Shown one piece after another: positions 1 to 39,101 of a DNA stretch of 39,101 bases (positions are counted from its first letter, which is position 1; each line of letters starts with the position of its first letter). The notes under the pieces were generated by a model that made no database searches, was not told the origin of the DNA, and saw only the letters and a program-made list of their open reading frames with translations. A program made the position numbers and the translations under genes. The stretch comes from Propionibacteriales bacterium (lineage in GTDB: Bacteria > Actinomycetota > Actinomycetes > Propionibacteriales > Nocardioidaceae): positions 1 through 39,101 of the forward strand of contig WHTB01000005.1 in the NCBI GenBank assembly GCA_009379735.1, in the 5' to 3' direction.

Positions 1-768
1 GTTCGCGGCCCGGATGTTGGCGTCGGTGATGATCCGGTAGACGATCCGGTCCAGGTGGACCTTGTCCTTGTCGTAGTAGTTCGAGTCGGGGACCAGCTCG
101 ACCGAGCTCTGCGGCACCCGCTTCTCCAGCTTGAACGGTCCGACGCAGACCGGCTCGGAGCTGAAGTCGTCACCCTTCGCGTCGAGCTGCTTGGGGCTCA
201 TCACCATGCCGGCCCGGTCCGACAGGGCAGCCGTCAGCGGTGTGAACGGCCGCTCCAGCGTGATCTCGACGGTCATGTCGTCGGGCGTCTCGATCCCCGC
301 GATCGGCCCCATCTCACTGGTGCGCCCGCTGTCGGGCTTGGTGAAGTGCCGCTCGAGGGACTTCTTCACCGCCGCTGCGTCGAACGCGGTGCCGTCGGCG
401 AACTTCACGCCGTCGCGCAGCGGGATCGTCACCGTGGTGCCGTCGTCCGACACCTCCGGCATGTCCGCTGCCAGCTGGGGTACGACGCGGGCGTCCTTGT
501 CGACGTCGTACAGCTTCTCGCAGATCGAGTTGAAGATGTAGCGGCTGAGCAGGGTGCGCGCCACTGTCGGGTCGAGGAAGTCGGGCTCGCCGGCCAGCGC
601 GACGACCAGCGTGCCGCCCTCCTTGACGTCCTTGGCGGCCGCGCCGACGTCGTCTTCCCCCGATCCCGACCCTTCCCCACCGACCGACGAGCAGGCACTG
701 AGTGCGAGGACGACCACGGTCGTCGCGGCGAGGGCAGCACGGGCTGCCACCGGACGGAGCACGCTCAT
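1..768 (-). CDS. ABC transporter substrate-binding lipoprotein, family 5 (partial, 3' end outside window)
   Basis: Reading the minus strand from the ATG at 768 gives 256 codons that stay open to the window edge. The N-terminus has an Arg-containing n-region, a hydrophobic stretch and the lipobox LSAC with Cys26, followed by a Gly/Ser/Asp-rich linker, as in secreted actinobacterial lipoproteins. The mature part matches SBP_bac_5 (peptide, nickel or opine binding): GGTLVVAL near the start, EPDFLDP, LRDGVKFADGTAFDA and VGPFKLE. It should capture a solute outside the membrane for an ABC importer whose permease and ATPase genes would lie beyond position 1. The ligand cannot be told from sequence. 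An AAAGG Shine-Dalgarno about 10 bases before the ATG supports the start. Confidence 0.85.
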   Translation of the reverse strand, partial: MSVLRPVAARAALAATTVVVLALSACSSVGGEGSGSGEDDVGAAAKDVKEGGTLVVALAGEPDFLDPTVARTLLSRYIFNSICEKLYDVDKDARVVPQLAADMPEVSDDGTTVTIPLRDGVKFADGTAFDAAAVKKSLERHFTKPDSGRTSEMGPIAGIETPDDMTVEITLERPFTPLTAALSDRAGMVMSPKQLDAKGDDFSSEPVCVGPFKLEKRVPQSSVELVPDSNYYDKDKVHLDRIVYRIITDANIRAAN

Positions 769-825
769 GGGATCCAGACCTTTCGTTAGCCCCTTTAAAT
801 GAACGTACCTTGTCTGAACGCACCA

Positions 826-833
826 TGTATACA
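826..833. promoter_or_regulatory. Candidate operator TGTATACA upstream of the binding-protein gene
   Basis: A perfect 8-bp palindrome, TGTATACA, stands about 58 bases upstream of the binding-protein ATG in an unusually AT-rich pocket of this genome. Sites of this type are bound by some GntR-family repressors. No regulator gene is in the window, so this is only a candidate. Confidence 0.25.
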
Positions 834-868
834 GTCGCCCGGTCGAGTTCAGGACCTCACGGGGTTCC

Positions 869-2377
869 TCAGTGGGGACGAAGTGTCGGGAACAGGATCG
901 ACTCGCGGATGCTGCCGATCCCGGTCAGCAGCATCATCAGCCGGTCGACGCCGAGACCCACCCCACCGGCCGGCGGCATGCCGAACTCCATCGCCCGCAG
1001 GAAGTCCTCGTCGAGCTCCATCGCCTCGGGGTCGCCGGCGGCGGCGCGCAGCGACTGCTCGACCAGCCGCTCCCGTTGCAGCACCGGGTCGTTGAGCTCG
1101 GAGTACGCCGGGGCCAGCTCGACGCCGTTGATGATCAGGTCCCACGCCTCGTTGAGGCCGGGGATGGTGCGATGTGGCTTCGCCAGCGGCTTGGCGGCAG
1201 CCGGGTAGTCCTTCACGAAGGTCGGCTGGATCAGCGTGTCCTCGACCAGCTGCTCGAACAGCTCGACGACGATCTCGGCGCTGCCCCACGACGGGTTGAG
1301 CTCGACGTCATGCCGCTCGGCGTACTTGCGCAGCGTCGCCGCATCGGTGTCGGGGTCGACCTGCTCGCCGACGGCCGCCGACACCAGGTCGAGGATCGGC
1401 GCCTCCCGCCACTCGCCCTCGAGGTCGATCTCGGTGCCGTCGTGCGCCGGTACCACGGTCCGCCCGATGGCCCGGGCCGCGTCGACCACCAGCCCGCGGG
1501 TCAGCTCCATCATCGTGGTGTAGTCGCCGTACGCCTCGTACGCCTCGAGCATCGAGAACTCCGCCGCGTGCGTCGAGTCGAGACCCTCGTTGCGGAACGT
1601 GCGACCGATCTCGTACACCTTGTCGATGCCGCCGATCATCGCCCGCTTCAGGTCCAGCTCGAGGGCGATCCGCAGCAGCATCGGCTGGTCGAAGGCGTTG
1701 AGATGGGTACGGAAGGGACGCGCCGCGGCGCCGCCGTTGGTCAGCTGGAGCACCGGCGTCTCGACCTCGACGTAGCCGCGCGCGTCGAGCGTGGAGCGCA
1801 GCGACTTGAGCACGGCCGCCTTGGTGCGCACGATGTCCCGGGCCGCCGGGCGCACGATCATGTCGACGTAGCGCAGCCGCACCCGGCCCTCGTCGTTGAG
1901 CGGCTGGTGCTCGTTCGGCAGCGGCCGCAGCGTCTTGGCGGCCAGCTGCCACGACGTGACCTGCACCGACAGCTCACCGCGCCGGCTGGTGACCACCTCG
2001 CCCTGGACCGCGAGCAGGTCGCCGATGTCGACCAGGTGCTTGAACTCCGCCAGCGACTCCGCGCCGACGTCGGCCAGCGAGAGCATCGCCTGCAGCTCCG
2101 TGCCGTCGCCCTCCCGCAGCCGGACGAAGCACAGCTTGCCGGTGTTGCGCTGGAAGATCACCCGGCCGGTGACCGCGACCTGCTCGCCGGTGCGGGTGTC
2201 GGGCTCCAGGCCGGCGTCGTCGTAGGCCTCGCGGACCTGCCTCAGCGTGTGCGTGCGGGGCACGACCACGGGGTACGGGTTGTCCCCCGATGCGATCACG
2301 CGGTCGCGCTTGTCCCGGCGTACCCGCAGCTGCTCCGGCAGGTCGTCGGCGTCCTGCGCACCGGGCGTGTCGTTCAT
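869..2377 (-). CDS. lysS: Lysine--tRNA ligase, class II
   Basis: 502 aa, the normal length for class II LysRS, which charges tRNA-Lys in the cytoplasm. An N-terminal OB-fold anticodon-binding domain (about 60-150, with GRVIFQRNTGKLCF) precedes the class II catalytic domain. Motif 2 is RTFRNEGLDSTH at 259-270 and motif 3 is GVGLGVDRLMMLL near the C-terminus. The N-terminus (LPEQLRVRRDKR, NPYPV, PRTHTL) resembles the mycobacterial enzyme as I recall it. Two usually conserved active-site stretches differ: RIAPELYLKR reads RIALELDLKR (236-245), and the HNPEF/HSPEF after motif 2 reads HAAEF (270-274). It is last in the cofactor operon, 22 bases after coaX. A TAGGCT box 8 bases before the ATG and no Shine-Dalgarno suggest an additional leaderless promoter of its own. 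Confidence 0.93.
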   Translation of the reverse strand: MNDTPGAQDADDLPEQLRVRRDKRDRVIASGDNPYPVVVPRTHTLRQVREAYDDAGLEPDTRTGEQVAVTGRVIFQRNTGKLCFVRLREGDGTELQAMLSLADVGAESLAEFKHLVDIGDLLAVQGEVVTSRRGELSVQVTSWQLAAKTLRPLPNEHQPLNDEGRVRLRYVDMIVRPAARDIVRTKAAVLKSLRSTLDARGYVEVETPVLQLTNGGAAARPFRTHLNAFDQPMLLRIALELDLKRAMIGGIDKVYEIGRTFRNEGLDSTHAAEFSMLEAYEAYGDYTTMMELTRGLVVDAARAIGRTVVPAHDGTEIDLEGEWREAPILDLVSAAVGEQVDPDTDAATLRKYAERHDVELNPSWGSAEIVVELFEQLVEDTLIQPTFVKDYPAAAKPLAKPHRTIPGLNEAWDLIINGVELAPAYSELNDPVLQRERLVEQSLRAAAGDPEAMELDEDFLRAMEFGMPPAGGVGLGVDRLMMLLTGIGSIRESILFPTLRPH

Positions 2378-2399
2378 GGCGCACCAGCCTACGGCGTGG

Positions 2400-3170
2400 T
2401 CAGGCGGTACGCGTGAACACCATCCGCAGACCGATCAGGGTCAGCCACGGCTCGTGCACCAGCGCGGTGCGACACTCCTCCATGGCGAACGGTGCCAGCC
2501 CGCCGGTGACGATCACGGTGACGTCGGCGGTATCCCAGCGCAGCTCGTCGATCATCCGCGTCACGATGCCGTCGATCTGCGCGGCGAAGCCGTAGACCGC
2601 ACCGGACTGCAGCGCTTCCACGGTGTTTTTGGCAACGACCGAACGTGGCCGCATCAGCTCGACCCGGCGCAGCTGCGCGCCCTTGGCGCCGAGCGCCTCG
2701 AGCGACAGCTCGATACCGGGCGCGATGGCGCCACCGACATACTCCCCGCGCGCACTCACGACGTCGAACGTCGTGGCAGTGCCGAGGTCGACGACGATCG
2801 CCGGACCCGGGTGCAGGCTGGATGCGGCCAGGGCGTTGAGGATCCGGTCGGTGCCGACCTCACGCGGGTTGTCCATCAGCACGGGTACGCCGGTGCGCAC
2901 ACCCGGCTCCACGACGACGCTGCGCACCCCGGCGTAGTGCCGGCTGAGCATCTCCCGCATCTCGTGCAGCACGGTCGGCACCGTCGAGCAGAGCGCCACG
3001 CCGTCGATGCCGTCCGCGTGCTGGCCGAGCAGCCCGGAGAAGACGACCGCCCACTCGTCGGCGGTCCGGCGGTCGAACGTGCCGACCCGCCAGTGCTCGG
3101 AGATCTGGTCACCGGCGAACAGGCCGAACACGGTGTGGGTGTTGCCGACATCGATGCACAGCAGGGTCAT
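2400..3170 (-). CDS. coaX: Type III pantothenate kinase
   Basis: 256 aa. It phosphorylates pantothenate to 4'-phosphopantothenate, the first step from vitamin B5 to CoA. The ASKHA-fold signature is present: N-terminal DVGNTHT (phosphate loop), PREVGTDR in the middle, DLGTATTFD and GGAIAPG in the second half. Type III kinases need a monovalent cation and are not feedback-inhibited by CoA (family knowledge). The ATG overlaps the nadC stop by four bases (ATGA), so translation is probably coupled. Its place behind panC and panD puts pantothenate synthesis and use in one transcript. Confidence 0.95.
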   Translation of the reverse strand: MTLLCIDVGNTHTVFGLFAGDQISEHWRVGTFDRRTADEWAVVFSGLLGQHADGIDGVALCSTVPTVLHEMREMLSRHYAGVRSVVVEPGVRTGVPVLMDNPREVGTDRILNALAASSLHPGPAIVVDLGTATTFDVVSARGEYVGGAIAPGIELSLEALGAKGAQLRRVELMRPRSVVAKNTVEALQSGAVYGFAAQIDGIVTRMIDELRWDTADVTVIVTGGLAPFAMEECRTALVHEPWLTLIGLRMVFTRTA

Positions 3171-4048
3171 GGCTGGGACCGCAGGTCGAAGGCCAGGTCG
3201 AGCACCGGCGCGGAGTGCGTCAGCGCACCCACGGCGAGGAAGTCGACCCCGGTCTCCGCGACCGTCGCCGCGACGTCCAGCGTGAGGCCGCCGCTGGCCT
3301 CCAGCTCGGCCCGGCCGGCCACGACTGCGACCGCCTCCCGCATCAGGTCGGGCGCCATGTTGTCCAGCAGGATGGACTCCGCGCCGGCGTCGAGCACCGG
3401 CTGGAGCTGGTCGAGCCGGGTGACCTCGACCTGCACCGGTAGGTCCGGGAACGCCTTGCGTACCGACGCGAACGCTTCGGCCGCCCCACCCGCCGCGAGG
3501 ACGTGGTTGTCCTTGATCAGCGCCTGGTCCGACAGCGACCGGCGGTGGTTGGCGCCGCCGCCGCAGCGGACGGCGTACTTCTCCAGCGACCGCATCAGCG
3601 GCGTGGTCTTGCGGGTGTCACGGACCCGTGCCTTGGTGTGCTGGACGGCGTCCGCCCAGCGGCGGGTGAGGGTCGCGACCCCCGACAGGTGGCAGCAGAA
3701 GTTCAGCGCCGTGCGCTCGGCGGTGAGCAGGGCCCGGGTGGGACCCTCCACGCTCAGGACGACGTCGCCCGCGCCGACCTGGGTGCCGTCGAAGACCCGG
3801 CGCTCGACCTCGGCCGCCCCGGCCATCCGCATCGCGACCTCGGCCACCAGCAGGCCGGCGACCACGCCGTCGGCGCGCGCGACCAGGTCACCCCAGACCC
3901 GCTGGTCCGCGGGGACCGTCGCCTCGGTCGTCACGTCGACCCCACCGTCGAGGTCCTCCTCGAGCGTCGCCGCCACCAGGTCGGACACACTCACCGGGTC
4001 GAGCCCGGCCTGGGTGAGCAACGTCGACAGGTCGTCGGGCAAGGTCAT
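3167..4048 (-). CDS. nadC: Nicotinate-nucleotide pyrophosphorylase (quinolinate phosphoribosyltransferase)
   Basis: 293 aa. It converts quinolinate and PRPP to nicotinate mononucleotide, CO2 and PPi in de novo NAD synthesis. Family motifs run in order: EEDLDGGVDVTT near the N-terminus, DTRKTTP, YAVRCGGGANHRRSL, LIKDNH, LLDN and EASGG. I chose the ATG at 4048, which overlaps the nadB stop in an ATGA and gives the usual family length. A longer reading from 4138 only adds nadB sequence read in another frame. It overlaps coaX downstream in the same way. Confidence 0.95.
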   Translation of the reverse strand: MTLPDDLSTLLTQAGLDPVSVSDLVAATLEEDLDGGVDVTTEATVPADQRVWGDLVARADGVVAGLLVAEVAMRMAGAAEVERRVFDGTQVGAGDVVLSVEGPTRALLTAERTALNFCCHLSGVATLTRRWADAVQHTKARVRDTRKTTPLMRSLEKYAVRCGGGANHRRSLSDQALIKDNHVLAAGGAAEAFASVRKAFPDLPVQVEVTRLDQLQPVLDAGAESILLDNMAPDLMREAVAVVAGRAELEASGGLTLDVAATVAETGVDFLAVGALTHSAPVLDLAFDLRSQP

Positions 4049-5727
4049 GCGTTCGTCCCCCGGGGTGTCGTCGACCGGGTGTACGTCACCTGCAGCCGGC
4101 CGTCGGATTCCATCGTGGTGTCCAGGTGACCGGCCCAATCGTCGGCGGTGTCCGGGAAGTCCTCGCGCCAGTGCGAGCCCCGCGTCTCCTCCCGCGCCTG
4201 CGCGGCCAGCAGCAGCGCGGTGCTGACGGTGGCGAGGTTGGTGGCCTCCCAGGCCTCAGTGCACGGGATGGACCGCGAGTCGGCGGACAGCTTGCCGACG
4301 GCGCCGAGCGTACGGGCGAGCCCGTCGCGGTCCCGCATCACCCCGGCGTCCTCGCTCATCCGGTGCTGCAGCTCCGCGACGACGGCCGGGTCGACCAGGC
4401 CGGGGGTACGCCGCTCGGCGGCGGGCTCGCGGCCCTCGGGCAGGGCGCGTGCGAGGTCGGCCGCGATCCGGCGGCCGAAGACGAGACCCTCGAGCAGCGA
4501 GTTCGAGGCCAGCCGGTTGGCGCCGTGCACCCCGGAGCAGGCCACCTCGCCGCAGGCGTACAGCCCGGGCACCGTGGTGCGTCCGTCCAGGTCGGTCGCG
4601 ACGCCACCCGACGCGTAGTGGCACGCCGGAGCGACCGGGATCAGCTCGGTCACCGGGTCGATGCCGTGCTCCCGGCAGGACGCGAGAATGGTCGGGAACC
4701 GCTCGGTCCACTTCTGCTCGCCGAAGCCGCGGGCGTCGAGCCACATGTGCGGGGTGCTGGTCTCCCGCATCCGCCGGGTGATCGCCTTGGCGACCACGTC
4801 GCGAGGGGCGAGATCGGCGAGCTCGTGCTGGCCCTGCATGAACCGTCGGCCGTCGTGGTCGACGAGGAACGCACCCTCGCCGCGTACCGCCTCCGACACC
4901 AGCGGCTGCTGACCACGCGAGTCGTCGCCGAGCCACATCACGGTGGGGTGGAACTGCACGAACTCCACGTCGCGCAGGGTGGCGCCGGCGCGCAGTGCCA
5001 ACGCCATCCCGTCACCGGTGGAGACACTCGGGTTGGTCGTGGCGTCGAAGACCTGGCCCATGCCGCCGCTGGCGAGGATGACGGCGCGGCAGCGGACCGC
5101 GCCGACGCCGTCGCGCTGGCCCTCGCCCATCACGTGCAGCGTCGCCCCGGCGACCGCGCCGTCGTCACCGAGCAGCAGGTCGAGGACCAAGGCGTGCTCG
5201 ACCACCTCGATGTCGGGCGCGCGGTGTACGGCCGCGACCAAGGCGCGCTGGATCTCTGCGCCGGTCGCGTCGCCGCCCGCATGCACGATCCGGTTGCGGT
5301 GGTGGCCACCCTCGCGGGTCAGCTGCAGCGCACCGGACTCCGCCGTGTCGAACCGGGTGCCGAGGTCGATCAGCTCCTGCAGCGCGTCGGGACCCTCGGT
5401 CACCAGCGTGCGTACGGCTGCCTCGTCGCAGAGCCCGGCGCCGGCGACCATGGTGTCGGCGAGGTGCTGGTCCGGGGAGTCCCCCGGCCCGATGGCGGCG
5501 GCGATGCCACCTTGCGCCCAGCGGGTGGAGCCGGCCGACAGGTTGTCCTTGGTGACGACCAGGACGCTGCCGAGCTCGCGGGCTCGCAACGCGGCGGTGA
5601 GCCCCGCGATCCCCGAACCGACGACGACGATGTCGGCGTACGTCGACCAGCCGGCCGCGGCCGACCGGAGCAGCAGCGGTAGCGGGGCGGGCGCGCCGTC
5701 GACCGGCCGGTCTTGGGTGGAGGTCAC
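4045..5727 (-). CDS. nadB: L-aspartate oxidase
   Basis: 560 aa flavoprotein that oxidises L-aspartate to iminoaspartate, the first NAD de novo step. An N-terminal dinucleotide-binding motif ([14 protein letters not shown], about 35-48) is followed by [39 protein letters not shown] and [23 protein letters not shown], all typical of NadB and of the wider succinate dehydrogenase flavoprotein family. The C-terminal helical domain is present. It starts at a GTG that overlaps the panD stop (GTGA). NadA, which normally takes the unstable product, is not adjacent. PanD just upstream uses the same substrate, aspartate. Confidence 0.95.
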
Positions 5728-6164
5728 CCGCGGAGGCTATCGGCGCCGGTGTCGCCGCGCACCAGGTGCATCCCGCCGGCCATCCCGGGGACGACCTCGG
5801 CCGGGTCACTCCCGGTGCCGATCACCTTGTTGTCCGCGTCGACGAACACCACGCTCGGCTCGAACTCGCGGGCCTCGGCGGTCTCCATTTGGCCGTACGC
5901 GATCAGGATGACGATGTCGCCGGGATGCACCAGCCGGGCGGCCGCGCCGTTGATGCCGATGACTCCCGAGCCGCGCTCACCGGCGATCGTGTACGTCTCG
6001 AGCCGGCTGCCGTTGGTGACGTCGACGATGTGCACGAGCTCGCCGGGCAGCAGGTCGGCCGCGTCCAGCAGGTCCGCGTCGACGGTCACCGAGCCCACGT
6101 AGTGCAGGTCGGCCTGGGTCACGGTGGCGCGGTGGATCTTGCTCTTCATCATGGTTCGTTGCAT
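5724..6164 (-). CDS. panD: Aspartate 1-decarboxylase proenzyme
   Basis: 146 aa from the ATG at 6164. It decarboxylates L-aspartate to beta-alanine for pantothenate. The pyruvoyl cofactor arises by self-cleavage in YVGS. With this start the cleaved bond is Gly24-Ser25, the same numbering as in E. coli, and a GGAG Shine-Dalgarno lies 5 bases upstream. The GTG six bases earlier has no suitable spacing. [15 protein letters not shown] before the site and [22 protein letters not shown] after it are conserved. It lies 43 bases after panC and overlaps nadB. Confidence 0.95.
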
Positions 6165-6207
6165 GGTCACTCCGGTTGTCAGTCCAGGCCGCTGTGGGGT
6201 CCCGGCG

Positions 6208-7056
6208 TCAGCCGCTCATGCTCAGCACGAGTGGCAGGTTGTCGATCAGTCGGGTGGTGCCGACTCGGCCGGCAACCAGGAGCCGCGCCTCGCCGGACTC
6301 GGGTGCGGGCGCAAGGTCGGGCGCCCGCAGGGCCAGGTAGTCGACGTCCAGGCCGGTGGCCGCGTCGAGAACCGCCTGCGCGGCTGCGAGCACGTCGGCG
6401 GCGGTGCCCCCGGCCTGCGCACCGGCCTGCAGTGCACGCGAGAGGGCGAGCGCGGTCGCGCGGTCGGCCTCGCCCAGGTAGCGGTTGCGCGATGACAACG
6501 CCAGTCCGTCGGCCTCACGTACGGTCTCGCCACCGACGACGTCGACGTCCAGGCAGAGGTCGGACACCATCCGCCGGATCAACACCAGCTGCTGGTAGTC
6601 CTTCTGCCCGAACACCGCGACATCCGGCCGGACCAGCCCGAACAGCTTGGCCACGACGGTGAGCACGCCGGCGAAGTGGGTCGGCCGCACGGCACCCTCG
6701 AGGTCGTCTCCCAGCGGTCCCGGGTCGACGGTCACCTGTGTCTCGCCGCCGGGGTAGATCTCGTCGACCGCCGGCGTGAATACCACGTCGGCACCGGCCT
6801 GCGCACAGATGGCGAGGTCGGCATCCAGGCTGCGGGGGTAGCGCTCGAAGTCCTCGCTCGGCCCGAACTGCGTCGGGTTGACGAAGATCGACACGACCAC
6901 CATGGAGCCGCGTAGCCGGGCCTCGTGCAGCAGGGCGAGGTGGCCCTCGTGCAGGGCGCCCATCGTGGGTACGAGGACGATCCGCTGCTCAGACCCGGCG
7001 TCGTCCTTGAGCGCGGTGCCCAGCTCGCCGCGGGTGCGGGCGACCGTCGGCGTCAT
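6208..7056 (-). CDS. panC: Pantothenate synthetase (pantoate--beta-alanine ligase)
   Basis: 282 aa. It joins pantoate and beta-alanine using ATP (to AMP and PPi). The HIGH-like nucleotide motif HEGH (36-39) lies in [40 protein letters not shown] and SSRNRYL follow in family order. The ATG overlaps the stop of the upstream DUF2520 gene by four bases. PanB is not in the window. Confidence 0.95.
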
Positions 7057-7931
7057 GACCTGGCCTGCACCAGCGCGTCGTCGAGCAGGGCCACGATCAC
7101 GCGGGCCCGGTCGAGCTGCAGGCGACCGTCGAGGACCGCGTGGCTGGCGGTGGCCCGGCCCATCGCCAGATAGCTCGCCAGCGCCTCGGGCGACGTGTCC
7201 GCGAGCGTCGCGAGGTGCGCGCGCACCGTGTCGACGTCGCCCCGCACGATCGGGCCGGTGAGGGCGGCGTCGCCGTACTTGAGGCTGTTGTCGAGGGCGG
7301 CCTGCAGCAGCGGACGGAGTGTGGACGCGGGGTCGGCCGCGCCGCTGGCCCGCAGCAGGTCCATCGACTGGCTGACCAAGGTCACCAGGTGGTTCGCACC
7401 GTGGGCGAGGGCCGCGTGATAGAGCACCCGCTGGTCCTCGTCGACCCAGTTGGTGCGGCCACCGAGGTCAGCGACCAGGGACTCGACCGTCGGACGGACA
7501 TCGGTGGCCGCCGTGCACCCGAACACCGTGCCCGGCAGGTGGGTGAGGTCGAGGTCGGTGCCGGTGAACGTCATCGCCGGGTGCATAGCAGCGACCTGCG
7601 CGCCTCGCCGGGCGGCTGGGGCGAGCACGCCGGCGCCGTGGCGGCCGCTGGTGTGCACGACGTACTGGCCGCTGCGGATCGCACCGGAGGCCGCGAGCAT
7701 GGTGACGACGTTGCTCAGCACGTCGTCGGGAACGGTGAGCAGCAGGATGTCCGCGGCCTTGGCGACATCGGTGGGCTTGCGGACCGGGACTCCCGGCAGC
7801 AGCGTCTCGATCCGGGTGCGGGATGCGTCGGACTCACCGCCGACGGCGGCAATGGTGTGCCCTGCCGTCCGGAGTGCGGCGGCTAGGACTGCGCCGACTC
7901 GACCGGCGCCGATCACCCCGATGTGGGCCAT
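7053..7931 (-). CDS. Rossmann-like/DUF2520 oxidoreductase, candidate ketopantoate reductase
   Basis: 292 aa. An N-terminal NAD(P)-binding fold (IGVIGAGRVGAVLAAALRTAGH, residues 4-25) includes the strand end LLLTVPDD. It is followed by HTSGRHGAGVL and AAMHPAMTFTG, typical of the Rossmann-like plus DUF2520 architecture related to 6-phosphogluconate and ketopantoate dehydrogenases. The all-helical C-terminal half would form the substrate site. It is the first gene of the pantothenate/NAD operon and overlaps panC, and no PanE is seen, so reduction of ketopantoate is a reasonable role; that is inference. The start has a good AAAGGCGAGG Shine-Dalgarno. Confidence 0.85.
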   Translation of the reverse strand: MAHIGVIGAGRVGAVLAAALRTAGHTIAAVGGESDASRTRIETLLPGVPVRKPTDVAKAADILLLTVPDDVLSNVVTMLAASGAIRSGQYVVHTSGRHGAGVLAPAARRGAQVAAMHPAMTFTGTDLDLTHLPGTVFGCTAATDVRPTVESLVADLGGRTNWVDEDQRVLYHAALAHGANHLVTLVSQSMDLLRASGAADPASTLRPLLQAALDNSLKYGDAALTGPIVRGDVDTVRAHLATLADTSPEALASYLAMGRATASHAVLDGRLQLDRARVIVALLDDALVQARS

Positions 7932-7953
7932 GTGCCTCGCCTTTCGTTCCAGT

Positions 7954-8033
7954 CCCCGATCGGGGTACCGGACGGTGTGCTGGCTGTGGTTGCTGGCTGT
8001 GGTGGCGTCCCTGTCGCGTGCCTGACCAGCCTA
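7954..8033 (-). promoter_or_regulatory. Candidate promoter and leader of the DUF2520-panC-panD-nadBC-coaX operon
   Basis: On the minus strand a TAGGCT box (8028-8033) would start a leader of about 90 bases. The leader contains two exact tandem copies of ACCACAGCCAGCA (8003 down to 7978) and the palindrome CCCCGATCGGGG (7965-7954) just before the Shine-Dalgarno. The palindrome could be an operator or a hairpin. I could not find a convincing -35. Confidence 0.3.
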
Positions 8034-8094
8034 GAGGTGACAACAACGAGGCGGTACGCGTGCTTCCCGTGGCCCTTCTCACACGCCCCGTCTA

Positions 8095-8188
8095 CTCGCG
8101 CCGTCGTTGCGCGAATGCACCAGCGGGCTGCCACGTGGTGCCGCCTCCTCGCGCCGACGTTGCGCGAATGCACCAGTGGGCGACCACG
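8095..8188 (+). repeat. Two direct copies of a 41-bp repeat (family B core)
   Basis: Units 8095-8135 and 8148-8188 match at nearly every base, 53 bases apart, each beginning CTCGCGCCG and containing GTTGCGCGAATGCACCAG. The core CTCGCGCCG..GTTGC.CGAATG is the same as one arm of the hairpin at 15464-15523, more than 7 kb away. Two copies do not make a CRISPR array. Confidence 0.7.
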
Positions 8189-8224
8189 GCCACGTCAAAG
8201 ATAATGCGCAGCATCGGGCCGTCA

Positions 8225-8257
8225 GCGTGCCAACTGCCACTCGGTGGATGGATGCAC
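8225..8257 (+). repeat. Dispersed repeat D, copy 1
   Basis: A 33-base stretch containing TGCCAACTGCCA and CTCGGTGGATGGATGC. It recurs in the opposite orientation at 27950-27981, where three extra bases split the two halves. It lies downstream of the DUF1353 gene end. Confidence 0.6.
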
Positions 8258-8296
8258 ACATCGGCCTTCCCGTGCCGCGCTGACCTGCGACCCCTC

Positions 8297-8357
8297 GTTG
8301 ACTGGCGCGTTGCGTAGGCCTGGCGTCCGGTTTGTCCCTACGAACGCGCCAGTCGAC
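8297..8357. repeat. Imperfect palindrome, family C copy 1
   Basis: The left arm contains GACTGGCGCGTTGCGTAGG and the right arm contains CCTACGAACGCGCCAGTC. The arms pair over about 20 bases with one or two mismatches around an 18-base loop. It lies 86 bases beyond the DUF1353 stop and may act as that gene's terminator. The left arm is found again, inverted, at 35860-35926. Confidence 0.65.
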
Positions 8358-8442
8358 GGCGGCAGACCCTGGGGTCCACCCACACATCCAGCAGGAGAGC
8401 CCCCAATTGGGCGACGTTCGACGTCGTCTCCGCCGGCCCGGC

Positions 8443-9192
8443 TCAGAAGTTCTCGTACGTCGCCGGCTCGTCGCCCGCCTGCTTGGGCGGCAGCGCGAAC
8501 GCCAACCCGTGCTCGAGGAGCCAGTAGACACCGAAACCGACCGCCCCCAGGATCGTCGGCGGCAGCACCCAGATGGCGGAAAGCGCGGCGGTCAGCCCGG
8601 CGCCGTACTGCCGGTCCCAGAGCAGCGCCGCGACGAACGGCGCGACCACCGCCGCGAGCATCAGCCACCAGTTGCCGTCGACGACACCGCGGTACGCCGC
8701 CGTCATGCCGGCCGCGGCACAGACCACCCAGATCAGCAGGGTGATCCGCCGGATGCCGCCGGCCCGCCACCGGGTGCCGAACGCCACCGCGGTCCACATC
8801 ATCCAGCGTCGGATGAACCGCACCCCGACCGCCTTGAGCATGAACCGGAAGTACCGGTCGGCGTCGGTGTCGGAGACGCCGGGTAGGGCGGTGTCACCGA
8901 TCAGCCGGTCATGCACCAGCGCGGCCGGCGTGTGGACGCCGTACGTGCCGATGAACCAGCGCAGCGCCGACGGCACGGACGCCAGGTCGGTGACAGGCTC
9001 GGGGCCGAGGTCCTCTGGCCGCAACGTGCGGGCCTCGTCGGGCAGACCGTCGACCCCGGTCGGTCCGACGAAGCGCATCGAGGACTCGAGCAGGAAGCTC
9101 TTCCGGTCGATCTGACGGACTCGGACGACGGCCGGCTGCGTCTCGTCGTCAGGGTCGACGAAGCAGTTGCCCCAGGGTGGCTTGTTCGACAT
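8443..9192 (-). CDS. DUF1353 domain protein with C-terminal membrane segments
   Basis: 249 aa. The N-terminal half (about 15-135) matches DUF1353: a beta-rich start (RKSFLLESSMRFVG), then TDLASVPSALRWFIGTYGVHTPAALVHDRLI and a helix ending near WTAVAFGTRW. DUF1353 is mostly seen in phage and bacterial proteins of unknown function, usually alone. Here it continues into hydrophobic segments (around 155-175, 180-198 and 205-240) that should anchor it in the membrane. I start it at the ATG at 9192, preceded by GGGAGGGTGGGG. Longer readings run through a repeat into the opposite-strand methyltransferase. A family A palindrome lies 18 bases upstream of the start. Confidence 0.75.
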   Translation of the reverse strand: MSNKPPWGNCFVDPDDETQPAVVRVRQIDRKSFLLESSMRFVGPTGVDGLPDEARTLRPEDLGPEPVTDLASVPSALRWFIGTYGVHTPAALVHDRLIGDTALPGVSDTDADRYFRFMLKAVGVRFIRRWMMWTAVAFGTRWRAGGIRRITLLIWVVCAAAGMTAAYRGVVDGNWWLMLAAVVAPFVAALLWDRQYGAGLTAALSAIWVLPPTILGAVGFGVYWLLEHGLAFALPPKQAGDEPATYENF

Positions 9193-9209
9193 GACCCCCA
9201 CCCTCCCGT

Positions 9210-9266
9210 TGAGTGTGACGTTTTGGACAGACACGCCAGCGTGTCGCGTCCGAAACGTCACACTCA
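9210..9266. repeat. Family A palindromic element, copy A1
   Basis: A 57-bp imperfect palindrome. The left arm begins TGAGTGTGACGTTTTGGACA and has the AGACACG form. The right arm, read in reverse, has the one-base-longer GCGACACG form. Copies A2 (21162-21232) and A3 (36671-36727) share the arms. This copy sits between divergent genes, so here it cannot be a simple shared terminator. It would form a hairpin just before the Shine-Dalgarno of the DUF1353 gene. Confidence 0.8.
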
Positions 9267-9293
9267 GCGGGGATTTCGGTCCGCGACCGGCAC

Positions 9294-9307
9294 TAGCCTG
9301 AGCGCCA
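9294..9307 (+). promoter_or_regulatory. Leaderless promoter (-10 TAGCCT) for the 9-codon ORF and methyltransferase
   Basis: TAGCCT at 9294-9299 is followed by 7 bases and then the ATG at 9307, so the transcript should begin at or next to that A. The same spacing is seen before other genes of the window that lack a Shine-Dalgarno (12560, 15428, 33048). Confidence 0.5.
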
Positions 9308-9336
9308 TGGCCTACCCCCGACTCCGCTGGTGGTGA
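9307..9336 (+). CDS. Nine-residue upstream ORF (MAYPRLRWW), probably leaderless
   Basis: ATG to TGA encodes MAYPRLRWW. The ATG lies at the predicted transcription start. The stop overlaps the GTG GTG start region of the methyltransferase, which has no Shine-Dalgarno and no earlier in-frame ATG or GTG before an in-frame TAG at 9294. Ribosomes that load on the leaderless ATG could therefore terminate and restart on the methyltransferase. That is inference from layout only, and the peptide may have no function of its own. Confidence 0.4.
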   Translation: MAYPRLRWW

Positions 9337-10262
9337 CCGACCCGACCGGTCCCTGGCCGACCTGGCGGGACGCCTGGAGCACCGCGTTGTACGGACCGGG
9401 CGGCTTCTTCGTCCGGTCCCGGCCGGCCGACCACTTCCGCACCTCGGTGCACGCGTCGGCGCTGTTCGCCGACGCAGTCCACGAACTCGCCCGCCGTGCC
9501 GACCTGCGCACGGTCGTCGACCTGGGCGCGGGCGGTGGGGAGCTGCTGCGCCACCTGCACGCCGCCGACCAGGACCTGCACCTGGTCGGCGTCGACCTGG
9601 CGCCGCGCCCGGACGACCTGCCGGCGGCCGTCGGCTGGCGCGCGGACCTGCCCGAGCAGGTCGACGGGCTCGTCGTCGCGAACGAGTGGCTCGACAACAT
9701 CCCGTGCGACGTCGTCGAGGCTGACCAGGACGGGGTCGCGCGCACCGTGCACGTCGAGCCGTCCACCGGGGCCGAGCGGCTCGGCGAACTCTGCACCGAC
9801 CCGTGGCTCGGGCGGTGGTGGCCGCTGAGCGAGCCCGGGACCCGGGCCGAGGTGGGCAGCGCGCGGGATGCGGCGTGGTCCGACGTCGTCGGCCGGCTGG
9901 GGCGTGGGGTCGCGGTGGCGATGGACTACGGCCACACGATGGACACCCGCCCGGCCTTCGGTTCACTCACGTCGTACCAGCACGGGCGGGAGGTGCCTCC
10001 GGTCCCCGACGCCAGCCGCGACGTGACGGCGCACGTCGCGGTCGACTCACTGCCGGCCGACCGGGTCGTCGACCAGCGGCAGGCGCTCGGCGCGCTCGGG
10101 ATCAGTGGCGAGCGTCCGCCTCTCGACCGCGCGCACGACGACCCCCGCGGCTACCTGCGAGCTCTCAGCACGGCTACCGAGGCGGCCGAGCTCACCGCGC
10201 GTGGCGGGCTGGGCGACTTCGTCTGGGTCGTCTCCGCCCGGGGCGTCCCGCTGCTGCTGTGA
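9330..10262 (+). CDS. SAM-dependent methyltransferase, MidA/NDUFAF7 family (DUF185)
   Basis: 310 aa. Family motifs in order: ALYGPGGFF (about 20-28), HFRTSVHASALFA, the SAM-binding VVDLGAGGGELL (about 62-73), VVANEWLDNIP (the NEflDalP signature), VAVAMDYG, SLTSYQHGREV, ASRDVTAHVAVDSL and DQRQALGALGI. Together these identify Methyltransf_28, whose mitochondrial member NDUFAF7 symmetrically dimethylates an arginine of NDUFS2 during complex I assembly (established knowledge). It is somewhat shorter than the eukaryotic proteins. A NuoD (NDUFS2) homologue lies 458 bases downstream on the same strand, across one small opposite-strand gene. Translation starts at GTG 9330 or GTG 9333. I infer NuoD is the substrate; no other candidate is nearby. 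Confidence 0.9.
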   Translation: MVTDPTGPWPTWRDAWSTALYGPGGFFVRSRPADHFRTSVHASALFADAVHELARRADLRTVVDLGAGGGELLRHLHAADQDLHLVGVDLAPRPDDLPAAVGWRADLPEQVDGLVVANEWLDNIPCDVVEADQDGVARTVHVEPSTGAERLGELCTDPWLGRWWPLSEPGTRAEVGSARDAAWSDVVGRLGRGVAVAMDYGHTMDTRPAFGSLTSYQHGREVPPVPDASRDVTAHVAVDSLPADRVVDQRQALGALGISGERPPLDRAHDDPRGYLRALSTATEAAELTARGGLGDFVWVVSARGVPLLL

Positions 10263-10280
10263 CCGACCAGCGCGGTGGCG

Positions 10281-10580
10281 TCAGCCGTCCGACGGCTGAC
10301 TTCTCGAAGCGCGCTTCGCTGCGGTGCGCCCGGTCGTACGCTTTGCGGTCGTACGTTTCGCGGCCGTACGTTTCCCGGCCGTACGTTTCGCGGGAGCCGG
10401 CGTGCCCTCGACGGCGCGCAGCCGACCCTCCAGCTCACGGATCGTTCGCTCCTGACTGTCGAGCCGATCGCGCAGCGGCCGCAGGCCCTCCTCCACGCGC
10501 CACCTGATCGCGCGGTCGACACGTGCGCTGATCTTTCCGACCCCCGGGATCTCGGAGGGACGGAACCGACTCTTGGCCAT
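10281..10580 (-). CDS. Small coiled-coil protein with a basic KRT-repeat tail
   Basis: 99 aa from the ATG at 10580, which has a GAGAGG Shine-Dalgarno. Residues 1-30 (FRPSEIPGVGKISARVDRAIRW) lead into a predicted coiled coil (LRDRLDSQERTIRELEGRLR). The last 40 residues are a low-complexity Ala/Lys/Arg/Thr tail with repeated AKRT units, like the DNA-binding tails of actinobacterial histone-like proteins. The tail is encoded by four 15-bp tandem repeats. A nucleic-acid or envelope-scaffold role is possible, and I do not recognise a named family. It is convergent with the methyltransferase (18-base gap) and divergent from nuoD. Confidence 0.7.
   Translation of the reverse strand: MAKSRFRPSEIPGVGKISARVDRAIRWRVEEGLRPLRDRLDSQERTIRELEGRLRAVEGTPAPAKRTAGKRTAAKRTTAKRTTGRTAAKRASRSQPSDG
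10331..10390. repeat. Four tandem 15-bp repeats inside the basic tail
   Basis: Consensus CGGCCGTACGTTTCG, four adjacent units differing at one or two bases. The unit is a multiple of three, so copy-number change would lengthen or shorten the KRT tail without a frameshift. Confidence 0.85.
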
Positions 10581-10719
10581 GGGAAAAGCCTCTCGGGACT
10601 TGCGGGGATCGGCCTCGACACCGCGGGGCGTCGGTGCTCGGTGGCGAGCACCCGGCCGATCATGGCATACCCGAGGCGCCGTCTGCCCAACCCCTCGGCG
10701 ATCGTGACAGCATGCACTC

Positions 10720-11913
10720 ATGACCGAGCAGCGCATTGTCGGCCTGGGAGCGGGGGCGACAGGCTTCCGCAGCTACGAGCGCGGCGGTGGTGACGAGCTC
10801 GCGACCGAGGACATGGTCCTCAACATCGGGCCGCAGCATCCGGCGACGCACGGGGTGCTCCGGCTCAAGCTGACCCTCGACGGTGAACGCATCGTCGCCT
10901 GCGAGCCGATCGTCGGCTACATGCACCGCGGCGTGGAGAAGCTGTTCGAGGTGCGCGACTATCGCCAGATCATCGTGCTCGCCAACCGGCACGACTGGCT
11001 ATCGGCGTTCTCGTCCGAGCTCGGCGTCGTGCTCGCGGTCGAGCGGATGCTCGGCATGGAGGTGCCGGTTCGCGCCACCTGGAGCCGTACCCTGCTGGCC
11101 GAGCTGAACCGCGTGCTCAACCACCTGATGTTCCTCGGCTCGTACCCGTTGGAGATCGGGGCGATCACGCCGATCTTCTACGCCTTCCGCGAACGCGAGA
11201 CGATCCAGCAGGTGATGGAGGAGCTGTCCGGCGGTCGGATGCACTACATGTTCAACCGGGTCGGTGGTCTGAAAGAGGACCTGCCGGCCGGTTGGCTCGA
11301 CCGGGCCGGCGCGGCCGTGGCTGCTGTCCGCCGCCGGCTGCCCGAGATCCGGCAGATCATCCTCGGCAACGAGATCTTCAAGGCCCGCACCCAGGACGTC
11401 GGACAGCTGTCACCCGAGCTGGTCCAGGCGTACGGCGTCTCCGGACCGATCGCCCGCGCCTCCGGCGTCGACTTCGACCTCCGCCGCGACGAGCCGTACC
11501 TCGCCTACGACGAGCTGGCCGCCGACGGCGTGCTGCGCGTGGTGACCCGCGACGAGGGCGACTGCTACGCGCGGTTCTCGGTGCTGTTCGACCAGGTGCA
11601 GGTGTCCCTCGATCTGGCCGACGCGTGCATCGAGCAGCTGCGCAGCCTGCCGGCCGGCCCGATCAACCAGCGGTTGCCGAAGATCCTGAAAGCACCCGAG
11701 GGCGCAACGTACTGCTGGACCGAGAACCCGCTCGGCATGAACGGCTACTACCTGGTGTCGCGCGGCGAGAAGACGCCGTGGCGGCTGAAGCTACGGTCGG
11801 CGTCCTTCAACAACATCGCGGTGCTGCCCGAGGTGCTGGGCGGCTGCGTGGTCGCCGACATGGTCGCGATCCTCGGCTCGATGTTCTTCGTCGTCGGCGA
11901 CATCGACAAGTAG
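10720..11913 (+). CDS. Stand-alone NuoD-like 49-kDa subunit paralogue of complex I
   Basis: 397 aa. The homology to NuoD/NDUFS2 runs end to end: [15 protein letters not shown] (35-49), [12 protein letters not shown] (66-77), [45 protein letters not shown], and the C-terminal [20 protein letters not shown]. Compared without gaps to bovine NDUFS2 (offset 15), the pocket His59 is kept (His44) and the methylated Arg85 is kept (Arg70). The quinone-binding Tyr108 is Trp93 and the pocket Asp160 is Glu145. No other nuo gene is present, so it is an orphan paralogue (often annotated nuoD2), probably of a specialised or partial complex. No Shine-Dalgarno precedes the ATG; a weak box CAGCAT lies 6 bases before it. 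Confidence 0.9.
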
Positions 11914-11930
11914 CGATCCGCCGGCCCCGG

Positions 11931-12560
11931 TCAGGCGCGTTGGCGTGCCTCGGCCGGCTCGGCCCGCTCGTCCCAGGCCAGCAGGTCGACGACCGTCGGC
12001 ATCTCGTCGTGCGCACCGCTCTCGACCCGGTGGGAGCCGCGCTCCGTCATCTGCTCCTCGGCTGCCGCGACCTCGTCCACCAGCCCAGGCTGCTCCCACT
12101 CGAGCTCGGCGATGGTCGCCCTGAGTCGGGCGATCTCCTGCTCGGCCCGGGCCAGCGCCACCGTGTTGCGCTCGGCGGCCTGCTCGGCGAGCTCGGCCCG
12201 CCTCTCGGCCAGCCGCAACGTCGCCTTCAGCCGTTCGAGGGTCGCCCCGTGGTCGTCCACCTTCTGCCGCATCGCCGCGGCGAACGCGGAGTTCTCGGTG
12301 GCCCGACGCGCCGCCAGTGAGGCGTACGCCTGGGCCTGCTCCGCCCGATCGGTCGCGTTCTGGATCCGGGCCGCCCGCAGCTCGTTGCTGAGAATCCGGG
12401 CGGCGGCGACACCGGCCACCAAGGCGAACACCGCCGCAGACCCGAGCCACAACGCACCCCGGCTCACCAACGCGCCGGCCACGACGAGGGCGGCCGCGAC
12501 GAGGAGGGCGACGGCGAGGGTGATGCGCACACTGCGCTGGACGCGACGGTTGGCTGGCAT
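11931..12560 (-). CDS. Membrane-anchored coiled-coil protein of unknown function
   Basis: 209 aa from the ATG at 12560. A basic N-terminus (MPANRRVQRSVR) precedes two adjacent hydrophobic segments (about 13-32 and 38-56). The rest is largely a long Ala/Glu/Arg-rich coiled coil (about 60-155), ending in an acidic tail. The likely form is a two-pass membrane protein with a cytoplasmic coiled coil. I do not recognise a characterised family. TAAAGT lies exactly 7 bases before the ATG with no Shine-Dalgarno, indicating a leaderless transcript and fixing the start. It converges on nuoD with a 17-base gap. Confidence 0.7.
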   Translation of the reverse strand: MPANRRVQRSVRITLAVALLVAAALVVAGALVSRGALWLGSAAVFALVAGVAAARILSNELRAARIQNATDRAEQAQAYASLAARRATENSAFAAAMRQKVDDHGATLERLKATLRLAERRAELAEQAAERNTVALARAEQEIARLRATIAELEWEQPGLVDEVAAAEEQMTERGSHRVESGAHDEMPTVVDLLAWDERAEPAEARQRA

Positions 12561-12651
12561 ACCCGAGACTTTACGACGACGCCTGTTGGCGGCCTGCGGG
12601 GCGCGCCGCCTCAACCAATTTGTGACCACCACAACGGTGAATCTGGCCGAA

Positions 12652-13161
12652 TTAGGCACCCTCGGTGGTCTTCTCCTCACCCTCGGTGTCGGCCTTGTCG
12701 TCGGGCCCTCGAGGCACCATGCAGGCCCGCTCGAGCAACAGCGCCGCCGCGACGATCACCAGCGCCGCGAGGGCGGCGACACCACTACGGATCACCCGGT
12801 CCCGCGGCGCGTCGTACGCGAGGGCACCGACGTACTGCGCGGCGTACCCGAGATACATGCCGACGAAGAACGCGCCGACGACCGACGACGCCTTGGCCAG
12901 CACCAGGAAGTTCACGGCGCGGTGCGGGTCGATCCGCAGTCGCTTGCGATGCAGCTGCCACCAGGTCTGCCAGGCGATCCCGGCGAGGACGGCCCCGGCG
13001 AACAGCAGCGTCAGCACCGACACCCACGGCACCGTCGGGACCGAGCCACCCGTCTGACGGAGCACCGGGACTCCGAACCACCCGAGGACCACGCCGGCAG
13101 CGGTGATGCCGGCCAGCATGCGCAGCCGGGTCGCGTGGAGCCGACCTGGCCGCTCAGTCAC
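12652..13161 (-). CDS. DUF3180 membrane protein
   Basis: 169 aa with four hydrophobic segments: GITAAGVVLGWFGVPVL, VSVLTLLFAGAVLAGIAW, a longer one around KASSVVGAFFVGMYLGY, and the last ending in LLLERACMVP. A charged C-terminus follows. This pattern and its position directly after folK match the actinobacterial DUF3180 family, whose function is unknown. The GTG at 13161 overlaps the folK stop (GTGA), so it is co-translated with the folate genes. Confidence 0.8.
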   Translation of the reverse strand: MTERPGRLHATRLRMLAGITAAGVVLGWFGVPVLRQTGGSVPTVPWVSVLTLLFAGAVLAGIAWQTWWQLHRKRLRIDPHRAVNFLVLAKASSVVGAFFVGMYLGYAAQYVGALAYDAPRDRVIRSGVAALAALVIVAAALLLERACMVPRGPDDKADTEGEEKTTEGA

Positions 13162-13724
13162 GGCAGCTCGAGCGCCACGTCGTCGCGCCTGCGTACGCCG
13201 GCCGCGTCGACCCCGCCGATCAGGTCGGCGATACGTCCCTGGCCGGGGATCTCGCCGTTCGGGTCGATGTCGAACCACGGCTGCAGCACGAAGGCCCGCT
13301 CGTGCGCTCGCGGATGCGGCAACGTGAGCGAGTCCCTGCTGACCTGCTTGTCACCGAGCACGAGCAGGTCGATGTCGAGGGTGCGGGGCGCGTTGCGCTC
13401 ACCGCGTTCACGGCCGAACGCGTCCTCGACGGCCAGGCAGCGCTCGAGCAGCGTGTCGGCCGACAGGGTCGTGTCGACGATGAGTACGGCGTTCAGGAAG
13501 TCCTCGGACTCGACCGGGCTGTCGACCGGCGCCGTCTCGTACACCGGCGACCGGTCGACCAGATAGACATCCGGTGTGTCCGCCAGCGAGGACACCGCAC
13601 CCTGGATGTTGGCCTCCCGGTCCCCGAGGTTGCTGCCCAGCGACAGCACCGCGCGGCGGAACGGTCGCAGCTGGCCGGACAGGGTGTCGGTGTCGACGAT
13701 GTGCGGGTTCGGCGTCTCAGTCAC
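13158..13724 (-). CDS. folK: 6-hydroxymethyl-7,8-dihydropterin pyrophosphokinase
   Basis: 188 aa. It transfers pyrophosphate from ATP to 6-hydroxymethyl-dihydropterin, preparing it for FolP. Motifs: LSLGSNLGDREANI, SPVYETAPVD, FLNAVL, FGRERGERNAPRTLDIDLL and LPHPRAHERAFVLQPW, all in family order. An N-terminal extension of about 20 residues precedes the first strand. The GTG at 13724 overlaps the folB stop by four bases; a longer upstream reading is folB in another frame. Confidence 0.93.
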   Translation of the reverse strand: MTETPNPHIVDTDTLSGQLRPFRRAVLSLGSNLGDREANIQGAVSSLADTPDVYLVDRSPVYETAPVDSPVESEDFLNAVLIVDTTLSADTLLERCLAVEDAFGRERGERNAPRTLDIDLLVLGDKQVSRDSLTLPHPRAHERAFVLQPWFDIDPNGEIPGQGRIADLIGGVDAAGVRRRDDVALELP

Positions 13725-14128
13725 TGACTGCTCCGGTGGATTGTGAGGGTGACGTCGTCGAACGGCACCTCGATGGGGGCTTGCGGCTTGTGCACCGTGA
13801 CCTCGACCCACTGGACGAGGGGCTCGGCGAGGCACAGGTCGGCCAGGCGGCGGGCAAGCGTTTCGATCAGGTCTACGGGGTCGGACTCGATGGATTCCTT
13901 GATCTGGAGGCTCAGACGACCATAGTCGACGGTCAGGGACAGGTCGTCGGCCAGTCCCGCCGCCGAGGTGTCCAGCCCGAGTACGGCGTCGACGACGAAC
14001 TCCTGTCCGTCGCGTCGCTCATGGTCGAACACACCGTGGTGGCCATGGGCGCGGATGCCGCGCAGTGTCAGGCGGTCCGGCGCGGCCTGACGGGTCGCCG
14101 CGACCGGCGCGGCTGGTGCCTCACCCAT
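13721..14128 (-). CDS. folB: Dihydroneopterin aldolase
   Basis: 135 aa from the ATG at 14128. It cleaves dihydroneopterin to 6-hydroxymethyl-dihydropterin and glycolaldehyde. Signature segments are LRGIRAHGHHGVFDHERRDGQ near the N-terminus, VDYGRL, LIETLARRLADLCL and VEVTVHKPQAP (with the catalytic Lys). The start shares one base with the stop of the NTF2-like gene (TGATG) and the end overlaps folK, so it lies in an unbroken translationally coupled chain. Confidence 0.93.
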   Translation of the reverse strand: MGEAPAAPVAATRQAAPDRLTLRGIRAHGHHGVFDHERRDGQEFVVDAVLGLDTSAAGLADDLSLTVDYGRLSLQIKESIESDPVDLIETLARRLADLCLAEPLVQWVEVTVHKPQAPIEVPFDDVTLTIHRSSQ

Positions 14129-14550
14129 CAGTCTCCTTCGTCGGACCCCGGCTTCGACAGTACCGGTGACGCGTGGTGGATCCACAACCGCCAACCCTCG
14201 GGACGCAGCAGGAACACGTTCGTGGTGACCGCCTTCCCGCCGGAGAAACCGGGCTCGGTCTGCCCCTCCGCCGCGGCCAGCACGTTCTCGGTGCAGGTGA
14301 CCGAGGCGACGTCGCCGACCACCGTCGTCTCGACATCGGTGAGGATGAACTGGATGTACGGCGTGTTGGCCATCACGACGGCCCACGAACGGCGTACCGC
14401 CGCTGCGCCCACCACCGGGCTCCAGCCCGGGTGGATGCACACCGCGTGCCCGTCGGGCACCCACAGGTCCTGCATCGCATCGAGGTCGCCGGCCTCGAAC
14501 GCCGAGTAGAAGCCGGCGTTGGCCGCCAGGACCTGCTCGGCCGCCGTCAT
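14128..14550 (-). CDS. NTF2-like (SnoaL-type) protein inside the folate operon
   Basis: 140 aa from the ATG at 14550. FYSAFEAGDLDAMQDLW, CIHPGWSP, VRRSWAVVMAN and the C-terminal strand GWRLWIHHASPV fit the NTF2-like fold: a cone-shaped pocket used for ligand binding or for isomerase/hydrolase chemistry. It overlaps folP by four bases and folB by one, so it is expressed with them in fixed proportion. The His in CIHPGW and the paired His near the C-terminus could line the pocket. No function is assigned, and a link to pterin metabolism is only implied by position. Confidence 0.8.
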   Translation of the reverse strand: MTAAEQVLAANAGFYSAFEAGDLDAMQDLWVPDGHAVCIHPGWSPVVGAAAVRRSWAVVMANTPYIQFILTDVETTVVGDVASVTCTENVLAAAEGQTEPGFSGGKAVTTNVFLLRPEGWRLWIHHASPVLSKPGSDEGD

Positions 14551-15428
14551 CGGGCCGCCGACCCCACCGGCTCGGCCGCGAGCCGCGCCACCACTCGGAC
14601 TGCATCGACGACCGCAGGTACGACGTGGACCCGGACGCACCACACTCCGGCGGCGGCCGCGAGCGTACTCACCGCCGCGGACGCCGCATCGAGCGACGAC
14701 GGGTCACGGGTGTTGTCCGCGTCGCCGAGCAAGCGGGCGAGGAACCGCTTGCGCGATGCCGCGAGCAGGACCGGACGGCCGAGTGCGTGCACGGCATCGA
14801 GGTTCGCCAGCAGCGCCCAGTTGTGCTCGGCGGTCTTGGCGAACCCGAGGCCTGGGTCGAGGATCACCCGGTCGGAGTCGATGCCGGCCGCCAGCGCGGC
14901 CTGCAGGCGAGGCCGCAGCTCGCTCACCACGTCGGCGACGACGTCGGCGTACTCCGCTCGCTGCTGCATCCGGTCGGAGTGGCCGCGCCAGTGCATCAGG
15001 ACGTACGGCACCTCGAGGTCGGCGACGGTCGCCAGCATCGCGGGGTCGCCGAGACCTCCGGACACGTCGTTGACGAGCTGCGCACCGGCCTCCACCGCAG
15101 CGACTGCGACCTCGGCACGCATGGTGTCGATGGATACGACCGCTCCGGCGTCGGACAGCCGACGGACCACTGGCAGCACGCGCCGCAGCTCCTCCTCGAC
15201 CGGGGGCCGCTGCGCACCGGGCCGGGTCGACTCGCCGCCGATGTCGACCAGGTCCGCCCCCTGCTCGACCAGCTCGAGCCCGTGGGCCACGGCCTGCTCC
15301 GGCTCGAGCCACTGCCCACCGTCGGAGAACGAGTCGGGCGTGACATTGACCACGCCCATCACCAGGCACCGGCCTGGGGCGGGCAGACCGGGCACCGCCG
15401 CGGGCTCGGGGGTCGGACGGCTCAGCAC
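14547..15428 (-). CDS. folP: Dihydropteroate synthase
   Basis: About 293 aa. It condenses hydroxymethyl-dihydropterin pyrophosphate with p-aminobenzoate and is the sulfonamide target. Motifs: VMGVVNVTPDSFSDGG, DIGGESTRPGA, VSIDTMRAEVA, LVNDVSGG, YVLMHWRG, ILDPGLGFAKTAEHN and AASRKRFL. I prefer the GTG at 15428. A TAGGGT box ends 7 bases before it (15436-15441) and there is no Shine-Dalgarno, so the mRNA looks leaderless. The GTG at 15437 would fall within that box. It heads folP-NTF2-folB-folK-DUF3180. Confidence 0.93.
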   Translation of the reverse strand: MLSRPTPEPAAVPGLPAPGRCLVMGVVNVTPDSFSDGGQWLEPEQAVAHGLELVEQGADLVDIGGESTRPGAQRPPVEEELRRVLPVVRRLSDAGAVVSIDTMRAEVAVAAVEAGAQLVNDVSGGLGDPAMLATVADLEVPYVLMHWRGHSDRMQQRAEYADVVADVVSELRPRLQAALAAGIDSDRVILDPGLGFAKTAEHNWALLANLDAVHALGRPVLLAASRKRFLARLLGDADNTRDPSSLDAASAAVSTLAAAAGVWCVRVHVVPAVVDAVRVVARLAAEPVGSAAR

Positions 15429-15463
15429 GGCGACCACCCTACGCGGGCGTCACCACGACTCAC

Positions 15464-15523
15464 CTCGCGCCGAGGTTGCACGAATGTCGGCCACCACCGA
15501 CACACGCGCAACCTCGACACGAG
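15464..15523. repeat. Family B palindrome, full hairpin
   Basis: A left arm of 27 bases starts CTCGCGCCGAGGTTGCACGA, the loop is 6 bases, and the right arm ends GCAACCTCGACACGAG. The arms match at about 22 of 27 positions. The left-arm core is shared with 8095-8135 and 8148-8188, and the right-arm type with 15730-15755. Confidence 0.75.
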
Positions 15524-15602
15524 TATTCGGGGGGCTGGCGCCGCACCCGTGTCCGGGGGAAATGTTTGTCAGTGCCCGCCGGCACCCGGTCACCGCCCAT
15601 CC

Positions 15603-15656
15603 CAGTTGCGTGTCATCGGCCCCGCGGCGTCAGGCCCACCACATGACACGCGACTG
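15603..15656. repeat. 54-bp imperfect palindrome
   Basis: CAGTTGCGTGTCAT on the left pairs with ATGACACGCGACTG on the right (one mismatch in 14) around a 26-base loop. I see no second copy of this sequence in the window. Confidence 0.65.
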
Positions 15657-15729
15657 ACCGACGAACGGCACCCGCATCCCGGGCCGGGTAAGAGCGTTCG
15701 CCCGGGCTCATTCTTCCCAGGAGGAAACC

Positions 15730-15755
15730 CCGACATACGTGCAACCTCGACGCGA
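15730..15755 (-). repeat. Family B half-copy
   Basis: Read on the minus strand it contains CGTCGAGGTTGCACGTATGT, matching an arm of the hairpin at 15464-15523. It lies 14 bases past the folE stop. Confidence 0.65.
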
Positions 15756-15769
15756 AAAGGGGGTCGCGG

Positions 15770-16372
15770 TCAGCCGATGATGAGGCTCATCGCCTCGGCC
15801 CGGGTCGCGGGGTCGCGCAGTTGACCGCGCACCGCGCTGGTCACCGTCTTCGCCCCCGGCTTGCGGACTCCGCGCATCGTCATGCACAGGTGCTCGCACT
15901 CGAAGACGACGATCGCCCCGCGGGGACCCAGCAGCTCCATCAGCGAGTCGGCGACCTGGGTGGTCAGCCGCTCCTGCACCTGCGGCCGGCGCGCATACAC
16001 GTCGACCAGCCGGGCCAGCTTCGACAGCCCGGTGATGCGCCCCTCGACGTTGGGGATGTAGCCGACATGCGCGACGCCGGTGAACGGCACCAGGTGGTGC
16101 TCGCACATCGACCACACCTCGATGTCCTTCACCAGGACCATCTCGTCGTGGCCGATGTCGAACGTCGTCATGAGTACGTCTTCCGCCCGCATCCGCAGGC
16201 CGGCCGTCATCTCGGCGTACGCCCGGGCGACGCGGTCGGGGGTGTCATGCAGCCCTTCGCGACCGGGGTCCTCGCCGATCGCGAACAGCAGCTCACGCAC
16301 GGCAGCCGCCGCCCGCTCGTGGTCGTACGGCGGCGGCTCGCCCGCATCCGGGGCGGCGATCGGGTCGACCAC
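15770..16372 (-). CDS. folE: GTP cyclohydrolase I
   Basis: 200 aa. It converts GTP to 7,8-dihydroneopterin triphosphate and formate, the entry step to folate. The zinc ligands are visible in [10 protein letters not shown] and [45 protein letters not shown] and RPQVQERLT are conserved. It starts at a GTG two bases after the ftsH stop, so it is expressed with ftsH rather than with the folP cluster. The two are separated by a repeat-rich gap, though both are on the minus strand. Confidence 0.95.
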
Positions 16373-16374
16373 GG

Positions 16375-18411
16375 TCAGGACCCAGGCGTCGAGGGCGGCC
16401 GCTGGGAAGGCGGAGGCGCCGACGGCGGCTCGGCCTGCACGTCGGAGCCCTCGTCGACCGGCCCGATCACCAGGCCGGGGCCGGTCTGCCCGTTGACCGA
16501 CGAGCCGTCGAGCTGCACCGGAGGCTTGTCCGACGGCACCCGGGTCTCCGACCCGGTCCAGGGCGCCCGCACCGGCCGTATCCGCAGCGGCACGAAGATC
16601 TCCGCCACCTCCTTGCGGTCGAGCGTCTCGCGCTCCAGCAAGGCCAGCACCAGCGCGTCGAGCACGTCGCGGTTCTCGTGGAGGATGTCGAAGGCCTCCT
16701 GGTGGGCCGACGTCAGCAGCGCGTTGATCTCCTCGTCGATGATCGCGGCGATCTCCTCGGAGTAGTTGCGCTGGTGGCCGATGTCGCGTCCGAGGAACGG
16801 CTCACCGGTCTCCTCACCGAGCTTGACCGCGCCGAGTCGCTCGCTCATCCCGAAACTGGTGACCATCGCGCGGGCCAGCTTGGTGGCCTTCTCGATGTCG
16901 TTCGAGGCACCGGTGGTCGGGTCGTGGTAGATCAGCTGCTCGGCGGCCAGCCCACCGAGCGCGAAGGACAGCTGGTTCAGCAGCTCGCTGCGCGACTGCG
17001 AGCTCTTGTCCTGCTCGGGCAGGATCTGCGTGTAGCCGAGGGCCCGGCCGCGCGGCAGGATCGTCACCTTCGAGACCGGGTCGGTGCCCGGCAGCGCGGC
17101 GGCGACCAGCGCGTGCCCGCCCTCGTGGTAGGCCGTCATCGTCTTCTCGCGCTCGGTCATCAGGTGCGAGCGGCGTTGCGGCCCCATGCTGACGCGGTCG
17201 ATCGCCTCGTCCAGCGCCAAGTTGTCGATCAGCTTCGCGTTGCCCCGCGCGGTCAGCAGGGCCGCCTCGTTGAGCACGTTGGCGAGGTCGGCGCCGGTGA
17301 AGCCGGGAGTACGGCGGGCCACCGCGATCAGGTCGACGTCGGTCGCCATCGGCTTGCCGCGCGAGTGCACCTGGAGGATCTTGGTGCGGCCCTCGATGTT
17401 GGGGGCGCCGACGCCGATCATCCGGTCGAACCGGCCGGGTCGGAGCAGGGCCGGGTCGAGGACGTCGGGACGGTTGGTCGCCGCGATCAAGATGACGCCG
17501 CCGCGGACGTCGAACCCGTCCATCTCGACCAGCAGCTGGTTCAGCGTCTGCTCGCGCTCGTCGTGACCGCCGCCGAGGCCGGCACCGCGGTGTCGGCCGA
17601 CCGCGTCGATCTCGTCGATGAACACGATGGCCGGGGCGTTCTCCTTTGCCTGGTTGAAAAGGTCGCGTACTCGGGACGCACCGACGCCGACGAACATCTC
17701 GACGAAGTCGGAGCCGGAGATGGTGTAGAACGGCACGCCCGCCTCGCCGGCGACGGCACGGGCGAGCAGCGTCTTGCCGGTCCCGGGCGGTCCGTACAGC
17801 AGGACTCCCTTGGGGATCTTCGCGCCGACCGCCTGGAACTTGGCCGGCTCCTGCAGGAACTCCTTGATCTCGCCGAGCTCCTCGATCGCCTCGTCGACGC
17901 CGGCGACGTCGCCGAAGGTCGTCTTCGGCATGTCCTTGCTGACGATCTTCGCCTTGGACTTGCCGAACTGCATGACCCGGCCGCCACCGCCCTGCACTTG
18001 GTTCATCAGGAACAGGAAGATCACCACGATCAGCACGAACGGCAGCAAGGTGATGAGCAGGGAGCCGAGGAAGGACGGCTTCGAGATCTCTACGTCGTAC
18101 GACGTCGCGGCGTCGTCGCCCTCCTGCCGCTCCACCTCGGCGAGCAGCCGCGCGCCCTGGCTGCCGAGGTAGAACGCCTGGACCTTGTCGCCGTTGTCGA
18201 GGGTGGCCCGCATCGTCTCGTCGCCACCGTCGAACACGATGGTCTTGACCGAGCCGTCGCGGATGTGGCTGACGACCTCAGCCGTCTTGACCTCTTCGTA
18301 GTCGTTGCCGGTAATGCCGAACTGCAGCAGTGACAGCACGGCGACGACGCCGAGCACGATCCACAGCAAGGGCCCGCGGAAGATTCGCTTGACGTCCATG
18401 ATCCGGGGCAT
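16375..18411 (-). CDS. ftsH: ATP-dependent zinc metalloprotease FtsH
   Basis: 678 aa, membrane-bound AAA+ protease that removes misassembled membrane proteins and regulatory proteins. Two transmembrane segments (about 13-32 and 112-136) flank the extracytoplasmic domain. Walker A is GPPGTGKT, Walker B is [11 protein letters not shown], the pore loop is MFVGVGA and the second region of homology contains [20 protein letters not shown]. The zinc site is HEGGH with the third ligand in TGASNDI. The C-terminal 60 residues form a Pro/Ser-rich tail. AGGAGG lies 10 bases before the ATG, and a TATACC box (18448-18453 on the minus strand) may be a dedicated promoter. Confidence 0.97.
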
Positions 18412-18512
18412 TGAGCCCCGTCCTCCTGAGATGTGCGGTCATACGTAGGTATAGCGGCGTGCTGTCGAGAGTCTCCGACGGTACACCGGTACCCCAATTG
18501 TGACAGCAGTCC

Positions 18513-19064
18513 TCAGGAGTACACGTGGGGGGCGAGCGTGGCGATGCTGCGGAGGTTCCGATAGCTGTCGGCGTAGTCGAGTCCGTACCCCACGACGAAC
18601 TCGTCGGGGATGTCGAAACCGACGTATTTCACGTCGACGCTCATCCGCATCGCGTCGGGTTTGCGCAGCAGCGTGCAGATCTCCACCGAGGCAGGGTTGC
18701 GCGACACCAGGTTGGAGGCCAGCCACGACAGCGTCAGCCCGGTGTCGATGATGTCCTCGACCACCAGGACGTGCCGGTCCATGATGTCGGTGTCGAGGTC
18801 TTTGAGGATGCGTACGACACCTGACGACGTGGTGCCGGAGCCGTACGACGAGATCGCCATCCAGTCCATCTCGACGTGCCGCGACAGGTGTCGGGCCAGG
18901 TCGGCCATCACCATCACCGCGCCCTTGAGTACGCCGACGAGCAGCAGCGGTTTTCCGTCGTAGTCCTGCTCGATCTGGCGCGCCAGCTCGGCCAGCCACT
19001 GCTGGATCTGGTCCTCCGAGATCAGGGTCTTGGCCAGGTCCTTCTCGACGTGCTCGGCGTCCAC
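18513..19064 (-). CDS. hpt: Hypoxanthine phosphoribosyltransferase
   Basis: 183 aa from the GTG at 19064. It salvages hypoxanthine (and guanine) with PRPP to IMP/GMP. The PRPP loop is VLVVEDIIDTGLTL, the flexible loop region is SYGSGTTSSG, and VGVLKGAVMVMADL and the C-terminal VGYGLDYADSYRNL are conserved. It starts 5 bases after tilS. The tilS-hpt-ftsH-folE order is common in Gram-positive bacteria. The longer open frame upstream is tilS read out of frame. Confidence 0.95.
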   Translation of the reverse strand: MDAEHVEKDLAKTLISEDQIQQWLAELARQIEQDYDGKPLLLVGVLKGAVMVMADLARHLSRHVEMDWMAISSYGSGTTSSGVVRILKDLDTDIMDRHVLVVEDIIDTGLTLSWLASNLVSRNPASVEICTLLRKPDAMRMSVDVKYVGFDIPDEFVVGYGLDYADSYRNLRSIATLAPHVYS

Positions 19065-19069
19065 GGGCG

Positions 19070-20047
19070 TCAGCCTGCCACAGCCGACGGCTCGAACCTC
19101 AACCTGGCCCCGGCACGCAGCGCCCGCACCGCACCCGGCAGGTCGACCCAGCGCTGACCACGCCAGTCGGTGACGAGTGCGTCGACCGCATCGAGGTGTA
19201 CGGCGAACAGGTCGGTGCCCGGACACCCGGCTCGCAGCGCGGCCAGCCGCAGGACCCGGGACCGCACGGCCGGTGCCAGCGACTCGAGCCGGTCGGTGTC
19301 GAGCCCGTCCTCGGTACGGCAGTCCGCAAGTGCCTGCCGAGCCAGGTCGTCCAGCGCGTCCGCGTCGGCCCGCAGCAGTGCGGCCGTGCGGGCCAGCGCG
19401 GCCGCGACGCCCGGCCCGAGCTGGTGCTCGAGCACCGGGAGCACGTCGTGCCGCACCCGGACCCGGGTGTACGCCGGGTCGACGTTGTGCGGGTCGTGCC
19501 ACGGCTCGAGACCCTGTGCGGCGCAGGCGGCCGTCGTCGTGCTGCGCGACAGGCCGAGCAGCGGCCGCCGGTAGATCCCCGCGGCCGGCGGCATTCCCGA
19601 CAGGGAGCGGGCGCCCGAGCCTCGCGCCAGCCCGAGCAGGACGGTCTCGGCCTGGTCGTCGCGGGTGTGGCCCAGGAGTACGGCGGACGCGCCGAGGCGG
19701 TCCGCTGCCGCGTCGAGTGCGGCGTACCGGGCCGAGCGGGCGGCGGCCTCCGGGCCGCCGCCGTCACCGACCGTCACCGGAACCACCTCGACCGGGTCCA
19801 GGCCGAGCCCGCTCAGCGTCGACGCGACCCGCTCCGCGACGACCGTCGAGCCGTGCTGCAGCCCGTGGTCGACCGTGACAGCGCCGACCAGCCAGCCGGC
19901 CGACCGCGACTCGAACGCTGCCGCCGCGGCCAGCGACAGCGAGTCGGCGCCGCCCGAACAGGCCACCACGACCACGTCGCCGGCGGACAGGTCGGTGAGC
20001 GCAGATCGCACGGCGCGGCGGGTGTCGGCAACCGCGGGGTCGAGCAT
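19070..20047 (-). CDS. tilS: tRNA(Ile)-lysidine synthase
   Basis: 325 aa. It adds lysine to C34 of the CAU-anticodon tRNA-Ile so that it reads AUA. The N-type PP-loop is [12 protein letters not shown] (SGGxDS), followed by [31 protein letters not shown] and RPLLGLSR. The C-terminal part is short, as in other actinobacteria. The ATG follows the upstream protease stop by three bases. Confidence 0.93.
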
Positions 20048-20050
20048 GGG

Positions 20051-21133
20051 TCAGCCGTGCACCCGGCGTACCCAGGCCGCCGGGTCGCCGATCTCCAGCT
20101 TGCTCGGCAGGTTGTCGGGCGAGGCCCAGACCTGGTTGAACCCGTCCATCCCCACCGCGTCGACAGCCCCGCGGACGAACGCGGCGCCGTCGCGGTACTG
20201 CCGCATCTTGGCGTCGAACCCGAGCAGCCGGCGCAGCAGCTGGTCGAGCGCGCCTCCGCCCTTGCGGCGCGAGTCGAACTTCTTGCGGATCACCTCGACG
20301 GACGGGATCACGTCGGGTCCGACGCCGTCCATCACGACGTCGGCGTGACCCTCGAGGAGCGACATGGTGGCGGTGATTCGGTCGACGATCTCGCGCTGCG
20401 CCGGCGTCTGGACGAGGTCGAGCAGGGAGAACTCCGAGCCCAGCTCACCCTTGGTGGCCCGGGTCAGCCGCTCGACCCCCTCGCGCAGCGTCGCCCCGAG
20501 TGCGGCGGGGTCGAGCTCGGTCGCGTCGACCAGGGCGCCGATCTCGGTCATCAGGTGCTCCCGCATCCACGGCACCGCCGTGAACTGCACCCGGTGGGTC
20601 TCCTCGTGCAGGCAGACCCAGAGCCGGAAGTCGTGCGGGTCGACGTCGAGCTCGCGCTCGGTGTGCACGATGTTGGGCGCCACCAGCAGCATCCGGCCGG
20701 TCGCGTTGTCATCGTGGCCCGGGCGCCCCTGCCAGAACGGGTCGAACTGGCCGAGTACGCGGCCGGCCAGGTAGCCGAGCAGAGCCCCGACCTCGAGCCC
20801 GGTGATCCGCGAGCCGACGGCAGCGGCCATCGGCGACGGGGTGCCGCGGCTGCTGACTACCTTGTCCACGACGGGCCGCATCAGCATCCGGAAGCCGTCG
20901 GTGTTGGCCTGCACCCAGCCGCCCCGGTCGATCACCACCACCGGCGCGGTCGCGGTGGCGGTGTGCAGGCCGGTGAACGCACGGACATGTCCCTCGGACT
21001 GCTCCGCACCCGCGCGCAGCTCGGTCACGATCGTGCGTGCGTCGGCGTGGGACACTTCGGGCCCGGGCCGCAGGAACCGTTTCGCGGTCTGCGCGGCGAG
21101 CTCCCAGTCGACCATCTCCGGCTGCTCAGTCAT
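20051..21133 (-). CDS. Zinc-dependent metalloprotease of the DUF2342 (F420-associated) family
   Basis: 360 aa. A zincin motif, CLHEETHRVQF (HExxH), sits near the middle, with a candidate third ligand in the downstream LLEGHADVVMD. MLLVAPNI, GRPGHDDN and a C-terminal KMRQYRDGAAFV region match DUF2342, a family noted as associated with coenzyme F420 organisms. The substrate is unknown and there is no signal peptide. TACGGT lies 6 bases before the ATG and no Shine-Dalgarno is seen, so the gene probably has a leaderless start behind the A2 palindrome. It leads into tilS with a three-base gap. Confidence 0.88.
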   Translation of the reverse strand: MTEQPEMVDWELAAQTAKRFLRPGPEVSHADARTIVTELRAGAEQSEGHVRAFTGLHTATATAPVVVIDRGGWVQANTDGFRMLMRPVVDKVVSSRGTPSPMAAAVGSRITGLEVGALLGYLAGRVLGQFDPFWQGRPGHDDNATGRMLLVAPNIVHTERELDVDPHDFRLWVCLHEETHRVQFTAVPWMREHLMTEIGALVDATELDPAALGATLREGVERLTRATKGELGSEFSLLDLVQTPAQREIVDRITATMSLLEGHADVVMDGVGPDVIPSVEVIRKKFDSRRKGGGALDQLLRRLLGFDAKMRQYRDGAAFVRGAVDAVGMDGFNQVWASPDNLPSKLEIGDPAAWVRRVHG

Positions 21134-21161
21134 GCGCCAACCGTACGTCGGCCGCCCGCAA

Positions 21162-21232
21162 CCCCCGGTGAGTGTGACGTCCTCGACGCGACACGCCGGC
21201 GTGTCTGTCGAAAACGTCACACTCACCGGGGG
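21162..21232. repeat. Family A palindromic element, copy A2 (inverted orientation)
   Basis: A 57-bp core (21169-21225) is extended by CCCCCGG/CCGGGGG to 71 bp. Arms as in A1, but in swapped order: the GCGACACG arm is on the left and the AGACACG arm on the right. The dacB stop codon (21223-21225) is the last three bases of the core, and dacB's last two codons lie in the flank. It can form a hairpin directly after dacB. Confidence 0.85.
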
Positions 21233-22665
21233 CAGCAGGAAGCGAGGGCGGCGGACAGGTCGTCGAGGGTGGCGCGGGCGTCCAACGTGTTCTCGAGCCG
21301 CACCCGGTCCGCGACGGCGGCGTAGACGAGCGCCGCGCCGTCGCGGTCGAGCACCACCCCGGCCAGCCCGTGCACCCCGCTCAGCGTCCCGGTCTTCGCT
21401 CGCACCACCCCGAGCCCCGGCTTCGTCGGCGGCCGCAGCTCGGCGTCGAACCGGACGTCGAGACTGCCGCTGAACCCGGCCACCGGCAGCCCGGTCACGG
21501 CCGACCGGAGCGCCGCCCGATCGGGGTCGGCGGCGACCGCTAGCGTCTCCACCAGCGTGTCGAGCGGCAGTCGGTTGCGGCGGGCCAGCCCGCTGCCGTC
21601 GTACAGCCGGGCCCGCGACATGTCGACGCCGAGGCCGGTGAGCGTACGCACCATCGCCTTGACGCCCTCGCCGAACGAGCCCGGCCTCCCGGCGGCGAGT
21701 GCGACGTGGCGGAGCAGCACCTCCGCACCCTCGTTGTCGCTGACCAGCAGGGTGTGGGCGACGACCTGGTCGAGCGGCGACGACTCGACCGCGGCCACGG
21801 TCTCCGCGTCGACCGGTGCCTTGCGCGGGGTGGGCCGTCCGCGGACCGTGATGCCACGGCGGTCGAGCTGGGCCGCGAACGTCTCGGCGGCGGCCCGACC
21901 GGGCGACGCGGACCGGCCGGCGCCACCCTTCTCGAGCCCTTCGTCGACCCACAGCGCGCTGATCCGGCTGACGACGCCGTCCGGTACGTACGCGGCCTCC
22001 CACGCGGGGTTCTCCGCCGGCCCGGCGAACAGCGAGCCGTCGTACGTCACGGTCACCTGGGTGACCCCGTCTGCCTTCAGCGCGGTGGCGGTCCGCCGGG
22101 CCAGGTCGTACGTCGTCGCTCGCTTCGGGTACTCGTGGACCCCACGCCGGGGCGGCGTACGCGCCAGCAACGGGTCCCCGCCGCCGACCAGCACGAGCTG
22201 GTTGGGCGCGGCGCCGCGGACGACACTGGTGGTGAAACGGTGATCCGGGCCGAGCTGGTCCAACACCGCCACCGACGTCAGGATCTTCAGCGTCGACGCC
22301 GGTGTGAAGAGGTCACGGCCGCCGGCCCGCAGCAGCTCCTTGCCGGTGCTCAGGTCCTGGACCAGCACGCCGCGATGCGGCCCGAGGTCACCGTCCTTCA
22401 GCAGCGGAGACAGCCGACGCCGCAGTGCGACCCGGTTCGGAGCTGGGCCAGCGGCCGCCGCGAGCACCGGCGCCGGGCGGGCAGCGTCGGGCAGCGACAC
22501 CCCCGCCGGCGGGGGCAGCTCCGCCGGCGCCGCCCGCTCCTTGTCCAGGAACCGGTCGAGCAGCCCGTTGTCGTACGCCAGGTAGCCGCCGCCCACGAGG
22601 GACGCGAGCAGCACGATCACGACAGCGAGCACGACCGTGGTGCGGCCGGCGTCGCCTCTACGCAC
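21223..22665 (-). CDS. dacB: D-alanyl-D-alanine carboxypeptidase/endopeptidase (peptidase S13, PBP4 type)
   Basis: 480 aa. A single N-terminal membrane segment (about 10-30) places the enzyme outside the membrane. The serine-peptidase triad motifs are S124-T-L-K127 (in FTPASTLKIL), SDNEGAEVL (SxN) and AKTGTLSG (KTG). VGGGDPLL and YDGSLF are family features. It trims peptidoglycan stem peptides or cross-links. The GTG start has GAGGGAGG five bases upstream. It is divergent from ppa, with 84 bases between the starts. Confidence 0.93.
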   Translation of the reverse strand: MRRGDAGRTTVVLAVVIVLLASLVGGGYLAYDNGLLDRFLDKERAAPAELPPPAGVSLPDAARPAPVLAAAAGPAPNRVALRRRLSPLLKDGDLGPHRGVLVQDLSTGKELLRAGGRDLFTPASTLKILTSVAVLDQLGPDHRFTTSVVRGAAPNQLVLVGGGDPLLARTPPRRGVHEYPKRATTYDLARRTATALKADGVTQVTVTYDGSLFAGPAENPAWEAAYVPDGVVSRISALWVDEGLEKGGAGRSASPGRAAAETFAAQLDRRGITVRGRPTPRKAPVDAETVAAVESSPLDQVVAHTLLVSDNEGAEVLLRHVALAAGRPGSFGEGVKAMVRTLTGLGVDMSRARLYDGSGLARRNRLPLDTLVETLAVAADPDRAALRSAVTGLPVAGFSGSLDVRFDAELRPPTKPGLGVVRAKTGTLSGVHGLAGVVLDRDGAALVYAAVADRVRLENTLDARATLDDLSAALASCCPR

Positions 22666-22724
22666 GTGACCCTCCCTCGAAGAGCGGTGGATGCCGTGTA
22701 GGGGACACTAGACCGGCATCACGT

Positions 22725-22743
22725 TACGGTCGGCAGCAGGAGG
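22725..22743 (+). promoter_or_regulatory. -10 box and Shine-Dalgarno for ppa
   Basis: TACGGT (22725-22730) is a plausible -10 box, and AGGAGG (22738-22743) stands 6 bases before the GTG. The start of transcription would fall very close to the ribosome-binding site, giving a very short leader. Confidence 0.35.
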
Positions 22744-22749
22744 CAGCAG

Positions 22750-23247
22750 GTGGAGTTCGACGTCACGATCGAGATTCCCAAGGGTCAGCGCAACAAGTAC
22801 GAGGTCGACCACAAGACCGGGCGGCTGCGCCTCGACCGCACGCTGTTCACCTCCACCCAGTACCCCGCCGACTACGGCTTCGTCGACGACACCCTCGGCC
22901 TCGACGGCGACCCGCTCGACGCGCTCGTCGTGCTGCAGGAGCCGACGTTCCCGGGCTGCCTGATCAAGTGCCGCGCCATCGGCATGTTCCGGATGACCGA
23001 CGAGGCCGGCGGTGACGACAAGGTGCTGTGCGTCCCAGCCACCGACCCGCGGATGGAGCACCTGCGCGACATCCACCACCTCGCGGAGTTCGACCGGCTG
23101 GAGATCCAGCACTTCTTCGAGGTCTACAAGGACCTCGAGCCCGGCAAGTCGGTCGAGGGCGCCAGTTGGGTCGGACGGGCCGAGGCCGAGGCCGAGGTGA
23201 CGGCGTCCTTCCAGCGGTTCAAGGACAACGGCGGGTACAACCACTGA
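22750..23247 (+). CDS. ppa: Inorganic pyrophosphatase, family I
   Basis: 165 aa, soluble. It hydrolyses PPi and so pulls biosynthetic reactions forward. Family I motifs: [36 protein letters not shown] (with the metal-binding Asp residues), and [11 protein letters not shown]. The GTG start is set by AGGAGG. A hairpin follows the stop. Confidence 0.97.
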
Positions 23248-23266
23248 CCGCTCGCCAGTGAGCGGT
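23247..23266 (+). terminator. Terminator hairpin after ppa
   Basis: ACCGCTC and GAGCGGT form a perfect 7-bp stem with a 6-base loop, beginning at the last base of the stop codon. There is no T run, as is usual in high-GC actinobacteria. Confidence 0.65.
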
Positions 23267-23312
23267 CCCCGGCGCGCACACTCCGCCGGCCCTGCGCGGC
23301 GTCCGCGGCGCG

Positions 23313-25256
23313 TCAGCGGAGCATCTCGACGTCGAGCAGCTCCTCCGGGATGCCGAACGCGTCCACCAGGTCGCGCGCGTGCGGCCGCAGCTCCTCGCAC
23401 AGCGCGCCCACCATCGTCGTGATCGCCTTCGCCCGCTCGCCGGAGAGCCGGCCGTGCTCCTGGAACCAGCCCCGGTCGTTCTCGATGCCACCGAGCGCGC
23501 TGAGGTCGCACAGTGCCGACAGCACCATCCGCTGCGGGCCGTCGGGACAGCTGTCCACCGCCTCGGCGAACGCCTCCAGCACGACCCGTTCGACGTGCAC
23601 CCGTGCCGCCAGCACCACGTGGTCCTGACACGACGAGAACACGTCGAACGCGTCGTCGCCACGGTCGATCCCGCGCTTCAGCCGGCGGGCGACGGCTGAC
23701 CGCACGTGGTCGTCGCGCCAGCGGTACATGGCCAGGTGGTACTCACGGTCGAGCAGTCCGGCGTTGTCGTCGTCACCCCCGGGTACGGCGTCGCGCAGCC
23801 GCTCGGCCAGCTGCCACCACGACGTACGCTCCGCCACCGACTCGACCGCGAGTCCCGCGACATACCGCGCCATCCCGATCGGGTCGAGCTGTTCGAAGGA
23901 GTCGCGGTAGTCGGTGAGCAGCCCCTTCGCCACCAGCTGGAGCAGCACCGTGTTGTCGCCCTCGAACGTGGTGAACACGTCGGTGTCGGCCTTCAGCATC
24001 CCGAACCGGTTCGCGCTGAGATAGCCGGCGCCGCCGCAGGCCTCGCGGCAGGTCTGGATGGTCTGCGTGGCGTGCCACGTTGTCAGCGACTTGATGCCGG
24101 CGGCGGCGCTCTCCAACTCACGGCGCTCGTGCTCGCGCGCGTCGCCGGCGTCGTCGTCGAGGGAGAACACCCGGTGCAGCGTGGCCACGAGACCGGCCTG
24201 CGTGAAGTGCAGCGCGTACGTCCGCGCGACCAGTGGCAGCAGCCGGCGCTGGTGTACGCGGTAGTCCATCAACAGCGCCTCGTCCTCGGCACCAGGTGCG
24301 CCGAACTGCCTGCGCTGCAAGGCGTAACGGGTCGCCAGAGCAAGCGCCACCTTGGCCGCGCCGAGCGCACCGCCGCCGACGCTGACCCGGCCCTGGACCA
24401 GCGTCCCGAGCATGGTGAAGAACCGCCGGTCGGGGTTGTCGATCGCGCTCGTGTAGGACCCTGACTCGTCGACCTGGGCGTACCGGTCCAACAGGTTGTC
24501 GCGCGAGACGGCTACCCGGTCGAAGGTCAGCCGGCCGTTGTCGACGCCGTTCAGCCCGAGCTTGTGGCCGCAGTCCTCGATCTGCACGCCCGGCAGCGGT
24601 GCGCCGTCGGCGTCTCGGATCGGCACCAGGATCGCGTGCACCCCGTGCTGCTCGCCGCCGACCTCGAGCTGCGCGAACACCACCGCCAGCTCGCCGTCAC
24701 GGGCGGAGTTGCCGATGTAGTCCTTGCGCGCCGAGAGGTCCGGCGTGTGCACCAAGAACCGACCATGGTCCGGGTCGTACGTCGCCGTCGTCCGCAACGC
24801 CTGGACGTTCGACCCGTGACCGGTCTCCGTCATCGCGAAGCAGCCGAGCAACCGGCCGCTCATCACGTCCTCCAGGTAACGCTCGTGGTGCTTCGCGCTG
24901 CCGAGATGCAGGATCGCCCCGCCGAACAGACCGAACTGCACGCCGAACTTCACGAGTACGGAGAGGTCGCCGAGGGCCAGCGTCTCGAACGCCGCGATCG
25001 AGCCGCCGATGTCGCCGGAACCGCCATACTCCTTGGGAAAACCGAGCCTCGTCAGGCCCGACGGGACGGCGGTGTGCAGCACCTCGAGCACCCGGGCGCG
25101 GTAGTCCGCCGTGGTCAGCCCAGGTGCCTCGTACACCAGGCTGGCGTAGGTCGCGAGCTGCTCACGGACGCGCGTGCGCACCTCGGCATGGTCGCCGTCG
25201 AGCAGCCCCGACAGGGCAGAGACGTCGATCGGCCCGAGCTGACTTGGTCCTTTCAT
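23313..25256 (-). CDS. Acyl-CoA oxidase-type acyl-CoA dehydrogenase
   Basis: 647 aa, the length of peroxisomal-type acyl-CoA oxidases rather than the 380 aa of ordinary dehydrogenases. The FAD/substrate region has CFAMTETGHGSNV, KDYIGNSARDGELAVVF and RVSVGGGALGAAKVAL. The ACOX-type catalytic Glu is in DVFTTFEGDNTVLLQ, near residue 430, after ACGGAGYLSANR. A long helical C-terminal domain follows. It introduces the trans-2 double bond in fatty acyl-CoA; whether O2 or an electron-transfer protein takes the electrons cannot be read. I chose the ATG at 25256 (AGGG 7 bases upstream) over a GTG two codons earlier. It lies 33 bases after the NlpC gene. Confidence 0.9.
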   Translation of the reverse strand: MKGPSQLGPIDVSALSGLLDGDHAEVRTRVREQLATYASLVYEAPGLTTADYRARVLEVLHTAVPSGLTRLGFPKEYGGSGDIGGSIAAFETLALGDLSVLVKFGVQFGLFGGAILHLGSAKHHERYLEDVMSGRLLGCFAMTETGHGSNVQALRTTATYDPDHGRFLVHTPDLSARKDYIGNSARDGELAVVFAQLEVGGEQHGVHAILVPIRDADGAPLPGVQIEDCGHKLGLNGVDNGRLTFDRVAVSRDNLLDRYAQVDESGSYTSAIDNPDRRFFTMLGTLVQGRVSVGGGALGAAKVALALATRYALQRRQFGAPGAEDEALLMDYRVHQRRLLPLVARTYALHFTQAGLVATLHRVFSLDDDAGDAREHERRELESAAAGIKSLTTWHATQTIQTCREACGGAGYLSANRFGMLKADTDVFTTFEGDNTVLLQLVAKGLLTDYRDSFEQLDPIGMARYVAGLAVESVAERTSWWQLAERLRDAVPGGDDDNAGLLDREYHLAMYRWRDDHVRSAVARRLKRGIDRGDDAFDVFSSCQDHVVLAARVHVERVVLEAFAEAVDSCPDGPQRMVLSALCDLSALGGIENDRGWFQEHGRLSGERAKAITTMVGALCEELRPHARDLVDAFGIPEELLDVEMLR

Positions 25257-25289
25257 GGCCACACCCTGCCACCGCCCCGGCCGCTGGGG

Positions 25290-26657
25290 TCAGACGCGGC
25301 CGTAGAAGTCGGGCGTCTGCCAGTAGAAGACGTTCTCGACCTTGACCGGCACTCCGGTGCGGGGCGCGTGGATCATCTGGTTGTCACCGATGTACAGCGC
25401 CACGTGGAAGATCGTGTCTGGCGTGCCGTCGTCGGACCAGAAGATCAGGTCGCCTCGCCGCAGCTGTGAGTACGAGACGCGCTCGGTCTCGTAGTACTGC
25501 GCACCGCTGTAGTGGGTGAGGGACTTGCCGGCCGCCTCCCACGCCTTCATGGTCAGACCGGAGCAGTCCCACGAGCCCGGACCCTCGGCTCCCCAGACGT
25601 ACGGCTCGCCGAGCTGTGCGTACGCGAAGTCGATCGCCGCCTGCGCGCCACGGCTCTGCGTGGGCGGATCGGGCTCGGGCTCAGGCTCGGGTTCGGGGCG
25701 CGGTCGCGGCTCGGGCTGCGAGTCGTCCGCCCGGTCGGCGCGGTCCCGCCGACGCTCCTCGGCGTTGCGCTGCGCCTCCCGCCACTCGGCCCGGCGCTGG
25801 TCCTTCGCGTCCTGCTGCGCCCGCCACTCCGCCGCCCGCTGCGCCTTGGCCCGCCGCTCGGCCTCCCGCGCCCGACGCTCGGCCTCGATCCGCTCGAGTG
25901 CCTCCTGCCGCTGCGTCGCCAGGCTGACGGACACGTGCTGGGCCTCGGCCAGCTCACTCATCAGGCCGTCTCGGCGGTCGGCCAGGTGGGCGACCGCGGA
26001 CTGTTGGGCTTCGACGGCAGCGGCCGCGGCCTGTTTCGCCTGCTCGGCCTCCTTCGCCGCCTGGTCGGCCAGCTTGGCCGCCTGGGTGGCCTGGTCCTTG
26101 AACACCTTGGCGAGCGCATCCTGCGCGGCGAACCTGTCATAGTCCGACGCCAACGACTCCGACGCACCCTTGTACGCCGCGACGCGGTCGAGCAGCACCT
26201 CGGGGTCCTCGGACGTCAGGTATGCGCCGACCTGTCCCAGCGAGCCGCCGCCCTGGTAGGTGTCGGCGACGAGCCGGCCGATCTGGTCGCGCTGGCGCTC
26301 CAGCCGCTGGTCCTGACGCGCGGCCTTGCGCTTGGCCGCCTTGGCGGTGTCGCGGGCCTGCTCCAGACGCCACTGCGCGCCGTTGTACGCCTCGGCGGCC
26401 TTGGCGGCCTCGACCGCGAGACCTTCGAGCTGGGCGCTGGCCGAGGCCAGGTCGGCGCGGATGGCCTCCACCGAACGCTGCGTCGACTCGACCCGGTCAC
26501 GGGCGTCGTCGACCTCGGACTGCGAGGGGTACGCCCGGTCGTCACCGTCGGCCATCGCGGCCGGAAGGCCACCGACGAGCACGAAGCCGGCCGTTGCCAG
26601 AGCGACGCCACCGCGGATCGCACGAGAGGTCGCCGAGCGGCTGGTGCGCTGATGCAC
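25290..26657 (-). CDS. Secreted NlpC/P60 peptidoglycan endopeptidase, RipA-like
   Basis: 455 aa. It has a basic N-terminus, a hydrophobic core and a likely signal cleavage after PAAMA (about 35). Two long coiled-coil stretches (about 45-130 and 180-300) act as a regulatory or autoinhibitory spacer. A Pro/Glu linker (PEPRPRPEPEPEPEPD) precedes the C-terminal NlpC/P60 domain, with catalytic Cys365 in SWDCSGL, His near 418 in FHVALYIG and the third residue in MIHAP. It should cut D-Glu-DAP bonds during cell separation. The GTG start has GGAAGGA 6 bases upstream. Confidence 0.92.
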   Translation of the reverse strand: MHQRTSRSATSRAIRGGVALATAGFVLVGGLPAAMADGDDRAYPSQSEVDDARDRVESTQRSVEAIRADLASASAQLEGLAVEAAKAAEAYNGAQWRLEQARDTAKAAKRKAARQDQRLERQRDQIGRLVADTYQGGGSLGQVGAYLTSEDPEVLLDRVAAYKGASESLASDYDRFAAQDALAKVFKDQATQAAKLADQAAKEAEQAKQAAAAAVEAQQSAVAHLADRRDGLMSELAEAQHVSVSLATQRQEALERIEAERRAREAERRAKAQRAAEWRAQQDAKDQRRAEWREAQRNAEERRRDRADRADDSQPEPRPRPEPEPEPEPDPPTQSRGAQAAIDFAYAQLGEPYVWGAEGPGSWDCSGLTMKAWEAAGKSLTHYSGAQYYETERVSYSQLRRGDLIFWSDDGTPDTIFHVALYIGDNQMIHAPRTGVPVKVENVFYWQTPDFYGRV

Positions 26658-26725
26658 GTCGCGTCCTTCCGTAGTGGCGTGAGCCCCTTCCCCGAGGCCT
26701 CACGCCCGTTCCCATGTGCACCGTA

Positions 26726-26740
26726 GTCACCATCAGTCAC
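26726..26740 (-). promoter_or_regulatory. Candidate MtrA-type direct repeat upstream of the NlpC/P60 gene
   Basis: On the minus strand the sequence reads GTGAC-TGATG-GTGAC. Further GTGAC (26772-26776) and GTTAC (26808-26812) pentamers lie upstream. Actinobacterial MtrA binds paired GTnAC motifs and controls cell-wall hydrolases of this type (established for mycobacteria and Streptomyces in general). The match here is by eye. Confidence 0.35.
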
Positions 26741-26840
26741 AAATGGAACACTTTCCCCAGAAAAACCTTCAGTCACACGGCGCGTCGCCTTGACAAACTA
26801 CAACGATGTAACTTTTCGCCATCCACCGCAGTTTTTTTCT

Positions 26841-26975
26841 GGCACGGGGCGCCCCCGTTCCAGACCTAATGGGACGGGGCGCCCCCGTTCCAGAAGGGAT
26901 CTGGACCAACGTCACCCGCGGAAGCCGTCGACCAGTCCGTCCGCCGGACTCCTGGAACGGCACGGCCCCGTGCCG
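26841..26975. repeat. Two direct GC-rich repeats with an inverted partial copy
   Basis: 26841-26864 and 26871-26894 match at 23 of 24 bases with a 30-base period, each containing the palindrome GGGGCGCCCC followed by CGTTCCAGA. At 26951-26975 the inverted form TGGAACGGCACGGCCCCGTG appears, so the whole block can fold in alternative ways. Confidence 0.7.
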
Positions 26976-26983
26976 TTCGCGAT

Positions 26984-27011
26984 CATCCCCACGCCTGCAG
27001 GAGTGGGGATG
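26984..27011 (+). terminator. Perfect 9-bp hairpin before the DHFR-family gene
   Basis: CATCCCCAC pairs exactly with GTGGGGATG across a 10-base loop. No plus-strand gene ends before it, so it could be an attenuator in the leader of the gene at 27107 rather than a terminator. Its role is unclear. Confidence 0.4.
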
Positions 27012-27106
27012 GTTGGGTACGGGTGGGGACGAGCCACCACCGTTCCGACGCCGCAGGTGATTTCGGGGAGCCGGGCGCCGGCGCACGACTACCGGAAGGA
27101 CTTCAG

Positions 27107-27847
27107 ATGAGCAGGGTCGTGGTGACCAACAACCTGACGCTCGACGGTGTGATGCAGGCACCGGGCCGGCCCGACGAGGACAGCCGCGACGGCTTCACAC
27201 ACGGCGGCTGGGCCCTGCCGTACAGCGACGAGGTGATGGCCAGGGCGATGGGCGAGGGGATGGCCCAGACCGAGGCCCTGCTGCTCGGGCGACGGACCTA
27301 CGAGGACGTCGCCGGCTTCTGGCCCAAGCAGACCGACAACCCGTTCACCGAGGTGCTCGACAACACCCTGAAGTACGTCGCGTCGACGACGCTGGCCGAG
27401 CCACTCCCATGGGCCAACTCCACCCTCCTCGAGGGAGACGCCGCGGATGCGGTGGCCAGCCTCAAGGAGCAGCCGGGAAAGGACATCGTGGTGCTCGGCA
27501 GCGGCGAGCTCCTGCAGTCGCTGATGCAACGCAACCTCGTCGACGAGTACGTGCTCCTGATCCATCCCCTGGTGCTGGGATCGGGGCGCCGTCTGTTCGC
27601 CGACGACGGCTCGTTCAACGCCCTCCGCCTCGTCGACGACCACCGGCGTGGTGATCGCCACCTACCAGCCAGCCGACATCAGCACGTAGCCGGTCGAGCC
27701 CACGGCCCCTTTGCCGAGCGGCCGCACGCAGTTCGCGACCTTGTGTTCCCGGACTGCAACCGAACCCGCCGCAGACCTGCGTTCTGGGAACACGTGTCCC
27801 GAAACCGCGGCAGGTCGCCGGCTACCCGAGCCCGGCTCCCCTCCTGA
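27107..27847 (+). CDS. Dihydrofolate reductase-family (RibD C-terminal) protein with a C-terminal frameshift
   Basis: From the ATG at 27107 (GGAAGGA 6 bases upstream) the first 178 residues match the RibD_C/YyaP-YwjB type DHFR-like family: NLTLDGVMQAP, LLLGRRTYEDVAGFWP, VASTTL, DIVVLGSGELLQSLMQ and DEYVLLIHPLVLGSGRRLF. The family's usual ending (TTGVVIATYQPA) is present in the DNA but in the +1 frame, from about 27639 to a TAG at 27689. The annotated frame misses it and runs on through palindromic intergenic DNA to 27847, adding about 69 unrelated residues. Either a recent indel near 27637 or a sequencing error is likely. The reductase substrate is unknown. Confidence 0.75.
   Translation: MSRVVVTNNLTLDGVMQAPGRPDEDSRDGFTHGGWALPYSDEVMARAMGEGMAQTEALLLGRRTYEDVAGFWPKQTDNPFTEVLDNTLKYVASTTLAEPLPWANSTLLEGDAADAVASLKEQPGKDIVVLGSGELLQSLMQRNLVDEYVLLIHPLVLGSGRRLFADDGSFNALRLVDDHRRGDRHLPASRHQHVAGRAHGPFAERPHAVRDLVFPDCNRTRRRPAFWEHVSRNRGRSPATRARLPS
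27735..27818. repeat. 84-bp nested palindrome E
   Basis: The outer arms GCGACCT/AGGTCGC enclose GTGTTCCC/GGGAACAC (27743-27750 with 27786-27793), and a second pairing GACCTGC/GCAGGTC is possible in the right half. It lies beyond the shifted DHFR-family stop at 27689, and the readthrough frame crosses it. Confidence 0.6.
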
Positions 27848-27851
27848 AGCG

Positions 27852-27922
27852 ACCTTCCCGTCTCGAACGCCCCCACAAACCGCGCAGATCCGGCATCGAC
27901 GGGGCATCCGGGACGGGAAGGT
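27852..27922. terminator. 71-bp palindrome H between convergent genes
   Basis: The left arm ACCTTCCCGTCTCG.ACGCCCC and the right arm GGGGC.TCCGGGACGGGAAGGT pair at about 19 of 22 positions. It stands between the DHFR-family gene (plus) and ykoC (minus), where a two-way terminator is expected. Confidence 0.55.
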
Positions 27923-27949
27923 CATCTCACGACGGGAAGACAGCCGAGC

Positions 27950-27981
27950 GCATCCATCCACCGAGTGGTGGCAGCTGGCGC
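27950..27981 (-). repeat. Dispersed repeat D, copy 2
   Basis: The inverse of 8225-8257: on the minus strand it reads CCAGCTGCCA..., then CTCGGTGGATGGATGC, with three extra bases between the halves. It begins 7 bases after the ykoC stop. Confidence 0.6.
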
Positions 27982-27987
27982 ACCGCG

Positions 27988-28683
27988 CTAGGCCGGCAGG
28001 ACCCAGGGGCCGACCGCGAGCAGCACGCCGACCAGGGTCATCACAGAGTCGGCGATCCCCCACGGCGCCGCCTCGGCCCAGGTACGCCGGTGCGCCCGGG
28101 CGAACCCCCGGGCGTCCATCGCGACCGACATCCGACCGGACAGCCGCATCGTCGCCACCAGCATCGCCAGCGTCATCGACGCCGTGACCCGGACCCGGCG
28201 CAGCGGCCCGCCGTCCGCGCCCACACCACGGGCTCGCCGGGCCCGGCCGATCTGCCGCCACTGCTCGCCGAGCTGGTCGAGGCGTTGCAGCGCCGCCGAC
28301 GACGCGACGACCACTCGGGCCGGCAGCCGCAGCCGCTGGGCCAGGTGGTCGGCCAGCCGGCTCGGGTCGAGGTACGGGGACAGCACTGCGCCCGGCGCGA
28401 CGAGGTACACGATGCGCAGGGCCGCGCCGAGTGCGACGTCGAGGTCGCGACCGCCGTACAGCCAGGTCGAAACCGCGATCGACACCCCGGCGACCAAACC
28501 GAGCGCCAGCCGGCGCAGCGTGATGCCGATGTCGCGGACGGCCACCACCGCCAGAGCCGCGACCGGCAGCAACGACCACAGCCCGTGCTGCAGCGACCCG
28601 ATCGCCGGTGCGCCGGCGGCCGGCAGCAGGCAGACCAGCAGCAGCGCGAGCGGGCCGGCCCGGGCGACGGGCGACCGCGTCAT
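27988..28683 (-). CDS. ykoC: ECF transporter T component (CbiQ/EcfT family), thiamine precursor uptake
   Basis: 231 aa, several hydrophobic segments. It carries the EcfT coupling motif in SVAMDARGFARA (Ala-Arg-Gly) and the preceding cytoplasmic region rich in Arg (QWRQIGRARRARG). It couples ATP hydrolysis by the ATPase subunit to movement of the substrate-binding S subunit. The ATG overlaps the ATPase stop (ATGA). The symbol rests on gene order S-A-T under a TPP riboswitch. Confidence 0.85.
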   Translation of the reverse strand: MTRSPVARAGPLALLLVCLLPAAGAPAIGSLQHGLWSLLPVAALAVVAVRDIGITLRRLALGLVAGVSIAVSTWLYGGRDLDVALGAALRIVYLVAPGAVLSPYLDPSRLADHLAQRLRLPARVVVASSAALQRLDQLGEQWRQIGRARRARGVGADGGPLRRVRVTASMTLAMLVATMRLSGRMSVAMDARGFARAHRRTWAEAAPWGIADSVMTLVGVLLAVGPWVLPA

Positions 28684-30158
28684 GTCCGGCGCCCCCGGCT
28701 CAGTCGGGTCCGGTCGTCGGCGACCCGCGAGACCGCGAGCAGGTCATGGGTCGCCACCGCGACGGCGGCTCCGGCGTCTCGTGCGGACGCCGCCGCACCC
28801 GTCACCGCGGCCCAGGTCAGCCGGTCCTGGCCGACCGTCGGCTCGTCGAGCAGCAGCGCCGCCGGGCCGTGGGCCAGCGCGGCCGCGATCATCACCCGGC
28901 GCTGCTCGCCCCCGGACACCTGGTACGGGTTGGCGGCCGCGAGATGCCCGACACCCAGCGCGTCGAGCAGCCGATCGGCCCGGCGCTCCGCCCACTGCGC
29001 GCGCCCGACCGCCCGGGCCGCGGTCAGCACCTCGTCGCGCACCGTCGTCGTGACCACCCCGTGCTCGGGCTGCTGCGGAACCCAGGCGAGGTGGCCCGCC
29101 AGCACCCGGGACCGCCAGGACCAGAGCGGCTTGTCAGGTCCCGCACCACACACCTGGCCGGCGGTCGGCTTCAGCAGCCCGGCCAGCACCCCGACCAGCG
29201 TCGACTTGCCCGCCCCGCTGCGACCGGTGACGGCGAGCAGGCGGCCGGCATCGAGCCGCTGGTCGATGCCGTCGAGGGCAAGCGTCGTACGGCGACCCCC
29301 GCCGCCCAGTCGCGAGGTGTGACGGACGACGATGCCGGTCGCCTCCACCACCGGGCCACTGGCCGGGGTGTGCGGGGCGACGAGGTCCGAGTCGAGGTCG
29401 ACCGGGTCGGGGTCGGGCTCGCCTGGCACCCAGATCCCCTGTGCAGCAAGGGAACGCGCGTTCTCGGCCAGCACTCGGGAAGGCTCGCCGTCGGCCACCA
29501 AGCGACCGCCGTCACCGAGCACGACGACCCGGTCGACCAGGTCGACCCAGGGGCCGATCCGGTGCTCGACCACGACCAGCGTGCTGCCCCGGCGACGCAC
29601 GACGTCGACCACCGCGGCCCGTACGTCGGCGGCCAGCTCGGGGTCGAGCATCGACGTCGGCTCGTCGAGCAGCAGCACGCCCGGCTGCATCACCAGGGCG
29701 CCGGCCAGCGCGAGTCGCTGCATCTCCCCGCCCGACAGCGCGTGCGTCGGGTGGTCCAACGGGTACGCCAGGTCGACCGCGGCCAGCGCCTCCTCGACCT
29801 GCGGCCAGATCTGCTCCCGCGGCGTGCTCAGGTTCTCCAGGCCGAACGCGACGTCACGGCCGATCCGTTCCGCCACCAGCGACGCGGTCGGGTCCTGCAG
29901 CAACAGAGCGACCCGGCCCGGATGCTCGTGCGGCTCCTCGCCGTCGACCGTGACCCGGCCCGACAGCTCGCCGACGTCGGCCGTCAGCAGCAGGCCGGCC
30001 AGTCCACGCAGCAAGGTGGACTTGCCGGCGCCGCTGGCACCCGCGAGCAGGACCCGCTCGCCGGGCTCGATGGTGAGGTCGAGGTCCCTGAGCACCGGCT
30101 GCCGTCGCGACGACGGCCGCCAGCTCAGCCCCTGGACCTCGACCCGAGAGCCGGCCAA
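28680..30158 (-). CDS. ykoD: ECF transporter ATPase with two fused ATP-binding domains
   Basis: 492 aa from a TTG at 30158, one base after the ykoE stop. Two complete ABC domains occur in one chain. Domain 1 has GASGAGKST, LSGGEMQR and LLLDEPTS. Domain 2 has GRSGAGKST, VSGGEQRR and LLLDEPTV. This double ATPase is typical of the YkoD class, replacing separate EcfA/EcfA' subunits. No ATG or GTG lies in frame near the ykoE end; the open frame upstream reaches 30257 only by running through ykoE out of frame. The TTG start with translational coupling is my best reading but is not certain. Confidence 0.88.
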   Translation of the reverse strand: MAGSRVEVQGLSWRPSSRRQPVLRDLDLTIEPGERVLLAGASGAGKSTLLRGLAGLLLTADVGELSGRVTVDGEEPHEHPGRVALLLQDPTASLVAERIGRDVAFGLENLSTPREQIWPQVEEALAAVDLAYPLDHPTHALSGGEMQRLALAGALVMQPGVLLLDEPTSMLDPELAADVRAAVVDVVRRRGSTLVVVEHRIGPWVDLVDRVVVLGDGGRLVADGEPSRVLAENARSLAAQGIWVPGEPDPDPVDLDSDLVAPHTPASGPVVEATGIVVRHTSRLGGGGRRTTLALDGIDQRLDAGRLLAVTGRSGAGKSTLVGVLAGLLKPTAGQVCGAGPDKPLWSWRSRVLAGHLAWVPQQPEHGVVTTTVRDEVLTAARAVGRAQWAERRADRLLDALGVGHLAAANPYQVSGGEQRRVMIAAALAHGPAALLLDEPTVGQDRLTWAAVTGAAASARDAGAAVAVATHDLLAVSRVADDRTRLSRGRRT

Positions 30159-30159
30159 G

Positions 30160-30810
30160 TCAGATCGCGCGACTCTCGTGCAGCTCCCGCCCGGGCGGCA
30201 TCGCGTCGATCGCGCCGGTCCTGGCCAGCGCGCGGGTGACCAGCCAGCCACCGGCACCGGCGATCACCGCGCCGGAGACGGCGAAGCAGGCCAGGTAGAT
30301 GAGCTTGTAGTCCCACGCCCAGTCGGTCCAGTAGACCTGCCACTCGTACACCGAGGCGGCGACCGCCGCGCCCACCCCGGCCAGCGCCGCGACGCCGAGG
30401 TTGAAGCGCCGGTAGAGGAACAGCAGCAGCACCAGCTCGGCGCCGAGGCCCTGCACGAGCCCGGAGTTCAGCGTGGTCCAGCCCCACTGGTTGCCGAGGA
30501 CGGCGGAGACGGACGCGGCCAGCAGCTCGGCCAGCAGGGCGGCGCCGGGCCGACGGACGATCAGGCCGCCGAGCACACCGGCCAGCAGCCAGGTGCCGCC
30601 GAGCAGGCCGACGACGGGTGCCGCGACCGCCCGGAACGGCACGGCCAGGAACTCGTAGCTGAGGTTCCAGCCCCAGAACGCGACGCCCAGCGCGACGCCG
30701 ATCAGGGCGGCGGTGAGCAGGTCGATGGTGCGCCACGCGAACAACGGCGGCGACGCCAGTGCGCTGCGGCCGTCGGTGGCTTGGTTTGTTGACGCGGTGT
30801 TGTTGGTCAT
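30160..30810 (-). CDS. ykoE: ECF transporter S component, YkoE family (hydroxymethylpyrimidine/thiamine precursor)
   Basis: 216 aa, about six membrane segments, with the Trp/Tyr-rich segments AFWGWNLSYEFL, VLGNQWGWTTLNSG and YEWQVYWTDWAW typical of YkoE. As the S component it binds the vitamin precursor and docks on YkoC/YkoD. The ATG at 30810 has GGGAGG 5 bases upstream. A TPP riboswitch precedes it, which strongly supports a thiamine-related substrate. The precursor itself (HMP versus thiamine) is inferred from the family. Confidence 0.88.
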   Translation of the reverse strand: MTNNTASTNQATDGRSALASPPLFAWRTIDLLTAALIGVALGVAFWGWNLSYEFLAVPFRAVAAPVVGLLGGTWLLAGVLGGLIVRRPGAALLAELLAASVSAVLGNQWGWTTLNSGLVQGLGAELVLLLFLYRRFNLGVAALAGVGAAVAASVYEWQVYWTDWAWDYKLIYLACFAVSGAVIAGAGGWLVTRALARTGAIDAMPPGRELHESRAI

Positions 30811-30860
30811 GCGGTCCTCCCGGGCACAGGGAGGGGAAGTCGCGAGGTGGCGACTCGAGT

Positions 30861-30952
30861 CTCGACTCCCTCCACCGGTGCTAGCCGGATCAGGTTCGAG
30901 GGTCTGCGGCCGTTTCCGCACTCTCAGCGCCGGTGGGCGCTCCCCTGTCGTA
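30861..30952 (-). promoter_or_regulatory. TPP riboswitch (THI element) controlling ykoEDC
   Basis: On the minus strand the conserved segments appear in order: GGGGAGCGCC, GGCGCTGAGAGTG, ACCCTCGAACCTGATC, CGGCTAGCACCGG and GGAGGGAGTCG. These are the P1 strands, the CUGAGA pyrimidine-sensor loop and the GAACCUGAUC stem. A small hairpin AGTCGC/GCGACT (30838-30855) lies between it and the GGGAGG of ykoE. No T run is visible, so ligand binding probably blocks the ribosome site rather than ending transcription (inference). Confidence 0.93.
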
Positions 30953-30969
30953 GGGGCTCAGCGTACCTC

Positions 30970-31938
30970 TCAGCGGGTGCGCCCCCGTGGCCGGAGCCGG
31001 CTGTTGGGCATCTCCGGGGCGGGCAACCGGTCGCCGTCGAACGCCTCGACCACCCCGAACCGGTCGCTCTCGGCCATCCAGTCGCCGCGCGCCTCGACGA
31101 TCTCGTCGTGGCTGCGGCCGATGAAGTTCCACCACATCACGATCTGCTCCTCGAACGGCTCGCCGCCGAGCAGCAACAGCCGGGCGCCGCCGGTGCTGGC
31201 GACGGACGCTGCCGTGCGGCCGATGCCGAGGTAGAGCATCTCGCCGTGCTGGAGTCGGGTGTCCTCGACCGTGGCGGAGCCCTCGGTCACCAGCACGGCG
31301 TGCTCGTGCTCCGCCGCGAGCGGCACCTGGGCGGCCGTGCCCGCCGGCACCGCGACCTCGGCACCGACGAGCGGTGAGTACGTCGGCGCCGGTGACCGTA
31401 CGCCCGCCACCTCACCGACCATCACGGTGGCGCTCACCCCGTCGCCGAGGTCGGCCACCGGCAACTCGCGGTAGGAGTCGAACGCCCGGGGCGCGGTGTG
31501 CCGGTGCGCGTCGGGGAGCGCGACCCACAGCTGGACGCCGTGCAGCATCGGCGGGTGGTCCGACGGTGACTCCTCCGAATGCGCGATCCCGGCGCCGGCG
31601 GTCATGATGTGCAGCTCGCCCGGGCCGATGCGGACCGCCGACCCGATGCTGTCGAGGTGCTGCACCTCACCGTCAAGCAGCCAGCTCACAGTCTGCAGAC
31701 CGGTGTGCGGGTGCGGCGGGACCCGCATGCCGGGAGACGCAGAGATGTCGTCCGGGCCGTAGTGGTCGACGAAGCACCAGGCACCGACCATCCGGCGCTC
31801 CTTGTGCGGCAGCAGCCGACGTACCTGCGTGGTCTTGCCCAGCCACACCTTGCGCGGCTCGAGCAGCTCGGTCACGGCCTCGAGCGGAGCCTGCCCGCCA
31901 CCCGCGGACTCGGCCGGATCACGCTCAAGGTTGCTCAC
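30970..31938 (-). CDS. Pirin family protein
   Basis: 322 aa bicupin. The metal-binding N-terminal cupin shows PPHPHTGLQTVSWLLDGEV and, further on, HIMTAGAGIAHSE, giving the three His and one Glu of pirins. The C-terminal cupin is present (VPLAAEHEHAVLV to EPFEEQIVMWWNF). Bacterial pirins include quercetin 2,3-dioxygenases and redox regulators; the role here is open. It starts at a GTG six bases after the PAP2 gene, so both are likely on one transcript. Confidence 0.92.
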   Translation of the reverse strand: MSNLERDPAESAGGGQAPLEAVTELLEPRKVWLGKTTQVRRLLPHKERRMVGAWCFVDHYGPDDISASPGMRVPPHPHTGLQTVSWLLDGEVQHLDSIGSAVRIGPGELHIMTAGAGIAHSEESPSDHPPMLHGVQLWVALPDAHRHTAPRAFDSYRELPVADLGDGVSATVMVGEVAGVRSPAPTYSPLVGAEVAVPAGTAAQVPLAAEHEHAVLVTEGSATVEDTRLQHGEMLYLGIGRTAASVASTGGARLLLLGGEPFEEQIVMWWNFIGRSHDEIVEARGDWMAESDRFGVVEAFDGDRLPAPEMPNSRLRPRGRTR

Positions 31939-31944
31939 GTCGGA

Positions 31945-33048
31945 TCAGCCGGAGCTCGTCACCCGGGTGCGCGCGACGGTCGGCGAGCTCGGCCCGGGCT
32001 CAGGCAGCGGGCGAATCGCCGCCTCGATCTGCGGACCGGGCCCGAAGACCAGGCCGCGATAGTTGCCGCGCAGCGAGTGCCCGGTGGCGACCGCGCCGGC
32101 CCAGACGGCGAACCAGCCGATGGCGAGCCCGGCGACGTCATCGGCGATGTAGTGCCAGCCGAAGTACAGCGTGGAGACGATCGTGGCGCCGAGGAACGCC
32201 CAGTGCGCCACCCGGATCCAGGTGGTGCGTACCGCGAGGTGGGCGAGCAGCGCGGCCGAGAACAGGACAGACACGTGCAGGGAGGCGAAGCCGGCGATGC
32301 CGAACACCGACTCCGTCTGATGGGGATCGGTGATCACGACCGATCGGGCGTACCACAGCCCGGCCTGCAGCTGGGAGACACCGGTGTCGGGCAGGTCCCA
32401 GAACAGCGAGGGCTCGACGAAGGCCGGCCCCTGGCTCGGGATGAGGTAGTAGCTGGCCAGGCCGAGGCACCAGTTGAAGCACAGCGCCGTGGCGTACCAG
32501 AGGCCGCCAGCCAGGTTGCGCGACCACACCAGCCAGAAGGCGACCGAGACCGGCACGAAGATCAGGTAGCCGACGTAGATCGTCGAGAGCACCTGGGCGG
32601 AGATCCCGGTGCCCAGCAGGTCGTGCAGCAAGGTGGCCGGCTCGTGGCCGAACGCCAGCCACCGGTCGAGCGCCGCGAGCTGGTCGTCGTGGATGACCTC
32701 ACGCACGAACGGCAGGAAGCTCTTGAGGTTCCGGTAGGTGACGTAGGTGATGTAGAAGCAGCCGAGGCCGACGACGATGACGGTGATGCGGCCGGGCGTC
32801 CAGCGCTCGTGGATGACATTGCGCGCTTGCCGGTAGAGGCCACGCACGCCGCGAGCGCGGAAGAGGCTTCGCGGGACGACATCGGCGGCGAAACAGATCA
32901 GCACGATCATCGGCAGCCGGACCCAGGAGGGGCCGAGGAACCCGTCGGGGTCGCGCAGCGGCAGGTCGAGCAGCGCTGCCGCCGACACGGAGATGACCCC
33001 CATGACCACAGCAAGCGAAACCGCTAAACCGTACGCCCGCCAACTCAT
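31945..33048 (-). CDS. PAP2-superfamily membrane phosphatase/transferase (Aur1-like)
   Basis: 367 aa, multiple membrane segments. The phosphatase motifs are GFASLHVSVLFSA (SxxH) and YFGWHYIADDVAGL (conserved His and Asp), with IPSQGPAF before them. The pattern resembles the PAP2_3 subgroup that includes inositol-phosphorylceramide synthases, so it may transfer or remove a phospho-head group from a lipid. I chose the ATG at 33048: TAGCCT lies exactly 7 bases upstream and no Shine-Dalgarno is seen, so the mRNA looks leaderless. A start six codons earlier is less likely. Confidence 0.85.
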   Translation of the reverse strand: MSWRAYGLAVSLAVVMGVISVSAAALLDLPLRDPDGFLGPSWVRLPMIVLICFAADVVPRSLFRARGVRGLYRQARNVIHERWTPGRITVIVVGLGCFYITYVTYRNLKSFLPFVREVIHDDQLAALDRWLAFGHEPATLLHDLLGTGISAQVLSTIYVGYLIFVPVSVAFWLVWSRNLAGGLWYATALCFNWCLGLASYYLIPSQGPAFVEPSLFWDLPDTGVSQLQAGLWYARSVVITDPHQTESVFGIAGFASLHVSVLFSAALLAHLAVRTTWIRVAHWAFLGATIVSTLYFGWHYIADDVAGLAIGWFAVWAGAVATGHSLRGNYRGLVFGPGPQIEAAIRPLPEPGPSSPTVARTRVTSSG

Positions 33049-33170
33049 TGGGCAAAGGCTACCCAAACAGCAGGCGAACCATCATCCCCGTTTCGGCGTA
33101 TCTGGACAGGCTGTGACCAACCTCATCACCCCGACTGGGTTCGTGGGGCAGACCGCGTCATGATGGCCCT

Positions 33171-34541
33171 ATGAGGCCAGTGGGGCAGGCGACACACGAC
33201 CGCGCGGTTGACCGGCTGGTGCGCAGCTACCGGGAGATCGCACCGGGTACGACGGTGCGGCTGGCCAAGCAGACCTCGAACCTGTTCCGCCCTCGCAGCC
33301 AGACCGCGAGCTCGGCCGGCCTCGACGTCTCCGGTCTCGCCGGCGTCGTCGCCGTCGACCCGACGGCGCGCACCGCCGACGTGCAGGGGATGTGCACGTA
33401 CGAGGACCTCGTCGACGCCACCTTGCCGCACGGCCTGATGCCGCTGGTCGTGCCGCAGCTGCGCACGATCACGCTCGGCGGGGCCGTCACCGGCCTCGGG
33501 ATCGAGTCGAGCTCGTGGCGCAGCGGTCTACCCCACGAGTCGGTGCTCGAGCTCGACGTGCTGACCGGCGCCGGTGAGGTCGTCACCGCGCGACCCGGGC
33601 ACAACGACGACCTGTTCCGGGGCTTCCCCAACTCGTACGGCAGCCTCGGCTACGCGACCCGGCTGCGGATCGAGCTGGAACCGGTCTCGCCGTACGTCAG
33701 CCTGCGGCATGTGCGTTTCGGCGACCCCGAGTCGTTGTGCGCGACGGTCGAGCAGATCGTGCATGACCGGGCCTGGGACGGCGAGGTGGTCGACTTCGTC
33801 GACGGCACGATGTTCGACCTCGGCGAGCTCTACCTCACGCTCGGTCGTTGGAGCACCGAGGCCGACACGACCAGCGACTACACCGGCAGCCGGATCTACT
33901 ACCGCTCGCTGCGGGAGCGGCGCCGCGACACCCTGACGGTCTACGACTACCTGTGGCGGTGGGACACGGACTGGTTCTGGTGCTCAGGAGCATTCGGGGC
34001 GCAGCACCCGGTGGCGCGGCGGGTGTGGCCACGGCGCTGGCGGCGCAGCGACGTCTACCACCGCATCGTGCGGTTCGAGAACCGCCACCAGCTGGTCGCG
34101 CGGGTCGACCGACGGCGCGGGCGACCGGAGCGTGAGCGGGTGGTCCAGGACGTCGAGATCCCGGTGGGGCGCACAGCGGAGTTCCTGCGCTGGTTCGCCG
34201 AGCACGTACGCATGGCTCCGGTGTGGCTCTGCCCGTTGCGCCTGCGCAACCCGGCCGGCTGGACGCTGTATCCGCTGAGCGACGACGAGACCTACGTCAA
34301 CGTCGGATTCTGGGGCACCGTACCGATCGAGGCCGGGCGAGCCGATGGCGACATCAACCGGGCGATCGAGCAGTCGGTCGCCAAGCACGACGGCCACAAG
34401 TCGCTGTACTCCGACGCCTACTACGAGCCGGCCGACTTCTGGTCGGCGTACGGCGGTGACGGGTATCGCGACCTCAAACGCCGCTACGACCCCGACGATC
34501 GTCTGCTCGACCTCTACGAAAAGGTCGTGAACAGGGGCTGA
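33171..34541 (+). CDS. FAD-binding oxidoreductase, BfaA/TmsA-like (10-methylene fatty acid reductase)
   Basis: 456 aa. The N-terminal FAD-binding (PCMH-type) domain shows TSNLFRPR, VVAVDPTARTADVQGMCTYEDLV, PLVVPQLRTITLGGAVTGLGIESSSWR and FPNSYGSLGYATRL. The C-terminal half is like DHCR24-type reductases. It lies 21 bases before a cyclopropane-synthase-family methyltransferase. That pair is the arrangement described for actinobacterial 10-methylstearate (tuberculostearate) synthesis, where this enzyme reduces the 10-methylene intermediate. Function is assigned by pairing and family. Confidence 0.85.
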   Translation: MRPVGQATHDRAVDRLVRSYREIAPGTTVRLAKQTSNLFRPRSQTASSAGLDVSGLAGVVAVDPTARTADVQGMCTYEDLVDATLPHGLMPLVVPQLRTITLGGAVTGLGIESSSWRSGLPHESVLELDVLTGAGEVVTARPGHNDDLFRGFPNSYGSLGYATRLRIELEPVSPYVSLRHVRFGDPESLCATVEQIVHDRAWDGEVVDFVDGTMFDLGELYLTLGRWSTEADTTSDYTGSRIYYRSLRERRRDTLTVYDYLWRWDTDWFWCSGAFGAQHPVARRVWPRRWRRSDVYHRIVRFENRHQLVARVDRRRGRPERERVVQDVEIPVGRTAEFLRWFAEHVRMAPVWLCPLRLRNPAGWTLYPLSDDETYVNVGFWGTVPIEAGRADGDINRAIEQSVAKHDGHKSLYSDAYYEPADFWSAYGGDGYRDLKRRYDPDDRLLDLYEKVVNRG

Positions 34542-34562
34542 GCCTCGTACTACCTTGTTTCC

Positions 34563-35861
34563 GTGACGATGACACGGACTGACACCCAGCCGATCGCCGA
34601 CGCCTTCGCCAAGCTCGCGCCGGGCGCACTCAACTTCCGGTTCACCGCGTACGACGGCAGCAGTGCCGGGCCGCCCGACGCCCCGATCGGTCTGCATCTG
34701 CGCAACCAGCGCGGTGCCGCCTACCTGGTGACCGCACGGGGCGAGCTCGGGATGGCCCGGGCGTACGTCGCGGGCGACCTCGAGCTCACCGGCGTGCACC
34801 CCGGCGACCCGTACGACGCGTTGCGCCTCCTCAACACCTCGGTGCTGGGTGCGCGGCCGGAGCCCCGGGACGTGGCCCGGCTGGCCGCGTCGGTCGGCGT
34901 CCGCCAGCTCGTCCCGCCACCACCGCCGCCGCCGCAGGAGGCGCTGCCCGACTGGCGACGGGTGCTCACCGGCTGGCGGCACTCCCGTCTGCGCGACTCC
35001 GACGCGATCCACCACCACTACGACGTGTCCAACCGGTTCTACGAGCTGGTGCTCGGCCCGTCCATGACGTACACCTGCGCCTGCTACCCGGACGACGACG
35101 CGTCGCTCGAGACCGCGCAGGCGCACAAGTACGACCTGGTGGCGCGCAAGCTGGGACTCACGGAGGGGATGCGGCTGCTCGACGTCGGTTGCGGCTGGGG
35201 CGGGATGGTCATGCACGCCGCCGAGCAGTACGGCGTCCGCGGCGTCGGCGTGACGCTGTCGCGATCCCAGGCGACCTGGGCGCAGGCGGAGATCAAGCGC
35301 CGCGGTCTCGACCACCTCGCCGAGGTCCGACACCTGGACTACCGCGACGTGGCCGAGCGCGACTTCGACGCGATCAGCTCGATCGGCCTGACGGAGCACA
35401 TCGGCGTCCGCAACTACGCGTCGTACTTCGGGTTCCTGAGGGACCGGCTGCGCCCGGGCGGCCGGCTGCTCAACCACTCCATCACCCGGCCGGAGAACAA
35501 GCACGCCGCGCGGGTACGGGCCGGCTTCATCGACCGCTATGTGTTCCCCGACGGCGAGCTCACCGGGTCGGGCACGATCATCAGCGCGATGCAGAATGTC
35601 GGGTTCGAGGTTCGGCACACCGAGAACCTCCGCGAGCACTACGCCCGCACGACCGGTGCCTGGGGCGCCAACCTGGTCGCGAGCTGGGACGAGTGCGTCG
35701 CCGAGGCCGGCGAGCCGACCGCCAAGGTGTGGGGCCTCTACATGGCCGGGTCACGTCTCGGGTTCGAGACCAACCAGATCCAGCTGCACCAGGCACTGGC
35801 GGTCCGGCTGCACCCCGACGGCCGGTCGGACTACCCGCTGCGGCACACCTTCGGCGTCTGA
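34563..35861 (+). CDS. SAM-dependent fatty acid methyltransferase, BfaB/TmsB-like (cyclopropane synthase family)
   Basis: 432 aa. The SAM site is RLLDVGCGWGGMVMHAA (residue 205 onwards). IHHHYDVSNRFYELVLGPSMTYTCACY, ISSIGLTEHIG and ENLREHYARTTGAW are typical of the cyclopropane/UfaA family. It should methylenate oleoyl chains in membrane phospholipids at C10. The N-terminal domain of about 130 residues ends in a PPPPPPP linker. TACCTT lies 6 bases before the GTG, so it may have its own leaderless promoter as well as readthrough from the upstream gene. Its stop lies in palindrome C2. Confidence 0.88.
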   Translation: MTMTRTDTQPIADAFAKLAPGALNFRFTAYDGSSAGPPDAPIGLHLRNQRGAAYLVTARGELGMARAYVAGDLELTGVHPGDPYDALRLLNTSVLGARPEPRDVARLAASVGVRQLVPPPPPPPQEALPDWRRVLTGWRHSRLRDSDAIHHHYDVSNRFYELVLGPSMTYTCACYPDDDASLETAQAHKYDLVARKLGLTEGMRLLDVGCGWGGMVMHAAEQYGVRGVGVTLSRSQATWAQAEIKRRGLDHLAEVRHLDYRDVAERDFDAISSIGLTEHIGVRNYASYFGFLRDRLRPGGRLLNHSITRPENKHAARVRAGFIDRYVFPDGELTGSGTIISAMQNVGFEVRHTENLREHYARTTGAWGANLVASWDECVAEAGEPTAKVWGLYMAGSRLGFETNQIQLHQALAVRLHPDGRSDYPLRHTFGV

Positions 35862-35926
35862 GCACCGGGCCTACGCAACGCGCCCGTCGACGAGGCAGTC
35901 TTCGGCAACGCGCCGGCACGGTGCTC
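35860..35926. terminator. Palindrome C, copy 2, at the end of the fatty acid methyltransferase gene
   Basis: GAGCACCG (from 35860, overlapping the TGA) pairs with CGGTGCTC ending at 35926. Inside lie CCTACGCAACGCGCC, identical to the inverted arm at 8297-8357, and a second GCAACGCGCC. It is placed as a terminator, with the next gene starting 12 bases later. Confidence 0.6.
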
Positions 35927-35938
35927 CACACTGGTGCG

Positions 35939-36673
35939 ATGGCACGACCCGACCCGACCGACACCGCGCAGGCGCTCGTCGCCGAGCGGTTCGCAGCCGC
36001 GCGCGCCGCGTGGCTCGGCGGCAGCGCCGTGCGCGAGGACGCGACCGCGACGTCCGACCTCGACATCACGGTGCTGCTGCCCGGACCGCCGGCGCCGTTC
36101 CGCGAGTCGCTGCTGCACGACGGCTGGCCGGTGGAGCTGTTCGTCCACACCGAGACCTCGCTCGCGCACTACCGCGGCACCGACCTGGCGCGTCGGCAGC
36201 CGACCATCATGCGCCTCGTCGGTGAGTCGGTGGTGCTGGTCGACGACGACGGTTCGGGGGCGCGGCTGCAGGCCGACTGCCAGGCGCAAGTCGCGGCCGG
36301 GCCCGAGCCGCTGACCGCCGACGAGCTGGCCTCGGCACGCTACGCGGTGACCGACCTGCTCGACGACCTCGCCGGGGCGACCGAGCAGGGTGAGCGGACC
36401 GCCGTCGCGGTCGCCCTGTGGGAACAGGCGGCGAACCTGCTGCTGACCGGAGCCCGCCACTGGTCGGGCACCGGCAAGGGGCTGCTCCGTGAGGTCCGTG
36501 CACTCGACCGGGCCACCGGGTCGACGCATGCCGACGCGCTGGTCGCCGGCCTGCACGCGGCGACGACCGGCGATATCGCCCTGCTGTGCCGGGCCTGCGA
36601 GCAGATCCTCGCGCCGCATGGCGGTCGTCTGTTCGCCGGCCACCGGCTCGACGGGAGGGACCCCGACCGGTGA
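35939..36673 (+). CDS. Nucleotidyltransferase-domain protein
   Basis: 244 aa from the ATG at 35939. The N-terminal domain has the polymerase-beta-like signature AWLGGSAVREDATATSDLDITVLL (GS near residue 28 and DLD near 40), with a possible third acidic residue in ELFVHTE. The helical C-terminal half (about 125-225) resembles substrate- or HEPN-like helical domains fused to minimal nucleotidyltransferases. Targets of such proteins include antibiotics, proteins and tRNAs; none can be chosen here. It ends inside palindrome A3. There is no clear Shine-Dalgarno. Confidence 0.75.
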   Translation: MARPDPTDTAQALVAERFAAARAAWLGGSAVREDATATSDLDITVLLPGPPAPFRESLLHDGWPVELFVHTETSLAHYRGTDLARRQPTIMRLVGESVVLVDDDGSGARLQADCQAQVAAGPEPLTADELASARYAVTDLLDDLAGATEQGERTAVAVALWEQAANLLLTGARHWSGTGKGLLREVRALDRATGSTHADALVAGLHAATTGDIALLCRACEQILAPHGGRLFAGHRLDGRDPDR

Positions 36674-36727
36674 GTGGGACGTTTTCGACAGACACGCCGG
36701 CGTGTCGCGTCGAGAACGTCACGGTCA
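36671..36727. repeat. Family A palindromic element, copy A3, between two stop codons
   Basis: 57 bp. The left arm begins TGAGTGGGACGTTTTCGACA (AGACACG form) and the right arm has the GCGACACG form. Its first three bases are the TGA of the nucleotidyltransferase gene. Its last three, read on the minus strand, are the TGA of the membrane-protein gene. It therefore fills the whole space between two convergent genes and can serve both as terminator. Confidence 0.85.
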
Positions 36728-37111
36728 TCGGGACCGGGCGACCTGACGGAGGGCGATCACACCGGCGACCATCGCGACCACCAGCGCCAGCACGTGCAGA
36801 TGGGCCGCCACCTTGAGGTACAGGCCCTCACGGCCGCTGATCCAGTCCAGGTAGACGTCGGTGTTGAAGGCAGCCCCGACGACCAGCGAAGTCGGCCAGA
36901 GTGCGCCGAGCGCGGCAGTCCACACACTCGCCGGCCGCCAGATCATCAGCCCGACGACGACGACACTGAGGACGATGGCCGGAGGAATGGGTGGGAAGTT
37001 GTCGGCACCGCCCGCGATCTGGGCGGCGACCACGACGGCGAAGACCGTGATCGCGCCGACGGTGATGCGGCTGGCTCGGGTGAGCGAGGTGGTCTGCGTT
37101 GTTGACTCCAT
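36725..37111 (-). CDS. Small four-helix membrane protein, unknown function
   Basis: 128 aa with four hydrophobic segments: ITVGAITVFAVVVAAQIAGG, PPAIVLSVVVVGLMIW, WTAALGALWPTSLVVGAAF and AHLHVLALVVAMVAGVIAL. The loop TDVYLDWISGREG lies between the last two. I do not recognise a family. It converges on the nucleotidyltransferase gene and is divergent from KTSC. Confidence 0.65.
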   Translation of the reverse strand: MESTTQTTSLTRASRITVGAITVFAVVVAAQIAGGADNFPPIPPAIVLSVVVVGLMIWRPASVWTAALGALWPTSLVVGAAFNTDVYLDWISGREGLYLKVAAHLHVLALVVAMVAGVIALRQVARSR

Positions 37112-37234
37112 GTCCCGACAGTGCCGGGAAGACGGCTACCAGGACGTCCGCGCAGTCGCGGCACCGCCGTACGCAGGTCGACGTACGCTGCCCATGCTGG
37201 TAACGCCACTCGACCGCCACCGGGAAGGAGTGCC

Positions 37235-37444
37235 GTGAAGCGCAAGCGCCTCGACTCGTCCAGCATCGCGTCCGTCGGCTATGACCGGGAGTCGCAGACC
37301 CTGGAGGTCGAGTTCACCAACGGTGGCGTGTACCGGTACCTCGACGTGTCGGAGTTCGTGCACGCCGCGCTGATCCGGTCACCGAGCCCGGGCACGTACC
37401 TCAACACCCAGATCAAGCCCCACTACCGCTTCGTCGACGGCTAG
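37235..37444 (+). CDS. KTSC domain protein
   Basis: 69 aa from a GTG with GGAAGGAG four bases upstream. The whole protein is one KTSC domain: LDSSSIASVGYDRESQTLEV, then GGVYRYLDVSEFVHAALI, and SPGTYLNTQIKPHYRF. The family is named after a C-terminal domain of lysyl-tRNA synthetases and also occurs alone; the stand-alone role is unknown, with RNA or nucleic-acid binding suspected. It ends 4 bases before the convergent CoA-transferase gene. Confidence 0.85.
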   Translation: MKRKRLDSSSIASVGYDRESQTLEVEFTNGGVYRYLDVSEFVHAALIRSPSPGTYLNTQIKPHYRFVDG

Positions 37445-37448
37445 GGGG

Positions 37449-38102
37449 CTAGGCGATCTCGTGCAGGGACTCGGCGACGGTGAGCTCGGGCTCGGTCTTC
37501 TCGCGGACCTCGTCGACGCTGACACCGGGCGCCGTCTCGACCAGCTCCAGGCCGTCCGGGGTCACGTCGATGACCGCGAGGTCGGTGATGATCCGCTGCA
37601 CGACCCGCTTGCCGGTGTACGGCAGCGAGCACTCGTCGACGATCTTGTACGAGCCGTCCTTGGCGACATGCTCCATCAGCACCACGACCAGCTTGGCGCC
37701 GTGCACGAGGTCCATCGCGCCGCCCATCCCCTTGACCATCTTGCCGGGGATCATCCAGTTCGCGATGTCGCCGACCTTCGACACCTGCATCGCGCCGAGG
37801 ATGGCGGCGTCCACCTTGCCACCGCGGATCATCCCGAAGCTGGTGGCGGAGTCGAAGAACGACGCGCCCTTGCGCAGGGTCACGGTCTCCTTGCCGGCGT
37901 TGATCAGGTCGGCGTCGACGTCGTCGTCGTACGGGTAGGCGCCGACGCCCAGGATGCCGTTCTCGGACTGCAGCACAATCTCGACGTCGTCCGGCACGTA
38001 GTTCGGCACCAGCGTCGGCAGCCCGATGCCGAGGTTGACGTACGCGCCGTCGGACAGCTCGGCCGCCGCCCGCGCCGCCATCTGCTCACGTGTCAGCGCC
38101 AT
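37449..38102 (-). CDS. scoB: 3-oxoacid CoA-transferase, subunit B
   Basis: 217 aa. The catalytic Glu lies in [44 protein letters not shown] and [19 protein letters not shown] are conserved. With subunit A it moves CoA from succinyl-CoA to acetoacetate or a similar 3-oxoacid; other acceptors such as 3-oxoadipate are possible. The ATG at 38102 shares one base with the stop of subunit A. Confidence 0.92.
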
Positions 38103-38878
38103 CAGCTGCTCCTCTCGGTGACCGTGCGGCGTTCGATCCGCTTGTCGGCCGCCTGCTCCGGGGTCAGTGGCACCACCCGCTGCACGTAGATGCCCGGCAG
38201 GTGGATGTCGTCGGCGGCGAGCTCGCCCGGCTCGGACAGCTCCTCGACCTCGGCGATCGTGACCCGGCCGGCCATCGCACACAGCGGATTGAAGTTCCGG
38301 GCGGACTGGTTGAACACCAAGTTGCCGTGCCGGTCGCCCTTCCAGGCCCGGACCAGACCGAAGTCGCAGGTGATGGACTGCTCGAGCACGAACTCCTGCC
38401 GCTCGCCGAGGAAGTCGAACTCGCGGGTCTCCTTCGCCGGCGACGCCACCGCGATGTTGCCTGCGTCGTCGTACTTCCACGGCAACCCACCCTCGGCGAC
38501 CTGGGTGCCGACCCCGGTGCGGGTGTAGAACGCCGGAACGCCCGACCCCCCTGCCCGCAGCCGCTCCGCCAATGTGCCCTGCGGCGTCAGCTCCACCTCG
38601 AGCTCGCCTGACAGGTACTGCCGGGCGAACTCCTTGTTCTCGCCGACGTACGACGAGACCATCCGGCGGATCCGCTTCTCCCGCAGCAGCAGGCCCAGAC
38701 CCCAGTCGTCGACACCGCAGTTGTTGGAGACTGCCTCCAGGTCGGTCACCCCCTTGTCGAGCAGCGCCTGGATCAGCACGCTCGGGATGCCGCACAACCC
38801 GAACCCGCCCACCGACAACGACGCGCCGTCGCCCACATCGGCAACCGCCTCGGCGGCGCTGCTGACGACCTTGTCCAT
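38102..38878 (-). CDS. scoA: 3-oxoacid CoA-transferase, subunit A
   Basis: 258 aa from the ATG at 38878 with GAGGGAGG upstream. The glycine loop [64 protein letters not shown] and [15 protein letters not shown] are subunit A signatures. It is co-translated with scoB. No beta-oxidation or aromatic-degradation genes are adjacent to settle the substrate. Confidence 0.92.
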
Positions 38879-39008
38879 GAAGGGCCTCCCTCTCGAAGTC
38901 CATCTCCGCCGCGACCCTACCGTCGATGCCTGCCAGGTCCGCAGGCGCGTGCCGCACACACTTACTCCAGAACCGCGGGACGTCGTCGACCACACCAGGA
39001 GGGGTCAG

Positions 39009-39101
39009 CTAACCCGCATCGCCGGGCTCGTAGAACTTGCTGATCTCCTCGGCGTCGGCGGCGATGTCATTGGTCTGGTTCAGGCTGTACCAGTTGCCGA
39101 A
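39009..39101 (-). CDS. C-terminal fragment of an unidentified protein
   Basis: The last 30 codons of a minus-strand gene enter from the window edge and end at a TAG (39011-39009). The tail FGNWYSLNQTND...EEISKFYEPGDAG is too short for assignment. The frame is open to the edge and its codon choice is GC-rich, like its neighbours. 130 bases separate it from the start of scoA. Confidence 0.5.
   Translation of the reverse strand, partial: FGNWYSLNQTNDIAADAEEISKFYEPGDAG

Follow-up and report, generated by a model that had tools for sequence, protein, structure and literature searches.

A DUF2520 gene overlapping panC in an actinobacterial pantothenate operon is a candidate for a PanG-type ketopantoate reductase

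Results

The window, by which we mean the whole 39,101-nucleotide stretch that was analysed (positions 1 to 39,101 of contig WHTB01000005.1, Propionibacteriales assembly GCA_009379735.1), carries on its minus strand, at 7053-7931, an open reading frame that starts with ATG and encodes a protein of 292 aa, a panG-like gene product and proposed ketopantoate reductase. Pfam placed a Rossmann-like domain (PF10727, 104.6 bits, cut-off 23) and a DUF2520 domain (PF10728, 114.9 bits, cut-off 25) in this protein, confirming with both domains above cut-off what the first-pass annotation had said of the first gene of the operon. The DUF2520 domain sits behind the Rossmann domain, as is typical of PanG-type proteins, and a search of the whole source genome returned this gene as its single DUF2520 match. 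Up to an E value of 0.001 the protein matched neither ApbA_C nor TIGR00745, which places it outside the PanE/ApbA family, and it is likewise not a member of the IlvC/KARI family, since KARI_C was absent and only a KARI_N-like Rossmann match of 24.1 bits was found.

The DUF2520 gene stands first in a run of minus-strand genes in the order panC-panD-nadB-nadC-coaX, and is thus linked to pan genes in an operon, a further trait of PanG-type genes. Its stop codon and the panC start codon share the sequence ATGA (7056-7053, minus strand), the four-base overlap that had been described previously. The gene for PanC, the pantoate--beta-alanine ligase, lies at 6208-7056 (TIGR00018, 285.6 bits, cut-off 212.75) and is followed by panD, encoding aspartate 1-decarboxylase, at 5724-6170 (TIGR00223, 170.8 bits, cut-off 106). 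Two genes omitted from the first-pass annotation stand between panD and coaX, namely nadB for L-aspartate oxidase at 4045-5727 (NF005867, 834.8 bits, cut-off 639) and nadC for quinolinate phosphoribosyltransferase (PF01729, PF02749), for which 3167-4138 are the limits of the open reading frame and the true start is perhaps internal. The gene for the type III pantothenate kinase, coaX, occupies 2400-3170 (PF03309, 234.1 bits), and a class II aminoacyl-tRNA synthetase gene comes next at 869-2377 (PF00152), which we call lysS-like as an interpretation, given that Pfam assigns it only to class II D/K/N. Neither panE nor panB was matched among the genes of this operon.

The nearest same-strand upstream frame with a Pfam match, among the frames tested, lies about 0.5 kb away at 8443-9966; its DUF1353 match is confined to residues 325-394, in the C-terminal part of the 507-aa frame, the start of which is probably internal. 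A scan of 7900-8600 for consensus promoters found none, and Rfam gave no match near the DUF2520 gene. The only Rfam match above the gathering score in the window was a TPP riboswitch (RF00059, 59.7 bits) at 30850-30956 on the minus strand. On the plus strand, 9330-10262 encodes a Methyltransf_28 (PF02636) protein, near which a 397-aa frame at 10720-11913 resembles, by eye, NADH dehydrogenase subunit D.

The earlier reading of this locus as a pantothenate operon with panC, panD and coaX but no panE holds for the operon and fails for the genome as a whole, in which two other proteins belong to the PanE family, so that a genome-wide lack of panE was rejected. One of them (L002) is above the cut-off (TIGR00745, 183.4 bits; NF005089, 447.4 bits) and carries a K...N...N motif; the other (L003) falls slightly below the TIGR00745 cut-off (140.1 versus 141.35 bits). 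The gene for L002 (L085 4616-5644, G000:C195) adjoins MoeA, molybdopterin oxidoreductase and Nuo51-like genes rather than pan genes, with an ABC transporter that has a phosphonate-type binding protein also nearby. Because it lies beside molybdopterin-enzyme genes, it may not serve the pantothenate pathway, and it is possibly a catabolic paralogue, that is, a reductase misnamed panE. The genome further contains ilvC, on contig C473, and panB, whose presence had been put forward as a check, is found on contig C286. With DUF2520, the PanE family and ilvC all represented, the candidates for ketopantoate reductase in this genome are of three kinds; the DUF2520 protein is therefore not the sole one and, given ilvC and a PanE-family protein above cut-off, its gene need not be required.

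A likeness to Francisella PanG had been suggested in the first-pass annotation. PanG of Francisella (FTT1388) is reportedly a ketopantoate reductase, as described by Miller et al. in 2013; F. tularensis is not known to have another ketopantoate reductase candidate, although being the sole one is not a defining trait of PanG. A passage of PMC4572677 also names FTT1388 as the Francisella ketopantoate reductase, and a table seen in PMC5479911 lists PanG with 1,388 and '27' and PanC with 1,390. We read these figures as FTT locus numbers and kDa; read in this way, they fit a protein of 240 aa whose gene has panB and then panC next to it. We searched nine genomes, comprising four Francisella genomes picked by a 16S pattern and five others, and found DUF2520 above cut-off in all four of the former versus none of the latter. 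In F. philomiragia, a 240-aa DUF2520 protein heads the order DUF2520-panB-panC-panD-coaX, and the Francisella DUF2520 protein is taken as PanG on the basis of this operon and gene order. TIGR00745 above cut-off was found in none of the four Francisella genomes and in four of the five others of the set. KARI_C was present in three of the four and absent from the tick endosymbiont (G152), which leaves DUF2520 as the one candidate there among the three kinds. In F. noatunensis (G151), the DUF2520 gene is split over two matches (L077 and L080), which suggests a broken panG in that strain or assembly.

The window protein aligned with Francisella PanG by BLASTP (45.4 bits, E 3e-10, 26% over 186 aa) and by profile-profile comparison with hhalign (E 3.5e-18, 215 columns spanning both domains). 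The homology is thus nearly full-length, and together with the shared invariant residues described below it bears out the suggested likeness, while the identity is low, at 18-26% depending on the method and the protein. In comparisons against 300 shuffles, the window protein scored 15.4, 13.2 and 8.9 SD with three Francisella proteins, and 7.0 and 3.6 SD with the PanE-family proteins L003 and L002, respectively; the score against L003 indicates that superfamily likeness explains part of such values. PanE/ApbA proteins (TIGR00745) share with the window protein the proposed reaction and a Rossmann N-terminus, but the window protein lacks ApbA_C, and its profile alignment with L002 was limited to 67 N-terminal Rossmann columns. 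The correspondence with Francisella PanG comprises the DUF2520 domain, a pan operon headed by the gene, the near full-length profile match and the 14 invariants. Several differences were also seen: at 240 aa, Francisella PanG is the shorter protein, with an N-terminus that falls short of the Pfam Rossmann-like model; the F. philomiragia operon includes panB and shows no nadB or nadC between panD and coaX, whereas the window operon is the reverse; and the four Francisella genomes are without TIGR00745 above cut-off, whereas ilvC and a panE-like gene both occur in the source genome of the window.

We then aligned 33 sequences, consisting of the window protein, three Francisella proteins and 29 out of 30 additional loci from the phylum, and found 14 invariant residues: G10, D69, H93, G96, H117, P118, Y171, H172, N180, N215, G226, P227, R230 and D232. 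The window protein retains all 14. The 30 loci were the best-scoring among 97 DUF2520-bearing genomes rather than a random draw, and weaker members of the family may thus vary more. Six motif-divergent loci (L005, L008, L009, L015, L023 and L030) were included and a fragment (L024) was left out; adding these six full-length loci reduced the set from 16 to 14, with A173 and G231 ceasing to be invariant. The N-termini of four rows (L016, L021, L031 and L034) were trimmed. Two of the divergent proteins, L008 and L009, have Cys where the GPxxRGD motif has its second Gly, and in their genomes (G033 and G018) DUF2520 and panC are on different contigs.

An AlphaFold2 model of the window protein (pLDDT 96.8, pTM 0.89) confidently predicts a fold of the 6-phosphogluconate-dehydrogenase kind. 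The top PDB match was BF3122 (3d1l; Z 22.3, rmsd 2.2, 253 aligned), followed by TM1727 (2i76; Z 20.7, rmsd 3.0, 241 aligned), with hydroxyisobutyrate and prephenate dehydrogenases, KARI and imine reductases ranking after them. Neither of the two structure lists contained an entry titled ketopantoate reductase in its best 50 matches, which excludes nothing. The two top matches are both solved structures of profile relatives, for which no function is stated. Within the range that aligns, TM1727 retains the residues of HP, YH..N, N215 and GPxxRGD. In BF3122, on the other hand, H117 is replaced by Y, Y171 by L, N215 by K and G231 by Y, and since this protein differs in these motif residues it may do something other than PanG. 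The DUF2520 domain alone is therefore no proof of the reaction, and we propose that it is the set of motif residues that may mark the PanG-type members of DUF2520.

We examined how these genes are distributed over 149 genomes from the phylum of the window, obtained in one draw, at least 90% complete, including the source genome itself and many drafts. DUF2520 was present in 97 genomes, panC in 128 and KARI_C in 137; TIGR00745 was above cut-off in 49, a count that hinges on the cut-off because 146 of the 149 have some match up to an E value of 0.001. All genomes not listed as positive were counted as DUF2520-negative, and one genome (G146) was counted as panC-negative by elimination. DUF2520 was found in 96 of the 128 genomes with panC versus 1 of the 21 without it (Fisher p 6e-10), and the association persisted when one random genome was taken per family (median p 0.0014). 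For TIGR00745 above cut-off, the direction was opposite (38 of 128 versus 11 of 21, p 0.048; median p 0.65 with one random genome per family). Three genomes (G020, G094 and G114) are each the sole panC-negative genome of their own family and also lack DUF2520, and the remaining sampled members of those families have both genes. The sole genome of the 149 with DUF2520 but no panC match (G060) belongs to the same class as the source genome.

Of the 96 genomes that carry both genes, 86 have DUF2520 within 3 kb upstream of panC and on its strand; in three it is near panC on the opposite strand and in seven it is farther away or on another contig. Seven panC-positive genomes have neither TIGR00745 above cut-off nor KARI_C, and six of these have DUF2520; the seventh, a draft (G010), lacks DUF2520, panE and ilvC altogether. 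DUF2520 is absent from 32 of the 128 panC-positive genomes, comprising 22 with ilvC only, nine with panE and ilvC, and G010 with none. Among panC-positive genomes, DUF2520 is about equally common with panE (29/38) and without it (67/90), and it is thus no simple replacement of panE.

Discussion

The protein domains, the homology to PanG, the invariant residues in both domains, the predicted fold, the operon linkage and the co-occurrence with panC all support a PanG-type ketopantoate reductase as the candidate function of the window gene, a reading to which we assign a probability of roughly 80%. Being related to PanG, the gene would probably fill the step that is seemingly absent from the operon. 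The N-terminal Rossmann domain would bind NAD(P)H, with NADPH as the probable cofactor, and the C-terminal helical DUF2520 domain would close the active site and bind ketopantoate, which would presumably be reduced to pantoate and handed to PanC, the product of the next, overlapping gene. The putative catalytic and substrate site would consist of H117, N215, the turn that carries GPxxRGD and the invariant Y171-H172...N180 helix, which would take the place of the catalytic Lys/Asn helix of PanE-type enzymes. In this genome the step is probably shared with IlvC, and perhaps also with the PanE-family protein, and the DUF2520 protein is possibly redundant for it. The refutation envisaged in the first-pass annotation combined a canonical panE elsewhere in the genome with a lack of similarity to PanG; a PanE-family gene does exist elsewhere, but the protein is similar to PanG.

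The operon position would also fit a regulator or a partner protein, and a reductase of the same superfamily could act on another substrate while IlvC, the PanE-family protein or both reduce ketopantoate. We consider this last explanation unlikely, although the most credible of the alternatives. The source genome does have L002 and ilvC, 32 of the 128 panC-positive genomes manage without DUF2520, and PMC4353338 states, with reference to Merkamm 2003, that IlvC of Corynebacterium glutamicum makes up for a missing panE, and calls annotation in this superfamily error-prone. Against this explanation stand the near full-length homology and the invariant residues in common with Francisella PanG, the strong linkage to panC, the joint absence of DUF2520 and panC from G020, G094 and G114, and the neighbours of L002, which are not pan genes.

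Less probable still is that the protein regulates or connects pantothenate and folate synthesis, a role proposed in 2012 for Rv3603c/COG5495 of Mycobacterium tuberculosis; an operon link with panC and with folate genes is reported in PMC3317503. One relative (L011) has a folK-like gene upstream of DUF2520 and panB directly downstream, an order that favours such a role and may also account for the earlier idea of a folate-pantothenate link. PanB uses methylene-tetrahydrofolate, which would explain the folate connection, and the near-intact dinucleotide-binding glycines, the active-site-like invariants and the membership of Francisella PanG in the same family all point to an enzyme rather than a regulator. 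We regard as similarly improbable an inactive protein retained as a structural partner of PanC: the gene overlaps panC, and a related C. glutamicum protein (3dfu) keeps HP but has lost YH in an alignment that stops at profile position 197, before N215; the window protein, however, retains all of the 14 invariants.

The link between DUF2520 and PanG is already in print, so that the idea is sound but not new: PMC4572677 presents a Corynebacterium ulceribovis DUF2520 protein, a PanG-like candidate, as homologous to EF1861/FTT1388 in the absence of panE. In the excerpts available, a Rhodococcus 'Ketopantoate reductase PanG' appears on a list in PMC8557817, PanE and PanG are treated as alternatives in PMC6593275, and panG homologues are noted in Clostridioides difficile and Coxiella (PMC4207893, PMC5449765). 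Rv3603c is reported in an operon with panC by PMC3317503, which guessed at a regulatory role, and PMC6710366 lists it with those pantothenate-metabolism proteins whose abundance is raised in a strain deleted for leuD and panCD; PMC7770189 attaches the label Rv3603c to coaX, at odds with PMC3317503. Bacillus subtilis 'PanG' (YkpB) is placed in the same orthologous group as PanE in a passage of PMC11487621, and is therefore probably not a DUF2520 protein, which amounts to a clash of names. A term search of PMC5241402 found none of the genes, and among the literature matches listed, partly in excerpt and covering few subscription journals, we saw no actinobacterial DUF2520 protein whose activity was reported as measured. 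The present analysis adds a direct comparison with Francisella in both homology and operon, a signature of 14 residues, and the observation that across the phylum sample DUF2520 follows panC whereas TIGR00745 above cut-off does not.

These findings suggest a likely function for a 'domain of unknown function' gene that is common next to panC, and would fill in the pantothenate pathway in many genomes seemingly without panE. We put forward tentatively, at slightly less than even odds, that the main pathway-bound ketopantoate reductase of the phylum is the DUF2520 enzyme rather than PanE, and that many members of the PanE family there are catabolic paralogues that owe their name to the pathway. 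If this is true, the mycobacterial DUF2520 gene would explain why the loss of panE (Rv2573) is harmless in M. tuberculosis. A 2020 review of tuberculosis CoA targets (PMC7770189) describes panE of M. tuberculosis as non-essential, most likely because unnamed 'other enzymes' act; for these, the DUF2520 protein encoded in the operon is a direct candidate.
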